DNA of 64,000 nucleotides from Paenibacillus sp. JNUCC32 (lineage in GTDB: Bacteria > Bacillota > Bacilli > Paenibacillales > Paenibacillaceae): NCBI RefSeq assembly GCF_014863545.1, contig NZ_CP062260.1, positions 4,597,001 to 4,661,000 of the forward strand. The letters run 5' to 3'. This document shows positions 1-64,000 of this stretch, piece after piece (the stretch's first letter is position 1; every line of letters begins with the position of its first letter). The position numbers and the translations under genes were made by a program. The notes under the pieces are model-generated. The model was given only the letters and a program-made list of their open reading frames with translations, was not told the DNA's origin and did no database searches.

Positions 1-1432
1 GCCGATCCACGGCTTCACCCGTCACCGCTTCCCATACAACCGCGGCGCTATCCGGGCCCTCTTGCTGAACATGGCCGTCGATGATCGGTACGGAGTGGCC
101 TTGGGAGCCGTTGCAATCATAGCCATACCGTCCTTCGCCGAAATACTCCGCCGTGTATTCGCCGCAGCCGAGATCCGAGCACCAGGCTTCCCCGGCGCCG
201 TACAGAATAAAATGCCCAAGATCATTATGGTTGTGCGGTTCGCCGTTGCTGCCGCCCTTGGCGGCAAACGCGTAAACTTCGCCCCCATGGAAGCTGCGGG
301 AGATCAGCCACTGGGCATCGGGCAAATAATAACTTGCCTCTTCCCAATCGCTTCCCGTCAGCAAGGGGTTCCGCCAGATCAGGTTTCGCAAAGCCGGAGC
401 CCAGCGGCTGCAATGGTCGTCGCGGTAACCCGACCGGAGAGACTGCGGCGGAGACTCGAAGTCTGTGTACAATCCGGCCAGATAATGAGACAAGCCGATA
501 TGTACCGTGCTTTCCGGCTGCGAATCGGAGAAGTTGACGACGGCCTTTCCTCCCAAAAAGCCCTGCTGCTGAAACAAGGCGATGCGGCCGACCTTCTCCC
601 CTCGGAACCAGTCCATCTCGCCCCGGGTACGCTTGCGCAGCAAATCGGCATAATACACGAAATACCCGAACCCGTAATTCCAATATCCCAGCCCTTCCAG
701 ACAGGCTCCATCGGGGCCAAAGCCCTGCAGGTAATAGTCCATGCACCGCTCCGTCTTCAGCAGAACCTTCGCAAGAGATTCCCCGCTTTCCATAAGCAGC
801 AGCGCGGCGGAGCCGATGGAACCGGCACAGACGGCAGACCAATTATGCGTCGCCGTCTCCCAGCCGTGCTCACGGCTTAGGAAAGGGAGGAACAACCGCG
901 CTTCAACCTCCTCCCCGATTCTCGAGATCAGCAGCGAAGGCAGACGGTCCCGCAGCAGCACGCGGATTTCGCTGAGGGTAAACCCGGTCTCGGCGCTGAA
1001 CAGATCAATCGTCTCCTTGATGCAGCCGGGCGATTCCACGTTCACATGCGCCGGCAAACACCAGGTATACTCATCGCAGATGGACCAGATCATCTCCTGG
1101 AGAGCCGTCCGGTACGCTTCCTTATCCGGCTCGAGAAGGGTCAGCAGGGCAAAGGTATTCAGCCGGCGCCGGCGCTCGAAATACACCTTCTCATAATCCA
1201 GCCTCGTTCCCTGCCGGGCAAACCGGGTGAATAAGTCATACGTCAGCGGCGGGTTCGGGACAGACAGCAGCCGCTCCCCTTCCTCGCGAATCTCGGATAT
1301 GTCCTGCTCGTAATCTTCGCTTTGCCGGATCCCTTCCCAGAAGGAACTCTGGTCCCCGCTTTGGTAATACAGCCGCAGATCGGCGGGAGCCATCCCGTTC
1401 ACGATCGTTGTCAGCTCTTGTATCCTGTTCAT
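1..1432 (-). CDS. Heparinase II/III-family polysaccharide lyase, C-terminus cut by window edge
   Basis: I translated about 477 open codons from the ATG at 1432, which follows an AGGAGGG ribosome binding site. The C-terminus lies beyond base 1. The N-terminal part is rich in helix formers and aromatics and has ATHNWSA near residue 195 and GYWNYGFGY near residue 240. These fit the (alpha/alpha) toroid of the heparinase II/III-like lyases. EPHNHNDLGHF near residue 400 matches the family's conserved His/Asn segment at the start of the beta-sandwich part. Such enzymes cleave uronic-acid polysaccharides by beta-elimination. No signal peptide is visible, so it may act in the cytoplasm on imported oligosaccharides; the substrate cannot be told. 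It is the last visible gene of the leftward locus, 62 bp after the YesN-like regulator, which suggests that regulator controls it. Confidence 0.85.
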   Translation of the reverse strand, partial: MNRIQELTTIVNGMAPADLRLYYQSGDQSSFWEGIRQSEDYEQDISEIREEGERLLSVPNPPLTYDLFTRFARQGTRLDYEKVYFERRRRLNTFALLTLLEPDKEAYRTALQEMIWSICDEYTWCLPAHVNVESPGCIKETIDLFSAETGFTLSEIRVLLRDRLPSLLISRIGEEVEARLFLPFLSREHGWETATHNWSAVCAGSIGSAALLLMESGESLAKVLLKTERCMDYYLQGFGPDGACLEGLGYWNYGFGYFVYYADLLRKRTRGEMDWFRGEKVGRIALFQQQGFLGGKAVVNFSDSQPESTVHIGLSHYLAGLYTDFESPPQSLRSGYRDDHCSRWAPALRNLIWRNPLLTGSDWEEASYYLPDAQWLISRSFHGGEVYAFAAKGGSNGEPHNHNDLGHFILYGAGEAWCSDLGCGEYTAEYFGEGRYGYDCNGSQGHSVPIIDGHVQQEGPDSAAVVWEAVTGEAVDR

Positions 1433-1494
1433 CGGACTAGGACCCTCCTCCTTCCTGTTTCAACGCCTGTTGGTGACGCCGGTTAGACATCCTT

Positions 1495-3123
1495 TCAACC
1501 GTTCCGGAACTCTACGGGGGTTACCCCCGCATACGCTTTGAATGTTTTGCTGAAATAACTCACATTGTCGTAAGCCAGACTTTCGCAGATTTCCCCGACC
1601 GTGCGGTCCGTCTGCCGCAGCAGCTCCTTGGCACGCTCCATCTTCATGCGGGTGACGTATTCGATGAAGGTCACGCCGGTTTCTTTTTTGAACATCCGGC
1701 TGAAATAGCTCGGATTCAGGTGCAGGCAGCCCGCAACGTCATCCAGCGTGATCCTCTGGTCAAGCCGAAGGGACACGTATTTGCAGGCCTCCGCCACTTC
1801 CGATCGTCTGCTGCCCCCGAATCCCCGGTCCATAGCCTGCATGGTGGATTCCAAATAATCGTGAAGCCAGGATTTCAGCTCGTTCAGGGAATCCATGTCC
1901 ATGATCTCTTTATGAAGCGCATCGGCCGTATAGGCGGGTGACAGCGAATGCAGTAGATGAAGCCTCAGCTTCAGATCCAGCAGGAGCTTCAATACCCAGT
2001 CCTTGACCGATTCCGGTGCGTACCGCTTCTCTTGAATCCATGAGATCCACCGATCGACCGTGTCGCGCACCGCGCATAACCCCTCTTTTCCGAGCAGCGA
2101 TTCCCGCAGCTCCGAACTGGCCCGGTCATAATAAGCAAAGAGATCAGGATCCCCATTAAGACTTTTCTGTTCAAGCGCTCCGTTCAGTTTGGATATCTCC
2201 TGCGGCTCCAGATAGAATCGCTGATGCCGGCAGGCCAGCAGTTCATTGAGCCCTGCCTTTAAGCCCTCCGGCTCCGCGCACCCCCTGCCGATCAGGAACG
2301 ACATGCGGATTCGCAGCACGCGCTCGAGCGTCCGCTGCACCTCCTTCAGGCAGGCGGCGGCCTCATCGTATATGTTGCTGCCCAAGCCGGGTCGATACGC
2401 GAACAGGAGCAGCGAAGACTTTGCATCATATAGGACATGCACCGCATCCGGATTCAACTGATCCAGCACCTCCCGCAGCACGTTGCCCAGGGCAAAATGC
2501 AGCGTCTGGTTGGAAGCGAAGCGGTGCTTGATCTCCCGGACATCCTCCAGATGTCCGACCACGGGCAGGCAGTGATAACCCGGCTTCAGCACGCCGTATT
2601 CCGACAGCTCATGCCGCCATGTTTCGGGGGACAGGAGGGGCTGATGGATGAAGTTCTTGAGGCTCTGCTCCTTCCGCAGCTCCTTGGATTCGTCCACCAG
2701 ATGGATCATCCGCGACCGCTCCCAGCCCTTCTGGGCTTCCTCGTCCATCGCCTGCTTGAACCGCCTCAGCAGCTGGGCCAGCTCCTCGGGGTCGAGCGTA
2801 TCCTTCAGCAGATAATCCTGCACGTTCAGGCGCATGGCCTGCTGGGCATATTGGAATTCGTTGTGGCAGGACAGAATGGCGATCCGCACATCGGCCTTCA
2901 CTTCTTTGATGCGTGCGGACAGCTCAAGCCCATTCATTTTGGGCATGCCGATATCCGTAATCAGAATGTCAGGGGGCGAAGATCTCGCCTTCTCCCAAGC
3001 ACTCATTCCGTTCTCATAGCTTCCCATCAGGTTCAAACCCAGCTCATTCCACGAGATGGCCTCCGACAACAGCTCAATGACCGGATAATCATCATCCACC
3101 AGCATCACGTTATACATCCGCAT
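1495..3123 (-). CDS. YesN-like response regulator with AraC-type DNA-binding domain
   Basis: This 542-residue protein starts with a CheY-like receiver: the acidic LVDDD pocket at residues 8-12 and the phospho-acceptor Asp57 in TDIGMPKMNG. A long linker follows, then a C-terminal AraC/XylS double helix-turn-helix (roughly residues 440-540, with LDDVAGCLHLNPSYFSRMF and the final GVTPVEFRNG). The length fits the YesN family. It overlaps the kinase gene at 3110-4921 by 14 bases, so the two are translationally coupled and form a cognate pair. By analogy with YesMN of Bacillus subtilis it probably activates the neighbouring transporter and lyase genes when an extracellular sugar is sensed. The target sites are not visible. 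Confidence 0.93.
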   Translation of the reverse strand: MRMYNVMLVDDDYPVIELLSEAISWNELGLNLMGSYENGMSAWEKARSSPPDILITDIGMPKMNGLELSARIKEVKADVRIAILSCHNEFQYAQQAMRLNVQDYLLKDTLDPEELAQLLRRFKQAMDEEAQKGWERSRMIHLVDESKELRKEQSLKNFIHQPLLSPETWRHELSEYGVLKPGYHCLPVVGHLEDVREIKHRFASNQTLHFALGNVLREVLDQLNPDAVHVLYDAKSSLLLFAYRPGLGSNIYDEAAACLKEVQRTLERVLRIRMSFLIGRGCAEPEGLKAGLNELLACRHQRFYLEPQEISKLNGALEQKSLNGDPDLFAYYDRASSELRESLLGKEGLCAVRDTVDRWISWIQEKRYAPESVKDWVLKLLLDLKLRLHLLHSLSPAYTADALHKEIMDMDSLNELKSWLHDYLESTMQAMDRGFGGSRRSEVAEACKYVSLRLDQRITLDDVAGCLHLNPSYFSRMFKKETGVTFIEYVTRMKMERAKELLRQTDRTVGEICESLAYDNVSYFSKTFKAYAGVTPVEFRNG

Positions 3124-4921
3124 TCCCTCTTTCCGGTATATACATCTCGATCACCGTTCCTTGGCCAGGCTCGCTGTAGACGTGGCATTGAAAAGCCTCG
3201 CCGAACACCATGCTCATCCGTTCCATCACATTTTGCAGACCGATATGGGAGAAGCTGCCTCCGCTTGCCTCCTCCTGCATCGAGGATCCGGCGGATCCGC
3301 CCTGGATTCTCCGGGCAATCGACTCCCTCATCGCAGCATCCATGCCGATGCCGTCGTCCTTCACGGCCAACACAAGATGCCTGCCCTTCATGTCGGCTGC
3401 AATCCGAATCGTCCCTGCCTGCTGGTTGAGCCCATGGATTAATGCATTCTCCACGATCGGCTGCAGAAAAAAGCGCGGTACTTTGAAGAGAAAAGCCTCC
3501 GGCGCGATATCCAACTCCAGCCGGACCTCCTCCTTCTGCCGAAGGTTCATCAGGGCGACGTAATGCGAGATCAGGTCGATTTCTTCGTGAAGCGCAATCT
3601 CGTCCTCTTCGCGGCTGATCGTCATGCGGAGCAGCACGGACAGGGAGCCGATCATCTTGGCGCTTTCGGGATCGCCCCGTTTCATGACCTTCATCCGGAT
3701 CGAATTCAGGACATTGAACAGAAAATGAGGATGGATCTGGGCTTGGAGCATTCGGAGCTCCGCTTTTCGTTTTCTCGCCTGGTTCTCGGATATTTCCGAG
3801 ATCATGGCTTTGAACCGGTCCAGCATGTCGTCGAATAAATGCCCCAGCCGTCCAACCTCATCATTGCCATGAACATTCGACCTCACTTCCAGGTTTCCGC
3901 GCTGTACGGAGGTTGCGACTTTACCGAGCTTGACTAACGGCTTCGTAAACGCGCGGACAAGCGCAATGAGCAGCAGCAGAAAGATCAGAAAGAAGCACAT
4001 CTGAAACCAGAACACCCGGTTGAAAATCGAGTTGATATTGACGATCGCATCCTTGTACGGCTGCATCAGCACCAGGCGCCACCCGGCAAACGGGATGTCC
4101 TGGTGTACCATCAGCTGCTTCTCCCCCTTCACCGGCACGATCGAATACGGCTTTTCTTGATCCAAGTCATCGAGATATGCAAAGGTCGTTCCGATCTGGC
4201 TCTGATGACTGCCGGAAACGATGGTTCCCTTGGCATCCAACAGCACCATATCGTTGCCTTCCGAAAGGGAGTTGAAGATCCCGCTGATCTGATCCTCCAT
4301 GAACGTCACGATCACGTAACCGTAAATTTCGGAATCCGGCAGCCGGAGCGTGCGTACCACCGATAATTGCGTCGGATGATCGATCTGGTCCGAGCGGAAC
4401 ATCGTGGCCTCCGGCTCCGTCCACAGGGATTCCAAGCCTTGCAGCTCCGAAATTTGGCCAAACCAGGGGCGCTGCCTGTAATCGAGCGGATTGTAATCGC
4501 TTACGGAATAATTCATGTAATAGGAGCCGTTCTCCAGAATGACGGTGACATAGCTTTTCTCGCCGACGACCGTCAAGCTGTCCAGATGCTCCAGCACCCG
4601 GTTGGATTCCATGAACCTGCGATAAGGATCCGGGTCTTCGTTGCCGGATACCACCTGCTTGAAATAGGAATTCAAACCCGAGTTCATCTGGATATAGTTG
4701 GCGATATTGATTTTGCTTAAGAGCAGATTCGTCACCGATCCGCGGACCAGCTGAAGGGCATCGCTTGCGTTGGATACCGCCTGCTGCCTCAAGGCTTCCT
4801 TCGTTAACGAATTATACAGAATCAAGCTGACGATGGCGGGAACCACGATGCAGGTGACGGCAGCCAATATCAGCTTATGCCTGATGGAGCTGGGAATCAG
4901 GCTCTTCAATCGTGCGGGCAT
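3110..4921 (-). CDS. YesM-like membrane sensor histidine kinase
   Basis: I chose the ATG at 4921 (603 residues) because GAGGTGG lies just upstream of it; an in-frame upstream start would add 16 residues without such a site. Membrane segments are near residues 15-36 and 305-325, with an extracellular sensor domain of about 270 residues between them. A HAMP linker follows, then a LytS/YesM-type kinase core with QAQIHPHFLFN (phospho-acceptor probably His399) and an ATPase domain with VENALIHG and DDGIGM. The gene ends inside the start of its response regulator. It presumably senses a polysaccharide breakdown product, perhaps with the lipoprotein encoded just upstream. The ligand is unknown. Confidence 0.93.
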   Translation of the reverse strand: MPARLKSLIPSSIRHKLILAAVTCIVVPAIVSLILYNSLTKEALRQQAVSNASDALQLVRGSVTNLLLSKINIANYIQMNSGLNSYFKQVVSGNEDPDPYRRFMESNRVLEHLDSLTVVGEKSYVTVILENGSYYMNYSVSDYNPLDYRQRPWFGQISELQGLESLWTEPEATMFRSDQIDHPTQLSVVRTLRLPDSEIYGYVIVTFMEDQISGIFNSLSEGNDMVLLDAKGTIVSGSHQSQIGTTFAYLDDLDQEKPYSIVPVKGEKQLMVHQDIPFAGWRLVLMQPYKDAIVNINSIFNRVFWFQMCFFLIFLLLLIALVRAFTKPLVKLGKVATSVQRGNLEVRSNVHGNDEVGRLGHLFDDMLDRFKAMISEISENQARKRKAELRMLQAQIHPHFLFNVLNSIRMKVMKRGDPESAKMIGSLSVLLRMTISREEDEIALHEEIDLISHYVALMNLRQKEEVRLELDIAPEAFLFKVPRFFLQPIVENALIHGLNQQAGTIRIAADMKGRHLVLAVKDDGIGMDAAMRESIARRIQGGSAGSSMQEEASGGSFSHIGLQNVMERMSMVFGEAFQCHVYSEPGQGTVIEMYIPERGNADV

Positions 4922-4967
4922 AGGATCCACCTCGGGTATGGCGTGACGGGATAATGTACGCGAATTC

Positions 4968-5003
4968 AAAAAAAGGGACGAAGAGTTTCGTCCCGATTTT
5001 TTT
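4968..5003 (-). terminator. Terminator between binding-protein and kinase genes
   Basis: A perfect 8-bp stem GGGACGAA/TTCGTCCC (4975-4982 and 4987-4994) with a GAGT loop has A/T runs on both sides. Leftward transcripts would end in seven U residues. It lies between the binding-protein stop (5019) and the kinase start (4921), so it should lower kinase/regulator expression relative to the transporter genes. Confidence 0.85.
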
Positions 5004-5018
5004 GTCTATTATACCAGA

Positions 5019-6389
5019 TCATTTTTTGTTGGATTCTATAATTTTGTTCACTCGCTCCTGCGAATTCGCGATGGTCTGGTTAATATCCTGATTGCCCAGT
5101 ATCAGCTTCTCGTATTCCTCGTTCACCGCCTCGTACACTTCCGCCTGATAAGGCGCCGGCGGCACGATGGCCGAGGCCTTCGAGGCAACCAATGTGTCCA
5201 CGAGCGATTTTTTGTCTACCTTCTCCGGACTCTTCGTGCCCGCCAGAATGGTGTCGATGATCTCCTCCACCTGCTCGGTCTTCACCTGCTGCCAGGCCGG
5301 AATGTTCTTGCCCTGCACGATCTGCCCTTCCGTTGTATACCAGCGGACGAATTGATAAGCCTCTTCCTTATGCTTCGACTTGGCTGCCACCGCCACGTAA
5401 TCCGTGGTTACCGGCGTGAGTCCCGTCGGATCGCCTGCCTCGTTTTTCGGGAATGGGGCTACGGCGACATTGAAGTCCAGCGGCACTTTATCCGTTCCGC
5501 CGATCTCCGTGTTCATCCAGCTGCCGATCGTGATCATGCTCGCGGATTGATTGAAGAATTGCGTCCGGTAGTTCAGCTTCTGGGAGATCATGTCCGTGTA
5601 AGGCACCGAGGATTGGTCCTCCTTCTCCATCCGCACGCGCAGCTCCAGCGTCTGCCTGAAGGTCGGGTTATCCAGATTGGAAGAGCCGTCGGCCTTCAAA
5701 TAGTCGGTATCCTGAGGTTGATTGGCCATCATCAGCTTCAGAAATTCCAGCCATCCGCCCCCTTGCGGACCATGGAAGTACGTCCCGTAGCGCTTCGACG
5801 CTCCTTCGCCCTGGGTCAATTTTTTGGCATAGTCCGCATATTCGTCCCAGGTCCAGTCCGTCGGAACCGGCAGCCCCGCTTCCTCCAGGTGATCCTTGTT
5901 CAGCAGCACATACCAGGGGTTGAACTTGCCGGGCAGCGCATAGACCTTGCCGTCGAGGCGGGTATCCACTTTATAATCCGTTTCCACGCTGTAGCCGTCC
6001 TTCGCGATAAAGTCGTCCAGCGGCTCGGCCATGCCGAGCGCCACCCGCTGCGCATAACCCGCCGGATCGCTGAACATCAGAATGTCCATCTGGGCCGAGG
6101 ATGCCGCCTCCAGGTCAAGCTTCTTGAACGCCTCCTGCGTATCCCCCTTCTCGCTGAGCTGGACCAGCTCAATGGTCACGCCCGGCGTTGCCTCTTCATA
6201 GGCCTGGATCGTTTTCTTCCAATTGTAAGCTTCCTCCGTGCCATAGGTGTACAGCCTCAGATTGGTCTTGCCCCCGCCTTGCGCGGAATCACCTTGCGCC
6301 GCATTCTCTTTCGCTCCGCCGCAGCCGGACAGCAAGCCGATCACCATCGCGGCCGTGAGAACGCCTGACCACCATTTCTTGTTCATCAT
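5019..6389 (-). CDS. CUT1 sugar ABC transporter, lipoprotein solute-binding protein
   Basis: The 456-residue product has a lipoprotein signal peptide: MMNKKWW start, hydrophobic stretch, then lipobox LLSGC with the lipidated Cys at about residue 23. An Ala/Gly/Gln-rich linker precedes a family 1 extracellular solute-binding fold. The GGGGAGGG site nine bases before the ATG supports the start. Typical features are DYADYAKKLTQGE and TTDYVAVAAKSKHKEEAYQFVRWY near the C-terminus. It would deliver oligosaccharides to the permeases encoded at 6540-8342. The link with a heparinase-like lyase suggests a uronic-acid-containing oligosaccharide, which is inference only. Confidence 0.92.
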   Translation of the reverse strand: MMNKKWWSGVLTAAMVIGLLSGCGGAKENAAQGDSAQGGGKTNLRLYTYGTEEAYNWKKTIQAYEEATPGVTIELVQLSEKGDTQEAFKKLDLEAASSAQMDILMFSDPAGYAQRVALGMAEPLDDFIAKDGYSVETDYKVDTRLDGKVYALPGKFNPWYVLLNKDHLEEAGLPVPTDWTWDEYADYAKKLTQGEGASKRYGTYFHGPQGGGWLEFLKLMMANQPQDTDYLKADGSSNLDNPTFRQTLELRVRMEKEDQSSVPYTDMISQKLNYRTQFFNQSASMITIGSWMNTEIGGTDKVPLDFNVAVAPFPKNEAGDPTGLTPVTTDYVAVAAKSKHKEEAYQFVRWYTTEGQIVQGKNIPAWQQVKTEQVEEIIDTILAGTKSPEKVDKKSLVDTLVASKASAIVPPAPYQAEVYEAVNEEYEKLILGNQDINQTIANSQERVNKIIESNKK

Positions 6390-6539
6390 TGTCTATAACC
6401 CTCCCCATTGATATCGGTATGTAAGGTCGTGACGATTCTAGCTGTGACTATCCACATTATATAGAGCGCTTACATCTTAACCATAAAACAATCTTTACTG
6501 ATGTTGGAACTATTTTTACCCCGTTCATTCCCGAGGTCC

Positions 6540-7379
6540 CTAGCCCTTGACCCCGCCCAGCGCAATGCCTTCGATGACGCTCTTCTGGCCGATGATAAAA
6601 ACGATCAGCAGCGGGAATATCGCCGACACGGCAGCCGCCATGATCAGGGAATAGAATTCTCCGCTCAAGGAGGTGAATTTCTGCATCGCCAGCGGAATCG
6701 TGAACAGCCCGTCCGTCCGCAGGAAGATGAGCGGATTCTGATAATCGTTCCACGTCCAGATGAACCGCAGGATCGCATACGTGGCAACAGCGGGCTTCAC
6801 CAGCGGCAGCGCAATCGACCAGAAGATCCGCGGATGGTTCGCGCCGTCGATTTTGGCGGATTCGATGAATTCCTGATGCACCCCCATGAAGAATTGCCTT
6901 AGCATGAACGTTCCGAGCACGCTGAAGCTTCCCAGCATAATGAGGCCGAAGTGGTTGTCGAACAGCCCGATGTTGCGGTACAGAATAAACTGCGGGATCA
7001 GGATGGCCTGGCCCGGAATCATATAGGTCACCAGCACGATGATGAACAGCCAATTGCCGGCGGCAAACCGGATTTTGGAGAAGCCGTAGGCCGCCAGGGC
7101 GGATACCATGGCCGAGATGATCGTGGTCAGTATGCTGACCTTGACCGAGTTCCAATAATAGAGGTAGAAGGGATAGTCCCCGAACCATACCTCCTTGTAA
7201 TTCTGAATCGCGTTCCACTCCCGCGGAATCCATTGAATCGGATATACGAATACGTCACGCTCCACCTTAAAGGATGTCACCAGCATCCAGATAAAAGGAA
7301 GGAGAAACAGAATGCTCACCGCGAACATCGCGATCGTGACCATAAGCTTGCGCCAGTCGACGCCGACTCTTGTCCCCAT
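6540..7379 (-). CDS. CUT1 sugar ABC transporter permease, MalG type
   Basis: The 279-residue integral membrane protein has about six membrane segments and the MalG-type cytoplasmic EAA loop, here ESAKIDGANHPRIFWSIALP around residue 185. The ATG follows GAGGGAGGG only 16 bp after the stop of the other permease gene, so the pair is co-transcribed. With its partner it forms the membrane channel of a binding-protein-dependent importer. No ATPase gene is nearby. Firmicute CUT1 systems often share a single MsmX-type ATPase encoded elsewhere. The gap to the binding-protein gene is 150 bp. Confidence 0.94.
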   Translation of the reverse strand: MGTRVGVDWRKLMVTIAMFAVSILFLLPFIWMLVTSFKVERDVFVYPIQWIPREWNAIQNYKEVWFGDYPFYLYYWNSVKVSILTTIISAMVSALAAYGFSKIRFAAGNWLFIIVLVTYMIPGQAILIPQFILYRNIGLFDNHFGLIMLGSFSVLGTFMLRQFFMGVHQEFIESAKIDGANHPRIFWSIALPLVKPAVATYAILRFIWTWNDYQNPLIFLRTDGLFTIPLAMQKFTSLSGEFYSLIMAAAVSAIFPLLIVFIIGQKSVIEGIALGGVKG

Positions 7380-7394
7380 ATAGCGCCCTCCCTC

Positions 7395-8342
7395 TTAGTA
7401 GTTGACCCACTTCTTCTGAGCGGCCCACTGCCCCAGCGTAATCAGCATGACAAAGCCGAACAGAACCGCGGCAATGGACGATGCGTAACCGACCTTCAGG
7501 TTGACGAATGCCGTATCGTACAAATACCACACCATCATGGTCGTCGAGCCGATCGGTCCCCCTTGCGTCATGACGGCAATGATATCAAAGACCTTAAACG
7601 TGGAGATGATCCCCGTCACCAGCAGGAAAAATGACGTCGGCGACAGCAGTGGCAGCGTAATGCGCCTGAACTTGGTCCAGCCGTTGGCTCCATCGATGTC
7701 CGCCGCCTCGTACAGATCCTTCGGAATGGATTGCAGGCCTGCGATATAAATAATCAGATTGAAGCCGATGGAGATCCAGATCGATATCAGCATGATGGAA
7801 ATCAGCGCGAAATTGGGATCCGCGATCCACTTGGGCGGATTGGACATCCCGAGCGTCCGGAGTATTTCGTTGATCGGACCGTAGGACGGCTGGAACAGCA
7901 CCTGCCATACGACGGCCACCGCCACGATGTTGGATATGTAGGGCATGAAGTAAGCCACTTTAAAATAGCCCTTCATATAGACAAACCGGTCGATCAAAAT
8001 GGCCAGCGTCATCGAGATCATCATGTAGACCGGAACCGTCAGGAGAAACAAGACGTTGTTGCGTACCGACTTGATAAACATGTCATCCTCCAGCAGCTGG
8101 CGGAAATTCTGAAACCCGACCCACTGGATGCCGTCCCAGCCCTGCACGAAATTCCAATCGGCAAAACCCAGCACGAGCGTAGCCAATATCGGGAACAGCA
8201 CCAAAATGATAACGCCGATCAGCATCGGGCTTACGAATGCGATCCCCCATAGGTTCTCTCCCCGCTGCAAGGATCCCCTGGACTTGTCCTGCCGTGTCGG
8301 CTGGGCGCCAGGCTTCTTCATCGTCTCCATTGTCTGTGCCAT
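7395..8342 (-). CDS. CUT1 sugar ABC transporter permease, MalF/UgpA type
   Basis: This 315-residue protein has a hydrophilic N-terminal tail of about 35 residues, six predicted membrane segments, and the EAA motif YEAADIDGANGWTKFRRITL around residue 215. The start follows GGGGGTCC. It is the first gene of the leftward transporter locus and is separated from the upstream hydrolase gene by a strong terminator, so its promoter should lie within about 140 bp upstream. A half-matching cre-like TGAAAGCG lies near 8424-8432, too weak to call. Confidence 0.94.
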   Translation of the reverse strand: MAQTMETMKKPGAQPTRQDKSRGSLQRGENLWGIAFVSPMLIGVIILVLFPILATLVLGFADWNFVQGWDGIQWVGFQNFRQLLEDDMFIKSVRNNVLFLLTVPVYMMISMTLAILIDRFVYMKGYFKVAYFMPYISNIVAVAVVWQVLFQPSYGPINEILRTLGMSNPPKWIADPNFALISIMLISIWISIGFNLIIYIAGLQSIPKDLYEAADIDGANGWTKFRRITLPLLSPTSFFLLVTGIISTFKVFDIIAVMTQGGPIGSTTMMVWYLYDTAFVNLKVGYASSIAAVLFGFVMLITLGQWAAQKKWVNY

Positions 8343-8380
8343 GTCGGACCCCCTCGATTCTTATTCGATGGGTTAAGTAT

Positions 8381-8413
8381 AAAAAAAATACCGCCAACGT
8401 TTTGACGGTATTT
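8381..8413 (-). terminator. Terminator of the MhqD-like hydrolase gene
   Basis: On the minus strand AATACCGTC pairs with GGCGGTATT (one G-U pair) across an eight-base loop and is followed by a run of U. It lies 70 bp past the hydrolase stop codon and insulates the transporter locus from it. Confidence 0.85.
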
Positions 8414-8482
8414 TGATCATATTCGCTTTCATTTTTACTTGATTAGACAGGGAACGCATCATGGATCTTGGCATGCCCGGTA

Positions 8483-9097
8483 TTACAGGAACTTCTCCTT
8501 AAACCAGGCAGCGGCCATCCCGACCTCTGCACGGCTGAGCTGATGCCCCCCGTTCTCCCAATGCAGCTTCACGTCCGCGCCTGCCCCGCTCAATAGTTCG
8601 TTCAGATCCTCGCTCTCCTGCGGCGTGCACATCGGATCGCGCCGGCCGGCCGCGATGAAGACCGGAACGCCGGTCAAATCCGGCAAGGTTTTATCCCGCA
8701 GCGGAACCATCGGATGGTGGAGAATGGCCCCTTGCAGCGCGTCTCCTTCGTGGAACAACAGGCTGGCGGCAATATTGGCGCCGTTTGAATACCCGACGGC
8801 CACGATGCGGCTGCGGTCAAAATCGTACTCGGCGGCTGCCCAGTTCAGAAATTCATTCAGATCATGCGTGCGTTTTACGAGATCCTCTACATCAAACACC
8901 CCTTCGGCCAGACGGCGGAAAAATCTCGGCATGCCGTTCTCCAGCACGTTCCCGCGGACGCCGAGCACATTCGATGTGGGCGAGATCATCTCGGCCAGCG
9001 GCAGCAAATCCTCCTCGTTCCCCCCGGTACCGTGCAGCAATAGTAAGGTTGGTGCCTCGGGAGAAGTTCCCTGGCGATAAATATGCGTATGTTCCAT
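8483..9097 (-). CDS. Alpha/beta-hydrolase, MhqD-like carboxylesterase
   Basis: I set the start at the ATG at 9097 (204 residues, beginning MEHTHIYRQG) because GGGAG lies about ten bases upstream; a longer in-frame version lacks a ribosome site. The fold is phospholipase/carboxylesterase: LLLHGTGG near residue 20 (oxyanion region), the nucleophile in GYSNGAN, an Asp in AGRRDPMC, and the catalytic His in WENGGHQLS near the C-terminus. Together with IISP-type and FRRLAEGVFD segments this matches the MhqD (YodD) family, which in Bacillus subtilis is induced by quinones and electrophiles under MhqR. A palindromic MhqR-like operator sits in its promoter (see 9269-9296). An MhqO-like gene at 53868 carries a matching operator. 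Confidence 0.85.
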   Translation of the reverse strand: MEHTHIYRQGTSPEAPTLLLLHGTGGNEEDLLPLAEMISPTSNVLGVRGNVLENGMPRFFRRLAEGVFDVEDLVKRTHDLNEFLNWAAAEYDFDRSRIVAVGYSNGANIAASLLFHEGDALQGAILHHPMVPLRDKTLPDLTGVPVFIAAGRRDPMCTPQESEDLNELLSGAGADVKLHWENGGHQLSRAEVGMAAAWFKEKFL

Positions 9098-9268
9098 ATG
9101 TTTATAGTCTCCCTTCGATTGGTGATATGCTTCAATTTCGAATCCGTTTGACACCATTAATGTTCGTTAGAATGCCCTGGAATAGCTCAATAGGACCAAA
9201 GTCTGCCCTGAAAAATCACATCATAAATTACGCGGCGATCCCATCATAGGCTGCCCTAAAATCACGCC

Positions 9269-9296
9269 TAAATATCTTAAATTTAAGATTCTTCAA
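9269..9296 (-). promoter_or_regulatory. Promoter with MhqR-like operator upstream of the hydrolase gene
   Basis: On the minus strand TTGAAG (9296-9291) and TATTTA (9274-9269) are 16 bp apart. The perfect 16-bp palindrome ATCTTAAATTTAAGAT fills 9274-9289, between and over the -10. It has the ATCT-nn-AATT-nn-AGAT layout of the MhqR site described in Bacillus subtilis. Repression by a MarR-family MhqR is inferred. The mapped start codon is about 170 bp downstream. Confidence 0.6.
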
Positions 9297-9412
9297 ATAC
9301 ATCATACCATGGATTTTGAAAAATGCAACAGCTGCCCTTCTGCCTCGCCTCCCCGCTAGAGCTGCAATCGGAAACGCTATGTCCCCATTCTTCGCAATTC
9401 TTGACGAACGAA

Positions 9413-9453
9413 ACGAAAAGAGAGGAAGCCTCCGATATGGAAGACTTCCTCTC
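9413..9453 (-). terminator. Terminator after the PIG-L deacetylase gene
   Basis: GAGAGGAAG (9420-9428) pairs with CTTCCTCTC (9445-9453), and the inner bases extend the pairing to about 14 bp around CATATC. On the minus strand it is followed by TTTTCGTTT. It ends the serine hydrolase-GNAT-PIG-L transcription unit. Confidence 0.75.
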
Positions 9454-9550
9454 CTGTTTGTATTCTCTATATATGATTCCGTACGTGTTCCCCCGTAACA
9501 TCACTCATTATATCAAAAGATAGGTATAATGTCAGTGGATGTTTTGGTAT

Positions 9551-9573
9551 TTCTCACAATTTTTTTGTGAGAA
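9551..9573. repeat. Perfect 9-bp inverted repeat
   Basis: TTCTCACAA and TTGTGAGAA flank five T residues. It lies 42 bp past the PIG-L stop. It could be a weak extra terminator or a protein site. The rest of 9098-9615 holds only the promoter and terminator listed here, and no convincing gene. Confidence 0.5.
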
Positions 9574-9615
9574 TGTTAGCGATTATTCCAGTTGATTGGA
9601 TGAAAAACCATATAT

Positions 9616-10320
9616 TTAGAAAAATTGTAACCGTTTGGTCAACGCGCCTCTCGGAACCGCGAAGGCCTGCGCGCGCTTGAAGTTCATCGGCGCTCCCCGT
9701 ACGATCGTGAGCGCCTTGTAGTATTCGATGAACGGGAAGCCGTAGGTTTCCCCGCGCGCATAAGCGTATACGTTCATGGCTCTCACCCACGTTTCATAGG
9801 CTTCGTCCGGAATGTCGATGAAGACCTCGGGATGGAAATCGTACGGGTCCTCCCAATTGTCCGCATAGTATAAATGCTGGGCATAGTGGGACGGAAGCTC
9901 GCGCTCAATCGTCTTCAAGCCCGCGTAGAAGCGGGCGTCCTCCACGATATAATGCGTATTGGAATGATCCTTATGAATGCTCTCCTTCCAATGCGTGATG
10001 ATGATATCCGGCTTCACTTCCCGTATGACGTCGGCGACCTGATACTTCACTTCCTCGTCCAGCGGAAGCTCGGCATCCTTGTAAGCAAGGAACCGCACAT
10101 CCGCGCCGACGATATCGGCAAATTGGTGAGCTTCGTCAATCTTTTGCTTTGCGTACTCCTCCGGCGTCAGACGGGGGTGTCCCTTCTCTCCCGGCGTTAG
10201 ATGAAGAAACGTCGCTTTATGGCCAGCCTGCGTGTATTTGGCGATCACGGCTCCTGCCGTAAGATCCATATCGCCCGCATGCCCGCCAATCGCCAAAATG
10301 TGATGCTGCTTTGCTTCCAT
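9616..10320 (-). CDS. PIG-L (LmbE) family deacetylase-like protein with variant metal motif
   Basis: The 234-residue protein starts at the ATG at 10320, nine bases after AAGGAGAG. The N-terminal motif of this family is normally AHPDDE; here it reads GGHAGDMD (residues 12-19). The zinc-binding His and second Asp are kept, but the Asp expected to be the general base is Gly. The third ligand region HWKESIHKDHSNTHY is intact near residue 110. The family removes N-acetyl groups from amino sugars or related compounds in the cytoplasm. The changed residue may mean a different reaction. It follows the GNAT gene by 42 bp and shares its transcript. Confidence 0.85.
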   Translation of the reverse strand: MEAKQHHILAIGGHAGDMDLTAGAVIAKYTQAGHKATFLHLTPGEKGHPRLTPEEYAKQKIDEAHQFADIVGADVRFLAYKDAELPLDEEVKYQVADVIREVKPDIIITHWKESIHKDHSNTHYIVEDARFYAGLKTIERELPSHYAQHLYYADNWEDPYDFHPEVFIDIPDEAYETWVRAMNVYAYARGETYGFPFIEYYKALTIVRGAPMNFKRAQAFAVPRGALTKRLQFF

Positions 10321-10362
10321 CAATGTAATCTCTCCTTTGTATATCCATGTAGTCGAAGCTAT

Positions 10363-11319
10363 CTATTGAAGCGGCTTGCTCATAATTTCGAACCGGCGCA
10401 TCACGTCGAAGCCGGCTTTGCGGTACAGATGGCCTGCGGGACTCTGCTCGCCCGTCCAGAGGAACCAGGCACCATGCTGTCCTTGAGCACGCATAAGGGC
10501 AAGGCAGTCATACAAAAGTATTTTTCCGAGACCTTTCCCTTGCATCGACGGATCCACGCCAAACGGACCGAATCGTTCAGCTACGCCCTCATATCCGCCA
10601 TGCAGGCAGAAGCCTACCAGCTTCCCTTGATCGCGCGCGATCAGGATCTGATCCGTTGTTAATCGCTGCAGCAATCCTTCGCGAATCGCCCGGCCCCAAT
10701 CCGGATTAAACACGTCCGTCGCAAACTCGATCAGCTCCACCAGATCGCTGTCCTGAGCCGGCTTGAAAGTAAAGCCTTCATGCTCCCGCTGCCGCTTCAG
10801 CTCCGCAACCTCCGGCGGCATATGGAAACCAACCAGGGAGCGATCCATCGCAACCGCCGTGTAATTGCGGGTAAAACCGCTGGCCGCAAGCCATGCCAAG
10901 CCCTCCGGATAACGCTCCCCATCAATGCCCGGAACGATATAATTCGGGGCATACGAGGAGAAAAAGACTTTGCTGCGCCCATGATGACGAAGATAATCTT
11001 CGCCTTCCTGCAGCAGCCGCGACGCGACCCCCAATCTTCGAACCGATGGATCGGTATAGAAGAAGGTGATCCAGCCGTGATCCGGGTCCAGCTCGGTGCC
11101 AATCATCGGCAATTTCCGGCGCACCGCATACAGGACGCCCACTATGCGGCCCTCGTGCTCCGCGATCCGCAGTCCCTGCGGATCAAAGTTCGGGTCGAGC
11201 AGCACCAGATTTCGAAAACGAAGCCGGGTGACGGGATCTCCCGGCAGACAGGCGTTCCACAGAGCCGTGATCCCTTCCTCGTCTCCAGGCCGGTATGACC
11301 TGTAGGTTAAACTCGCCAT
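10363..11319 (-). CDS. Tandem GNAT N-acetyltransferase
   Basis: The 318 residues contain two GNAT folds. The N-terminal one has VRRLGVASRLLQEGEDYL (about residues 93-110) and the C-terminal one has PSMQGKGLGKILLYDCL (about 258-274), the acetyl-CoA pyrophosphate-binding signature. AAGGAGGG eight bases before the ATG fixes the start. Acceptors of such two-domain enzymes are usually unknown. Placed between a serine hydrolase and a PIG-L deacetylase, it suggests a pathway in which an amino group is acetylated and deacetylated, for example on an amino sugar or peptide. That is inference. Confidence 0.88.
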   Translation of the reverse strand: MASLTYRSYRPGDEEGITALWNACLPGDPVTRLRFRNLVLLDPNFDPQGLRIAEHEGRIVGVLYAVRRKLPMIGTELDPDHGWITFFYTDPSVRRLGVASRLLQEGEDYLRHHGRSKVFFSSYAPNYIVPGIDGERYPEGLAWLAASGFTRNYTAVAMDRSLVGFHMPPEVAELKRQREHEGFTFKPAQDSDLVELIEFATDVFNPDWGRAIREGLLQRLTTDQILIARDQGKLVGFCLHGGYEGVAERFGPFGVDPSMQGKGLGKILLYDCLALMRAQGQHGAWFLWTGEQSPAGHLYRKAGFDVMRRFEIMSKPLQ

Positions 11320-11629
11320 TACGTTATCCCTCCTTATAATCGTAAGCCTTGGATCAGCGGCGATTGCCGCTTAACGGCATGCGACCGGTTGATCTCCATT
11401 CACCAATCCTCCATGTACTGGACGGAATATCTATGCAGCAGCTCCCATAAATGTACCGACATCAGGAGGCATTGCTTAATGTCCATCCGGCGTTAGCTCG
11501 GCTTCGGATTGCTGCCGCTGCGGAATCGAACGAACTAATGTTTTATACATCGTGCGCACTGCTCCCTATGCAAACGGTGCGTGAGTCGGGGCATGCTTGG
11601 ATGGCTGGACAACATGCCGCATTCCAGTC
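11320..11629 (-). other. 310-bp gap with three very short reading frames
   Basis: On the minus strand there are three tiny frames: 24 codons (11550-11476), 28 codons (11486-11400) and 21 codons (11399-11334). Only the last has a good ribosome site (GGAGG eight bases before its ATG). Its ATG directly follows the TGA of the 28-codon frame, and its own TAA overlaps the AAGGAGG of the GNAT gene. They could be leader peptides coupled to the GNAT gene or the worn remains of a lost gene. I see no promoter or terminator here. Confidence 0.3.
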
Positions 11630-12775
11630 TTACCATGACACGGCTCCCTTCAAAGCGTTGTGGACCCGTGCGCGCAGCTGAGCCACGCTGCTGCTCCGCC
11701 CCCCATATACGCGGTTGGTCAGCAGAACGACCGCAAGATCAGACTCAGGATCGATCCACAGGCTGGTTCCGGTAAAGCCGGTATGCCCGTAACAGTATGG
11801 GCTCATCCAATCTCCCGAGGCGTCCATCTTATCCCCTTTCAGCACCCATCCCAAACCACGGCTCGAGCCCTGAATATGACTCGTATGGGGACGGGTGGCC
11901 GTAGCCGCCGCAGCTCGAGATAGAAGCCTCGGTTCGCCGGCTTTCGCCTTCGCAGCTTCCACCGCCGGAACCGCGCCCTGTGCAAGCCACATTCGGGCAT
12001 ACTGGAGCAGATCCCCTGCCGTGGCAAACAATCCCGCATGGCCGCACACGCCGCCCAAAGCCCGCGCCTTCTCATCATGCACGATTCCGCACAGATGATC
12101 CTGGATGGATTCTTCATGCTCCGTTGCGGCATAGCGGTGCGCTTGACCCGGCGAAGGAGTCAGCGTTGCGTGATTCATGCCCAGCGGATCCGCCACCCAT
12201 CGCTTAAACGCTTGGTCCAAAGGCAGCTCGAGCGACCGTTCTATGATGCGACCAAGCACCAGATATCCCAAGTCGCTGTAAATCACTTCGGTATTCGGCT
12301 TCGCCGCAAGCGGCGCTGAAAAAACGGCATCCCACATCTGCTCCCTGTCCCAACCATGGGAATGCAGGTTCATATCCGCCTGGAGCCCGGAAGTATGCGT
12401 CAGCAGCTGGCCTACCGTTATCTCTTCTTTGCCTGCCGTTCCGAATGAAGGCAGCATATCGCTCGCTTTTGTGCTCAAGGTCAGAACTCCATCATCGATC
12501 AATTGCAGAATCAACGGGAGCGTGACCGCCACCTTGGTCAAGGATGCACAATCGTATAATGTATCCTCTCTAACAGGCACAGGCTGCCCCTGCACCGGAT
12601 TAGGATTGGCATAGCCTGCTGTGTAGACCCATGTCCTGCCTTCATGCAGAACGCCCACTACGGCACCCGGCGTCGTACCCGCGGCTATTTCGCGTTCAAT
12701 GGCGGCGCACGCCGCCTTCACTCCCTTGATTCCCAAGCCCAGCTGCTCTGCACCGGCCTTCACATGAGTCTCCAT
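11630..12775 (-). CDS. Beta-lactamase-fold serine hydrolase (class C-like esterase)
   Basis: The 381-residue product starts at an ATG with AAGGAGGAA upstream. It has the penicillin-binding-protein/class C motifs: SLTK at residues 78-81 (nucleophile Ser78, base Lys81), YSD at 166-168, and an HTG triad element in YGHTGFTGTS near residue 320. There is no signal peptide, so it is probably cytoplasmic. The YSD and HTG variants are usual in esterases or D-aminopeptidase-like members rather than true beta-lactamases. Its promoter overlaps a perfect cre box, so expression should be carbon-catabolite controlled. It leads the unit that continues with the GNAT and PIG-L genes. Confidence 0.88.
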   Translation of the reverse strand: METHVKAGAEQLGLGIKGVKAACAAIEREIAAGTTPGAVVGVLHEGRTWVYTAGYANPNPVQGQPVPVREDTLYDCASLTKVAVTLPLILQLIDDGVLTLSTKASDMLPSFGTAGKEEITVGQLLTHTSGLQADMNLHSHGWDREQMWDAVFSAPLAAKPNTEVIYSDLGYLVLGRIIERSLELPLDQAFKRWVADPLGMNHATLTPSPGQAHRYAATEHEESIQDHLCGIVHDEKARALGGVCGHAGLFATAGDLLQYARMWLAQGAVPAVEAAKAKAGEPRLLSRAAAATATRPHTSHIQGSSRGLGWVLKGDKMDASGDWMSPYCYGHTGFTGTSLWIDPESDLAVVLLTNRVYGGRSSSVAQLRARVHNALKGAVSW

Positions 12776-12858
12776 TGAACTTTCCTCCTTTGCTTCCAGG
12801 CCTTGATTTGGATCAACTAAACAACAAACACGCCATTTTTACATGAACTGATTCAAAT

Positions 12859-12907
12859 TGTAAACGCTTGCTAAACCTATTATATGGCCTGTAAAATTTT
12901 GTTTCAA
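12859..12907 (-). promoter_or_regulatory. Sigma-A promoter with cre box for the serine hydrolase unit
   Basis: TTGAAA (12907-12902), a 17-bp spacer, and TATAAT (12884-12879) point leftward. TGTAAACGCTTGCT (12859-12872) begins seven bases past the -10, covering the expected start point, and matches the CcpA consensus. Binding there would block initiation. Confidence 0.8.
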
Positions 12908-12979
12908 TAATAAATAAGAACTATAAAATTTAATTTCATGACATAAAATATTAATTTCCTTTTATTTGGATATTACATA

Positions 12980-13009
12980 TTGACACCTGAATACGCTTTC
13001 ATTTACAAT
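12980..13009 (+). promoter_or_regulatory. CGTase promoter with embedded cre-like site
   Basis: TTGACA (12980-12985) and TACAAT (13004-13009) are 18 bp apart. TGAATACGCTTTCA (12988-13001), one mismatch from the cre consensus, fills the spacer. Transcription would begin near 13016, leaving a leader of almost 200 bases before the CGTase ATG. Confidence 0.75.
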
Positions 13010-13076
13010 ATTGTTGAAATCAAACACTCGCATAATTTAAGGGCCATGCATTCCGTCACCGCACACCCGGTATGGA

Positions 13077-13116
13077 ACAACCCCGGTTTCTCTTCTGGAG
13101 ATGCCGGGGTTTTTTG
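13077..13116 (+). terminator. Terminator-like hairpin in the CGTase leader (possible attenuator)
   Basis: CCCCGG (13081-13086) pairs with CCGGGG (13104-13109), extended by flanking ACAA/TTGT, and is followed by six T residues. No gene lies between the promoter and this site, so it would stop CGTase transcripts early unless relieved. I see no named riboswitch fold or obvious leader peptide. Confidence 0.65.
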
Positions 13117-13211
13117 TTGCCCTATCTTTGGTACAGGAGGTGATTCCCCGCAGCTTCGGTTTGCTCATTGAACCAACCCCCATTCAACAACTGCTACATA
13201 GGAGGAATACG

Positions 13212-15353
13212 ATGAAAAAATTCTACAAACTGACAACCGCCCTTGCCCTTAGCTTGTCCCTGGCGCTGAGCTTGCTCGGCCCAGCCCATGCAGCTCCGGA
13301 TACCTCAGTATCCAACAAGCAAAATTTCAGCACGGATGTCATTTATCAAATCTTTACGGACCGTTTCTCCGACGGCAATCCTGCCAACAACCCGACCGGC
13401 CCGGCCTTTGACGGTACCTGCACCAACCTGCGGCTGTACTGCGGCGGCGACTGGCAAGGGATCATCAACAAAATCAACGACGGCTACCTGACCAGCATGG
13501 GCGTTACCGCCATCTGGATCTCCCAGCCGGTCGAGAACATCTACAGCGTCATCAACTATTCCGGAGTGAACAACACCGCATACCATGGTTATTGGGCCAG
13601 AGACTTCAAGAAAACGAACCCGGCGTACGGCACGATCGCCGATTTCCAGAATCTCATCGCTGCCGCGCATGCCAAGAACATCAAAGTCATCATCGACTTC
13701 GCGCCGAACCACACGTCTCCCGCTTCCTCGGACCAGCCGTCGTTCGCGGAGAACGGCAAGCTGTACAACAACGGCACCCTCCTCGGCGGATACACCGGCG
13801 ATACGCAGAATTTATTCCATCATAACGGGGGAACCGATTTCTCGACGACAGAGAACGGGATTTACAAAAACCTGTACGATCTTGCCGATCTGAACCACAA
13901 CAACAGCACGGTGGATACCTACCTGAAGGATGCCATTAAAATGTGGCTTGATCTGGGCATTGACGGCATTCGGATGGATGCGGTAAAACATATGCCGTTC
14001 GGCTGGCAGAAGAGCTTCATGGCCACCGTCAACAATTACAAGCCGGTCTTCACCTTCGGCGAATGGTTCCTCGGGGTGAACGAAGTGAGTGCCGAGAACC
14101 ATAAGTTCGCCAACGAATCCGGCATGAGCCTGCTGGATTTCCGTTTCGCGCAGAAGGTTCGCCAGGTATTCAGGGACAACACCGACAATATGTACGGACT
14201 GAAGTCCATGCTGGAGGGCTCTGCTGCCGATTACCTCCAGGTGGAGGATCAGGTCACGTTCATCGATAACCATGACATGGAACGATTCCACAATAACAGC
14301 GCCAACCGCCGGAAGCTGGAGCAAGCGCTCGCCTTCACGCTCACTTCCCGCGGCGTGCCAGCCATCTATTATGGAACCGAGCAATACATGTCCGGCGGGA
14401 ACGATCCCGACAACCGGGCTCGAATTCCTTCTTTCTCTACAACGACTACGGCTTATCAGGTAATTAAAAAGCTGGCGCCATTGCGCAAATCCAACCCGGC
14501 CATCGCTTACGGGACGACGCAGGAGCGCTGGATCAACAACGACGTGTTGATCTACGAGCGCAAGTTCGGCAACAACGTGGCCGTCATCGCCGTCAACCGC
14601 AACGTGAACACGCCGGCTAACATTACGGGATTGGTAACCTCACTGCCGGCCGGCAGCTACACCGACGTGCTGGGCGGCCTCCTGAACGGTAACAATCTGA
14701 CCGTCGGCTCCGGCGGGTCCGCCTCCAACTTCACGCTGGCAGCGGGCGGTACGGCCGTATGGCAGTACACCACGGCCGTGACTACGCCGACCATCGGGCA
14801 CGTAGGACCGATGATGGCCAAACCGGGCGCAACCGTCACCATTGACGGCCGCGGTTTCGGAGCAACCAAAGGCACGGTATACTTTGGCACGACGGCAGTT
14901 ACCGGCGCTAACATTACGGCTTGGGAAGACACGCAGATCAAGGTGAAAATCCCTGCCGTTGCCGGAGGCGTATATAACATCAAAATCGCCAACAGCGCCG
15001 GAACCTCAAGCAATGTGCATGACAACTTCGAAGTGCTGAGCGGGGATCAAGTCAGCGTGCGCTTTGTGGTGAACAACGCTACCACCGCGCTCGGACAGAA
15101 CGTGTACCTGGCAGGCAGCGTAAGCGAGCTCGGCAACTGGGACCCGGCCAAAGCCATCGGTCCGTTGTACAACCAGGTCATCTACCAATACCCAACCTGG
15201 TACTATGACGTCAGCGTTCCCGCCGGCAAAACCATCGAATTCAAATTCCTGAAAAAACAGGGCTCGACGGTAACATGGGAAGGCGGTTCGAACCATACGT
15301 TTACCGCTCCAACGAGCGGAACGGCCACCATTAACGTGAACTGGCAGCCGTAA
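13212..15353 (+). CDS. cgt: Cyclomaltodextrin glucanotransferase (CGTase), secreted
   Basis: The ATG at 13212 follows AGGAGG by six bases and gives 713 residues, the usual precursor length. A 27-residue signal peptide ends PAHA, and the mature enzyme starts [12 protein letters not shown]. In mature numbering the GH13 catalytic residues are present: Asp229 in GIRMDAVKH, Glu257 in GEWF, and Asp328 in FIDNHD. Domains run A/B (TIM barrel), C, D (TIG-like, [11 protein letters not shown]) and E (CBM20 starch-binding, ending INVNWQP). It cyclises starch outside the cell into cyclodextrins, most likely beta. Sequence is from memory very close to the B. circulans 251 enzyme. The MdxEFG-like importer at 18133-21696 would take up the products. 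Confidence 0.97.
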
Positions 15354-15396
15354 GTAGAAGAACGTCTAGCTCTTACCGAAGAGCGGCACCTAAACA

Positions 15397-15432
15397 AAAC
15401 CAGCTCCGGGAATTGTCCCGGAGCTGGTTTTA
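15397..15432 (+). terminator. Terminator of the CGTase gene
   Basis: A perfect 15-bp stem AAACCAGCTCCGGGA (15397-15411) and its complement (15416-15430) closes an ATTG loop and ends in TTTTATT. It lies 44 bp after the stop codon. Confidence 0.92.
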
Positions 15433-15486
15433 TTCATGCAGTCATAATTCCAGCAGCAATAGCTCGTTACGCACAAAGCACCTCAA

Positions 15487-15612
15487 CATTCCCTCTGAAC
15501 TGCATGAGCGATTCCCAAAGGGAGAGCATGCTCAGCAGGCAGTAACTCGACATTCCTCTGCACAGCATGAGCAATTCCCAAAGGGAGAGCGTCTCAGCAG
15601 GCAGTAACTCAA
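15487..15612. repeat. Two imperfect tandem copies of a 62-64 bp unit
   Basis: Unit 1 (15487-15550) and unit 2 (15551-15612) share CATTCC, GCATGAGC, ATTCCCAAAGGGAGAGC and CTCAGCAGGCAGTAACTC. Each unit contains the internal palindrome TTCCCAAAGGGA. A shorter related piece precedes them at 15451-15486. No coding role is evident. Confidence 0.7.
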
Positions 15613-15672
15613 CAAGCAGAGGGGACAACTCAACGATCCTGCACTTGCGCTCCCGAGTAACACGCCCACCAA

Positions 15673-15712
15673 CAAAAAAGGCCGATGAAGATGTTCCCCT
15701 TCATCGGCCTCT
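15673..15712 (-). terminator. Terminator of the chemoreceptor gene
   Basis: AGGCCGATGAAG (15679-15690) and CTTCATCGGCCT (15699-15710) form a 12-bp perfect stem. On the minus strand it is followed by TTTTTTG. It ends transcripts coming from the chemoreceptor gene at 15963-17999. Confidence 0.88.
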
Positions 15713-15755
15713 TTCTTCCCCCAAACCCAGGCGTAAATGGCTGTATGCATGCAAA

Positions 15756-15889
15756 GCACGACGCAGCGGAGAGGACGAATCGATTCCGGAAAAACGATAG
15801 TGGTCGCCTTTGCCCCCGATTTTCTACCGAAAAATCATAATCCAAAGAAAATTGGGGGCAACAGCGATTGGAGGAACGATACGTACTCG
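15756..15889 (-). repeat. Dispersed hairpin repeat, copy A
   Basis: This is one of four related elements (others at 32862-33066, 36573-36707, 48297-48429). Read on the minus strand it begins CGAGTACGTATCGTTCC, then AATCGCTGTTG. Next comes a 14-bp hairpin (15847-15860 with 15811-15824, one G-U pair), then AAAGGCGACC and ATTCGTCCTCTCCGCTGCG. It sits in the 3' untranslated region of the chemoreceptor transcript. Confidence 0.8.
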
Positions 15890-15962
15890 CAGCGTCTCGC
15901 TTCAACGGAGCTTGCGGAGTGCTGATAGCCCACATCATTTTCACGCAGCAATCGAAAACCAT

Positions 15963-17999
15963 TTACGTCCTAAACATCACCAAAGACTTACGCAAGCCCT
16001 CCGACAGCTCCTCCAATCGCGACGACAGGCCGACCAGCTTCTCGCTCACCTTGAACTGCTCGGACGACATCGAAGCAACCTCCTCCGTGGCGGCGCTGGT
16101 TTCCTGGACGATCGAGCTCGCCTCCGAGATGGAGTCGGTCAGCGCCAGCTGGGAATCAATCAGAACTTCCACCGCATGCGTAGACTCGCTGATCTCGGTT
16201 AAGAGCGCATCCATCTCGTGACGCACGTTATCAAAGACGCCCTGTGCTTCCTGCACCGAATGCAGCTGCTCGTCAAAGAGCGGCGATGCCGACGTCAAAG
16301 CATCCACGGAGCCCTGCACCTCGCGCCGAATGTCCAGGATCATCGCGCCTACGGTCTGGATCGACTCCTTGGAACGATCCGCGAGGCTCCGCACTTCATT
16401 GGCAACCACCATGAAGCCGCTGCCTGCCGCTCCGGCACGGGCCGCTTCAATCGTCGCATTAATGGATAGCACATTGGTCTGATGCGTGATCTCCGACATC
16501 AGCTCCAATATTTTGTGGATCGATGCGGTATTATCCTTCAGCTTCTCCGCATTCTGTACGATTGCCCGGTTCACCTGGTTAATCCGCGTCGATTTCTCCA
16601 CCAGGCTGTCCATATGCTGCGCGCCTTCCCCCGTTACCCGGAGCACGCGATCCGCCGCGGCCGCGATCACCTGATTCGTATCGGACACCTTGCTCATCCG
16701 GACGCCAATGTTCTCGGCCAGCTGGTTCTCGCGTTCGGCCTCCATGGCCAGGCTTCCGCTTCCCTGCGCAATCTGTTCCATGGCGGCCGCGATCTCTCCG
16801 GCCGTAAGCGACGTTCCTCTTGAGGCTTCGGCCAATTCCTCGGCCGTAACCAGCACTTCCTTCGCCGACGCATTCGTCTGATCGACCAAAGCCGAGATTT
16901 GCCCCATCATCCGGTTGAAGCTCTGACCCAGACGGCCAATCTCATCGGCACGGCGGAATTCCGTCCGCACCCTTAAGTTCCCCTGCTCTCCCTCTTCCAT
17001 CAGGCTGCACATCTGGTTCAGCGGTCGGCCGACGGTACGCATCATATAGTAGCCGATCAGAACAGCAACCAGAACAGCTGCCACAATGACCGCAAGCGTA
17101 ACGGCAAGCAATTTGTCAGTGGCCTGCACGAAATCGCTAACGGGAGCAAAGCCGACCATATGCCATGGGGCCGTCTTCAAAGGCGTATATACCACCATCT
17201 GCTCGTCGGCGGTATAGTAGATCCCCCCTTCCTCGGCGTCTGAAGGAACCGTAATGGCGGACGGCTGCATCAGCTGAGCCGGGTCCATGTCGTGCACGAT
17301 CCGGTTATCTTCGGCCACGATCCGCATCTGTCCGTTATTCCCTATTTTTAGATTCGCCAGCACCTCGCCGACCGCCTCGTCCTTGACATCCATCAGCAGT
17401 ACGTACTGCGCATTCGGATTTTTCAGGTTTTTCAGCAATCTTCCCATCGTCATGGTGGCGGTATTCTCGTTCTCCATAAAACCCTTGACCTCTGTTGGAA
17501 ACCATACCGGTTCGCCATCAGCCTGAATAATCCGGTCGATCTTCGCCTTCACCCCGTCCGAAGAAGACATGCCCGAATAGCCCGTGGAGTTATAGGAGCT
17601 CTGAGCCTGAAGATTGGGCGCGACCAGACGCATGCCCTGCAGACGTTTATCCGAAGATGCCATCCCGTTCAGCTTCTCACGGATCCGGTTCTCGGCCTGG
17701 GTTTTGTCCCGAATGCCGATATCCGCCGTGCTGACCGTCACCAGATCTTCGCGAAGCACCGTGTCCAGCGCCCACTGGCGGGAGGCGGCTTCATACTGGG
17801 CCAGCAGAAAATCCAGCTTGTCCGCAGCCTGCATCATCTGCCCCGAGGTCGCTTCGGATACCTGATCCATTACCGTGTCCTTGGAGATGGAATACGACAA
17901 TAACCCCAGCGCCGAAGATAACAGCACGATCGTTGTAAAAAAGATAACAAACAGCTTCATGCCGACCGCCTTGAATTGAAAACGCTTTGTCATGTTCAT
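15963..17999 (-). CDS. Methyl-accepting chemotaxis protein
   Basis: I use the ATG at 17999 (678 residues), which has AGGGGG nine bases upstream. Membrane segments at about residues 15-37 and 297-320 enclose an extracellular Cache-like sensor domain of roughly 260 residues. A HAMP linker and a long coiled-coil signalling domain follow, with the hairpin tip region ITHQTNVLSINATIEAARAG typical of class 44-type receptors. It sits between the CGTase gene and the maltodextrin-type transporter, which suggests chemotaxis toward alpha-glucan products. The ligand is not shown by sequence. Its own terminator lies at 15673-15712. Confidence 0.94.
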   Translation of the reverse strand: MNMTKRFQFKAVGMKLFVIFFTTIVLLSSALGLLSYSISKDTVMDQVSEATSGQMMQAADKLDFLLAQYEAASRQWALDTVLREDLVTVSTADIGIRDKTQAENRIREKLNGMASSDKRLQGMRLVAPNLQAQSSYNSTGYSGMSSSDGVKAKIDRIIQADGEPVWFPTEVKGFMENENTATMTMGRLLKNLKNPNAQYVLLMDVKDEAVGEVLANLKIGNNGQMRIVAEDNRIVHDMDPAQLMQPSAITVPSDAEEGGIYYTADEQMVVYTPLKTAPWHMVGFAPVSDFVQATDKLLAVTLAVIVAAVLVAVLIGYYMMRTVGRPLNQMCSLMEEGEQGNLRVRTEFRRADEIGRLGQSFNRMMGQISALVDQTNASAKEVLVTAEELAEASRGTSLTAGEIAAAMEQIAQGSGSLAMEAERENQLAENIGVRMSKVSDTNQVIAAAADRVLRVTGEGAQHMDSLVEKSTRINQVNRAIVQNAEKLKDNTASIHKILELMSEITHQTNVLSINATIEAARAGAAGSGFMVVANEVRSLADRSKESIQTVGAMILDIRREVQGSVDALTSASPLFDEQLHSVQEAQGVFDNVRHEMDALLTEISESTHAVEVLIDSQLALTDSISEASSIVQETSAATEEVASMSSEQFKVSEKLVGLSSRLEELSEGLRKSLVMFRT

Positions 18000-18031
18000 G
18001 TTATGTACCCCCTGATTGCAAACATACATGC

Positions 18032-18066
18032 AAAAAGACACAGCAAGGCAATTACCGGCTGTGTCT
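18032..18066 (-). terminator. Terminator of the maltodextrin-type transporter operon
   Basis: AGACACAGC (18036-18044) pairs perfectly with GCTGTGTCT (18058-18066). On the minus strand five U residues follow. It separates the transporter operon from the chemoreceptor gene, whose start codon is about 30 bp further on. Confidence 0.87.
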
Positions 18067-18132
18067 CTTCGCTGTTCTCTCTATCTATATGTCTTATGAT
18101 GATATCGTGCGTTTGGCTATCCGTTTTTGGGC

Positions 18133-18975
18133 TTACCCTTTGCTTGCGCCGGCCGTCATGCCGTCGACCAGCAAACGCTGCAGGAACACGAACAGCAGGG
18201 TGATCGGCAGTGCGATCAGCACCGATGCCGCCGCGAATAACGTAAAGTTGCTGTCCTGGGTGGAGTTGACGAGATCCCACAGACCGACGGCAAGCGTCCA
18301 GTTTTCCTTGGTCCGGAGCACGAGCCGGGCAAAGATAAAGTCTACCCATGGGCCTACGAACAGCGTCAAGCCCATATACGTGATCATCGGCTTCGACAAC
18401 GGCAGAATGATTTTGCGGAAGATCTGGAAGTTGGTAGCTCCGTCTATCTTCGCCGCTTCATCCAAGCTTCGCGGTATCGTATCCAGGAAGCCCTTCATGA
18501 TGAGCGTTCCGCCAAGCGGCGCCCCGGCCGCATACACGATGATCATCGCGGCATGCGTATTCAGCAGGTCCAGGGAGTTCAACAGGATATACAGGGCGAT
18601 CATGCTCATGAAGCCCGGGAACATCCCCAGCACGAGAATGACCGATAGCGCATTCTGACGGCCTTTGAACCGGAAGCGGGATACCGCATAACTAGTAAGC
18701 AGGACAAGAATGGTCCCGATAATCATGGAGAACACCGCAATTTTCAGCGTGTTCATGTACCATGTGCCAAACAGGAAGCTTTGGGACGTGAACAGCTCTT
18801 TATAATGACTGAGCGTGAAGGATTCTGGTATCAAGGATTTGCTGTACAACGACTTTCCGGGACGGAAAGAGGCCAGAACAATCCAGAGCGCCGGGTAAAT
18901 ACAGCCGATCGCGATGATGACAAGCGTGATGTAGCTTGCCGTCAGGCGGATCGCGTTTCTCATTTTAATTCCCAT
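18133..18975 (-). CDS. Maltodextrin/cyclodextrin ABC transporter permease, MalG (MdxG) type
   Basis: The 280-residue protein has six membrane segments and the EAA motif DEAAKIDGATNFQIFRKIIL near residue 180, and it ends with the usual MTAGASKG. Its ATG overlaps the stop codon of the MalF-type gene (TAATG), with GGAGG upstream inside that gene. With the MalF-type partner it forms the inner-membrane channel. Its place beside CGTase points to maltodextrin or cyclodextrin import. An ATPase gene is not present, so a shared MsmX-type ATPase is probable. Confidence 0.93.
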   Translation of the reverse strand: MGIKMRNAIRLTASYITLVIIAIGCIYPALWIVLASFRPGKSLYSKSLIPESFTLSHYKELFTSQSFLFGTWYMNTLKIAVFSMIIGTILVLLTSYAVSRFRFKGRQNALSVILVLGMFPGFMSMIALYILLNSLDLLNTHAAMIIVYAAGAPLGGTLIMKGFLDTIPRSLDEAAKIDGATNFQIFRKIILPLSKPMITYMGLTLFVGPWVDFIFARLVLRTKENWTLAVGLWDLVNSTQDSNFTLFAAASVLIALPITLLFVFLQRLLVDGMTAGASKG

Positions 18976-20288
18976 TATTGGATCATATCCTCCTCTTTGA
19001 ATGATCTGGTACGACGATAATTGTAAATCGAGAAGGTCGCAATAATCATAAAGATGATAATACCGATGGCCGATGCCATGCTGTAACGCTGCTGATCCAG
19101 CGTCAGTTTATAGAGCCAGGTGACGAGCAGGTCCGTCGCTCCCGCGTATTGATAGTCGCCCACCACCGGGTTACCGTTCGTCAGGAGGAAAATCAAGTTA
19201 AAGTTGTTGATGTTACCGGCAAATTGCGTAATCAGCACCGGTGCCGTCGAGAACAAAATCATCGGCAGGGTAATGATCTTGAACTTCTGGAAGCCGGTCG
19301 CTCCATCCACGTCCGCCGCTTCATAGAGATCCTTCGGAATCGTGGTCAGAACGCTCATCACGAGGAGCATGGATACAGGGATACCGACCCACATATTAAC
19401 AACGATAACGGTCACTTTAGCCCAGACCGGATCGGTCAGCCAAGGCAGTCCTTCCAAACCGAAGTACCTTAAATACTGGTTGATCGGGCCGAACTGCCCG
19501 TTAAACATATTACGCATGACAAGCAGCGAGATCAGCTGCGGGATCGCATATGGAATGATCAGGATGACGCGCCATACGCCTTTGAAGCGAATTCCTTTTT
19601 GTTGGATAAGCAGCGCCACGAGCACGCCGCCGAAATACGTGGTAACCGTTGCGAGCACCGCCCAGATGATCGTCCAGGTCAGAACCCCGAAAAAGGTGTG
19701 GCTCCACGATTTTAGTGCAACGAGATTGGTAAAGGTTTTAAAGCCAACCCAATCCACCAGGTTTGCAGGCGGCAGATTGTTTGGAGCGGAATAGTTCGTA
19801 AACGCCAGCAGGACCATGAAGATGATCGGCATGACCGTAAAAAACAAAATACCGATCGCCGGCAGTGTCAGGAAAGATTGCGCAAATTTCCATTCGAAAA
19901 TATAGTAAAGGGTCTGTCTGAAATTGTTGGGCGTTACACCCTTTTCCCTTAGTTTTCCAGCGTTATATGCGTTTTTGATATTGGCATAGTAGCCAATAAG
20001 AAATAGCGCAAACATAATTAAGGTGATAAGTCCTTCAATCAGGAGATTGATGGAATGGTCACCCGCTACCATTTGGGTCAAGCCGTTGACTTTTTCTAAA
20101 TGGCTCCCCTGTTCTCCCAATGTTACCATTCCCCAGATGGCATCACCCAGGTTGTTAATGAAGTAATACAGACTGAATACGCCTACGATAAGTAAAATAA
20201 CGCCTTTGATCCATTGCCGATTGTAAAGCTGACCCAGACCCATGCAGATGGCTGATAATACGGCCGCTGTGATACGATGTTGACGCAT
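18975..20288 (-). CDS. Maltodextrin/cyclodextrin ABC transporter permease, MalF (MdxF) type
   Basis: I place the start at the ATG at 20288 (437 residues) behind GGAGGGAGC. A GTG 39 bases upstream would lie inside the intercistronic hairpin and is unlikely. The N-terminal 120 residues add two or three extra membrane segments before the core, as in MdxF/MalF rather than shorter CUT1 permeases. The EAA loop YEAADVDGATGFQKFKIITL is near residue 340. It ends SFKEEDMIQ with the stop overlapping the next ATG. Confidence 0.93.
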   Translation of the reverse strand: MRQHRITAAVLSAICMGLGQLYNRQWIKGVILLIVGVFSLYYFINNLGDAIWGMVTLGEQGSHLEKVNGLTQMVAGDHSINLLIEGLITLIMFALFLIGYYANIKNAYNAGKLREKGVTPNNFRQTLYYIFEWKFAQSFLTLPAIGILFFTVMPIIFMVLLAFTNYSAPNNLPPANLVDWVGFKTFTNLVALKSWSHTFFGVLTWTIIWAVLATVTTYFGGVLVALLIQQKGIRFKGVWRVILIIPYAIPQLISLLVMRNMFNGQFGPINQYLRYFGLEGLPWLTDPVWAKVTVIVVNMWVGIPVSMLLVMSVLTTIPKDLYEAADVDGATGFQKFKIITLPMILFSTAPVLITQFAGNINNFNLIFLLTNGNPVVGDYQYAGATDLLVTWLYKLTLDQQRYSMASAIGIIIFMIIATFSIYNYRRTRSFKEEDMIQ

Positions 20289-20323
20289 GCTCCCTCCATT
20301 CTCCTCTCCGTATAATCGAGGAA

Positions 20324-20349
20324 TCACCCGCCGGTTGTTCGGCGGGTGA
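20324..20349 (-). other. Intercistronic hairpin between binding-protein and permease genes
   Basis: A perfect 10-bp GC-rich stem TCACCCGCCG/CGGCGGGTGA closes a six-base loop, with no U run after it. Such hairpins commonly protect the upstream messenger from 3' decay, so the binding protein is made in excess over the permeases, as known for malE-malF. The role here is inferred from position. Confidence 0.8.
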
Positions 20350-20385
20350 ACTTCTTCATCTGTCTCGTATTATATAAGAACGCTA

Positions 20386-21696
20386 TTACTCGCCAGCTCC
20401 ACCACTGTTGAGGTCTTTCACTTGAGTTACAGCTTTATCCAACGTTTCTTTCACGTCTTTGTTGTTGTCCCAGATCTCAGCCAGCGCAGCGCCTACTGGA
20501 GACCATACGTTAGCCATTTCCGGTACGGAAGGCATCGGCTGGGAAGATTTGAACTGCTCCGTGAATGCCGATACATACTCGTCGTTCTTGATTTGATCGT
20601 CTTCTTGAGCTTCGTTGTTGGTCGGAACCGAACCAACCAATGCGCTCAATTGCAATTGTGCTTCTTTGGACGTTGCGAAGTCGGCGAACAGACGAGCTGC
20701 TTGCGGATACTTCGTGAACGAGCTTACGTACCAAGCTTTGATACCGGAGAACGATACGGCAGGCTGACCGCCGATCGTCGGGATTGGAGCAACGCCGAGC
20801 TTGTCGCCAAGCGCTTCTTTGTATCCGCCAAGCTCCCAAGGTCCGTTAATGTCCATCGCCAGATCGCCGGCCGTGAACAATCCGCGTTTGATATCAGGCG
20901 TAATATCGCCGGATTTTACCGGAAGGATTTCCTTAAGGCTTGCATATACTTCCATGCTCTTCACTGCGCCTTCGTTGTTAAGGCCGATATCGTTGACGTC
21001 GGCACCGCCGTTACCGAAGATGTATCCACCGTTGGAAGCAAGGAACGGATAAGCGAAGTACAGGTTGCCTGTCTCGAACATGAATCCATACTTGTTCTTG
21101 GATTTGTCGGTGAAGGTTTTGCTGAATTCGATAACCTCTTCCATCGTTGTCGGAACTTCTTTTACCAAGTCCTTGTTGTAGTACATCAGGTAAGTTTCCG
21201 CAGCGCGAGGGTATCCGTACAGAACGCCGTCATAGCTTACGCCTTGGATGGCGGCTTCCGTGTTGTTGCTTTTCGTTTTTTCTTCATAAAAATCGTTAGG
21301 CAGAACCAGGTTTGTCGCTACGGCTTTACCCAGGTTATCGTGAGGGAACAGTACGACGTCGGCAGCCAAGCCGGATGGTCCGTCTTGCGCAAGCTTGGTT
21401 ACTTGATCAGTTGGGGACAATTCTTCAATGGTCACTTCAACGCCGTATTTCTCGGTAAATTCTTTGGCGACCGCATCGGTGTAAGCTCTTTCGTCCCGGC
21501 TTTCCCATACGACCAATTTCGCGCCTTCTTCTGGCTTAAGTTCCTGTGTCTCTGTATTTTCGGCCGGCGTTTCCTGTGCTGGCGGAGTCTCAGCAGGTGC
21601 CTCCGTAGCTGGAGCGGCCGTATTTCCTCCGCACGCTGTAATGGAGAACGCCAACGTGAAGGTTGCAGCTAGCGTAAGTAACTTCTTCATCTTCAT
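20386..21696 (-). CDS. Maltodextrin/cyclodextrin-binding lipoprotein, MalE (MdxE) type
   Basis: The 436-residue product has a lipoprotein signal MKMKKLLTLAATF with lipobox SITAC (Cys about residue 22), then an Ala/Pro/Glu/Thr-rich linker of about 35 residues. The mature domain shows the MalE pattern: KLVVWESRDERAY, GVSYDGVLYGYPRAAETYLM, GLFTAGDLAMDINGPWELGG and YPQAARLFADFATSKEAQ. The start has GAGGGG ten bases upstream. It is the first gene of the operon and should be the most abundant product. Preference for linear maltodextrins or cyclodextrins cannot be told apart here. Confidence 0.93.
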   Translation of the reverse strand: MKMKKLLTLAATFTLAFSITACGGNTAAPATEAPAETPPAQETPAENTETQELKPEEGAKLVVWESRDERAYTDAVAKEFTEKYGVEVTIEELSPTDQVTKLAQDGPSGLAADVVLFPHDNLGKAVATNLVLPNDFYEEKTKSNNTEAAIQGVSYDGVLYGYPRAAETYLMYYNKDLVKEVPTTMEEVIEFSKTFTDKSKNKYGFMFETGNLYFAYPFLASNGGYIFGNGGADVNDIGLNNEGAVKSMEVYASLKEILPVKSGDITPDIKRGLFTAGDLAMDINGPWELGGYKEALGDKLGVAPIPTIGGQPAVSFSGIKAWYVSSFTKYPQAARLFADFATSKEAQLQLSALVGSVPTNNEAQEDDQIKNDEYVSAFTEQFKSSQPMPSVPEMANVWSPVGAALAEIWDNNKDVKETLDKAVTQVKDLNSGGAGE

Positions 21697-21744
21697 TCCA
21701 TGATTACCCCTCTCAATAAATGATCAGAAAATGTTGGAAATCTG

Positions 21745-21758
21745 CGCAAACGATTTCA
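21745..21758 (-). promoter_or_regulatory. cre-like site in the 5' region of the binding-protein gene
   Basis: CGCAAACGATTTCA differs from the cre consensus only at the first base. It lies in the transcribed leader about 50 bp before the start codon, where CcpA could act as a roadblock. Confidence 0.5.
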
Positions 21759-21847
21759 GAAAATTTTCAGCGTCTCTTTTTCTATGTAGCATCTGGCGAG
21801 ATACTCAGGAAAAATCCCGTTGAGAAAGCGCTTCATTCACTGAAAAC

Positions 21848-21888
21848 ATCATACAACATTTAATATCGAATGTAAAAACGTTTGCACA
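21848..21888 (-). promoter_or_regulatory. Promoter with cre box for the maltodextrin-type transporter operon
   Basis: On the minus strand TTTACA (21876-21871) and TATGAT (21853-21848) are 17 bp apart. TGCAAACGTTTTTA (21886-21873), one base off the cre consensus, overlaps the -35. Repression by CcpA is expected when preferred sugars are present. Confidence 0.75.
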
Positions 21889-22045
21889 GATCATTTTTCC
21901 CCGTTTTAGGCATATAATCTTCTATTATCTTCGGTGTTCACTGTATTTCGTAAGTTATCATAAAAATAGTTGTGCAGATCCTGTGCAATCCTGTCATTCT
22001 GCACGTTATTTGAGACAAGAAGCCATCATAAATGCCTGCTTGTTG

Positions 22046-22059
22046 AACAAACGTTTGCA
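22046..22059 (-). promoter_or_regulatory. Distal cre-like palindrome
   Basis: TGCAAACGTTTGTT is centred on AAACGTTT and is one base off the cre consensus. It is about 170 bp upstream of the transporter promoter. It may be an auxiliary CcpA site or the site of a LacI-family regulator. The rest of 21889-22154 shows nothing else I can name. Confidence 0.45.
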
Positions 22060-22154
22060 CAATAGTGGGAAATAGAAACAGATGTGCCCGGGTCTGACAT
22101 GAGCGGATCTTGCCTCTAAGCTTGGCTTCCCCATGCATTTCCGATAACAGCAAG

Positions 22155-22208
22155 AAAGGACTACCGCTTGTGATCTTTAGAAACCGATCTGCGGCAGTCC
22201 TTTATTTT
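22155..22208 (-). terminator. Terminator at the end of the purine operon
   Basis: AAAGGACTACCGC and GCGGCAGTCCTTT (22155-22167, 22191-22203) form a 13-bp stem with one G-U/A-C difference. It lies 35 bp after the purD stop. The T run is better on the plus side, so it probably works in both directions. Confidence 0.7.
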
Positions 22209-22237
22209 TACGCATGGTTGTTAGTGAATGAGCTTGC

Positions 22238-23506
22238 TTATTGCAGTGCTTTCAGCGCAATATCCGTCCGGTTAAACTTGCCTTCGAACGCAATCGCTTC
22301 TGCCCGTTCATAGGCTTTCGCGCGTGCCGCAGCGATATCTGCGCCTAAACCGACAACGCCCAGGACACGTCCCCCGTTCGTTCTCCAGGTTCCATCGGCA
22401 TCGCGAGAAGTGCCCGCGTGAAATACGATCGTCCCGTCCTGCTCGTTGTCCAGGCCGGTGATCGCGATTCCTTTCGGATACGATGCAGGGTAACCGCCGG
22501 AAGCCAGTATGACGCATACGGCTGTTTCATCGCCCCACTCCAGCTCAAGATCAGCCAGGGTTCCGTTCACGGCAGCAAGGAAAACGTCAAGCAGATCGGT
22601 CTTCAGGCGCGGCAATACAACCTGCGCTTCCGGATCGCCGAATCTGGCATTGAATTCAATGGTCTTCGGTCTGCCGTCCGGCGTGATCATCAATCCGGCA
22701 AACAGAACGCCACGGAACGGACGTCCTTCGGCAACCATCGCTTTTGCCGTAGGCTTGATGATCGTCTCAATGGCCTCTTCGATGATGGACGGCTGAATAT
22801 GAGGCAATGGCGAATACGTTCCCATTCCTCCGGTATTTGGCCCCTGGTCCCCGTCATAGGCCGGCTTGTGATCCTGCGCGGCTGACATCGGCTTCACGGT
22901 TTCTCCGTCCACAAAGGCGAGGATCGACATTTCCTGGCCTTCCAGGAACTCCTCGATAACTACGCGGCTTCCGGCATCGCCAAACACCTTCGATTGCATG
23001 ATGTCGCTGAGTGCCTGCTCGGCTTCCTCGATGGTCCGCGCAACGGTAACGCCCTTGCCTGCTGCGAGCCCGTCCGCTTTGACGACGATTGGCGCGCCTT
23101 GCTGGCGCAAGTAAGCAAGCGCCTCCTCGTAATTGTCGAACTTCGCGTAAGCCGCTGTCGGTATGCCGTATTTATGGAGCAGATCCTTCATGAAGGTTTT
23201 GCTGCCCTCGATTTCGGCCGCGTTTTTGCGCGGACCGAATACCGGGATGCCCGTAGCGTCAAACGCATCCACGATGCCTTCCGCCAGCGGATCATCCGGA
23301 CCGACAACAATGAGACCCACCTGCTTCTCTACTGCGAAAGCCGCCAGCTTATCAAATTCCGATACCGCAATCGGCACGCACTCGGCCAGCTGCCCGATTC
23401 CGGCATTGCCCGGCGCACAGTAAATGGTGCCTGCTTTCGGGCTCTTTGCCAGTGCCCAAACGATGGCATGCTCTCTTCCGCCGCCTCCGATAACCAAAAT
23501 ATCCAT
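22238..23506 (-). CDS. purD: Phosphoribosylamine-glycine ligase (GAR synthetase)
   Basis: PurD joins glycine to 5-phosphoribosylamine using ATP, the second step of purine synthesis. The 422 residues begin MDILVIGGGGREHAIVWAL, the N-terminal glycine-rich nucleotide site, and include the ATP-grasp segments APIVVKADGLAAGKGV and the metal-binding IEFNARFGDPEAQVV. Length is normal for the family. GGGAGGGG six bases before the ATG supports the start. It is the last gene of the operon, 214 bp after purH. Confidence 0.97.
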   Translation of the reverse strand: MDILVIGGGGREHAIVWALAKSPKAGTIYCAPGNAGIGQLAECVPIAVSEFDKLAAFAVEKQVGLIVVGPDDPLAEGIVDAFDATGIPVFGPRKNAAEIEGSKTFMKDLLHKYGIPTAAYAKFDNYEEALAYLRQQGAPIVVKADGLAAGKGVTVARTIEEAEQALSDIMQSKVFGDAGSRVVIEEFLEGQEMSILAFVDGETVKPMSAAQDHKPAYDGDQGPNTGGMGTYSPLPHIQPSIIEEAIETIIKPTAKAMVAEGRPFRGVLFAGLMITPDGRPKTIEFNARFGDPEAQVVLPRLKTDLLDVFLAAVNGTLADLELEWGDETAVCVILASGGYPASYPKGIAITGLDNEQDGTIVFHAGTSRDADGTWRTNGGRVLGVVGLGADIAAARAKAYERAEAIAFEGKFNRTDIALKALQ

Positions 23507-23611
23507 GGTTTACCCCTCCCGAATCATTTCATATTGCCCGCGATATCGTTTCATTGCATGAATCATTTACGGGGCAAAGCGATAAGTCGACCTTTCGCCC
23601 CTTAAACGTAA

Positions 23612-23676
23612 AGGCGGCGCGCGCTAAGCGCGGCGTCGCCTCTATATGTTGCTGAATCAAAGGTGATCCTTCAGCA
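23612..23676 (-). other. Two hairpins in the purH-purD gap
   Basis: A GC-rich stem (GGCG...CGCC, 23612-23640, with internal CGCGC/GCGCG around TAA) is followed by TGCTGAA/TTCAGCA (23650-23676). Neither has a proper U run. They may tune the amount of purD message or serve as processing sites. Confidence 0.5.
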
Positions 23677-23720
23677 GCAGCCTGACGGCTGTAGCAAAGC
23701 TCCCTTTATATGCTCATGAA

Positions 23721-25268
23721 TTAGTGCTTGAAATGTCTCACACCGGTAAAGACCATGGCGATCCCGTATTCGTTGGCAGCCTTAATGGATTCCTCATCCT
23801 TAATGGAGCCGCCCGGCTGAATGATGGCGGTAATGCCGGCTTTCGCCGCAAGCTCCACCGTATCGCCCATCGGGAAGAAGGCATCGGAAGCGAGAACCGC
23901 GCCTTTGGCTTTCTCTCCCGCCTGCTCCACCGCAATGCGCGCGGAACCGACACGGTTCATTTGACCTGCGCCTACGCCGACGGTCATGTCGTCAGCCGCC
24001 AATACGATTGCGTTCGACTTGACGTGCTTAACCACCTTCCAGCCGAAAAGAAGCTGCTTCAGCTCGGCTTCGGTCGGCTCGCGGTCCGTCACGACCTTCA
24101 GGTCAGCCGCATCGAGGGAATGCACATCGCTTTCCTGCACGATCATGCCGCCTTCGATGGTGGTTACGGCAAGCGTGCTTTGGCGCTCCTTGGCCGAGCC
24201 GAACTCGCCCATCTTCAGCAGGCGGATGTTTTTCTTTTTCGTCAGAATCTCCAGTGCCTCCGGCGTGAAGTCCGGTGCCAGGATAATTTCAAGGAAAATA
24301 TCCTTCAGCAGATCGGCCGTCGGAGCGTCAATCGTCCGGTTTGCGGCCACGATGCCGCCGAAGATGGACGTCGGATCCGCATTGTAAGCTTTTTGATAAG
24401 CTTCCAATACATTCGTCCCGATGCCGACGCCGCAAGGATTCATATGCTTCACGGCCACCACGGTCGGCTCGTCGAATTCCTTCACGATCTGGAGGGCCGC
24501 GTTTGCGTCATTGATATTGTTGTAGGAGAGCTCTTTGCCGTGCAGCTGCTCGGCGGTCGTCAACGTTCCCGCAGGAGCCAGCGGCTTCCGGTAAAATGCC
24601 GCCTTTTGATGCGGATTTTCGCCATAGCGAAGATCCTGGATCTTCTCGTAGGTGACGCTAAAGCGCTCAGGAAGCGGATCCCCTGTCACATTCGACAAAT
24701 AATCGGAAATGAGCGTATCGTAGGCAGCCGTATGACGGAATACCTTGGCTGCAAGGCGCTTCCGGGTTTCCAGCGTCGTATCGCCGCCGCCGCGGATTTC
24801 CTCGATCACGCTGCCGTAATCCGCCGCATCGACAACCACGCTCACAAAAGCATGGTTTTTCGCAGCCGAACGCAGCATCGTCGGCCCGCCGATGTCGATA
24901 TTTTCGATCGCATCTTCATACTCGACATCCGGCTTCGCGATCGTTTCCTGGAACGGGTACAGGTTCACCACGACCAGATCGATGTAATCGAGGCCCAGCT
25001 CCTGCATTTGACGCTGATGCTCCTCGCTGTCACGAATGGCAAGCAAGCCGCTGTGCACCGCTGGATGAAGGGTTTTGACGCGTCCGTCCAGAATTTCCGG
25101 GAATCCGGTCACATCGGAAATGCCGATGACAGGAACGCCTTCTTTTGCTAGAAGGTTCTTCGTCCCTCCTGTCGAAATGATCTCTACACCCAATGAAGAC
25201 AACTCGCGGCAAAATTCCACGACGCCGGTTTTGTCCGACACGCTGACCAAAGCTCTTTTGATACCCAC
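23721..25268 (-). CDS. purH: AICAR transformylase/IMP cyclohydrolase
   Basis: This bifunctional enzyme catalyses the last two steps to IMP. The N-terminal cyclohydrolase domain has [20 protein letters not shown] and [12 protein letters not shown]; the C-terminal transformylase has [15 protein letters not shown] and [12 protein letters not shown] favour the GTG at 25268 (515 residues, VGIKRALVS). The GGGGG ribosome site is seven bases before it, but abuts the ATG two codons upstream, and family members start this way. It lies 156 bp after purN in the same transcript. Confidence 0.96.
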
Positions 25269-25424
25269 GTTCATACCCCCTATTTTGAATGAAAATCTAC
25301 TAAGTTAGGCCTGTCTTGATACCGTAGATGCTGTCGAAGATCCATAATTGCAAATTATTTCCCGAGAAATATCGAACATGTCGATTCACTGTAAGACCTT
25401 GTCCGCTTTTATTACAAATGCCTA

Positions 25425-26033
25425 TTAGGCAATCGTCACATTCCGCCCGTTCAGCGAAATCCGCCCCTGGGCAAACCAGGAAACGACTTCAGAGTATAAC
25501 TTCTGCTCCACGGCGTGAATGCGTTCTGCCAGCGTTTCCGCCGTATCGCCGTCCTTGATTTCAACGGCCTTCTGAGCGATAACCGGCCCGGTATCCATGC
25601 CGCCATCCACGAAATGCACCGTGACGCCGGTCATCTTCACGCCATACGCAAGCGCTTGGCCGATCGCGTCTTTACCTGGAAAAGCAGGCAGGAGCGAAGG
25701 ATGAATATTGATAATCCGTCCGTTATAGAACTCGACAAAGGAAGGACTCAATAGCCGCATATATCCTGCAAGGACAATTAATTCGACACCGCGCTGCTGA
25801 AGCTCTGCCGCAATTTCCCGTTCGTAATCTTCCTTTGAGGCATATTCCTTCGGCTGAAAGGCGAATACATCCACATTCGCCGCTTTAGCCAGCTCCACGA
25901 CGGGAGCCTGTGGCTTGTCGCATACCAGAATGCTGATCTCGCCGCCCAGGGCTCCGCTTTGCTGCGCATCGACCAAAGCCTGAAAGTTGCTGCCTCTTCC
26001 GGAAGCGAACACCGCCATCCGAAACGCTCTCAT
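25425..26033 (-). CDS. purN: GAR formyltransferase (10-formyl-THF dependent)
   Basis: PurN adds the first formyl group to glycinamide ribonucleotide. The 202 residues have the VFASGRGSNFQAL phosphate loop near the start, the NIHPSLLPAFPG catalytic Asn/His segment, and the DGGMDTGPVI catalytic Asp segment. The ATG overlaps the purM stop codon (TAATG), with GAGGTG upstream, so translation is coupled. Confidence 0.97.
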   Translation of the reverse strand: MRAFRMAVFASGRGSNFQALVDAQQSGALGGEISILVCDKPQAPVVELAKAANVDVFAFQPKEYASKEDYEREIAAELQQRGVELIVLAGYMRLLSPSFVEFYNGRIINIHPSLLPAFPGKDAIGQALAYGVKMTGVTVHFVDGGMDTGPVIAQKAVEIKDGDTAETLAERIHAVEQKLYSEVVSWFAQGRISLNGRNVTIA

Positions 26034-27073
26034 TACACCTCAGCTCCCGTGAAGGTTACGATGCGCTCGCCTTCGGTCACGCGGCCGATGACATAAGCCT
26101 CTTCGCCTGCGGAGCGGAGGAATTGCAGCGCCCCGTCAGCATCCTGCTCCTTGACGACAAGCACCATGCCGATTCCCATATTAAATGTCGTAAACATGTC
26201 CTTGTTCGAAATGTCGCCTTTTTCCTGCATCAGCTTAAAAATCGGCAGAATCGGCCAAGCGCCGTATTCGATGTCGACGTTGACGCCATCCGGCAGCATG
26301 CGCGGAATATTTTCGATGAATCCGCCGCCCGTGATATGCGCCATGCCCTTTACTTCGATCTCTTTCAGCAGTCCGAGCAGCGGCTTCACGTAAATCTTGG
26401 TTGGTGCGAGCAGTACGTCGCCAAGACGTCCGCCCAGTTCCGGGAGTTCCTGCTGCAGCGAGTAGCCGGCATCCTCCAGAAGCAGCTTGCGGACGAGCGA
26501 GAAGCCGTTGCTGTGCACGCCGCTGGATGCCAAACCAATCACCGTGTCGCCTGCCGCGATATTCGACCCGTTGATCATTTTGCTCTTGTCGACAATGCCT
26601 ACGGTAAAGCCCGCGATATCATACTCGCCTTCGCTGTACATGCCCGGCATCTCCGCCGTTTCCCCGCCGATCAGGGAACAGCCCGCTTGATTGCATCCGT
26701 CGGCGATCCCTTTGACGATGGATTCGATTTTGGACGGAATGACCTTGTCGCACGCTAAATAGTCGAGAAAAAAGAGCGGTTCTGCGCCCTGCACCACGAT
26801 ATCGTTCACGCACATCGCTACCGCATCGATGCCGATGGTATCATGTTGGTCCATCGCGAATGCAAGCTTCAGCTTTGTGCCGACGCCATCCGTGCCTGAG
26901 ACGAGTACCGGCTCTTCATATTGGTCTTTATTCAGCTTGAACAGTGCGCCAAAACCACCGAGGTCCGTCATGACTTCCGGCCTGAAAGTCGTTTTGACAT
27001 GCTTTTTCATCCGCTCTACCGCTTCGTTGCCTGCAGCGATATCCACGCCTGCTTGTTTGTAAGTATCAGACAC
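26033..27073 (-). CDS. purM: Phosphoribosylformylglycinamidine cyclo-ligase (AIR synthetase)
   Basis: PurM closes the imidazole ring of AIR using ATP. The 346-residue protein starts at a GTG (27073), ten bases after AAGGAG. Family motifs are present: [35 protein letters not shown], and [11 protein letters not shown]. It follows purF by 179 bp, a gap in which I see no gene or clear signal, and is coupled to purN. Confidence 0.97.
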
Positions 27074-27252
27074 GCGCTCAACACTCCTTTTTCGTTATGA
27101 CGAAAGTATCAGTTCACACATCATTTATGGGCTTAATCAATAATCAGCTTAAGAGGTTGTTCTAACCAACCTTCTCGGTGCTGAAAACCGACCTTTTTGA
27201 ATATTCACTTAAAGGGTGTATCCGAGAAAAAATGGCTGTCCGCTGCGCAGAA

Positions 27253-28731
27253 TCAGCAGCTGCAGCCCATCTTCTCTTCCCCGTTGAAATCAATCTGCGT
27301 CGGGTACTCATTATCAAAGCATGCCATGCACAAGCCGCCTTTAGGGCTGTGCTCATCATAACCGCCAATGGCGGATATCAGTCCCTCCGGACTCAGGAAC
27401 GACAGGGAATCCGCATTGATCTCACGGCAGATTTCCTCGACGCTTTTCTCGGAGGCGATCAGCTCCCTGCGGTCCGGCGTATCGATGCCGTAGAAGCATG
27501 GGTTCTTGAACGGCGGCGACGTAATTCGCACATGCACTTCAGTCGCGCCTGCTTCGCGAAGCAGATTGACGATCCGGCGGGACGTGGTTCCCCGTACGAT
27601 GGAATCATCGATCATGACCACCCGTTTGCCTTCGACCACGCGCCGTACCGCGCTCAGCTTCATCTTCACGCCTTGCTCGCGCAGCTCCTGGCTCGGCTGA
27701 ATGAACGTCCGGCCCGTGTATTTGTTCTTGATCAATCCCAGCTCGTAAGGAATGCCCGTCTGTTCGGCATAACCGATGGCGGCCGAGATGCTGGAATCCG
27801 GTACGCCCGTGACCACATCCGCATCCACGAACGATTCCAGGGCCATTTTGCTGCCCATCCGTTTGCGGGCCGAATGCAGGTTGGAGCCGTTCAGATCGCT
27901 GTCCGGACGGGAAAAATAAATATATTCCATCGCGCACAACGCTTTGCGTCCCGCTTCCGTGTAACGCTCTTCCCGAAGCCCGTTCCGATCGAGGATCAGC
28001 AGCTCCCCGGGAGCGACGTCGCGAATCGCCTCAGCTCCGATAACTTCAAGCGCACAGGTCTCGGAGGTGAAGATGTACGCATCGCCCAGACGACCCATCG
28101 TGAGCGGACGGAGTCCGTTCGGGTCCGAGGCGACGAGCAGCTTGTCATTGGTCATGAGCAGAAACGCAAAGCCGCCCACCAGGCGCTGCAAGGCATCCTT
28201 GGCAGCCTCGACAAAATCCTTCGGCGAACGCGCGATCAGATGCGCAATGACCTCCGTATCGCTGGTCGTCTGGAAAATGGAGCCTTCCATCTCCAGCTCG
28301 CGCCGAAGCTTCGGCTCGTTCACGATGTTGCCGTTCGTGGCAATCGCCAGATTGCCCTCACGGTATTTAAAGACGAGCGGCTGCGCATTCGTCAGCCTGC
28401 TGTCCCCGCTGGTCGAATACCGGACATGCCCGATCGACATGCTGCCCTGCAGCGATTCCAGCTTGTCTTTATCAAACACTTCTTTTACCAGCCCCATACC
28501 GCGGTGATAATTGAAATTCTCGCCGTCGGCCACGCAGATTCCCGCGCTCTCCTCGCCGCGGTGCTGGAGGGCGTGAAGCCCGTAATAGGAAAGGGAGGCG
28601 GCATCGGGATGCCCAAACACCCCGAATACGCCGCATTCTTCTTTTAAGGTATCGAAAATATCGCTCTGACCTGTTCCCTCATTGTAGTAATCCCCTGTCC
28701 ACAGTCCTTCGGGTATCAGTTCATGAGACAT
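27253..28731 (-). CDS. purF: Amidophosphoribosyltransferase (glutamine PRPP amidotransferase)
   Basis: PurF makes phosphoribosylamine from PRPP and glutamine, the committing step. After a 32-residue leader, the N-terminal nucleophile is Cys33 in EECGVFG, exposed by propeptide removal. That leader is longer than the 11 residues I recall for Bacillus subtilis. The PRPP loop is [16 protein letters not shown]. Cysteines in GLCMACF and at the C-terminus (GCSC) fit the [4Fe-4S] type of Bacillus. The start overlaps the end of purL by 16 bases and has GGAGG ten bases upstream. Confidence 0.97.
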
Positions 28732-30959
28732 GGAATGGCATCCTCCCAGACGGATTTCAAAGCCTCCACGGATTCTTCCAGCGCAGAAGCACCGTTAATG
28801 TTAATGCTAAGCTTGTTTCCGCCGACTACGCCAAGCGCGGTAAAAGGAACGCCCGCTTCTTGCAGGAGCTTCTCCAGCGCATTCTTGTGATCAGGAGACG
28901 CGGACAGCACGATCCGGGATTGGCTCTCGCTGAACAGCGCCACGTCGTTGCGCAGATCGGTTGCCCATTTCACGCTCGCGCCGATGCCGCCGCTGATGCA
29001 GCTTTCCGCAAGCGCTGCTGCAAGTCCGCCCTCCGACACGTCATGCGCGGATTGGACCAGACCCGATTGGATGGCTTTCAGTACGCCGCCGAGCAATTTC
29101 TTCTCGGTATCCAGGTTCAGCTCCGGCGGTCTTCCTTCCGACACTCCGTGCAGGATCGCTTGGAACTCGCTGCCCCCCAGTTCGGCACGGGTATCGCCCA
29201 GAACGTAGATGGCATCGCCCTCCGCCTTGAAGGCTTGCGTCGTAATATGATCCGTATCATGGATCAGGCCGACCATGCCGACAACCGGCGTCGGATAAAT
29301 CGCGCCTTTGGCATTCTCGTTGTAGAGGCTGACGTTTCCGCCGATGACCGGCGTTTCAAGCTCACGGCAAGCTTCCGCCATGCCGTCCACGGCTTTTTCC
29401 ATCTGCCAGAAAATTTCCGGCTTCTCCGGGCTTCCGAAGTTCAGGTTATCCGTAATTGCCAGCGGTTCGGCACCGGAGCACACGATATTGCGCGCCGCTT
29501 CGCTGACCGCGATTCTGCCGCCGAGCTCAGGGTCGAGGTAGACGTAACGACCGTTGCAGTCCGTTGTCATCGCCAGGGCTTTACGCGTTCCATGTACCGT
29601 TACGACGGCTGCATCCGAGCCCGGACGAACGGCCGTGCTGGTGCGAACCATGTAATCGTATTGGTTGTAGACCCATGCTTTGCTCGCAAGGCTTGGCGAA
29701 GCGAGCACCTTCTTGAGGGCGCCGCCCAAGTCCTTCACTTCTTCATAACGGAGCGTATCCACCGCAGCCTGCTCTTGATAATAAGCCGGTTCTTGAGATG
29801 GTTTGTTATAGATCGGGCACTCGTCGACCAGTGCTTTAACCGGCATGTCGCCAACCACCTCGCCGTGGTGGATCAGCTTCAGGCGGCCATCGTCCGTTAC
29901 CTTGCCGACTTTGGCGCAGATAACGCCCCAGCGCTCGAAGATTTCGCGCGCTTGCGCTTCATGCTTCGGCTCAACGACGAACAGCATGCGCTCCTGGGAT
30001 TCCGACAGCATCATTTCATAAGGCGTCATGCCCTCTTCGCGCTGAGGCACCTGATCCAGGTACAGCTCAAGACCGTTGCCTGCTTTACTTGCCATTTCTG
30101 CACTGGAGCAAGTCAATCCGGCTGCGCCCATATCCTGAATGCCCAGCACGATGCCGGAATCGATCAGCTCAAGGCAGGATTCCATCACGAGTTTCTCCAT
30201 GAACGGATCGCCGACCTGAACGGCCGTACGGTTCGCTTCGGATTCCTCCGTCAGTTCTACGGAAGCGAAGGTCGCGCCATGGATGCCGTCGCGGCCAGTT
30301 GGTGGCCCGACATAGAAGACCGGATTGCCTACCCCTTTTGCAACGCCGCGCTGAATCTTGTCATGGTCGATAACGCCTACGCACATCGCATTGACCAGCG
30401 GATTGCCTTCGTAGCTCTCGTCGAATACCACCTCGCCGCCTACCGTCGGGATTCCGATGCAGTTTCCGTAGCCGGCTATGCCGGATACGACGTGTTCGAA
30501 CAAATATTTAACGCGATCGCTCTCCAGCTTGCCGAAACGAAGCGAGTTCAGTATCGCTACCGGTCTTGCCCCCATGGAGAAAATATCGCGGATTATGCCG
30601 CCTACGCCCGTAGCTGCGCCTTGGTAAGGCTCTACAGCGGAAGGGTGGTTATGGCTTTCGATTTTGAATACGACCGCTTGGTTGTCGCCGATATCGACGA
30701 TCCCTGCGCCTTCGCCCGGACCCATCAGGACGCGCGGGCCGCTTGTCGGGAAGCGGCGAAGCAGGGGCTTGGAGTTTTTGTAGGCGCAGTGCTCGGACCA
30801 CATGACGCTGAATACGCCGATTTCCGTGTAATTCGGCTTGCGTCCCATGAAGGAACAGATCAGCTCATACTCGCTGTCCGAAACTCCCATTTGCTTGTAA
30901 ATCTGATGCTCTGCGATCTGTTCTGCCGTCGGTTCCTTAACGGACGTTTGCTGCGCCAT
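28716..30959 (-). CDS. purL: FGAM synthase, large subunit
   Basis: PurL is the ATP-dependent synthase of the PurLQS complex, converting FGAR to FGAM with ammonia from PurQ. I place the start at the ATG at 30959 (747 residues, [14 protein letters not shown]) behind GGAGGG. An upstream in-frame start would lie deep in purQ and lacks a site. [10 protein letters not shown], the [20 protein letters not shown] active-site segment and the later [16 protein letters not shown] are the family marks. The length is the short, Gram-positive form lacking the glutaminase domain. It overlaps purQ by 23 bases. Confidence 0.97.
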
Positions 30960-31626
30960 GAGTATCCCTCCATGCCTGTAATATGGATGTAAACATTGCT
31001 TTACCGTCATCCGAGCCGAGCAGGCTGCTCACCGCGCGCTCCGGATGCGGCATCATGCCGATCACGTTGCCGCGCTCGTTGCAGATGCCCGCGATATCCT
31101 CGATCGAGCCGTTCGGATTGTCTTGATACGTAAATACGATTTGCCGGTTGTCCCGGAGCTTTTGAAGCGTTTCTTCATCACAGTAATAGTTGCCCTCGCC
31201 ATGCGCGATCGGAATGACAATCTCTTGTCCCTCCGCGTAATCGCGGGTAAACGGCGTTGTATTATTGTTCACTTTAAGCACCGTGTCATGGCAGCGGAAT
31301 TTCATCGAATCGTTGCGCCGCAGGGCTCCCGGAAGGAGTCCGGCTTCCGTCAAGATCTGAAATCCGTTGCAAATGCCCAGAATATACTTGCCCTCTTCCG
31401 CCGCTTTCGCCACTTCGTTCATGACCGGGGCGAACCGGGAAATCGCACCACACCGCAGATAATCTCCATAGGAGAATCCGCCGGGTACCAAAATACAATC
31501 GTATGGGGAAAGGTCCGTTGCCGTATGCCATACATAATCCACCGGCTGACCGATCGTCTCTTCTACCGCCTTATAGCAGTCAATGTCACAGTTGGAGCCA
31601 GGAAAGACCAGCACTGCAAATCTCAT
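30937..31626 (-). CDS. purQ: FGAM synthase, glutaminase subunit
   Basis: PurQ hydrolyses glutamine and passes ammonia to PurL. The ATG at 31626 (229 residues) follows GGAGGG. The class I amidotransferase triad is visible: Cys in [11 protein letters not shown], and His and Glu in MMPHPERAV near the C-terminus. [12 protein letters not shown] is typical at the N-terminus. It lies four bases after purS and overlaps purL, so purS-Q-L are made together. Confidence 0.97.
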
Positions 31627-31630
31627 TGGT

Positions 31631-31876
31631 TTAGCCCTCCAATTCATAACGGTAGTTCTCTACCACCGTATTGGCCAGAAGCTTCTCGCACATTTCTTTC
31701 ACTCGCAGCTCGGCTTCCTCACGGTTGTCCGTACCCAGCTCAAGCTCCATATATTTACCGATCCGCAGGCTCTCCACTTCCTTGTACCCAATCGAATGAA
31801 GCGCCCCCTGCACCGCTACCCCTTGAGGGTCCAATACGCTCTGCTTAATCGTGACGTAGACCTTTGCTTTCAACAT
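31631..31876 (-). CDS. purS: FGAM synthase, small bridging subunit
   Basis: PurS (81 residues) links PurL and PurQ in the Gram-positive complex and helps channel ammonia. [17 protein letters not shown] at the start and VRVGKY-like [11 protein letters not shown] are typical. GAGGAGG lies eleven bases before the ATG. Position between purC and purQ is the standard Bacillus order. Confidence 0.96.
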
Positions 31877-31925
31877 TGTATCCTGTTCCTCCTCGGTATA
31901 TATGAATGAAATGGTTTATCAAAGC

Positions 31926-32816
31926 TTACAGGCTAACACCCGTGATTCGGCTGTAAATATCGCTGTAGCGGCGGGTCGTCTCCTCCACCACGGCTTGCGG
32001 CAGCGGATCCGGCTCACTGTTCTTATCCCAATCGGACGAAGCAAGATACGTGCGTACCGGCTCCTTATCCATACTGTCGATCTCAATGTCGAGCGCATAA
32101 TTCTTCTCATCCCAGAAACGGGAGGAATCCGGCGTGAAAATCTCGTCGATCAGAACGATCTCTCCGTCGATCAATCCGAACTCAAACTTGCAATCGGCCA
32201 AAATAATGCCTTGCTTACGGCAGTAATCGCGGGCAAACTTGTACAGCATCAGGCTTTTGTCCTGCAGCTGCAATGCCAGTTCCTCGCCGACAAGCTCCTT
32301 CATGCGGGAAAGCGGGATGTCCTCGTCATGACCGACATCGTTCTTGGCCGCCGGCGTGAAGATCGGCTCCGGAAAGGCCTCGTTCTTGCGCAGGCCCTCC
32401 GGCAGCTGAATGCCGTTGACCTCCCCCGACGACTGATACTGCCTCCAGCCTCCGCCGGTGATGTACCCGCGCACGACGCATTCGATATCGATGCGCTCGG
32501 CCCTCCGGCACACCATGATGCGTCCGTCCAGCAGGTCCTTGTCCTTGACGGCATCGCCCAGCAGGTTCACGTCGGTATGCACGACATGATTGCGGATTAG
32601 CTGCTCCGTTTGTTCGAACCAGAAGGCGCTCAGCTTGTTCAGCACGGTTCCTTTAGCCGGCACGGGCGGCTCCAGCACATAGTCAAAAGCGGAAATACGG
32701 TCGGTTACTACGATGAGTACGTGCTCGCCCAGGTCGTACAATTCACGAACCTTGCCCTTGTACAGCAGCGGTACGTTGACCAGATGAGTGGCGGTCGATA
32801 ATGCCGGTAATGTCAT
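31926..32816 (-). CDS. purC: SAICAR synthase
   Basis: PurC condenses CAIR with aspartate using ATP. The 296 residues include LLYKGKVRELYDLG, VTDRISAFDYVL, ECVVRGYITGGGW and the metal-binding LIDEIFTPDSSRFW. This is the longer PurC form (about 290 residues, as in yeast and many Paenibacilli), not the 240-residue Bacillus subtilis form. GGGGAGG upstream supports the start. The gap to purB carries a hairpin repeat. Confidence 0.96.
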   Translation of the reverse strand: MTLPALSTATHLVNVPLLYKGKVRELYDLGEHVLIVVTDRISAFDYVLEPPVPAKGTVLNKLSAFWFEQTEQLIRNHVVHTDVNLLGDAVKDKDLLDGRIMVCRRAERIDIECVVRGYITGGGWRQYQSSGEVNGIQLPEGLRKNEAFPEPIFTPAAKNDVGHDEDIPLSRMKELVGEELALQLQDKSLMLYKFARDYCRKQGIILADCKFEFGLIDGEIVLIDEIFTPDSSRFWDEKNYALDIEIDSMDKEPVRTYLASSDWDKNSEPDPLPQAVVEETTRRYSDIYSRITGVSL

Positions 32817-32861
32817 GTGTTCCTCCCCTTAGACTAGAGATTGTCTGCCTGTCATCACTAC

Positions 32862-33066
32862 GAATGCGGATTATTTTTCCGATCTCTGTTGCCCCCAGAT
32901 TTCTGTTACATAAGATTTAATGGTTGAAATCCGGGGGCAGCATATGCTTTCGATGCTAGCTTTCCGATGGAAATCTTTCAGGAGACCGCTATCGCTTCTC
33001 CAAAACAATTCCGCCTTCTCCGTTGTAGAAATTGAATTTCTCTAGATCTTTTATGAATGCGGATTA
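32862..33066 (+). repeat. Dispersed hairpin repeat, copy B, inside the purine operon
   Basis: It lies between purB and purC. CGATCTCTGTTG leads into a hairpin TGCCCCCAGATTTC/GAAATCCGGGGGCA (32890-32903, 32926-32939; 13 of 14 paired). After about 37 extra bases comes GGAGACCGCTATCGCTTCTC, matching the other copies. The 12-bp direct repeat GAATGCGGATTA flanks it (32862-32873, 33055-33066), as an insertion would leave. The operon message reads its complement. Confidence 0.7.
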
Positions 33067-33080
33067 ATTTGGTATCTTAA

Positions 33081-34376
33081 TTACTCCAGTCCCAGCTTGG
33101 CAAAAATCGTATCCACATGCTTCAGATGCCAGCTTGGATTGAAGGCATCTTCGATCTCTTCGGCGCTGAGCACCTCGGTGATCTCAGGCGTGGATTCCAC
33201 GATCTCGCGGAATTGACGCTGCTCTTCCCACGCCTGCATGGCGCGTGGCTGAACGGTGTCGTACGCTTGCTCGCGGCTGAAGCCCTTGTCGATCAGCTTC
33301 GTCAGGATCCGGCCGGAGAAAGGAACGCCATATGTGCGGGCCATGTTGCGCTTCATGTTCTCCGGGAAGACCGTCAGGTTCTTCACGATGTTGCCGAAGC
33401 GGTTCAGCATGTAGTTCAGCAGCATCGTAGCGTCCGGCAGGATGATACGTTCTACCGAGGAGTGGGAAATATCCCGCTCATGCCAGAGCGACACGTTCTC
33501 GTAAGCGGAAACCATGTGGCCGCGAATGACGCGGGCAAGGCCCGAGATGTTCTCCGAACCGATCGGATTCCGTTTATGCGGCATTGCGGAGGAACCCTTT
33601 TGTCCTTTGGCGAATGCCTCTTCTACTTCGCGAACCTCACTCTTCTGGAGCGCGCGTACTTCGGTAGCGAATTTCTCGAGCGAAGTAGCGATAAGGGCAA
33701 GCGTCGCCATGTATTCCGCGTGACGGTCACGCTGCAGCGTCTGGGTCGAGATCGGCGCCGCCTTCGTGCCGAGTTTGCGGCAAACGAATTCTTCGACCGA
33801 AGGATCGATATTAGCATACGTGCCGACAGCACCCGAAATTTTGCCGTACTGCACGCCGTCAGCCGCATGGCGGAAACGCTCCAGATTGCGGATCATTTCT
33901 TCATGCCACAGCGCCATTTTCAAGCCGAAGGTCGTCGGCTCTGCATGCACGCCATGCGTTCTGCCCATCATCGGGGTATGCTTGTAAGCCAGTGCTTTCT
34001 CTTTCAAAATACCGATAAAGCGCAGGATGTCCTGCTCCAGAATATCGTTGGCTTGCTTGAGCAGATATCCCATCGCGGTATCCACCACATCCGTCGAAGT
34101 CAAGCCGTAGTGGACCCATTTGCGCTCCTCGCCAAGGCTTTCCGACACCGCACGGGTAAAAGCGATGACATCATGGCGGGTTTCCTGCTCGATTTCGTAA
34201 ATCCGATCTATATTGAAGGTCGCATTCTGGCGAAGCTTAACGGTGTCCTCCTTCGGAATGACGCCAAGGTCGGCCCATGCCTCGCATGCGCACAATTCCA
34301 CTTCCAGCCATGCTCTGAACTTGTTCTCCTCGGTCCAAATCGCCCGCATTTCCGGTCTGCTGTAACGTTCAATCAT
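33081..34376 (-). CDS. purB: Adenylosuccinate lyase
   Basis: PurB acts twice, releasing fumarate from SAICAR and from adenylosuccinate. The 431 residues contain the fumarase-superfamily signature [16 protein letters not shown] (around residue 262), the catalytic-His segment [10 protein letters not shown], and the substrate-binding [12 protein letters not shown]. The ATG lies four bases after the purK stop, with AGGCAGG upstream, so the two are coupled. Confidence 0.97.
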
Positions 34377-34379
34377 CGT

Positions 34380-35567
34380 TTAATCCTGCCTCCAAATATT
34401 AGTTTTCTCTACCCATTCGAGCGCGTCATCGACGTCCCCGCACAAGAGGTTGATATGTCCCATCTTGCGGTTAGCCTTCGCCTCGCTTTTGCCGTAAAGA
34501 TGAAGCTTGGGCACAACGCCGAGAGACTCTGCAAGCGCGTCGTGCTCTCCAAAACGCCGTACCGCTTCCTCCAGATGCTGCCCCAGGAGGTTCACCATGA
34601 CGACCGGGCTCAGCAGCGTCGTATCCCCGAGCGGCAGATCGCAAATCGCTCTCACATGCTGCTCGAATTGAGAGGTTGAGCATGCCTCCATCGTGTAGTG
34701 CCCCGAGTTATGCGGACGAGGTGCAAGCTCATTCACGAACAACTCCCCCTCCTCGGTCACAAACATCTCGACGGCCAGCAGGCCAACAGCTCCCAAACCT
34801 TCAGCCACGCGTTCCGCGAGCTGGCATGCTTTGCGCTTTACTTCGCTCGGCACGCGCGCAGGCACAATCGACAAGTGCAAAATATTGTTGACGTGCACGT
34901 TCTCTGCCGGCGGGAAGCTCTTCACGATGCCGCTGGGCGTACGCGCCGCAATGACGGAGATCTCGCATGCGAACTTGACGAACTTCTCCAATACCAGCTC
35001 AGTCCCGCTGGCAGCCAGCTCCTTGTAAGCCGATTCGAGTTCATCTTCGCTGCGGAGAACCGCTTGCCCTTTACCATCATAACCTCCCGTGGCGGTCTTT
35101 AGCACGCATGGAAGTCCAAGTTCGGAGGCGGCGGACAACAAATCTTCCAAGCTTGTTATTTCACGATACGGTGCAACCGGCACGCCGGCCGCTTCGATCG
35201 CGGCCTTCTCGCGCAAGCGGTGCTGCGTAGTGTACAGCAGCTTGCTTCCCTGAGGAACATAAGACTGCTCCTCCAGAAGCTGGGCCACGCCCGCATCGAC
35301 ATTTTCGAATTCGTAGGTAATGACATCGGCCTTCGCCGCGAGCTGCCGGGCAGCCTCGACGTCGTCGTAACGGGCCGTAACCTGCTCGGCCATCTGGCCG
35401 AGCGGAGAGTTTGGCGTCGGATCAAGGGTGACAAACGAATATCCCATCCGGATTCCGTCCAGCGCGATCATTCGTCCGAGCTGCCCGCCGCCGAGTACGC
35501 CAATGACGGAACCCGGCAAAAGCTTTCTGCCGGATGCTCGCATCTGCTGTGCTCCGTTCTCCATCAT
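34380..35567 (-). CDS. purK: N5-carboxyaminoimidazole ribonucleotide synthase
   Basis: PurK carboxylates AIR to N5-CAIR with ATP and bicarbonate. It is an ATP-grasp enzyme of 395 residues: [17 protein letters not shown] near residue 20, [19 protein letters not shown], and [17 protein letters not shown]. The first ATG overlaps the purE stop (ATGA). Two adjacent ATG codons make the exact start uncertain by one residue. Confidence 0.96.
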
Positions 35568-36049
35568 AGGTTATCGCTGCTTTCCAGCACTTCGTCCCGG
35601 ATCCGGTCCCGGCGCGCTTGCACTCTTTCGCGAATCCCTGCATCCGAGGTGCCCAGAATTTGGGCTGCGAGCAACCCGGCGTTCGTGGCTCCGGCTTTGC
35701 CGATCGCTACGGTTGCCACCGGAATGCCCCCTGGCATCTGTACGATCGACAGCAATGAATCCAGACCCTTCAACGCTTTCGATTTAACCGGAACGCCGAT
35801 GACCGGCAGCACCGTTTTCGAAGCGACCATCCCGGGCAGGTGCGCAGCTCCGCCGGCTCCGGCGATAATGACGCGAAGCCCCCGGCCCTCCGCTTCCTCG
35901 GCATAACGGAACATCAGGTCCGGCGTCCGGTGAGCGGATACGACTTTTTTCTCATAAGGAATTTCAAGCTCGTCTAGCACCTGGCATGCATGGGACATCG
36001 TATCCCAATCTGATTGGCTTCCCATAATGACTCCTACTTGTGCTGTCAT
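35564..36049 (-). CDS. purE: N5-CAIR mutase
   Basis: PurE moves the carboxylate of N5-CAIR to give CAIR. The 161-residue protein has the family phosphate-binding start [14 protein letters not shown], the [10 protein letters not shown] loop, and [20 protein letters not shown] before the ATG supports the start. It is the first gene of the operon, and its leader holds the guanine riboswitch. Confidence 0.97.
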
Positions 36050-36095
36050 GAGTTACCCCCGCTTTCTGCGAAATTCGACATTCATATGACTGCTG

Positions 36096-36144
36096 AAAAA
36101 AAAGTCCGATCCCGTAAACACAAAGTTCTGTGCAGGTCTCGGAC
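36096..36144 (-). terminator. Riboswitch-controlled terminator of the purine operon
   Basis: On the minus strand GTCCGA (36144-36139) pairs with TCGGAC (36109-36104). An inner CACA/TGTG helix and eight U residues complete the terminator. It lies between the aptamer and purE, so guanine binding should favour this structure and stop transcription. Confidence 0.85.
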
Positions 36145-36253
36145 ATACAAGGATTACGAACGCTGCCGCCTGCGTCAAGCGGAAGAGTCTTGCGCATCCG
36201 CCGCCTAAGAAGCAAACATGAAGCCAAGCCCCGTCGTTGCCGCACCGTTTGTA

Positions 36254-36331
36254 TTCCTTCGTAGTCCGAAAATTTACGGTTTTCGGGTAGAGACTTCCGG
36301 GCCATATCCCCGGCTTTATACGAGACATATT
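36254..36331 (-). ncRNA. Purine riboswitch, guanine type
   Basis: The minus strand carries the purine aptamer landmarks in order: TCGTATAAAGCCGGGGATAT, GGCCCGGAAGTCTCTACC, CGAAAACCGTAAATTTTCGG, and ACTACGA. The loop-loop hairpins P2 (CCGGG/CCCGG) and P3 (CCGAAAA/TTTTCGG) are complete. The specificity base in GACTACG is C, which pairs with guanine or hypoxanthine; the adenine class has U. It resembles the switch of the Bacillus subtilis pur operon. Confidence 0.93.
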
Positions 36332-36380
36332 CAATTTCATCAATCATGCTTCATAAGTTATTTTGAACCTCAACATCCTC

Positions 36381-36410
36381 AGTTTATCAATTTCTGACAC
36401 CTAATGTCAA
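36381..36410 (-). promoter_or_regulatory. Purine operon promoter
   Basis: TTGACA (36410-36405) and TAAACT (36386-36381) are 18 bp apart. Initiation near 36374 would give a leader of about 320 bases containing the aptamer and terminator. Confidence 0.8.
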
Positions 36411-36413
36411 CCT

Positions 36414-36457
36414 AAACACGAACAATCGGATTTATAGAAAAAATAATGTTCGTATCT
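36414..36457. promoter_or_regulatory. Pair of inverted PurBoxes (PurR operator)
   Basis: AAACACGAACAAT (36414-36426) and, on the other strand, AGATACGAACATT (36457-36445) each fit the PurBox core CGAAC with AT-rich sides, with 18 bp between them. In Bacillus, PurR binds such inverted pairs next to the -35 and is released by PRPP. So the operon has two layers of control. Confidence 0.82.
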
Positions 36458-36572
36458 GGCAAGTGAGCATGCAGCAGCAAAAACTTCCTGGAGACTGCGG
36501 GCTTTAAAAGGCGTGGCAAATGTCGGACATGAATAGCTGTAAGCAGTACATGTTGAGCAATTGGCAGCGCTG

Positions 36573-36707
36573 CGCTGACGCATCGTGATTCCGATCGCTG
36601 TTAAACACGGGAAACTGGATTGAACTATAATGGAGGTTTCCCGTGTTTAAAGGCGAACGCTGGCGCTTCTCCATCCACGATTCGTCCGCTCCGCTGGAGT
36701 TTCTTCA
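36573..36707 (+). repeat. Dispersed hairpin repeat, copy D, with a different stem
   Basis: CGCTGACGCATCGTG and CCGATCGCTGTT lead into a perfect 15-bp hairpin TTAAACACGGGAAAC/GTTTCCCGTGTTTAA (36601-36615, 36636-36650). AAAGGCGAACGCTGGCGCTT and ATTCGTCCGCTCCGCTG follow. The flanks match copies A and C, but the stem shares no sequence with their C-rich stems. The rest of 36458-36925 shows no gene I can support. Confidence 0.78.
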
Positions 36708-36925
36708 ATGAAGAATTTTATGCTGCTGCATTGAGGGTAAGGGAAAAGTGTTATCGCAGAATAAAATAAGACCGTATTCTGCTCTTTCATTCATTACTTG
36801 CAAGGAAGATGGGGGCGAGTGTCGAAATCTTATCATCCGACGTGACTATGAAATACGACAAAATATCTAATCAGACATTTATATTTGGATGTCACTAAGC
36901 AGAATCTATTTCTAAGGAGGAACCA

Positions 36926-37537
36926 ATGGCTATCTATTTCGTAAGGCATGGTCAGGACGAAGAAGGATATCGCGGAGGATGGAGCCAGCGCGGGCTCACC
37001 GATGAAGGGATCAGGCAAGCGGAGAAGCTGGGGCAGTACTTGAATGAACACAAGCATGAATTTAATATCCAGCGGATCATTTGCAGCGATCTGCAAAGGT
37101 CTTGTCAGACAGCCGCAATCATTGCTGATAAACTTAGCCTGCCGCTGATCGGCTCCGAGGAATGGCGGGAGACCAACAACGGTCTGCTCGCTGGAATGCC
37201 CCACGCATTAGCGGAAGAGAAATTCCCCGGGATGTATTTTTCCAGCTTACGGATGGACGAGAAATACCCTGGAGGTGAGAGCCCGCTAGAAAATTTCCAG
37301 CGGATCAAGGATACCTTCACCAAACTATGCCAGGATCAGGAATCGGCGGATCATCATGAGAACGTACTGGTTGTCACACACGGGGGAGTGATCAACATCA
37401 TTTATCATCTAATTAAAGATACGGCTTGGACCAATAAGAATCCGTTCTTCCCGGCGGCGAACACCGGGCTGCACCGAATCGAGTATCGCGACGGGCGTTG
37501 GGAGCTTACCATCGAGAATGCCACCCCTCACTTATAA
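36926..37537 (+). CDS. Histidine phosphatase family protein (phosphoglycerate mutase-like)
   Basis: This 203-residue protein has the catalytic FVRHGQD at residues 5-11 (phospho-His), SDLQRSCQTA as the second arginine segment, an acid in the EEWRETNNG region, and VVTHGGV with the second catalytic His near residue 152. AAGGAGG lies six bases before the ATG. Members dephosphorylate sugar phosphates or other small esters; the substrate is unknown. It is one of the few plus-strand genes and stands alone. Confidence 0.9.
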   Translation: MAIYFVRHGQDEEGYRGGWSQRGLTDEGIRQAEKLGQYLNEHKHEFNIQRIICSDLQRSCQTAAIIADKLSLPLIGSEEWRETNNGLLAGMPHALAEEKFPGMYFSSLRMDEKYPGGESPLENFQRIKDTFTKLCQDQESADHHENVLVVTHGGVINIIYHLIKDTAWTNKNPFFPAANTGLHRIEYRDGRWELTIENATPHL

Positions 37538-37568
37538 TCGAGCATCGTACATTCACGTCATGCCTGTT

Positions 37569-37847
37569 CTACCGCTCCCCATGCTTGATGGCATCTACAT
37601 ATTGTTTGGCTTCAACCAGAGACAATCCCAATTCTTCCCTTACGGTTTTAATCGCTTTAATATCCTGCCCTTCCTGCAGCAGCCGTTTGACTTCCGCAGG
37701 CACCGGCGGCTCGGGTATTCCTAAATGGCTTGCGATTTGGTTCAACGCGGCCTGCTGCCGTTTCATTCGCTTCTCTATGGCCGTCATTCGGCTTGAAGCC
37801 ATAAGTCCGACCAGAACGACCAAGATGATAAGAAGTATAATTTCCAT
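37569..37847 (-). CDS. Small membrane protein with ribosomal L7/L12-like C-terminal domain
   Basis: I use the ATG at 37847 (92 residues), which follows AAGGAGG by five bases. Residues 1-20 (MEIILLIILVVLVGLMASS) form one membrane helix, then a charged helix. The C-terminal 40 residues (EVKRLLQEGQDIKAIKTVRE, then LGLSLVEAKQYVDAI) copy the helix pattern of the L7/L12 C-terminal domain. This is not the ribosomal stalk protein. Its partner and role are unknown; a membrane-linked protein-binding module is plausible. Confidence 0.82.
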   Translation of the reverse strand: MEIILLIILVVLVGLMASSRMTAIEKRMKRQQAALNQIASHLGIPEPPVPAEVKRLLQEGQDIKAIKTVREELGLSLVEAKQYVDAIKHGER

Positions 37848-37898
37848 AGGACCTCCTTTGACCAAATAATCACGAACACCCAACATGAACTGCGCTAT

Positions 37899-37960
37899 AA
37901 GAAAAAAATCGATCGACGTATCTCATAAGAAGATAGACCGCATTTGACGATTTTTTTCTT
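37899..37960. other. AT-rich two-way hairpin upstream of the L7/L12-like gene
   Basis: AAGAAAAAAATCG (37899-37911) pairs with CGATTTTTTTCTT (37948-37960). Inside, TATCT/AGATA (37919-37923, 37931-37935) makes a second short stem. It may be a terminator in both directions or a protein site for the gene starting at 37847. Confidence 0.5.
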
Positions 37961-38005
37961 GCGAGATCAGGAGGGTGAGTCGACTGAAGTGTATACGTTC
38001 CTATC

Positions 38006-38030
38006 AAAAAGGGACGCCTTCGCGTCCCTT
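38006..38030 (-). terminator. Terminator of the universal stress protein gene
   Basis: GGGACGC (38011-38017) pairs with GCGTCCC (38022-38028), flanked by AA/TT, with five U residues on the minus strand. It starts six bases after the stop codon. Confidence 0.87.
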
Positions 38031-38035
38031 CCACA

Positions 38036-38470
38036 TTATTTTACGACAAGTACCGGAATCGTTGCATGCTGCACCACGTTATGGCTGACACTGCCCAGCA
38101 CGAACTCGCGGATGCCGCCAAGACCGCGGCTGCCGATGACAATCAGGTCACTGCCGTTCTGATCCGCATACTCCAGGATGACCTCGGCCGGAGGACCCTG
38201 GATCATCTCCACTTGACCGTTAACGCCCGAATTCTCGATCCGCTCGCGGATTTCCTCCGTCGTCTGCACGGCCAGATCGTAAACATCTTTATTGAGTGAA
38301 GCTGGAATCGGGGCAAGCCCTTCCCCAACGAAGAAGCGAGGAAAATCGTAAGCATGAATGACATCCAGCGTCGCTCCCGGCGTTACCTTGGCAAGTTCCA
38401 CTGCACGTCCGAGCGCTTTATTCGCTGCTTTGGAGCCGTCGTAAGCTAGAAGAATTTTAGTAAAAAGCAT
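38036..38470 (-). CDS. Universal stress protein, UspA family
   Basis: The ATG at 38470 (144 residues, MLFTKILLAYDGS) has AGAGGTGG five bases upstream. The fold marks are LLAYDGSKAANKAL at the start and the ATP-binding loop GSRGLGGIREFVLGSVSHNV near residue 112, so it probably binds ATP. UspA proteins are induced in stationary phase or stress. A palindrome in its promoter (38523-38538) may be the control site. Confidence 0.93.
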   Translation of the reverse strand: MLFTKILLAYDGSKAANKALGRAVELAKVTPGATLDVIHAYDFPRFFVGEGLAPIPASLNKDVYDLAVQTTEEIRERIENSGVNGQVEMIQGPPAEVILEYADQNGSDLIVIGSRGLGGIREFVLGSVSHNVVQHATIPVLVVK

Positions 38471-38510
38471 ACAGGCCACCTCTTTCTGTTGTTAAAAGAC
38501 CTACTACTTA

Positions 38511-38539
38511 TTATTAAACAGCTTCATACCGGTATGAAA
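38511..38539 (-). promoter_or_regulatory. Candidate promoter and palindromic operator of the UspA gene
   Basis: TTTCAT (38539-38534), 17 bp, then TAATAA (38516-38511) form a possible promoter. The perfect 16-bp palindrome TTCATACCGGTATGAA (38523-38538) covers the -35. Its regulator is unknown. Confidence 0.5.
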
Positions 38540-38596
38540 CGAGCTTGCCGACTAACTGTCGGCGACACCCCTATGTAAATCATGGCAACAAACAAG

Positions 38597-38860
38597 CTAA
38601 CCCCAGAAATACGTATACAATGCAACGTTTACGACTAGCAGCAGCGGTACTCCGACTTTAAATGATAAATGCCTCGTCTTATGACGCTTGCGGTACATCG
38701 CGATCCATACGCCCAAAGCCCCGCCTATGGCGGCCAACAGAAAAAGCGTCCTCTCCGGAACGCGATCCCGCCCCAGCCGGGCACGCCGTTTATCCTCGGA
38801 CATGACCAGATAGGCTACCGCGTTGATAAAAATAAACCAAACGATCAGTGCAGGTCTCAC
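38597..38860 (-). CDS. DUF1294 membrane protein
   Basis: The 87-residue product starts at a GTG at 38860, about twelve bases after GGGGGTG. It has two or three membrane helices (VWFIFINAVAYLVM; FLLAAIGGALGVWIAMY; VPLLLVVNVALYTYF) joined by the basic DKRRARLGRDRVPERTL loop and RKRHKTRHLSFK. This pattern marks the DUF1294 family, of unknown function. A TATAAT promoter lies upstream. Confidence 0.88.
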   Translation of the reverse strand: MRPALIVWFIFINAVAYLVMSEDKRRARLGRDRVPERTLFLLAAIGGALGVWIAMYRKRHKTRHLSFKVGVPLLLVVNVALYTYFWG

Positions 38861-38930
38861 GTTGGTTCACGCACCCCCATTTCAACTGATCGATCTTGCC
38901 AATCAGCCATTAGCTATACGTTCTACCGCT

Positions 38931-38959
38931 ATTATAAAACCGCAGGCTGATGAAGACAA
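38931..38959 (-). promoter_or_regulatory. Promoter of the DUF1294 gene
   Basis: TTGTCT (38959-38954) and TATAAT (38936-38931) are 17 bp apart and point toward the GTG at 38860. Confidence 0.65.
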
Positions 38960-39099
38960 TGCCCGGCCATGCCTTAGGGGCATGACGCCAAGCGCTGTCC
39001 CTGATGCCATTACGAGGACACCGGCCGGCGGTTGTAAGATCCGACCGGCCCGTGCCCGGCATAATGACAACCCAAACATTTCTTAACCGCCACGAGCCA

Positions 39100-39237
39100 T
39101 CAAGATTCGTTCTTGGATATTTCGTTCAGGCTCGGAACATAGTCTGCAGCCTTTTTCGGCTTGAGGGTTTTGCTCTCCTCCAGAATGCTTGATTTGTTCT
39201 GCTGGTTTTCGGTCTTTCTCGCTTTATGGTTCGGCAT
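39100..39237 (-). CDS. Unrecognised small hydrophilic protein, 45 residues
   Basis: I found this frame by reading the gap before topB's end. The ATG at 39237 is preceded by GGGGGTG with six bases between, an excellent ribosome site. It encodes 45 residues, starting MPNHKARKTENQQNKSS and ending VPSLNEISKNES. It is rich in Lys, Asn, Ser and Glu, with no Cys and no membrane segment. Small spore or stress proteins of Gram-positives have a similar make-up, but I do not recognise the family. It lies 107 bp after topoisomerase III. Confidence 0.6.
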   Translation of the reverse strand: MPNHKARKTENQQNKSSILEESKTLKPKKAADYVPSLNEISKNES

Positions 39238-39344
39238 GCAAATCACCCCCTGTCCGTAGAATGGGCCATTGCACCCGAGGTTATGCTAACAACGGCAAGA
39301 AAAACGCAATCCATCTTAGCCCTATGAGATTAACGCTCGAGAGA

Positions 39345-41483
39345 CTATTCCTTCCCTTTCTGCTCAAGCGCTGCCTTCAACAGATCGCCCAGGTTGGAAC
39401 CGATCGACTCCTGCTTGCTGTACTGCTGCACGAGCTTCCGCTCCTCGCGTTTGTTCACGTGCTTGGCGTCCTTCTTCAGCGTTTCCGTAATGCCGCAGCC
39501 AAGGCACTGCACGAACAGCCCCGCCTTGCCTTCCTTCATCTCCATCTTCTTATGGCACTGCGGACAACGGCGGTTGGACAGGCGTTTCTCGCCTGAGCGC
39601 TTGTACCCGCAATCGTCACTCGGGCAGACAAGCAGCTTGCCGCGCTTGGTCTTCTTCTCGAGCAGCCGTGTGCCGCAATCCGGACAGTGGCTGTTCGAAA
39701 CATTATGCGGCTTGTATTCCGCTTCGCTTCCCTTCACGTCCGTGACCAGCTTCTTGGTCATATCCCGTATGCCGCGCAGGAACGGTTCCGGCTTGCCCTG
39801 CCCCTTCGCGATCCGCTCGAGCTCGGCTTCCCACCGCGCCGTAAGCTCCGGCGTCCGGAGCTCCGGAGCAACCAGCTCGATCAGCTGCTTGCCTTTGCCT
39901 GTCGGATGGAGGGTTTGCCCCTGCCGTTCGATCGTGTCGGAGCTGACCAGCTTCTCGATGATGTCGGCCCGGGTTGCCGGGGTTCCAAGGCCGTGCTTCT
40001 CCATCTGGGAGAGCAGCGCCGCCTCGTTATACCGCTTCGGCGGCTGGGTCCGTCCCGGCTTCAGCACGCAGCGGACCACCTTCACCGATTCTCCTTCTTT
40101 CAGCTCCGGCAGGAGCTTGCCCGAAGAAGATGGGCCTTGACCATCGTCACTCTCGTCGTCCGTGTCATCCTCATAGTCGCCACCATACACCTCGCGCCAT
40201 CCGCTGTCCTTGATCGTTGTCCCTTTCGCATAGAGCTGTTCGCCTTCAATCTGCACGGTCACCGATACGTTATCGTAACGGGCAGGAGGATAGAACAAGC
40301 TGATGAACCGGCGCACGATGAGATCGTACAGCTTGCGTTCATCGACCGACAGCTGATTCAGCAGCACGGTCTGTTCGGTAGGAATGATGGCATGGTGATC
40401 CGTAACCTTGCTGTCGTCCACGACCCGTTTGCCTGGCGACAAATTCTTGCGAAGCAGCGGGCGCGCAATGGACGCATACGGTCCGATCGCAATGCTCGAC
40501 AGCCTTTCCTTCAACGTCCCGACCATATCGGATGTCAGGTAACGGCTGTCCGTGCGCGGATAGGTGACCAGCTTATGCTGCTCGTACAGTCGCTGCAGCA
40601 CATTCGAGGTCTGCTTGGCCGAGAACCCGAATCGGCGGTTGGCATCCCGCTGCAGCTCGGTCAAATCGTATGCCAGCGGATGCGGTTCGGTTTTCTCGCT
40701 CTTTTTCACGCTCACGATTTTTCCCGTGCTGCCTTCCAGCTTCTGCTTCAGCTTGGCGGCCTTGTCCTTCTCGAATAAACGGCCGTCTCCGCCGGCCGGA
40801 CGCCACGAAACCTCAAAGCTTCCGAGATCCGCCTGCAGCGTCTCGTATTCCTGGGAGCGGAAATTCACGATCTCCTTCTCGCGGTCCATGATCATTCCGA
40901 GCGTCGGCGTCTGAACCCGGCCTGCGGACAGCTGCGCATTGAATTTGGTCGTCAGCGCGCGCGTCACGTTCAGTCCAACCATCCAATCCGCTTCAGCCCT
41001 GCAGCGTGCGGACTCGTACAACCGGTCGAACTGCTGCCCCGGCTTGAGGGATGCGAAACCTTCCTTGATTGCCTTATCCGTCTGGGAAGAAATCCATAAC
41101 CGTTTGAACGGCTTGTTCCACTTCGCCATTTTCAGGATCCAGCGTGCAAGGAGTTCCCCTTCGCGGGCGGCATCGGTGGCAATAATCATCTCCCCGACGT
41201 CCGAACGCTTCATCAGATGCTGCACCGTCTTGAACTGGTGGCTTGTTTCCTTCAACACCTTAAGCCTCGTGTTGTCCGGCAGGATCGGCAGATCCTCCAG
41301 CGCCCAGGTCTGGTACTTCTTATCATAGTCCTCGGGTTCGGCAAGCCCCACCAAATGTCCAAGCGCCCAGGTCACAATATATTTCGGTCCTTCAAAATAA
41401 TTCTTCTGCTTCTCGCGGCTGCCCATCACTCTCGCAATTTCCTTCGCAACGGACGGCTTCTCAGCCAATACTAATACTTTCAT
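39345..41483 (-). CDS. topB: DNA topoisomerase III
   Basis: TopB is a type IA enzyme that decatenates and relaxes DNA. I use the ATG at 41483 (712 residues, MKVLVLAEKPSVAKEIARVM), five bases or less after GGGGAGGG; an in-frame extension upstream overlaps the next gene without a site. The TOPRIM metal site (IIATDAAREGELLARW) and the catalytic Tyr in VTYPRTDSRYLT are present. The C-terminus carries zinc-ribbon-like pairs (CPDC, CPSDDC, CPQC, CLGC). The last residues are Lys/Gln-rich. Confidence 0.95.
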   Translation of the reverse strand: MKVLVLAEKPSVAKEIARVMGSREKQKNYFEGPKYIVTWALGHLVGLAEPEDYDKKYQTWALEDLPILPDNTRLKVLKETSHQFKTVQHLMKRSDVGEMIIATDAAREGELLARWILKMAKWNKPFKRLWISSQTDKAIKEGFASLKPGQQFDRLYESARCRAEADWMVGLNVTRALTTKFNAQLSAGRVQTPTLGMIMDREKEIVNFRSQEYETLQADLGSFEVSWRPAGGDGRLFEKDKAAKLKQKLEGSTGKIVSVKKSEKTEPHPLAYDLTELQRDANRRFGFSAKQTSNVLQRLYEQHKLVTYPRTDSRYLTSDMVGTLKERLSSIAIGPYASIARPLLRKNLSPGKRVVDDSKVTDHHAIIPTEQTVLLNQLSVDERKLYDLIVRRFISLFYPPARYDNVSVTVQIEGEQLYAKGTTIKDSGWREVYGGDYEDDTDDESDDGQGPSSSGKLLPELKEGESVKVVRCVLKPGRTQPPKRYNEAALLSQMEKHGLGTPATRADIIEKLVSSDTIERQGQTLHPTGKGKQLIELVAPELRTPELTARWEAELERIAKGQGKPEPFLRGIRDMTKKLVTDVKGSEAEYKPHNVSNSHCPDCGTRLLEKKTKRGKLLVCPSDDCGYKRSGEKRLSNRRCPQCHKKMEMKEGKAGLFVQCLGCGITETLKKDAKHVNKREERKLVQQYSKQESIGSNLGDLLKAALEQKGKE

Positions 41484-41545
41484 AGCCCTCCCCTTCCTCT
41501 GTTCCCCTATTATAACCTCCCAGCGATTGTTTCCACAAAAACGAA

Positions 41546-42712
41546 TCAGATCATTTTCTTCGCCAGCCGGGTGAACGCATGATGGGCACATGCCGGACAG
41601 CCCTGCTTCTTCAAATCCTCGATCGTGGTAAAATCGCCCTGCACGCCCACCTGCAGCTCGCTCTGGCATTGGGTGCATCGGTAGGTTCGGACCGTCCGCC
41701 GAACCTCGCCTGTATAAAGCTCATCCTCAAAAGAACCCTTAATCGGCGGATCCGTATATTCCGTCGTTGTCAGCACGATCATTTGGCCGCTATTGCCGAT
41801 CATCTGCGCTCCGATATATTGATTGAAATGAAGCTGAACCTGTCTGACCGACAACCCCATGCGGACGAATTCGCGCTGCATGGACCATGTGAAGTCGGGT
41901 GATTTATGCGCAAACGAGAGAAAGATGGGGCAGCCCTTCACAGGCTTCAACGCGCTGAGGCCACGGGACAAGAACAAGGTCAAGCCTTGGAGCGTATACG
42001 GCGGATCCGTGAAAAAGCAATCGTATTGCCCTTTCCATTCCTGGGGCAGAGGCCGTCTGAGATCGGCATGCCTGCATGTAACCGATACATCTTCCCTTGC
42101 AGCCACGTCACCGATAAACCGCAGGAAGCGTTCATCGATATCCATCACGGTGAGGCCCGCTCTCTGCCCCTTGGCGTTCGGGAAGAGCCGTTTCAGCAGC
42201 AGGCCAAGCGAAATGCTCACGAGATCGTCGTCGCCCACGCACAGGATGTTTTTCCCGATCAGGCTGTGCTCCCTCAGGCACAGAATCGCCCTCCTGAGAC
42301 TCGTCTCGACTGTGCATTGGGATTGGTCGATTTGAACATCGACCTGCGGGCGCTGGTCCAGAATCTCCGTGAGTCTCGCCAGCACATCGGAAAGCTCCGT
42401 CCGCCAATCCGCTTCGCCGGCCAGCAGCGTATGATACAGATCGATATCGATGCCGCCGTATCCCAGCTGTTGTTCGACATAGAGCTTTCCGGCAGAGGTG
42501 CAGCGCACTCCCCGCTCTTGAACGAGTGCTCCGGCTTTGATGAACTCCTTCTTGATCGCGGCAGCGACCGGAAGCGGCAGACAGGTATGGCGTGCCAGCT
42601 CCTTGGTGGATATGCCCGGGCGCATATAACTTGCTGTCAGCAGCTGTTCGATCACCTGGGTACCTTCCTGCAGGGAAACCTTCTTTTTTACCTCTTCTAT
42701 ATAATGGATCAT
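41546..42712 (-). CDS. Branched-chain polyamine synthase (BpsA-like aminopropyltransferase)
   Basis: The 388-residue protein has an N-terminal winged helix (about residues 10-80), a Rossmann-type core with NILCVGDDDLVSISLGLLLK around residue 150 and FFTDPPYTLQGLTLFLSRGL around residue 233, and a C-terminal zinc-ribbon-like pair (CTQCQ and CPACAHH). The GDDD and DPPYT motifs mark BpsA, which adds aminopropyl groups from decarboxylated SAM to spermidine nitrogen, giving branched polyamines in thermophiles. The C-terminal ribbon is an addition to the family's usual length of about 350. No other polyamine gene is nearby. The ribosome site is weak, so the start is uncertain. Confidence 0.82.
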   Translation of the reverse strand: MIHYIEEVKKKVSLQEGTQVIEQLLTASYMRPGISTKELARHTCLPLPVAAAIKKEFIKAGALVQERGVRCTSAGKLYVEQQLGYGGIDIDLYHTLLAGEADWRTELSDVLARLTEILDQRPQVDVQIDQSQCTVETSLRRAILCLREHSLIGKNILCVGDDDLVSISLGLLLKRLFPNAKGQRAGLTVMDIDERFLRFIGDVAAREDVSVTCRHADLRRPLPQEWKGQYDCFFTDPPYTLQGLTLFLSRGLSALKPVKGCPIFLSFAHKSPDFTWSMQREFVRMGLSVRQVQLHFNQYIGAQMIGNSGQMIVLTTTEYTDPPIKGSFEDELYTGEVRRTVRTYRCTQCQSELQVGVQGDFTTIEDLKKQGCPACAHHAFTRLAKKMI

Positions 42713-42799
42713 GTGAAATCACGCTCTCTTCCTGAGTATGGGTTGCACTTCCCCTGGAAAAGAACACACACGACCCCCTGCGAGCTGATAAACCGACAT

Positions 42800-42848
42800 G
42801 AAAAAGGGACAGAAGTCCATGAACCATCGTCCACCTTCTGCCCCTTGA
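42800..42848 (-). terminator. Terminator between GNAT and BpsA-like genes
   Basis: AAGGGACAGAAG (42804-42815) and CTTCTGCCCCTT (42835-42846) form a 12-bp stem with one mismatch. On the minus strand five U residues follow. It may end the sigma-GNAT unit. Its place in front of the BpsA-like gene also allows a leader attenuator. Next to it, AGCCGTACC/GGGTACGGCT (about 42854-42874) forms another tight inverted repeat. Confidence 0.75.
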
Positions 42849-42907
42849 GCGGGAAGCCGTACCCAGGGTACGGCTATGTACAGTCAATATGATTATGGAT
42901 GGCTGTT

Positions 42908-43024
42908 GTGTTCTTAACCAGGTGGACTCCAGCCTTCGAGCCATCGCAAATAAACCTCGCATCAGTAAGGTTTTTTCGCAAAGCGCTTGCCAGAGTCCTA
43001 TAAAATTTGGTTAGTTAAGAACAC
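42908..43024. repeat. 117-bp MITE-like inverted-repeat element
   Basis: Perfect 11-bp terminal inverted repeats GTGTTCTTAAC/GTTAAGAACAC (42908-42918, 43014-43024) enclose further symmetric pieces: GGACTC/GAGTCC (42924-42929, 42993-42998) and CGCAAATAAACC against GGTTTTTTCGC. The whole would fold into one long imperfect hairpin. I see no target-site duplication. It lies in the 361-bp gap before the BpsA-like gene. Confidence 0.65.
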
Positions 43025-43073
43025 GCACCGACATCAAGACAACTCCCCTATTTCAATCGAATTATCAAACCGC

Positions 43074-43526
43074 TTAAAACTTGTTGGACATAAAAATAAT
43101 GTCCTGCTTCACTTCAAAACCATGCTTCCGATAAAAATCTTCGGCCGGAAGCCCCTTTCCCGTTAGCAGTACCATGCAACGAATGTTCATCGAATGTAAG
43201 TAGGCCTTCATTCCATTCATGAGCGCCGAGCCTAGACCGCTGCGCTGCAAACCGGTATCGATGAAATATTCCTGGATATGGTACTCCTTGCCGCTGTACC
43301 AGCTCTTTGTATGGCCAAAGGAGGCTCCCAGGATGCTGCCCTCCTGTTCGATAACGAATCCCAGGAACACCGGATTGTCCATAAATTCCTTAAGGTATTG
43401 CTGTACATGCAGCACAGAGTCCCACTGGTCGAACCAGGGTTCGCCGTTAAAGACCTTGAGCATCAGCTCGGAGCATGGCTCAAGATCGGATTCGTCCATC
43501 CATCTGACATTCGGATTCTTTCCCAT
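43074..43526 (-). CDS. GNAT N-acetyltransferase coupled to a sigma factor gene
   Basis: I choose the ATG at 43526 (150 residues, MGKNPNVRWMDES). It overlaps the sigma-factor stop codon (TAATG) and has GGGGGG ten bases upstream. The GNAT core is seen in SILGASFGHTKSW, FIDTGLQRSGLGSALMNGMK (acetyl-CoA loop) and AEDFYRKHGFE. The acceptor is unknown. Coupling with an ECF sigma gene suggests that the acetylation belongs to that sigma factor's stress response. Confidence 0.87.
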   Translation of the reverse strand: MGKNPNVRWMDESDLEPCSELMLKVFNGEPWFDQWDSVLHVQQYLKEFMDNPVFLGFVIEQEGSILGASFGHTKSWYSGKEYHIQEYFIDTGLQRSGLGSALMNGMKAYLHSMNIRCMVLLTGKGLPAEDFYRKHGFEVKQDIIFMSNKF

Positions 43527-44182
43527 TAAGCGGCTGCCCCCCATGATCCTTGCATCTTGTTGAAGTCGGCAAGCCTTCCCGCCGGAATCGCATTATATAT
43601 AGGAGCAAAGTCATTCAGACTCGACTCCTTACAAACTATCGGGTGATGGCTCACGTTCCTTTCCGTGGAGGATTCCAGTCTTTCCGCCAATATGGCGCGC
43701 GCCCGGTGCAGACGGGATTTCACCGTTCCTTCCGGTATTCCTGCGATTTCGGCGATAGCTCTGATCGGCATATCCCTGTAATAGTGAAGCTGAATGACCC
43801 TGCGTAAATCGTCTTCCAGATGTGCTACGGCCTCCTTAAGCTCGATCGCTTCATACGGCATTGCATCGGCAACCTCATCGACAGGCGCAACGGTACGCTG
43901 CCGCTGCTGGGAGCGCAGCAATTGCAGGCATTCATGAATGAGAATGCGGCTCAGCCATGTTTTGAAAAAAGCAGGCTCTTTCAAGGAAGGCATAGCTGCG
44001 AAGGATTTTACGATCGTTTCCTGTACGGCATCCGCGCAGTCCTCTTCCCGCTTCAGATACAGACGGGCCAAACCGTACAAATTACGCTCGTTAGCAAGGA
44101 TCAGCCTGCTGAAAGCTTCCGGGTCCCCCTGCTGGGCAAGCCGAACATCGCGCTCTATATCGGATTTCTTGTTTTTGTTCAC
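43526..44182 (-). CDS. ECF-type RNA polymerase sigma factor with C-terminal tail
   Basis: The start is the GTG at 44182 (218 residues, then NKNKKSDIER), nine bases after AAGGAGG. Region 2 spans about residues 20-90 (FSRLILANERNLYGLARLYL, DAVQETIVKSFAAM) and region 4 about 115-170 (IRAIAEIAGIPEGTVKSRLH). About 45 residues follow region 4 (ESSLNDFAPIYNAI...KMQGSWGAAA), longer than in minimal ECF factors. No anti-sigma gene sits next to it; a GNAT gene does. An ECF-like promoter precedes it, suggesting autoregulation. Confidence 0.9.
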   Translation of the reverse strand: MNKNKKSDIERDVRLAQQGDPEAFSRLILANERNLYGLARLYLKREEDCADAVQETIVKSFAAMPSLKEPAFFKTWLSRILIHECLQLLRSQQRQRTVAPVDEVADAMPYEAIELKEAVAHLEDDLRRVIQLHYYRDMPIRAIAEIAGIPEGTVKSRLHRARAILAERLESSTERNVSHHPIVCKESSLNDFAPIYNAIPAGRLADFNKMQGSWGAAA

Positions 44183-44229
44183 GTTATGAGACCTCCTTTG
44201 TGGCGCTTCCTCGGGCCTTACATAAGTTA

Positions 44230-44255
44230 GATGCCTGAGAGCGCACCCAGGTTCA
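44230..44255 (-). promoter_or_regulatory. Candidate ECF-sigma promoter of the sigma factor gene
   Basis: TGAACC (44255-44250), 16 bp, then CATCTAA (44233-44227) matches the usual ECF layout of a TGAAC -35 and a CGTC-like -10. It lies 45 bp before the GTG. Self-activation is inferred from the motif alone. Confidence 0.45.
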
Positions 44256-44352
44256 CGCACTTTATTATTTTTTTTGAAAAAAGCGGGTGCCGCGATCACC
44301 TACATTTTCGCACAGTTCCGTTCATTCTTTCCATATTGAATCTTCAACATAT

Positions 44353-44389
44353 GAAAAGACACCGCAAGGTCGTTAACCTCACGGTGTCT
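44353..44389 (-). terminator. Terminator of the MBL hydrolase gene
   Basis: AGACACCG (44357-44364) pairs with CGGTGTCT (44382-44389), with an inner AAGGT/ACCT helix. On the minus strand four U residues follow. It lies about 50 bp after the stop codon. Confidence 0.8.
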
Positions 44390-44440
44390 CGTTTAGCCTA
44401 TAAATCGTTCATGCCATGAAAATTAAATGCTGCCCTCGAT

Positions 44441-45268
44441 TCACTTTCCATCCGCATCCTTATCCACATACCGACCTTGCTCGGGAACGGCCAAACGGTC
44501 AAAGTCCCGGGCCAACCGCGCAAGCGAAGTCGTTAGTTCTTCACCGCGCATGGAGACGCCGTGCCCCGTGACCAGAATTTCGGGATTCAGGCTTGCCAGG
44601 CGGCGAACCGATTCACGCGCCAGATCCCAATCCGGAGTAAAATACATCGGCGGACCGTGAAGCTCCTTCTCCTGCCCGATGACGGCAAGCGCCGACTCCT
44701 GCTTCACCGTAATGACCGCGTCTCCCGCTACGAGGACCCGATCCCGTTCGCGGAACAGGGAAACATGTCCGGGGCTATGCCCCGGCGTCGGCAGCCATTT
44801 GAATTCGGGAAGACCGGGTACGCTTCCGTCCTCCGGCAGCGGTCGTATCCTCGATCCCAGATCGATGGCTTTGTTCGGATACATGGGAGCAACGCGGGCC
44901 ATCAATCCCCCGCCTACGCTCGGATCCCCCGGAGGATAGTCTTCTTGTCCCGTAAGAAACGGCAGTTCGCTCGGGTGTGCGTAGACGGGAACGTTCCAGC
45001 GATCGGCCAATTCCTTCACATTGCCCACATGGTCGAAATGGCCATGCGTCAGCACGATGGCCACTGGCGGCTTGCCGAATCGGTTCTCCGCTTCTTCCGC
45101 AATGGAGCCTTCGAAATTTCCGAGTCCCGTATCAATCAGCACCCAGTCACCGGTTCCCGGCGTACCGATCATTTGGACGTTCACCATGACGGTACGCAAG
45201 GAAAGAATATCGGTCGTAACCTCTTCGGTCTCTACGGCACCCGTCTTTAACATGCTGTGATCATTCAT
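44441..45268 (-). CDS. MBL-fold metallo-hydrolase
   Basis: The 275-residue protein begins MNDHSMLKTG at an ATG ten bases after GGGGG. It has the di-metal site THGHFDHVG near residue 75, a second His in TPGHSPGHV, the bridging Asp in VAGDAVITV, and a last His in VTGHGVSM. This is the glyoxalase II/lactonase-like MBL fold; the substrate is unknown. It lies 87 bp after the BceB-like gene on the same strand and could be transcribed with it. Confidence 0.9.
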   Translation of the reverse strand: MNDHSMLKTGAVETEEVTTDILSLRTVMVNVQMIGTPGTGDWVLIDTGLGNFEGSIAEEAENRFGKPPVAIVLTHGHFDHVGNVKELADRWNVPVYAHPSELPFLTGQEDYPPGDPSVGGGLMARVAPMYPNKAIDLGSRIRPLPEDGSVPGLPEFKWLPTPGHSPGHVSLFRERDRVLVAGDAVITVKQESALAVIGQEKELHGPPMYFTPDWDLARESVRRLASLNPEILVTGHGVSMRGEELTTSLARLARDFDRLAVPEQGRYVDKDADGK

Positions 45269-45355
45269 TATGGAATCGCCCCCATTTCTCGTTGTTGAGT
45301 GCTTCTTGTAATAACATACCCGTTTTGGCCCTTTTCAACGAAGAAATGGCGGTTT

Positions 45356-47284
45356 TTACTGAATGATTTTGTTGAGACGCTCCAGATAACGCCAGCGAGT
45401 AATAAAGAAATACATGATCTGGATGCTCAGGAAGAAGATGAAGATCTTCAAACTATGCCCTACGATCGAGAAGTCTACCAGCTGCTGAAGCGCAACAAAG
45501 GCAACGCCGCTATGGATGAGTGCGATTAACATCGGCAAAAAGAACATAATGACAAGCTGCTTGGTAATGATGGTGCCAAGCTCTTTTTTGCTGAGTCCCA
45601 CCTTGGCAATCATGCGATACTGCTGTTCGTCCCGGGCAAGATCCGCGTACAGCCGGAAATATACAAAGCTTGCCGCGAAGGTAAAGAACACGATGCCGAC
45701 CAGGCCGCTAACCATAAGCAGAATGCCGTTCTGCTGCTGGGCGCTTTTCCAATCCAAGTACAATGACTTGAGATAATAGCTGTAGTCTTCCGGCTCTTTA
45801 AGACGTTCCTGAATCGATCTGGACACATCCCCCGTATTCTTCCAATCCTGCACGTAAAACGTATGGAATGCCGCATAACCGAATTCCTGATCCTCTTGTG
45901 CCTGGAGCACATCCTTGTACAGGCGGTCGGATACGACCAGCGTATCGCCGTAGGTCGCGGGCACCGCAATGAACGTTTCGGCTTTGAGCACCTTGACGAT
46001 TTCCGATGTTTTCCCGTTTATCACGTCGAATTGATCATTACCAGGACCATCGATTCGGTAGCTGTTCTTCTCCGTGACGGTCCCAGGGGTCAGGATGCCT
46101 TCCAGGTCGCCCAATGTTTCTGACGGGTAACCCATCGACTGAATAAGACTGTTATATTCGCTGAGCTTAATCAGATTGATCCCGTTATCCGAAAATATCG
46201 GAGTAACCTCCGCCTCCTTGTACTGAAATCCGCCCTTCTTGAGCTCCTCCCTGATCATATCAAGATGACGATTCCCTTTATCAGCGTTCTCATCATTCAT
46301 AGTGTACGTATAGGCATAAGGATTCTCCATGGCCGACAGGCCGGGATCCCCGATTGCAAGCGTGGTGCCGATCCCGGTAAAGGCGGATGCCGAGATGACC
46401 GATACGAGGAAGAACATCACCGCATTGTCTTTGATTCTGTACAGCAGCTCCGAGATCGTCAGCAGGTTGGTTCGGCGAAAGAAGAACCGCTCTTTCTTCT
46501 GCAGATACCGCATAAAAAACACGCTGAACTGAGTGAAGAGAAAATACGTGCCGATAATGACGAATATAACGCCGCCAAGCAGCAGGAACAGATTGAAGAT
46601 TTGGAGAATGGCAAAAACCATGACCATGCCGTAACCGGTTCCGATCAGCAGGACAGCCAGCACGGCCAGCCAAGGCGATGCTTTCGGCTGCGGCTTCGGG
46701 CTTTCCTCTGCTTTCACCAGGGCGAGCAGCGTGCCCTTCCGCAGCATGAACGAGGAGAACAACGCAATCAGCAGGAACAATACGGCATAAGCCGCAGCCG
46801 TAACGATCAGCGATTCGAGCGGAAAATAAAACGGAAGTCCCTTATCCACGGCCAGCAGCTTGGCGCTGATTAGCAGGATCAGCTTGGAGAACAGCAATCC
46901 CGTTCCGATGCCGACTACGATCGCTGCAGCGCCAATCAGGATATTCTCGATGAACAACATCCGGTTCAATTGCTTGCGGGACATGCCGAGGATCAGCAGA
47001 ATGCCGAACTCCTTTTTCCGAACCTTGATGAAAGCCCCCACCGAATACAGCAGAAAGAAAAATGAAAAAACGAACACGATGTACTGGGATACCGTCATGC
47101 CCATCGTACCCAGCATGGACATGGTACCGCTGGAGGAGACCAGGCCGTCCTTCAGCTGTGGGTGAAACGACAGCAGCCCGTAGGTAAAGAAAATCATGAC
47201 GGAGAAGGCACTGCTCAGGAAATGGGCAATATACGTGCGCTTGCTGCGCAGGACATTGTTAACGGCGAACTGGCGAAAATTCAT
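45356..47284 (-). CDS. BceB-type FtsX-like ABC transporter permease
   Basis: I take the ATG at 47284 (642 residues, [19 protein letters not shown]) with GGGAGG eight bases upstream; this is the standard BceB start and length. About ten membrane helices are seen, with one large extracellular domain of some 200 residues after the seventh helix, which senses peptide antibiotics in BceB. It overlaps the ATPase gene by 26 bases. With BceA it should free lipid II-cycle intermediates from peptides such as bacitracin. The exact drug cannot be told. Confidence 0.92.
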   Translation of the reverse strand: MNFRQFAVNNVLRSKRTYIAHFLSSAFSVMIFFTYGLLSFHPQLKDGLVSSSGTMSMLGTMGMTVSQYIVFVFSFFFLLYSVGAFIKVRKKEFGILLILGMSRKQLNRMLFIENILIGAAAIVVGIGTGLLFSKLILLISAKLLAVDKGLPFYFPLESLIVTAAAYAVLFLLIALFSSFMLRKGTLLALVKAEESPKPQPKASPWLAVLAVLLIGTGYGMVMVFAILQIFNLFLLLGGVIFVIIGTYFLFTQFSVFFMRYLQKKERFFFRRTNLLTISELLYRIKDNAVMFFLVSVISASAFTGIGTTLAIGDPGLSAMENPYAYTYTMNDENADKGNRHLDMIREELKKGGFQYKEAEVTPIFSDNGINLIKLSEYNSLIQSMGYPSETLGDLEGILTPGTVTEKNSYRIDGPGNDQFDVINGKTSEIVKVLKAETFIAVPATYGDTLVVSDRLYKDVLQAQEDQEFGYAAFHTFYVQDWKNTGDVSRSIQERLKEPEDYSYYLKSLYLDWKSAQQQNGILLMVSGLVGIVFFTFAASFVYFRLYADLARDEQQYRMIAKVGLSKKELGTIITKQLVIMFFLPMLIALIHSGVAFVALQQLVDFSIVGHSLKIFIFFLSIQIMYFFITRWRYLERLNKIIQ

Positions 47285-48029
47285 GTCCCGAACCTCCCAG
47301 CAGCGATAACACGTTGATGATTTTTTGATAAAAGGCCGATTGGCTGTCGCCGTACGTGATTTCGTTGTACAACTGCCCGTCCTTGATAAACACCACCCGA
47401 TTGCAGTAGCTTGCTGCCACCGGGTCATGGGTGACCAGCAGCATGGTCACTTGGTCTTCCTTGTTTCTCCGGTCCATCATTTCCATGACGTCGCGGGCCG
47501 ACTTGGAGTCCAGGTTGCCTGTCGGCTCATCGGCCAGAACCAGCTTCGGTACGTGGATCATGGCCCGCGCTATCGCCGTCCGCTGCGCCTGTCCCCCCGA
47601 TATTTCATAAGTCCGCTTGTCCAGAATCGATGTGATGCCCAGTTTATCGGCCAAAATGCCGACCCGGCGGTTCATCTCATCCAGATCCACGCCGTCCAGC
47701 GCCAGGGGGAGCAGGATATTCTCCTTCACCGTCAGCGTATTCAGCAGGTTGAAGGACTGAAAGACAAACCCCAGCTCACGCCGGCGGAACATGGCGAGTT
47801 TATCCTGGGATAATCGGAACGGATCCTCCCCGCCGATGGTGATCTCCCCGGACGTAGGTCGGTCGATGGTGGAGATCATGTTGAGCAGCGTCGTTTTTCC
47901 GCTGCCGGAGGGGCCCATGATGCCGACGAATTCCCCTTGGTTGATGCTCAGATTGATATTGGAAAGCGCCTCGTGGGACACCGCGGCCTTATAAACTTTG
48001 CCCAGATTGCGCACGTTAAGTATTTCCAT
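47259..48029 (-). CDS. BceA-type ABC transporter ATPase
   Basis: The ATG at 48029 (256 residues, [14 protein letters not shown]) has GAGG eleven bases upstream. Walker A is [15 protein letters not shown], the signature is [15 protein letters not shown] (Ala where Gln is usual in SGGQQQR), and Walker B is [13 protein letters not shown]. It forms a complex with the permease encoded at 45356-47284. A BceR-like site 95 bp upstream suggests induction by the BceRS pair encoded at 48710-50386. Confidence 0.93.
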
Positions 48030-48123
48030 CTTGTTGTAAACCTCACTTTCGTTATTTCGTTCCTGTAAGGTTAGTGTATAGCATCGGGCGGGCCATCTCC
48101 TATCGATCACTCTTTCGCCAACC

Positions 48124-48137
48124 TTACATCGGTGTAA
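48124..48137 (-). promoter_or_regulatory. BceR-like operator upstream of the transporter genes
   Basis: TTACACCGATGTAA on the minus strand fits the TnACA-N4-TGTAA site described for BceR-type regulators, and the palindrome extends one base each side. A possible -10 (TATACA/TACACT) lies near 48071-48081, about 45 bases downstream. Confidence 0.7.
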
Positions 48138-48159
48138 GATTCATGCGTAGACCGGCTCA

Positions 48160-48297
48160 GGGTACGTCACGGTCGCCATTCTAAAGGCGCTTCGGGTACG
48201 TAACGGTTGCGATTCCAGAGGTGCTCCGTGTACGTCACTGTTGCGATTCTTAAGGCTGCTTCGAGTACGTCACTGTTTGCGATTCTAAAGGCGCTTC
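48160..48297 (+). repeat. Four tandem 34-35 bp repeats
   Basis: Units at 48160-48193, 48194-48227, 48228-48262 and 48263-48297 share GTACGT(C/A)AC, GCGATTC and AAGGCGCTTC. A fifth unit begins at 48298 and runs straight into repeat copy C. Each unit resembles that element with its hairpin left out. There are no spacers, so it is not a CRISPR array. Confidence 0.85.
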
Positions 48298-48429
48298 GAG
48301 TACGTAACGTTCCTACGATCGCTGTTGCCCCCAAATTTTCTGAACGATTACACCGAGGTGAAAATTCGGGTGCAAAGGCGACCGCTTCGCTTCTTCGGAA
48401 TCGTTTCGTCCTCTTTCGCTGATGCGTGC
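48297..48429 (+). repeat. Dispersed hairpin repeat, copy C
   Basis: CGAGTACGTAACGTTCCTAC and GATCGCTGTTG lead into a hairpin TGCCCCCAAATTTTC/GAAAATTCGGGTGCA (48326-48340, 48360-48374; 13 of 15 paired). AAAGGCGACCGCTTCGC, TTCTTCGGAATCGTTTCGTC and CTCTTTCGCTGATGCGTGC follow. It is the clearest reference copy and lies between the bceS terminator and the tandem array. Confidence 0.85.
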
Positions 48430-48454
48430 GGATTCCTACTCCTATTTAAACAAA

Positions 48455-48514
48455 AGAAAAACCTTATCTCCGGGATTCATGATGTATTCAACCATCAATT
48501 ACCCGAGATAAGGT
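48455..48514 (-). terminator. Terminator of the BceRS-like genes
   Basis: ACCTTATCTC-CGGG (48461-48474) pairs with CCCGAGATAAGGT (48502-48514) with one bulge. On the minus strand five U residues follow. It separates the bceRS transcript from the bceAB promoter. Confidence 0.85.
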
Positions 48515-48561
48515 GTTCTCGTAAAGTATTTAGGTGACTTATTACACCACTCCATAAGCTA

Positions 48562-48623
48562 AAGATAACTTAGATATAGTCTGACTGCCCCACCTCAGAC
48601 GCCTATATCCATCCGGTTATCTT
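48562..48623. other. Compound hairpin in the 3' region of the BceS-like gene
   Basis: AAGATAAC/GTTATCTT (48562-48569, 48616-48623) encloses GATATAGTCTGA (48573-48584), which pairs with TCAGAC-gc-CTATATC (48595-48609), around a ten-base loop CTGCCCCACC. It has 20 base pairs with only small internal loops, and no U run. It lies between the bceS stop and its terminator. The remaining bases up to 48709 show nothing more. Confidence 0.65.
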
Positions 48624-48709
48624 GATCTTAGACAGTCTCCAACTCACTTGACAACATAAGCCTTCGCCAGTCAAACGCCAACAGGACTACACTATTGCCA
48701 GTCTCACCC

Positions 48710-49690
48710 TCAGAAAATCAGCCTCACGGTCGTTCCTCTTCCCGGCTCGGATTCCAGCTCGATTTGGTGGTTCATTTTATGGACCACTTCTTTGACGAGA
48801 TACAAGCCCATGCCGGTGGATTCCTTCAGCTTGCGGCCGTTTTCCCCGGTATAGAACGGGTCGAACACCCGCTTCAAGTCGGATGGCGGTATGCCCATTC
48901 CCCGGTCCGTGATCTCCAGCACCACATGGCGGTGGTCCTCCGTCCGGCGGGCCTGGATCGTCACCTTAAGCCCGGTTCCGGCAGAATATTTAATGGCGTT
49001 GGACAGCAGCTGCAGCATGATGAACCGAAGCCATTTGGCATCCGTCTGAACGGTGAGATCCGAATCGATCCGGACCTCCGGATACACATGACTGTGAATA
49101 AAATAACGCTTGTTCTCGTGCACCGCCTCGACTGCCGCCTGATGAAGCTTCACGGGCTCCACGCTGAAATCCTGCTCGAAGGTTTCGAGCCTGGACATGT
49201 AGAGCACCATCTCCAGCCCGCGCCGAATCCGGTCGGATTCCTCGGATAAACTCTTGAAGGCGTCGTTATCATCCTCCTGCGTGATCATCTCAATGACGGA
49301 CAGCGGCGTTTTCATCTGATGCACCCACTGATTCATGAAGATCATATGCTCTTTCCGCCGGCGCTCCCACTCTTCCATGACCGTGCGGTATTGACGGTAC
49401 TGCTCTTCCATAAGCTCGCTAAGGGCCGTAGGCAGCGGGGCCGACTCGTTATGCTTGATCGATTCCTCCAACGACCTGATGGGCTGCGACAGCCGCTCAT
49501 AGAAATCCCGGTGCGTGAAATACCGGAATGCCAAGTACCCGCCAAGAATGGTCAGACCGAGGAAAACGGCATAAGCCGCTGTCACCGGATGATCATAGCC
49601 GTCATACCAGAATACGAGCAGCACCACGAACAAGGCCGCGGTTACAAACAGAATGAGGGGCAAATGCTCACGCCAAAACAGCTTCTTCAT
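48710..49690 (-). CDS. BceS-type intramembrane-sensing histidine kinase
   Basis: The 326 residues have two membrane helices near the N-terminus (about 10-28 and 38-56) with almost no outside loop, the hallmark of intramembrane-sensing kinases. The H box is NQWVHQMKTPLSV with His124, followed by an ATPase domain (LSNAIKYSAG, DRGMGIP, STGMGLYLVK). Such kinases detect peptide antibiotics through their BceAB transporter. It starts four bases after the regulator gene. Confidence 0.93.
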   Translation of the reverse strand: MKKLFWREHLPLILFVTAALFVVLLVFWYDGYDHPVTAAYAVFLGLTILGGYLAFRYFTHRDFYERLSQPIRSLEESIKHNESAPLPTALSELMEEQYRQYRTVMEEWERRRKEHMIFMNQWVHQMKTPLSVIEMITQEDDNDAFKSLSEESDRIRRGLEMVLYMSRLETFEQDFSVEPVKLHQAAVEAVHENKRYFIHSHVYPEVRIDSDLTVQTDAKWLRFIMLQLLSNAIKYSAGTGLKVTIQARRTEDHRHVVLEITDRGMGIPPSDLKRVFDPFYTGENGRKLKESTGMGLYLVKEVVHKMNHQIELESEPGRGTTVRLIF

Positions 49691-49693
49691 TGC

Positions 49694-50386
49694 CTACCTC
49701 TTCCATACGGTATGCAGCCTGTACCCCGAACCGCGAATCGTTTCCAGCGCATTCTCAATCCCTAACTCCCCTAGCCGTTTCCTCACCCGGTTAATATTCA
49801 CGCTGAGCGTATTATCGTCCACGAACGTATCATCCCACAGCTTCTCCAGAATCGTCTCGCGCGTCACAAGCCGGGGGCTCCGGCTCAGCAGCGTTTCCAG
49901 AAGGACCGTTTCTTTTTTCGTGAGCACGGATGTCTGATCGTGAAGAGTCAGCTCCATCCGTTCGGGATAGAGGACAAGCCCGTCCTTCTCCACCGTACGC
50001 TCGGCGGATGCTGCCGCATAGTCGCCGTATACGCGGCGCAGCTGGCTGTGGATTTTGGCGATGACGATATCGTAAGCAAACGGCTTGGTGATATAATCAT
50101 CCGCGCCGTTCTCCAAGGCCCGGAGCTGATCCGGCGTCCCGTTACGAGCCGAGATGAAAATAATCGGGCAGGTCGATACCGACCGGATCTGGCGGCACCA
50201 ATAATATCCGTCAAAGCTTGGCAGGTTCACGTCGAGAAGAACGAGATGCGGCTTCATCTCATGGAACTGCTCCAGCACATGATCGAAATCCTCGATGATG
50301 TTTCCTTCATTTCCGTACCGTTCGATATGCGATTGCAGCAGCCCCGCCAGCTTGGGGTCATCCTCAACGATCATGATTTTGTACAT
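49694..50386 (-). CDS. BceR-type OmpR-family response regulator
   Basis: The ATG at 50386 (230 residues, MYKIMIVEDD) has GGAGGGTG upstream. The receiver has the acidic pair at residues 8-10 and phospho-acceptor Asp52 in LLDVNLPSFDG. The winged-helix C-terminal domain ends IRGSGYRLHTVWKR. It should activate the bceAB-like genes through the operator at 48124-48137. It follows the thioesterase gene by 60 bp. Confidence 0.93.
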   Translation of the reverse strand: MYKIMIVEDDPKLAGLLQSHIERYGNEGNIIEDFDHVLEQFHEMKPHLVLLDVNLPSFDGYYWCRQIRSVSTCPIIFISARNGTPDQLRALENGADDYITKPFAYDIVIAKIHSQLRRVYGDYAAASAERTVEKDGLVLYPERMELTLHDQTSVLTKKETVLLETLLSRSPRLVTRETILEKLWDDTFVDDNTLSVNINRVRKRLGELGIENALETIRGSGYRLHTVWKR

Positions 50387-50446
50387 CCGTTCACCCTCCA
50401 TGAAGCGTCAGGCCGCTCTCTCCCTCCGAAAGAACAACCTGATGGT

Positions 50447-51190
50447 TTATGATTCCCTAACGATAGCCGCTTCAAAAAAGTTGGTTCCGTCCGGCGATGT
50501 GCCCTGCACGTACACCCGATTGTTCTCCTCGGCCGAACGCTTGATCACCATCGTATCCTTCAGTCTGGCCTCGTTATGGTATGTAATTTTGAAGCCGGTC
50601 ACTCGCCCTTCCCGAAGTTCCTGCTCATCCAGCACGTCAAAGCACAAATCCGCATACCGGGCGTTATTCAAATGGCCGTTCGTATCGATTCCACTATACC
50701 GGACCGTATACGTATACGCATCATCCAGTTGTACCCCTTCAGGCAATACGGCTTTGCTTGGCAGCTCTCCAACCGTTTCCTGACCGATCGGCACCTCGTA
50801 CGGAAACATGGACGGACGCAGAATTTTCCGTTTATGAATGTCCACCAGCGCCCATACCGAGCGGCCCTCGCCCAGCAATTCCCCATCGCCGTTCTTGATC
50901 CGATAATCCCGATGCCACAGCGCCCCTTTGGACCCGCGGCTCCAGGTGTCCACATATACGGTTTCCATATCCCTTGGCATCCGCCGCATCTCAAGCTCCA
51001 GCGTAATCAGCATCCAGCCCATGCCCCGCTCGATCATTTCCTCGCGGCTGATTCCCAGCGCCTCAATATGCCGGTCAGCCGCTCTCTGCAAAATACTGAG
51101 CAGCGAAGACCATCGGCAGTCTCCCTTAAAGTCTGCGTCAACGGATTGAATGGTATATTCTTCTGTCCATTTTTCTATCATGAGTCCCAT
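50447..51190 (-). CDS. Acyl-ACP thioesterase (double hotdog)
   Basis: This 247-residue protein has two hotdog domains. The N-terminal one starts with EKWTEEYTIQSVDADFKG and includes WMLITLELEMRRMPR. The C-terminal one carries GIDTNGHLNNARYADLCFD, the conserved Asn/His/Asn catalytic segment of FatA/B-like bacterial thioesterases. It would release fatty acids from acyl carrier protein in the cytoplasm. AAAGGAG lies five bases before the ATG; a start three codons later is possible. Confidence 0.9.
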   Translation of the reverse strand: MGLMIEKWTEEYTIQSVDADFKGDCRWSSLLSILQRAADRHIEALGISREEMIERGMGWMLITLELEMRRMPRDMETVYVDTWSRGSKGALWHRDYRIKNGDGELLGEGRSVWALVDIHKRKILRPSMFPYEVPIGQETVGELPSKAVLPEGVQLDDAYTYTVRYSGIDTNGHLNNARYADLCFDVLDEQELREGRVTGFKITYHNEARLKDTMVIKRSAEENNRVYVQGTSPDGTNFFEAAIVRES

Positions 51191-51389
51191 GCCAGCTCCT
51201 TTATTTTCTCAACCTAACCACTCTCTTCAAGCATAATCAAAAAAATCGCATTTATCAAAGAACGAAGCAGCCTATCACTACGTTGGAAAATAATGATTTT
51301 ATCCAAGTTGCTGGTCAATCCGGTTTAAAAGTCACGTCTTTGGTTAATAGTAAGGCACAAACAACTATAACTTATACGAGGTGATTAAC

Positions 51390-51647
51390 ATGAGTTTTCT
51401 TTGGTCATTAATCGTTGGCGGTATCATCGGATGGATTGCTGGTTTGATTATGGGCAGAGACATCCCCGGCGGTATCATCGGTAACATCATTGCTGGTTTC
51501 GTCGGTGCTTGGCTGGGCGGTCTTCTGCTCGGATCCTGGGGACCGGAAATGGGTGGATTCTACATCCTGCCGGCGTTGATCGGTGCCGTCATTCTGGTCT
51601 TTATCGTCAGCCTGATCATGGGTTCGATGAGACGCGGCCGCTCATAA
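51390..51647 (+). CDS. GlsB/YeaQ/YmgE-family membrane protein
   Basis: The ATG at 51390 (85 residues, MSFLWSLIVGGIIGWIAG) has GAGGTG six bases upstream. Three glycine-rich membrane helices are seen, with the family signature GRDIPGGIIGNIIAGFVGAW and a basic end MRRGRS. Members are linked to general stress but their function is unclear. It stands alone on the plus strand, and I found no clear promoter in the 200 bp upstream. Confidence 0.9.
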   Translation: MSFLWSLIVGGIIGWIAGLIMGRDIPGGIIGNIIAGFVGAWLGGLLLGSWGPEMGGFYILPALIGAVILVFIVSLIMGSMRRGRS

Positions 51648-51755
51648 CCACTTGAAATTGAACGTTGATGCGTAATTTCTGCGATGTTCCGCTGTGACAT
51701 GGTTTAGACGTACTTACAACGGTATTCGCAAGTGCAACGGACAATTTCCGTAACC

Positions 51756-51803
51756 AAACAGGGTGACCTATTCGCCATCATGGCATAGGTCACCCTGTTT
51801 TAC
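51756..51803. terminator. Two-way terminator between the YeaQ-type and SDR genes
   Basis: A perfect 16-bp stem AAACAGGGTGACCTAT (51756-51771) and its complement (51785-51800) closes a 13-base loop. The plus strand ends in TTTTAC, and the minus strand has a shorter U run. It serves two converging genes. Confidence 0.88.
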
Positions 51804-51807
51804 ATGT

Positions 51808-52701
51808 TTAAGTAATGGGAAGTCCCTGCTTCTTCGCGTAATTGCTCCAATGCGGCTTACGCCCGTCAATGTCGCTAAACCCGTATTCATCCGATAAGTC
51901 CCAGCTGGTCAGTGCCTTCCCGCTCTTGTCGGACACATCCGGATCGGCTGCCAACGCCGCAACCGCCTGCCCAAGAAAATATGGGGTCTCCGATTCGATG
52001 AAATGCGGTTCTTGTGCCGTGGCATCCCGCCAATTTTCTTCCGTAACGCCGAAGTGATCCAGCATTTGCTCCGAGCGCAGAAATCCCGGCGTCACGGATA
52101 GTGCGGTTACCTGATAGGGACGCAGCTCTTCCGCCATGGCTGCGGCCAGATGAATCGCCGAAATTTTTGCCAGGCTGTAATACAAATTCCCGCGATACCG
52201 GTACGTCGAGCCGTCCGTGACCTCAATGACCAATCCGCCGCCGTTCTCCACCATCAGCGGAACGCCGTAATAACTCGTGATCATATGCGTTGTCACTGCC
52301 CGCTCCTGCATCAGCAGTCCATCGGACAGAAATTGCTCCCAGAACGGAATATTCCAATGCGTCAGGTTCTCGCCGCCCCATATATCATTGACGAGGATGT
52401 CCAGCCGGCCCTGCTGCTCTTCACGAATGCGTTCAAACAACGCTTTCACTTGCTCTTCCACGGTATGGTCGCATTGCACGGCAATGCCGGTGCCGCCCCG
52501 CTCCGTCACCATCTCCGCCGTGTCGTCAATCGTCTCGGTCCGCTTGATATCCGACGCTTGGCCGCGTACGCTCCGTCCCGTGCAATACACCGTTGCCCCC
52601 GCGGCACCCAGCATCACCGCAATGGCGCGGCCTGCTCCCCGGGTCGCACCGGCCACGACGGCGATTTTTCCTTGCAATGGCTTAGGATCATTCTTATTCA
52701 T
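51808..52701 (-). CDS. Short-chain dehydrogenase/reductase
   Basis: The 297-residue protein has the NAD(P)-binding GATRGAGRAIAV near residue 18, NDIWGGENL (in place of NNAG), and the catalytic YYSLAK near residue 175. The variant NDIWGG and long C-terminus resemble DHRS1-like SDRs. GGAGGTAGCGC precedes the ATG. It is read divergently from the WYL regulator gene 128 bp away and is its likely target. The substrate is unknown. Confidence 0.88.
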   Translation of the reverse strand: MNKNDPKPLQGKIAVVAGATRGAGRAIAVMLGAAGATVYCTGRSVRGQASDIKRTETIDDTAEMVTERGGTGIAVQCDHTVEEQVKALFERIREEQQGRLDILVNDIWGGENLTHWNIPFWEQFLSDGLLMQERAVTTHMITSYYGVPLMVENGGGLVIEVTDGSTYRYRGNLYYSLAKISAIHLAAAMAEELRPYQVTALSVTPGFLRSEQMLDHFGVTEENWRDATAQEPHFIESETPYFLGQAVAALAADPDVSDKSGKALTSWDLSDEYGFSDIDGRKPHWSNYAKKQGLPIT

Positions 52702-52829
52702 AGCGCTACCTCCAACTATATACTGAAGTATCTCAACGCCTTCATCGTATCAGACATATATGACATCCGTTGTCTTATATCCATGCTACAATACAATTAA
52801 CTTCTATAGATACAGAGAGGTGACATAAC

Positions 52830-53783
52830 TTGAGGGCGGATCGTCTATTATCCATTATGCTGATGCTTCAGAACGGGGGGAAGAAGAACACCCGTTATCT
52901 GGCGGAGCAGCTTGAGGTATCGGAGCGCACGATTATACGCGATATGGAAAGCTTGAGCTCGGCGGGCATCCCCGTGTATGCGGAAAGAGGATCCCAGGGC
53001 GGGTGGGTGCTGGAGGAGAGCTATCGAACGAACCTGACCGGCATGACGCCGGACGAGCTCATCTCCCTGCTGGTTTCCAGCCACAGCCCGCTGATCGGGG
53101 ATTTGGGGATCCGTAAACAGTTTGATGCTGCCTATCAAAAATTATTGGCTTCCTCCCCACGCTCCATTCGGCAGGATGCCGAAATCATTCGGGAGAAGAT
53201 CCATATCGATGGCGCAGGCTGGCACTCCTATCGCGAATCGCATCCGTATCTTACGGTTTTGCAGGAGGCGCTGTGGTTGGATCGCATCATGGATATCCAA
53301 TACATGAAAGGAGAGGAACGAGTCGAAAGAAGGATTCATCCGCTCGGGCTGGTTGCCAAACGGAGTACCTGGTATGTGGTGGCCGAATCCCAAGGCGAGC
53401 TGCGAACCTATCGCGTATCGAGAATCGTGGATGCCGTCATGTCCGAGGATACATTCCAGCGTCCGGCCGGTTTTAATCTAGCCGGGTATTGGGAGGAGTC
53501 GCTGGCACGGTTCATGCAAAATCTCCCGCAGTATCCCGCACAGGTTCGCATGACCGTCGATCTGATCAAACGCTTTGAGCGGGAGCGGTACGTAAAAATA
53601 CTCCGATGCGATATGGATAACCAGCACGACGGGTGGATAACGGCCGATTTGGAGTTCAACACCTTGGAATCGGCTTCGGCATTTCTTCTAAGCTGCGGGG
53701 CGGAAATCGAGGTGATGGCCCCCCAAGAGCTTAGGGAGCATGTCAGGATGGCGGCAAATGCCATATCGCGGCTATATGAATAG
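52830..53783 (+). CDS. Helix-turn-helix transcriptional regulator with WYL domain
   Basis: The 317-residue protein starts at a TTG seven bases after AGAGGTG. An N-terminal DeoR/HTH_11-type domain (RYLAEQLEVSERTIIRDMES, about residues 22-41) is followed by a WYL domain (HPLGLVAKRSTWYVVAE, about 167-185) and a WCX-like C-terminus. WYL domains bind small ligands or nucleic acids. Divergence from the SDR gene suggests local control of it and of itself. Confidence 0.9.
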   Translation: MRADRLLSIMLMLQNGGKKNTRYLAEQLEVSERTIIRDMESLSSAGIPVYAERGSQGGWVLEESYRTNLTGMTPDELISLLVSSHSPLIGDLGIRKQFDAAYQKLLASSPRSIRQDAEIIREKIHIDGAGWHSYRESHPYLTVLQEALWLDRIMDIQYMKGEERVERRIHPLGLVAKRSTWYVVAESQGELRTYRVSRIVDAVMSEDTFQRPAGFNLAGYWEESLARFMQNLPQYPAQVRMTVDLIKRFERERYVKILRCDMDNQHDGWITADLEFNTLESASAFLLSCGAEIEVMAPQELREHVRMAANAISRLYE

Positions 53784-53794
53784 ATCAAATTAAA

Positions 53795-53835
53795 ACACCG
53801 GGCAATCGCCCCAAAAACAGAGGCTTACCCGGTGT
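53795..53835 (-). terminator. Terminator of the MhqO-like gene
   Basis: ACACCGGG (53795-53802) pairs with CCCGGTGT (53828-53835), with GGGGC/GCCTC-type inner contacts. On the minus strand TTTTAATTT follows. It may also slow plus-strand transcripts from the WYL gene. Confidence 0.75.
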
Positions 53836-53867
53836 CGTGTGTATTGCGTGCGCGATGTGCGCCATCT

Positions 53868-54839
53868 TCATTGAATCGTATGGAGAGGCTTCAGGTTGGC
53901 TTCGATCTGTTCCCGCTTCGGCTCCAGAAACGGCGGCAGCGCAAGGGACTCGCCGAGATGGTCGATATGCTCATCCGTGTCAAAGCCCGGACCATCGGTA
54001 GCTACCTCGAACAAAATACCGTTAGGCTCCCGGAAATACAAGGAACGGAAGTAAAAGCGATCGACAAATCCCGAATTCGAAAAGCCCACATCGCCGATCC
54101 GGTCAATCCAGGACCGAAGCTCTTCCTCGTCCTCGACGCGGAATGCAACGTGATGAACGCCGCCGCGGCCAAGCCGCTCCTGGGGAAGATCCGTTCGTTC
54201 CTCCACGTGCACTTCCGCTCCCGTACCGCCTTCTCCCGTCTCAAAGACCAGGATATCGGGGTGCCCGTCTACTGGCGAAGCATAGTGCCCTTTGTAGCGG
54301 AAGCCCATCAGCTCCGTTAATACCTTCACGGTCTGCACTGGATTAGGCACGGTCAGCTGCACCGGGCCTAAACCGATGATGGCGTATTCCGCCGGAACCG
54401 GCCCCTTTTCCCATGGAACGCCGCCTGGAACTCCCTCGTTATGTTCATCCGAAACGAGAATGATGCGCTGGCCCTCGAAATCCCTGAAGAGAAGGGTCAA
54501 TCGGCCCGCACGTTCCTTGATCTCCTCGCGTTCTACGCCGTGCTCGTCCAATCGCCGGGTCCAATATTCCAAGGCGCGGTCGTTCGGCACGCGCAGGGAT
54601 GTCGCCGAAATGCTGTTGTTTCCCTCACGGGTCCGGCCGGCCATCGGAATTTCGAAGAAGGTAAGCTCCGTGCCTGGATTTCCTTTTTCGTCGCCATAAA
54701 ACAGATGATATACCGAGACATCGTCCTGGTTCACCGTCTTCTTAACCAATCGCATGCCCAGAACCTTTGTATAAAATTCGAAGTTCCGCGAAGCCGCAGC
54801 CGTTAACGCGGATACGTGATGAATTCCTTTAAACTTCAT
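53868..54839 (-). CDS. MhqO-like ring-cleaving dioxygenase (glyoxalase fold)
   Basis: The ATG at 54839 (323 residues, MKFKGIHHVSALTA) has GGAGG eight bases upstream. Two vicinal-oxygen-chelate modules are seen. Metal ligands are probably the His in IHHVSAL (about residue 7), His in GVHHVAF (about 220) and Glu in GILFEVATDGPGF near the end. This matches MhqO (YdfO), part of the MhqR regulon that removes quinones in Bacillus subtilis. Its promoter has an MhqR-like palindrome like that of the hydrolase gene at 8483. Confidence 0.88.
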   Translation of the reverse strand: MKFKGIHHVSALTAAASRNFEFYTKVLGMRLVKKTVNQDDVSVYHLFYGDEKGNPGTELTFFEIPMAGRTREGNNSISATSLRVPNDRALEYWTRRLDEHGVEREEIKERAGRLTLLFRDFEGQRIILVSDEHNEGVPGGVPWEKGPVPAEYAIIGLGPVQLTVPNPVQTVKVLTELMGFRYKGHYASPVDGHPDILVFETGEGGTGAEVHVEERTDLPQERLGRGGVHHVAFRVEDEEELRSWIDRIGDVGFSNSGFVDRFYFRSLYFREPNGILFEVATDGPGFDTDEHIDHLGESLALPPFLEPKREQIEANLKPLHTIQ

Positions 54840-54966
54840 GACTTCAACCTCCATTTATCGTTTTTTTCGTTATTAATAGCATGTTAACCATCTTCAATAT
54901 TCATATTTGCCGTCTGATTCGGGAGCATCTTCGTTCTTCGCTGGATCTTTACGTTTGCTTAATCTC

Positions 54967-55010
54967 AGTTTAGTATTTAAACCTTAAATCGTCAAGTCTT
55001 AATATTAAGA
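54967..55010 (-). promoter_or_regulatory. Promoter and MhqR-like operators of the MhqO-like gene
   Basis: TTGACG (54995-54990), 17 bp, TAAACT (54972-54967). The palindrome TCTTAATATTAAGA (54997-55010) abuts the -35, and a second inverted repeat ATTTAA-acc-TTAAAT (54975-54989) fills the spacer. The first is one base from the ATCT-n8-AGAT form seen at 9274-9289. Confidence 0.65.
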
Positions 55011-55017
55011 TATTTAA

Positions 55018-55075
55018 AATAAAAATAACAGAACTCCTTTTCCCCGATCGAACCCGGAAAAATGGATCTGTTATT
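55018..55075 (-). terminator. Terminator at the end of the second transporter/sensor locus
   Basis: AATAACAGA (55024-55032) pairs with TCTGTTATT (55067-55075), with inner TTTTCC/GGAAAA pairing. On the minus strand TTTATTTT follows. It lies about 70 bp after the regulator stop. Confidence 0.87.
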
Positions 55076-55143
55076 CATTCCCTCCTATGTTGAATACTAT
55101 CCGCAAAATATCCGATTTCAATATCGTGGGATCAAGGTCCGTT

Positions 55144-56742
55144 TTATGTTTTGGAGACCGCCTCTTCCCGATACTCCGATGGCGTTTTCCCCGTGATTTT
55201 CTTAAATACCTGGGTGAAGTATCGCGGATCCTGATACCCTACCAGCGGCGCTACCTGGTACACCTTCACGTCCGTATTCAGCAGAATGCTCTTGGCCTTC
55301 TCGATCCGGCACTCCGTCAGGTACTCCAGAAACGTATAGCCCGTCGTTCCCTTAAACAGCGTGCAGAAATGACTGATGCTCAAATCCGCCAGCTCCGAAA
55401 CCTCTTCGATGGTCAGATCCTTCTGGTAATTCTCCGCGATATACTCCTTGGCTTTGCCCATCACGGCTTGAACATTGTCTTTGGCCTGCCCGGACCGGCT
55501 TTCGGCAATCCATTTGCTGAAGTGACTCTTGATGACGTCCATCAGCTGCTGAAGCGTGCCGGATGCATGAAGCTCCTGCAGCAGTTCCTCCAGCGACCAC
55601 TCAAACAGCACCTTCATATGCTCAAACTGCCGATACAGCACGACGCTCATCTCCAGCAGCACCCGCTCGGTCATCTCCCTGCTGAACGCATGCTCCTCGA
55701 TATAAGCCTTGGTTTCGTCAAAAAGCTCCAGAAGCCGCTCCTTATGAAGCGTCCGGATGCTTTCCACCATGAGCGACTCCAGATGCTTCGGATACTTCGC
55801 TTCGCTGGCCGTTTCCAGCACCGAATCGGGCGCCCCGAGAAACACGCCCTCTTCCCCGGAATAAAACCGCTGGTACAATGCGCGCACGGCCGTCTCGTAA
55901 GCCGTTCCCAAGCGGTCGATGCCGGCCATGCTGGGACTGAAGCCGACCGAGCAGGACAGCTTCGTGTTCCGCTTGATCAATTGCACCAGATCCCGGCCGA
56001 TATCCTCCTGCCGCTCCTTCGTCAGGTTCGGAAACAGCAGCACCCATTCCCCGCTGCGGAAAGGAAATACCGTCAGCCCGCCATGCTGCAAGGACCACTC
56101 CTCGAGGACGTTCCGTACGGCAAACAGCCACAGGCGCTTCTCGTCCATGCTCCACAGCTCGTTAAGCCGCAAATATTGATCCAATTGAATGACGGCCATC
56201 GTGTATCCATGCTCCAGCTCGCTGTCCTCCAGCCACTGCATATGCTGCAGGGGACTACGGTTCCCTTCGATGAATTCGGTCAGCATCCGCTCCCGGGCCA
56301 GCAGCGACAGAACCTTGATCGAGTGGAGCATCTGGTCATCCGCAATCTGCTTCTCCAGCGTTCTGGCCGCCCTGGCGATCGTTTCGGTCAGTTCATCGTG
56401 GTCGATCGGCTTCAGCAAATAATCGAAAGCCCCTTCGCGCAGCGCTTCCCTCGCGTATTCGAATTCGCCGTACCCGCTGATGAAAATAATGATTCGTCTT
56501 GCCTGATCCGCCTTCAGTTCCTTCATGAACGTAATGCCGTCCATCCCCGGCATCCGAATATCGCTGATAATGATATGCGGCGACACTTCGCGCGCCAGCT
56601 TCAATGCGCCGTCTCCGCTCTTGGCCTCCCCAACGACCTCCAGATCGAGCTCATCCCATGGAATAGCCGCCTTCAGGCTGCGCAGAATGATCGGCTCATC
56701 ATCGACCAGCATGACTCTGAATTTGCCTTCCGATCCGCCCAT
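55144..56742 (-). CDS. YesN-like response regulator with AraC-type DNA-binding domain
   Basis: The ATG at 56742 (532 residues) follows GGGGGG by seven bases. The receiver has VDDE at residues 13-16 and phospho-acceptor Asp61 in SDIRMPGMDG. The C-terminal AraC double helix-turn-helix (about residues 430-525) includes IEEVSELADLSISHFCTLF and VGYQDPRYFTQVFKKITG. It is the last gene of the second sugar locus, 22 bp after the tethered binding protein, and probably activates that locus. Confidence 0.93.
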   Translation of the reverse strand: MGGSEGKFRVMLVDDEPIILRSLKAAIPWDELDLEVVGEAKSGDGALKLAREVSPHIIISDIRMPGMDGITFMKELKADQARRIIIFISGYGEFEYAREALREGAFDYLLKPIDHDELTETIARAARTLEKQIADDQMLHSIKVLSLLARERMLTEFIEGNRSPLQHMQWLEDSELEHGYTMAVIQLDQYLRLNELWSMDEKRLWLFAVRNVLEEWSLQHGGLTVFPFRSGEWVLLFPNLTKERQEDIGRDLVQLIKRNTKLSCSVGFSPSMAGIDRLGTAYETAVRALYQRFYSGEEGVFLGAPDSVLETASEAKYPKHLESLMVESIRTLHKERLLELFDETKAYIEEHAFSREMTERVLLEMSVVLYRQFEHMKVLFEWSLEELLQELHASGTLQQLMDVIKSHFSKWIAESRSGQAKDNVQAVMGKAKEYIAENYQKDLTIEEVSELADLSISHFCTLFKGTTGYTFLEYLTECRIEKAKSILLNTDVKVYQVAPLVGYQDPRYFTQVFKKITGKTPSEYREEAVSKT

Positions 56743-56764
56743 GACGTTCCCCCCTGTCTCCTGT

Positions 56765-58108
56765 TTACTCTGCTGCCGTATTCCGCCTAAGCTTCCAATA
56801 CCGGACCGAGGACTTCTGAATTTGCTCCAATGCGCCGGCAGCATCGATCCGTCCTCCAATCATATCCTCGATCACCTTAAGGAACGAACTGTTCACCTCG
56901 GGTGATAACGTGTTGTCGTAAGGCAGAAAGGTGCTCGTGGATTCCTCCATCAATTCCGTGACTTGGGCAAAAACCGGCCCGGTTTTCTTCGAATCATAGT
57001 CAATCTTCATCGAAGGGACGCGCAGCCCTTCATACACCAGCCGAGTCTGCACCTCCGGGGTATAGAACATGCCCAGCAGCTCCAGAGCCGATTGCTTTTT
57101 CGTTTCATCCAAGTCCGATGACAGCCCGATGCCGATCGTATATCCCCCTGCCAAGGAGCGTTCTTCGCCGGGAAAAAGCGACGGAAAGGGAATGACGCCG
57201 ATCTCATTCTGAAAATCCGGGTAATCCTCATTCTGCAGCAGCGTGATATCCCAGCTGCCGTTCATATACATCGCCGCTTTTCCTTCCGTGAACTGGGCAA
57301 TCGCTTCTTCCGTGGAAAGATCGTTTGCGTTCGGACTGAACGCCCCTTCTTCGATCCACAGCTCCAAGTGCTCAAACGCCTCCAAATACGACTCTTGCAC
57401 AAAGCTGGCCTGATCATCGCCTTCAACCAGGCGGTCAATCAGTTCCGGCCCGGCGTAGCGATCCATGAAATAATGGGCAAAAATTCCCGCCGGCCACCTG
57501 TCTTCGTTGCCGACCGCAAAGGGGATGATGTCGTTCTCCCGAAGGACACGAATAGCTTCGTCCATCTCTCCCAGCGTCTTCGGAGGCTCCAGCTTCAGCT
57601 GCCGGAATAAAGCCCGGTTATAATAGATCGGCTCTGCGTGTCCCTCGAAGGGCAGGCCATAGATCCTGTCCTCGAAGGTCCAATGGTGCAGATCCTTGAA
57701 CTGCTCCTTCAATCCGGTATCCTGCAAAAAATCCGTTAAATCCATCAACCGGTTGGATCTGGCATAAGGCACGATCTCGGCCCCTCCGAACAAAACAAAC
57801 ATATCCGGCGGCGTGCCGGTCACCATCTCGCTCTTCAGCTTTTGTTCCCGGTGAATCGTCTGATCGATGCTCTCGAAGTTCACCTTTACGTTTGGATGCG
57901 CTTTCTCATAAGTGCGGACGATGCTCTCGAATACGGCCAGCACCGGCTTGTCATGCTCTTTGTTCCAGAAATGCCGGAACGTTAGCGTGATTTTCTCGGG
58001 CTGTTCCTCCTGGGCCGGTCCCTGATTCTGTACCGTCACCCACACGACAGACAGCGCCAACAGAGCGGCATATCCGACGATCCAGCCCCAATTCCAAAAC
58101 CATCTCAC
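56765..58108 (-). CDS. Membrane-tethered family 1 solute-binding protein in a two-component gene cluster
   Basis: The 447-residue protein starts at a GTG seven bases after GGGGGG. Residues 8-26 (GWIVGYAALLALSVVWVTV) form a hydrophobic anchor, but there is no Cys, so no lipobox, and no clear cleavage site. The rest is a full sugar-binding fold (ITLTFRHFWNKEHDKPVLAV, AAMYMNGSWDITLLQ, GGYTIGIGLSSDLDETKKQS). It sits 15 bp after the kinase gene and 22 bp before the regulator gene, while the transporter has its own lipoprotein at 61862. It may present ligand to the kinase. Confidence 0.88.
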   Translation of the reverse strand: MRWFWNWGWIVGYAALLALSVVWVTVQNQGPAQEEQPEKITLTFRHFWNKEHDKPVLAVFESIVRTYEKAHPNVKVNFESIDQTIHREQKLKSEMVTGTPPDMFVLFGGAEIVPYARSNRLMDLTDFLQDTGLKEQFKDLHHWTFEDRIYGLPFEGHAEPIYYNRALFRQLKLEPPKTLGEMDEAIRVLRENDIIPFAVGNEDRWPAGIFAHYFMDRYAGPELIDRLVEGDDQASFVQESYLEAFEHLELWIEEGAFSPNANDLSTEEAIAQFTEGKAAMYMNGSWDITLLQNEDYPDFQNEIGVIPFPSLFPGEERSLAGGYTIGIGLSSDLDETKKQSALELLGMFYTPEVQTRLVYEGLRVPSMKIDYDSKKTGPVFAQVTELMEESTSTFLPYDNTLSPEVNSSFLKVIEDMIGGRIDAAGALEQIQKSSVRYWKLRRNTAAE

Positions 58109-58123
58109 CCTGCAGCCCCCCTG

Positions 58124-59848
58124 TCATGTCAGTATTTTCGGTATTCGAATTCGTATCAAGGAGCCGTAACCCGGGGAGGAACAGATCATCAGGCCGTAAC
58201 GGCTGCCAAACCGGATCCGCAGCCTTTCATGGACATTCTTCAATCCGACCCCGTTCTCGCGGTACTTTTTGAGCTGTCCCGGATCCGAATTCCACAGCTT
58301 CATCAGCGTTTCCGGATCGAAGCCCGGACCGTTGTCCTCCACGTCAATCACGATATCCTCGCCGTTCTCGGACACCCGGATGGAGATGAGTCCGCTCTCC
58401 TCCATCGGCTCGATCCCGTGATATAAAGCGTTCTCAACAATCGGCTGAACGATCAGCTTTTGCGTAACGTAGTGCCTCAGTTCATTCGGAAGCTCAATGC
58501 CGTAATCGAATTTTTCCTCGAACCTGAATTTCTGTATCCGCATATAATGCTGGACATGCTCCAGCTCCATGCTGAGGGGGATAAGCTCATGATGCTCGCT
58601 GATGCTGATACGCAGCAGCTTACCAAGCGAAACCACCATCTTGCTGATATCCTTATTGCCCTGAAGCACGGCCATCGAATTGATCGATTCCAGTGAATTA
58701 TAGATGAAGTGCGGATTGATTTGAGCGACCAGCGCCTGCAGCTCCGCTTCCTTTTTTCGTGCTTGTTCCGTCTCGACCTGCCCAATCAGCTCCTGGATCT
58801 GGGTGCTCATCCGGTTAAAGCCGTCGATCAACAAATCCGTCTCGTCCTCCGCCACGTTATGCGACGGGATCGGAACGAAGATGCCCTGCTTGACGCGCTT
58901 CATTCCGTTCACCGCGCTAATGATGCTGCGCACCATTCTGCGCACAAAAAAACGGTCGAACAGGAACGCCGACACGAGCGAGATCAGTCCCAGGATCAAG
59001 GCTAGGTTGCGAATCGGGACCGATTCGGCCGAAATCAGTTTGCTTGGCGTGATGGCGACCAGAAACCAATCTTTATTATGGGAAGGTGAATATGTGATCA
59101 GCGATTTTTCGCCTGCATATTGATCGATGTAGTAGCCTTTTCCATTCGTCTTATAACTATCCGAGAGAAACGGGAATTCCGTCCGCTCCCCGATATGCCA
59201 GCCTGACTTGCTGAACACGATGTGCCCCTGCTGGTTGACCAGCAAAATATCTCCCTGCTTCAGCGTTGCCGCCTCCCAGAACACCTGATCCAGGAGATCC
59301 GGCTTCACGTAGATCACCACGGTTCCGATATCCTCCAGCGAGTAATAGTCCTTGATGACCCTGGATTGAATCAAAACGGGAGCGCCGTCAGCCGCAGAGC
59401 CGTTCTCGCCGGGTCCGACCCATACGGGACGCCCCTCCGCCTTTTCCACCGCTTCATACCATGCCTGCTGCCTCAGTTCCTGAAGCTCCATTCCGCCATT
59501 TGTGTTATACATCAACCGGTCATTCGAATAAAAAGCAAACGACGCAATCATCGGATGATTGATCAGATTGTTGATCTCCTGCCGCCGTTCATAGGTAACC
59601 GCGTATTCCGGCTGTTTCAGCATCTGCTGAACCGATTGCTGGGTAATCGCCGAGTTCGAAATCGTCGTGATTTCGTTCAAGGCGAACTTCAGTTTCCGAT
59701 CCGTTTCCAGGAGCGAAATCCAGTAGAAATCATTCGACTTCTTCTCCATCGCTTCCGAAAAGCTGTAATAGGATACCCCGCCCAGCGCGATGACCGGAAT
59801 GAAGACCAGAAGAATAATAGCCAGCAATATCTTTCGGCGGAGTTTCAT
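58124..59848 (-). CDS. YesM-like membrane sensor histidine kinase
   Basis: The 574 residues begin with a membrane helix (about 6-28), an outside sensor domain of about 250 residues, a second helix (about 285-305), HAMP, and a LytS/YesM kinase core with VAQINPHFIYNSLES, VENALYHG and DNGPGFD. GGAAGGATCC precedes the ATG. It leads the kinase-binding protein-regulator group, 79 bp after the permease genes. The ligand is unknown. Confidence 0.93.
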   Translation of the reverse strand: MKLRRKILLAIILLVFIPVIALGGVSYYSFSEAMEKKSNDFYWISLLETDRKLKFALNEITTISNSAITQQSVQQMLKQPEYAVTYERRQEINNLINHPMIASFAFYSNDRLMYNTNGGMELQELRQQAWYEAVEKAEGRPVWVGPGENGSAADGAPVLIQSRVIKDYYSLEDIGTVVIYVKPDLLDQVFWEAATLKQGDILLVNQQGHIVFSKSGWHIGERTEFPFLSDSYKTNGKGYYIDQYAGEKSLITYSPSHNKDWFLVAITPSKLISAESVPIRNLALILGLISLVSAFLFDRFFVRRMVRSIISAVNGMKRVKQGIFVPIPSHNVAEDETDLLIDGFNRMSTQIQELIGQVETEQARKKEAELQALVAQINPHFIYNSLESINSMAVLQGNKDISKMVVSLGKLLRISISEHHELIPLSMELEHVQHYMRIQKFRFEEKFDYGIELPNELRHYVTQKLIVQPIVENALYHGIEPMEESGLISIRVSENGEDIVIDVEDNGPGFDPETLMKLWNSDPGQLKKYRENGVGLKNVHERLRIRFGSRYGLMICSSPGYGSLIRIRIPKILT

Positions 59849-59927
59849 GGATCCTTCCTCCCTCCACTCTACTATGTCTATTATTCTTCATGACAGGCCG
59901 CATTCCTTGTCGACTTCACCTTGCTTG

Positions 59928-60788
59928 TTAACTTTTTATGGCGCCTGATGTCAATCCGGCGATGACCCATCGGCTGAACAACAGAAATACGATGAGAAGC
60001 GGCAGCGTCGCCGTGAAGGTGGCCGACATGATCATGCCGAAATCAAGGCCGTCCTTATTGGTGAACAATTGCTGCAGCGCAATTTGAATGGTGTAATTCT
60101 CTCTGTTTTTCAATACGACGAGCGGCCAGAAGAAATCGTTCCACACGTTCATGAAGTTCAGAATCCCGAGCGTGGCCATCGCCGGGGTAACAACGGGAAT
60201 GGCAATGTTCCAGAAGATCCGGAAATGTCCGCCGCCGTCGATCCGCCCCGCTTCGATCAGCTCGGTATGAACGGCAGAGGCGATGTACTGCCGCATCCAG
60301 AAGATGCCGAAGGCATTGACCATGGCCGGCACGATCAGCGCTTTGTAGCTGTCGATCCAGTGCAGCTTGGCCATGATGACGTATTGTGGAAGCACGCCCA
60401 GCTGGGCAGGCACCAGCATCGTGGCAATGACAAAAACAAACAGCGTCTTTTTCAGAGGAAACTCATACTTGGCAAAAGCATAACCCGCCAGCGTGCAGAG
60501 GAACACAACGGACAGGGTCACGGCCGTAGACACCACCACCGAGTTCATCAAGGCCCTGAAAAAATCCGTCCGCTCCAGCACGCGCGCGAAGTTATCGAAA
60601 AACTGCGTGCCGGGCGTAAGCAGCGGCGGAATGTGAAATGCCGCATCCTTGTCATTGGTAGCCACGACAAACATCCAGTAGAACGGGAAGACCGAGACCA
60701 GCGCGCCAAGGACCATGAAAAGATAGAAAAAGAATTTCGCGACGACACCGGGTTCATCCGGCTTTTGGCTTATGGCGACTGTGCTCAT
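59928..60788 (-). CDS. CUT1 sugar ABC transporter permease, MalG type
   Basis: The 286-residue protein has six membrane helices and ends VIAGLTSGAIKS, usual for MalG-type permeases. Its EAA loop reads IEAGRIDGGGHFRIFWNIAI; the AA and GA positions are changed to AG and GG, which is seen in some family branches. The ATG overlaps the MalF-type stop (ATGA), with GGGAGG nine bases upstream. No ATPase gene is present in this locus. Confidence 0.93.
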   Translation of the reverse strand: MSTVAISQKPDEPGVVAKFFFYLFMVLGALVSVFPFYWMFVVATNDKDAAFHIPPLLTPGTQFFDNFARVLERTDFFRALMNSVVVSTAVTLSVVFLCTLAGYAFAKYEFPLKKTLFVFVIATMLVPAQLGVLPQYVIMAKLHWIDSYKALIVPAMVNAFGIFWMRQYIASAVHTELIEAGRIDGGGHFRIFWNIAIPVVTPAMATLGILNFMNVWNDFFWPLVVLKNRENYTIQIALQQLFTNKDGLDFGMIMSATFTATLPLLIVFLLFSRWVIAGLTSGAIKS

Positions 60789-61741
60789 GCTTTTTTACCT
60801 CCCGAATCTTTGCCTTCGCGGCCCAATATCATATTTAATACCGAGAACAGAATGGTGGCGATGAACAAGAGAACCGCCGTTGCCGCAGCCGTACCGAAGA
60901 ATCCATTCTTAAATGCTTCGTTATACAAATAGGTGACCATCGTGACCCCTTCCTGACGCGTAGAACCCGTGCCGGACTGACCGAGGAATACATAAGGCTC
61001 CGTAAACAATTGGAGCGCGCCGATCGTCGATACCAAAGTGACGAACAGAATGAATGGGCGAAGAAGCGGCAGCGTGATATAGAGCAGCTGCTGGCCTCGG
61101 GTGGCCCCGTCGATTTTGGCCGCTTCATAAATATCGGTCGGAATGCTCTGCAGCCCCGACAGAAAAATAATGGCGTTATAGCCCATCCACCGCCACATGA
61201 CCATGGACGATATGGCGATTTTGACTCCCCACCAGCCGGAGTTGAACGGCACGCTTTCCGCACCGAAGGTGTTCAGCAGCCAGTTGACCATCCCGTTGTT
61301 TCCGAACATCGTGCTGAACACCAGCGTCACCGCAACGATGGAGGTGATGTTCGGCATAAAATACAGGATGCGGAACGTGTTCTTGAATCTGTTCAAGGCC
61401 GAGTTGAGCATAACCGCAACAAATAATGCCACAATCAGCTGCGGCACGGTTCCCATCAGAGCCATTATGAGCGTGTTGCTAAATGCGATCCAGAAGGTCG
61501 GGTCGCTTGTAATAAGCTCGTAATTCTTGAAGCCGACGTATTTCATCGGTCCGAGCGCATCCCATTTGAAGAAGGACAAATAGATGGTAAACAGGATCGG
61601 ATACAGACCGAAGATTGCGAACAATATAAAGAATGGCGATATAAACGTATAAGCCGTAAACCGGCTTCGCACGGTCTCCGTCAACAAGCGCCGCCTTTGC
61701 GGCACCGGTTGCGGCGATTCTGCCGTTGCTGTGTCAGCCAT
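60785..61741 (-). CDS. CUT1 sugar ABC transporter permease, MalF/UgpA type
   Basis: This 318-residue protein has a polar tail of about 30 residues, six membrane helices, and the EAA motif YEAAKIDGATRGQQLLYITL near residue 210. GGAGG lies six bases before the ATG. It overlaps the next permease gene by four bases. The message passes through a strong hairpin between the binding-protein gene and this one. Confidence 0.93.
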   Translation of the reverse strand: MADTATAESPQPVPQRRRLLTETVRSRFTAYTFISPFFILFAIFGLYPILFTIYLSFFKWDALGPMKYVGFKNYELITSDPTFWIAFSNTLIMALMGTVPQLIVALFVAVMLNSALNRFKNTFRILYFMPNITSIVAVTLVFSTMFGNNGMVNWLLNTFGAESVPFNSGWWGVKIAISSMVMWRWMGYNAIIFLSGLQSIPTDIYEAAKIDGATRGQQLLYITLPLLRPFILFVTLVSTIGALQLFTEPYVFLGQSGTGSTRQEGVTMVTYLYNEAFKNGFFGTAAATAVLLFIATILFSVLNMILGREGKDSGGKKA

Positions 61742-61769
61742 GATGCACCTCCAGGTAGGTAAGGATAAA

Positions 61770-61813
61770 TCCGAACCCGAGCGAAGGGCGCTTTATCCCT
61801 TCTCGGGTTCGGA
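61770..61813 (-). other. Intercistronic hairpin after the second binding-protein gene
   Basis: TCCGAACCCGAG (61770-61781) pairs perfectly with CTCGGGTTCGGA (61802-61813), with an inner AGGG/CCCT helix. On the minus strand only TTTATCC follows, so termination would be partial. It should make the binding protein outnumber the permeases. Confidence 0.82.
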
Positions 61814-61861
61814 CGGTTATTGGATATGAACGGGCTAGCTGGAATGATCCGTCTGTTTAAC

Positions 61862-63214
61862 CTAGCTGCGATCGACCAGCGTCTTGATTTGCTTCATTGC
61901 GCTTTCCCATTCTTTTTGCGGGTCGGCCTTTTTCTCCAGCACGTTTTTGAGCGCGTTTTTGATGATTGTGTCGGTCTGGTCATGAAGCGGTCCGTAGTAA
62001 ACCGGCTTGATGCGTTCCGCCGATTTGGCATACGCTTCGGAAATGACCTGGCCGCCGAAGAATTCGTCCTTCTCTTCCGTGAACGAAGGCTCGCTGTATA
62101 CCGCCGGGATGGACGGGAACAAACCGCTGTCCTTAAACGATTTCAGCTGATTCTCCTTGTTCAGCACCCACGAGATGAATTCGTAAGCTTCCTTCGAATG
62201 TTTGCCTTCCTTCGGCAGGGTCAGGAACGAACCGCCCCAGTTGCCTGCTCCTTCAGGAAGCTGGGCAATCTGCCATTTGCCTGCGGTGTCCTTCGCATTG
62301 CGGATGGTGCCTGCAATCCAAGCCGGGCCGAGCATAACGCCGAAGTCGCCGTCATTGATCGCTTTTTGCCATTCAGGAGACCATAGAATCCAGTTGCCGA
62401 TCCAGCCTTCCTGAATTCCTTTTACCGTAAAGTCGTAAGCTTTTCTCACTTGCGGGTTCGTATCTCCGATAAAAGAGCCGTCCTCTTTGTTGAAGTAGAT
62501 TTGATCCGGGGATTGGTCACGCACCCCGTTGTAGACCAGGTCCGTCAAATCGGCGAAAGGCTTTCCTGTTTTGCTTGTGAAATCCTTGGCCACGCTGGCG
62601 AATTTGTCCCATGAATCGATCGCAGCGCTGAAGCCGTCCGGATCGGTTGGCAGTCCTGCTTGCTCAGCCAGATCCGTACGGTAATAGACGACCGTAGGGC
62701 CGATGTCTGTTGGCAGACCGAGTTGGAAGGTGCCGTCGACCGATGTGGCCTGCTTCCATTTCCACTCCAGGTAGTTGCCCTCTAAGTCTTTGGCGCCGAG
62801 GTCGTACAGGTTATAGAACTTATCCTGGTTATTGATGAAGCGCTCCATGAAGGCAATTTCCAGCTGGAAAATGTCGGGTGCGCCAGAGCCCGCGGACAAC
62901 GCCGTCGTCAGATTGTTGTGGTGCGCCGTTTGGTCCGACGTATTCTGGAATTTGAACGTGATGTTCGGATGCTCTTTCGTATATTCCTTCGCCAGATCTT
63001 CATAGTTGGTCGTTCCGAGCGACCAGAAGGAGAGCTCGATTTTCTCTGTGGACTCGGTTCCTTCTTTCGTATTGTCCGTTCCTTCATTGCTGCTGCCTCC
63101 CCCCGGAGATTCAGCCGTACTGCTTCCGTTTCCGCCACCGCCTCCACATGCGGCCAGCGTGAACACCATGATGACACTCAGGAGCAGCAAGCTCCATGAT
63201 TTAAACCTTTTCAT
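61862..63214 (-). CDS. CUT1 sugar ABC transporter, lipoprotein solute-binding protein
   Basis: The 450-residue product has a lipoprotein signal (MKRFKSWSLLLLSVIMVF, lipobox TLAAC, Cys about residue 23), then a Gly/Ser/Glu linker of about 35 residues. The mature part is a family 1 binding protein: IELSFWSLGTTNYEDLAKEY, FQLGLPTDIGPTVVYYRTDL, GVMLGPAWIAGTIRNAKD. GAGGGG precedes the ATG. It is the first gene of the second sugar locus. The sugar is unknown. Confidence 0.93.
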   Translation of the reverse strand: MKRFKSWSLLLLSVIMVFTLAACGGGGGNGSSTAESPGGGSSNEGTDNTKEGTESTEKIELSFWSLGTTNYEDLAKEYTKEHPNITFKFQNTSDQTAHHNNLTTALSAGSGAPDIFQLEIAFMERFINNQDKFYNLYDLGAKDLEGNYLEWKWKQATSVDGTFQLGLPTDIGPTVVYYRTDLAEQAGLPTDPDGFSAAIDSWDKFASVAKDFTSKTGKPFADLTDLVYNGVRDQSPDQIYFNKEDGSFIGDTNPQVRKAYDFTVKGIQEGWIGNWILWSPEWQKAINDGDFGVMLGPAWIAGTIRNAKDTAGKWQIAQLPEGAGNWGGSFLTLPKEGKHSKEAYEFISWVLNKENQLKSFKDSGLFPSIPAVYSEPSFTEEKDEFFGGQVISEAYAKSAERIKPVYYGPLHDQTDTIIKNALKNVLEKKADPQKEWESAMKQIKTLVDRS

Positions 63215-63260
63215 TCTTCTACCCCTCTTCCATGGAACGTATTTTTCTTCTTTAGTCTAA

Positions 63261-63274
63261 TGAAAGCGGCGCCA
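63261..63274 (-). promoter_or_regulatory. cre-like site upstream of the second sugar locus
   Basis: TGAAAGCGGCGCCA has one mismatch to the cre consensus (C at the W position). It lies 47 bp before the binding-protein start. I could not fix a -35/-10 pair here, so CcpA control is only possible. Confidence 0.4.
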
Positions 63275-63350
63275 AATTTTGAGGAGGCAAACTTTCGAAT
63301 TTGAGTTGAATATATTACGATTCACGTACATCTCGAAAAATCGCAGCACT

Positions 63351-63383
63351 AAAAAACCGCATATCGAATATCGATAGCGGTTT
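63351..63383 (-). terminator. Terminator of the beta-ketoacyl-ACP synthase III gene
   Basis: AAACCGC (63354-63360) pairs with GCGGTTT (63377-63383), and TATCGA/TCGATA extends the stem with one bulge. On the minus strand six U residues follow. It lies about 155 bp after the stop, in a 3' region with no gene I can see. Confidence 0.8.
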
Positions 63384-63538
63384 ATATAGCTTAGATTAAT
63401 CTCTCGGAGTGGAACACTTCGTCAGCCTGACGATTTCTCCGGTTGGACCCCAGAGCCCTCTAGGGCGGCCTCCGGGAACCTTACTAACGGTTGTCCATGC
63501 ACCCATGTAGGTTCGTTCCATTGATTCTTGTTACGCTG

Positions 63539-64000
63539 TCATATCGTCCATTTGACGATGGAACCCGCGTAGGTCATGCCTCCGCCGAATCCGTAGAGCA
63601 GTGCGTGGTCTCCCGCTTTCAGCCGTCCTTCATCCACCGCCAGCTGAAGTGCGAGCGGAATGGAGGCTGCCGACGTATTCCCGCGGTACTCGACGCTGGT
63701 CAAGGTGCGGTCCATTGTAAACGGCCCCCGCTCGTTAATCGCCTCGATCATGCGAAGATTGGCGCTATGCGGGACAAACCAATCCACTTCTTCCGCGGTC
63801 ATGCCCCCTTTGGACAAAAGGGCCCGGACGCCGTCCGGAATGTTCCGAATGGCCCACTTATAAATCTCGCGGCCATTTTGGACAAGGCATCCGCTCTTTA
63901 ATTCCGTACCGTCCATTTGCTCGGAGAGAGCGGTTTTATACAAATGAATGCCGCCTTCGCCAAAAGTGCCCGAGACGGAAGCGATGATCCCCGCCGAAGA
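63539..64000 (-). CDS. Beta-ketoacyl-ACP synthase III, N-terminus beyond window edge
   Basis: About 153 codons of the C-terminal half are visible and remain open to base 64000. The thiolase-fold residues are seen: His in WFVPHSANLRMI and Asn in GNTSAASIPLAL, the second and third members of the Cys-His-Asn triad. The end is LLYGFGGGMTYAGSIVKWTI, typical of FabH. It starts fatty acid chains from acyl-CoA and malonyl-ACP. The Cys lies outside the window, so activity and the exact subtype cannot be checked. Confidence 0.88.
   Translation of the reverse strand, partial: SSAGIIASVSGTFGEGGIHLYKTALSEQMDGTELKSGCLVQNGREIYKWAIRNIPDGVRALLSKGGMTAEEVDWFVPHSANLRMIEAINERGPFTMDRTLTSVEYRGNTSAASIPLALQLAVDEGRLKAGDHALLYGFGGGMTYAGSIVKWTI

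Follow-up and report, generated by a model that had tools for sequence, protein, structure and literature searches.

The window, a stretch of 64,000 nucleotides from Paenibacillus sp. JNUCC32, contains four intergenic copies of a dispersed repeat, and the copy under study here, copy D, lies ahead of purE (Table 1). A purine riboswitch (Rfam RF00167, 81.1 bits; 36242-36343) also precedes purE and was the only Rfam 15 match in the searched window and loci. Copy D is located upstream of both this riboswitch and the best promoter-like match ahead of purE, and may therefore be outside the pur message, the promoter-like match itself being no better than chance. All four copies proposed in a sequence-only reading of this DNA are present, and the stem described for copy D exists as stated, its first arm TTAAACACGGGAAAC pairing perfectly with the second across a 20-nt loop. 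The flanks said to be common to the four copies are generally shared, but copy B is without the right flank AAAGGCGA because an extra arm of ~40 nt is inserted in its core. By eye, the region adjoining copy C (48150-48316) consists of degenerate tandem units of ~40 nt that resemble the end of the element and look as if terminal pieces of it were duplicated.

Table 1. Location of the repeat copies, their structural parts and associated features. Positions are those of the window unless an array or locus is named.
Feature	Position	Strand	Remarks
Copy D (element under study)	36566..36697	(-), RNA strand	Covariance model R1 match, 122.1 bits; neighbours: divergent phosphatase-like gene (36926-37537 +) on one side, purE on the other (NCBIfam; phosphatase below its cut-offs)
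Copy D, outer stem P1, arm 1	36577..36589	(-)	Partner 36673-36686; included in pairing counts
Copy D, outer stem P1, arm 2	36673..36686	(-)	Partner 36577-36589
Copy D, core stem P2, arm 1	36593..36598	(-)	Near-invariant in alignments A1 and A4
Copy D, core stem P2, arm 2	36653..36658	(-)	Near-invariant in A1 and A4
Copy D, variable hairpin P3, arm 1 (15 nt)	36601..36615	(-)	Perfect complement of 36636-36650
Copy D, variable hairpin P3, arm 2	36636..36650	(-)	Perfect complement of 36601-36615
Copy D, mini-hairpin P2b	36659..36666	(-)	RNA strand reads GC[GCCA]GC
Copy B, extra-arm variant (~40 nt in core)	32854..33026	(-)	purB-purC intergenic; model match 63.0 bits, 173 nt; site alignment
Copy C	48290..48422	(-)	Model match 117.9 bits; flanking genes: sensor histidine kinase (48710-49690 -) and ABC ATPase (47259-48110 -)
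Copy A	15763..15896	(+)	Model match 122.0 bits; between converging alpha-amylase-like (13101-15353 +) and chemotaxis receptor (15963-18041 -) genes
Tandem arrays, own genome	G000:C1:4861505-4862034, 5728752-5729405, 3790199-3790534		Two or three copies each
8-bp duplication, exact	L263		
8-bp duplication, one mismatch	L256, L260, L267		
8-bp duplication, none			8 of 12 boundaries
Core-less short MITE forms	L265 706-833, L266 187-320, L268 1933-2060		128-134 bp, same ends

The sequence-only reading had recognised no named family, and this holds against Rfam 15 and the open-access literature. No Rfam 15 family matched the element, either across the whole window at the gathering threshold or in seven loci at E values up to 1, and the open-access literature yielded no description of such a Paenibacillus element. 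The name Paenibacillus has zero occurrences in the available text of structured-RNA surveys of 26 and 50 genomes (PMC8632094, PMC11109978), of a stem-loop family survey (PMC2267715) and, by word search, of a MITE review (PMC10969869).

The repeat had been described as a single hairpin, and this hairpin is present, but pairing extends far beyond it, into outer stems and a mini-hairpin. The element is ~135-140 bp in length and its consensus on the RNA strand is 5'-CARCGGAG...P1...GGAGAA-GC-GNNA-GC-GGUCGC-CUUU-[P3]-AACA-GCGAUC-GGA...P1...GCGNAGYG-3'. In the predicted fold, P0 and P1 are the outer stems and enclose a junction that contains P2b, a tiny GNNA hairpin; the core stem P2 is near-invariant and accompanied by a conserved internal loop, and the variable hairpin P3 bears an apical stem in some copies. 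Some compensatory change in P2 is found among the purB-purC copies. In the extra-arm variant an additional hairpin arm is present in the core, and its motif (one mismatch allowed) occurs in 14 of the 16 same-genus genomes searched, including JNUCC32, where copy B is its single occurrence. The loop and the GGAGAA segment may in addition form a pseudoknot.

Changes in stem letters had been said to be compensated, and in alignment A4, which holds 69 of 83 copies, both sides have changed in 27 of 33 pairs, a pattern also seen at purB-purC. A4 has 386 double-changed cells where shuffles have 103, and its covariation score is 0.522, shuffles giving 0.198 (sd 0.007) and slid-partner controls no more than 0.172; the shuffle nulls of these covariation tests ignore relatedness among copies. 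In A4 91.1% of cells are paired, a figure raised by the omission of 14 copies, namely four array copies, three near-duplicate or IS-borne copies (L093, L098, L129) and seven divergent or odd ones (L107, L130, L147, L151, L152, L155, L159). The outermost pairs of the element covary as well, and the outer pair of P2b is AU in place of GC in seven of the 69 sequences (columns 35-43). Several unpaired columns of the junction and internal loop reach 1.8-2.0 bits, others being lower, and paired P3 columns average 0.85 bits. A measure of further pair types did not beat shuffles, 463 of 500 being as high on one alignment and 237 of 500 at purB-purC; the structure used for alignment A3 was drawn from one sequence of A3 itself. 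The earlier proposal that conserved flanks around compensated stems reflect selection on structure, and not chance, is supported.

Most evidence makes the complement of the strand first read the RNA strand, as judged from wobbles, folding energy and orientation bias. In the orientation of the sequence-only reading, A.C outnumber G.T mismatches in the variable hairpin by 19:2 in A1 and 36:1 in A2, where a single column provides 23 of the 36; this strand count used the first 66 of 106 rows, those omitted being mainly reverse-strand echoes, and a few places are represented twice (L132/L134, L130/L135). A.C mismatches as read become G.U wobbles on the complementary strand, on which the 33 pairs of A4 contain 157 G.U against 47 A.C cells (98:45 without two wobble-rich columns), with 17 columns favouring G.U and seven favouring A.C, and the purB-purC copies contain 21 against nine. 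The bias occurs alike in copies placed sense (76:24) and antisense (30:13) to their neighbours. For 70 of 83 copies it is also the complementary strand that has the more stable fold (mean -53.1 vs -47.7 kcal/mol), and neighbouring windows are unbiased (158:170). As counter-evidence, copy D alone folds slightly better as first read (-50.2 vs -46.0), and one fixed core pair that is U.G as read in all 25 A1 copies becomes C x A on the complementary strand.

The four copies of the window belong to a larger population, the JNUCC32 genome having 37 full-length matches in total. The exact flank pattern ATCGCTGTT-N30-60-AAAGGCGA occurs 19 times in this genome and a shorter pattern 31 times, with no matches to a reversed control; three of the 31 (L022, L023, L037) were set aside as coding-like sequences that had no matching stem by eye and look like chance, L044 and L045 were removed from A1, and the 31st match had no locus. 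Covariance model R1, built from alignment A1 of 25 own-genome copies, gave 47 matches in JNUCC32 at E values up to 0.1, of which 37 span the full length and exceed 52 bits; the remainder are ten weaker matches, six of them echoes of listed copies on the reverse strand. This genome also has three tandem arrays, their periods being ~200-263 bp; the units are near-identical within an array and the stem sequence is specific to each. A CRISPR-like or attC nature was rejected, since these arrays are tandem duplications with near-identical units, and REP palindromes were rejected because the REP unit is 20-40 bp in length.

Further copies in related genomes had been named beforehand as a check, and matches were obtained in all 24 other same-genus genomes searched, with 5 to 75 model matches each (E up to 0.001; echoes possibly counted). 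At the same threshold, matches were also obtained for 4 of the 15 genomes that represent other families in the order. In a sample of the family, 126 of 148 genomes and 14 of 19 genera have matches (own genome included), and in a sample of the phylum 5 of 299 genomes, own included, have matches, all five being members of the own family. A stringent pattern returned 110 stretches from named genomes, and all 80 among the matches listed are from Paenibacillus. With one copy as the query, two Paenibacillus plasmids matched and phage records gave no match. As found so far, the element is distributed through the Paenibacillaceae and a few related families. Separately, 15 IMG/VR viral contigs (L380-L394) match the shorter core pattern.

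To follow the element at a fixed site, the purB-purC gap was surveyed in 20 genomes besides JNUCC32. The model matched in ten of them, always in one orientation relative to the genes. The extra-arm form is present here in JNUCC32 and G006 and a degenerate form in G002 (by eye); the gap is without the element in seven genomes, where it measures 15-98 nt, and in G029, with 191 nt, there is no match. Among the ten matched copies, 17 of 40 pairs have changed on both sides, giving 40 cells as against 14.2 in shuffles. At other sites, seven of ten copies fetched from G004 have an own-genome counterpart with both flanks matching. In 11 orthologous pairs, selected by presence of the element on both sides, the element has an identity of 0.89 compared with 0.70 and 0.66 in the 60-nt flanks, and exceeds the flank mean in all 11 (p 0.001); these are 11 of 15 pairs, four with IS1182-borne copies having been omitted and L059 being counted twice. 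Their 15-bp hairpins comprise 165 positions, of which 148 have not changed; pairing is kept by 11 changes (four of them double), and six involve a non-pair. Antisense-placed copies are conserved too (L059/L247). Given this conservation of orthologous elements and hairpins, we read the pattern as probable purifying selection on the element at fixed sites.

We analysed the placement of the copies in two samples, of 83 copies and of 109 copies from named genomes, that may have species in common; the second counts each place once and takes in no copy lying less than 300 bases from a locus end. Genes called by our own simple script are overlapped by none of the 83 and none of the 109, and a coding repeat was rejected on this ground. 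In the first sample 40 copies are sense to both neighbours, 18 antisense, nine convergent and four divergent, with 12 having an uncalled neighbour; the corresponding figures in the second are 45, 25, 20, 8 and 11. Sense placements exceed antisense by 45 to 21 in the second sample once arrays and IS1182-like copies are removed (p 0.004), and the own genome alone has no orientation bias (11 vs 10, array copies included). For sense copies the median distance is 119 nt from the upstream gene and 124 nt to the following one (second sample, 97 and 115). The flanking genes are diverse and have no common pathway (names outside the window being assigned mostly by eye). A riboswitch was rejected, given these diverse downstream genes and mixed placements, as was an intrinsic terminator, since the conserved 3' end GCGNAGYG has no T run after it.

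These placements bear on the possibility that the element is a dedicated regulatory RNA module, whose junction would bind a specific protein or small molecule and so control the host transcript, or which would be released as a small RNA, forming a transposon-built regulon. The conserved unpaired bases of the junction and internal loop fit such a module, as do the carriage of the element by most genomes of the family sample and its persistence at purB-purC, where the own copy and two altered forms (by eye) add to the matches in half of the fetched genomes. However, the neighbours have no pathway in common, convergent (20 of 109) and antisense (25 of 109) placements are frequent, and of 40 sense copies only two are separated from the following gene by a terminator. 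We consider this explanation unlikely.

In some lineages the element is associated with transposons. Homology among dispersed own-genome copies mostly stops no more than a few tens of nucleotides from the outer stem (among the 70 of 275 pairs listed), and column conservation falls there too. When the two flanks of a copy were compared for terminal inverted repeats, their inverted similarity was above the 95th percentile set by mismatched flanks for 4 of 23 copies from JNUCC32 and for 11 of 32 from relatives. In G012, G018 and other genomes, copies lie inside an insertion sequence, with its left end on one side and its transposase gene on the other; we assign it to the IS1182 family on the basis of one partial protein (L108), which scores 195.8 against an NCBIfam cut-off of 270 bits. 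The MITE of G014 and G020 is ~215 bp long (242-257 bp with the extra arm) and has a copy as its interior, and its inverted ends, GGCTCAAYA...ATTAGTNCTTGACA, bound many copies on both sides; a short pattern of the MITE end has 19 and 53 exact matches in this pair of genomes as opposed to one each for a control. Duplications of 8 bp with at most one mismatch are seen by eye at 4 of the 12 MITE boundaries listed, all of MITE-borne copies in these two genomes, and three of the 12 MITE copies listed have lost the whole core and hairpin; the latter forms look as if deleted between short repeats. No transposase that could serve as an autonomous partner for the GGCTCAA ends was recognised by eye among frames of more than 120 codons in 17 loci retrieved with these ends, although draft contigs may hide one. 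The IS1182-family and MITE associations indicate that the same putative RNA core is carried by different transposons. Two copies of another subtype (L229, L235) have at their flanks, as judged by eye, an inverted repeat of another sequence, GGCTTC..TTGAAATCGTGTTA, which may mark a third transposon vehicle.

Such mobility could be all there is to the repeat. Template switching occurs between the arms of quasi-palindromes, and a purely selfish foldback MITE might by this route keep its arms complementary during replication with no host role. The MITE ends and duplications in G014 and G020, the core-less deletion forms, carriage within the IS1182-family element, the local tandem arrays and the many kinds of flanking genes are all as a selfish repeat would have them. 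It nevertheless leaves unexplained why unpaired junction bases are conserved, why at orthologous sites the element retains 89% identity against 66-70% in the flanks, and why G.U is favoured over A.C in sense and antisense copies alike, and we doubt that it is the whole explanation. It is also very improbable, in our estimation, that the element is a single-stranded DNA hairpin recognised by a transposase or recombinase in the manner of IS200/IS605 ends or attC sites. A conserved fold with an asymmetric strand and dispersed copies with fairly sharp ends would suit it, but the mobile forms either show double-strand inverted ends together with 8-bp duplications or are carried by the IS1182-family IS, and selection for mobility does not require conservation in place at orthologous sites.

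The sequence-only reading had left the choice between a structured RNA and a small mobile hairpin, and there is support for both, since the element is conserved in place and also rides in an IS1182-family IS and a MITE. We give roughly an even chance to the interpretation that it is a transposon-spread repeat retained as a structured RNA embedded in mRNA, which would work in the manner of ERIC, NEMIS and bcr repeats, for which co-transcription and effects on stability or RNase-dependent processing are reported (PMC2229807, PMC3446304, PMC3049150). This fits best because a selfish hairpin leaves the unpaired core, the strand-specific wobbles and the conservation in place unexplained, and the mixed neighbours are unlike those of a riboswitch. 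On this interpretation, the repeats would be copies of one structured RNA element of ~135 nt, spread at least partly as the cargo or interior of transposons (an IS1182-family IS and a MITE with inverted ends). By analogy with ERIC, NEMIS and some bcr repeats, copies inside transcripts may act as modules that set the processing or stability of the flanking cistrons, with the conserved junction perhaps bound by a protein or RNase.

The available text on each of these repeats and on those of pneumococcus offers points of likeness and of difference. The interspersed repeats bcr1-bcr18 of the Bacillus cereus group are intergenic, with bcr1, bcr2 and bcr3 being MITE-like; about half of the copies are expressed, in UTRs, within operons or as ORF-free units, genes co-transcribed with bcr3 had longer half-lives, and bcr10 and bcr18 are reported to have conserved secondary structures (PMC3446304). 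The Paenibacillus element is likewise intergenic with some MITE-like copies, a likeness drawn from descriptions and not from sequence comparison, but belongs to another genus, and the available text on bcr does not mention compensatory change at fixed sites (PMC3446304). ERIC (IRU, RU-1), an enterobacterial intergenic repeat of 127 bp, is co-transcribed with its neighbours and has an orientation-dependent effect on the stability of the upstream transcript (PMC2229807). As far as the available description goes, it differs in host group, and the stems of the Paenibacillus element, unlike ERIC, turn over with compensation around conserved unpaired bases. The Correia/NEMIS repeats of Neisseria have forms of ~107 and 155 bp that differ by an internal sequence of 50 bp, and their RNA stem-loop is proposed to be a substrate of RNase III (PMC2229807). 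Judged against that account, the 215-bp and 242-257-bp MITE forms are reminiscent of the two NEMIS sizes, but in place of long stem loops the Paenibacillus element has a junction with a mini-hairpin, and its internal insert is itself a hairpin arm. In pneumococcus, BOX, RUP and SPRITE are small MITE-like repeats with extensive secondary structure and co-transcription; BOX, unlike the element here, is modular, and the words covariation and compensatory are absent from the main text available (PMC3049150).

A further reading, which we put forward as a tentative possibility, is that these copies represent a new structured-RNA class, a module that is built on a three-way junction, has a conserved recognition core and is present in most Paenibacillaceae. 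Different transposons would have copied it into many transcripts per genome and selection would hold it site by site as the stems drift, forming a regulon or RNA-processing network rebuilt by transposition and served by a dedicated putative partner. The family is large and RNA-like, has strong comparative support and is absent from Rfam 15, and intergenic copies of it are common in a much-studied group of soil and plant-associated bacteria. Because the element is found in different transposons and is conserved at purB-purC, it may offer a testable case of mobile repeats becoming functional RNA parts of operons, and the covariance model lets annotators find its loci. A second dispersed repeat of ~110 bp was observed in the window at 37895-38005, with more own-genome copies at C1:1335170, 4255499, 6479468 and 6721008 and many, some of them in tandem, in G010, G014 and G005.
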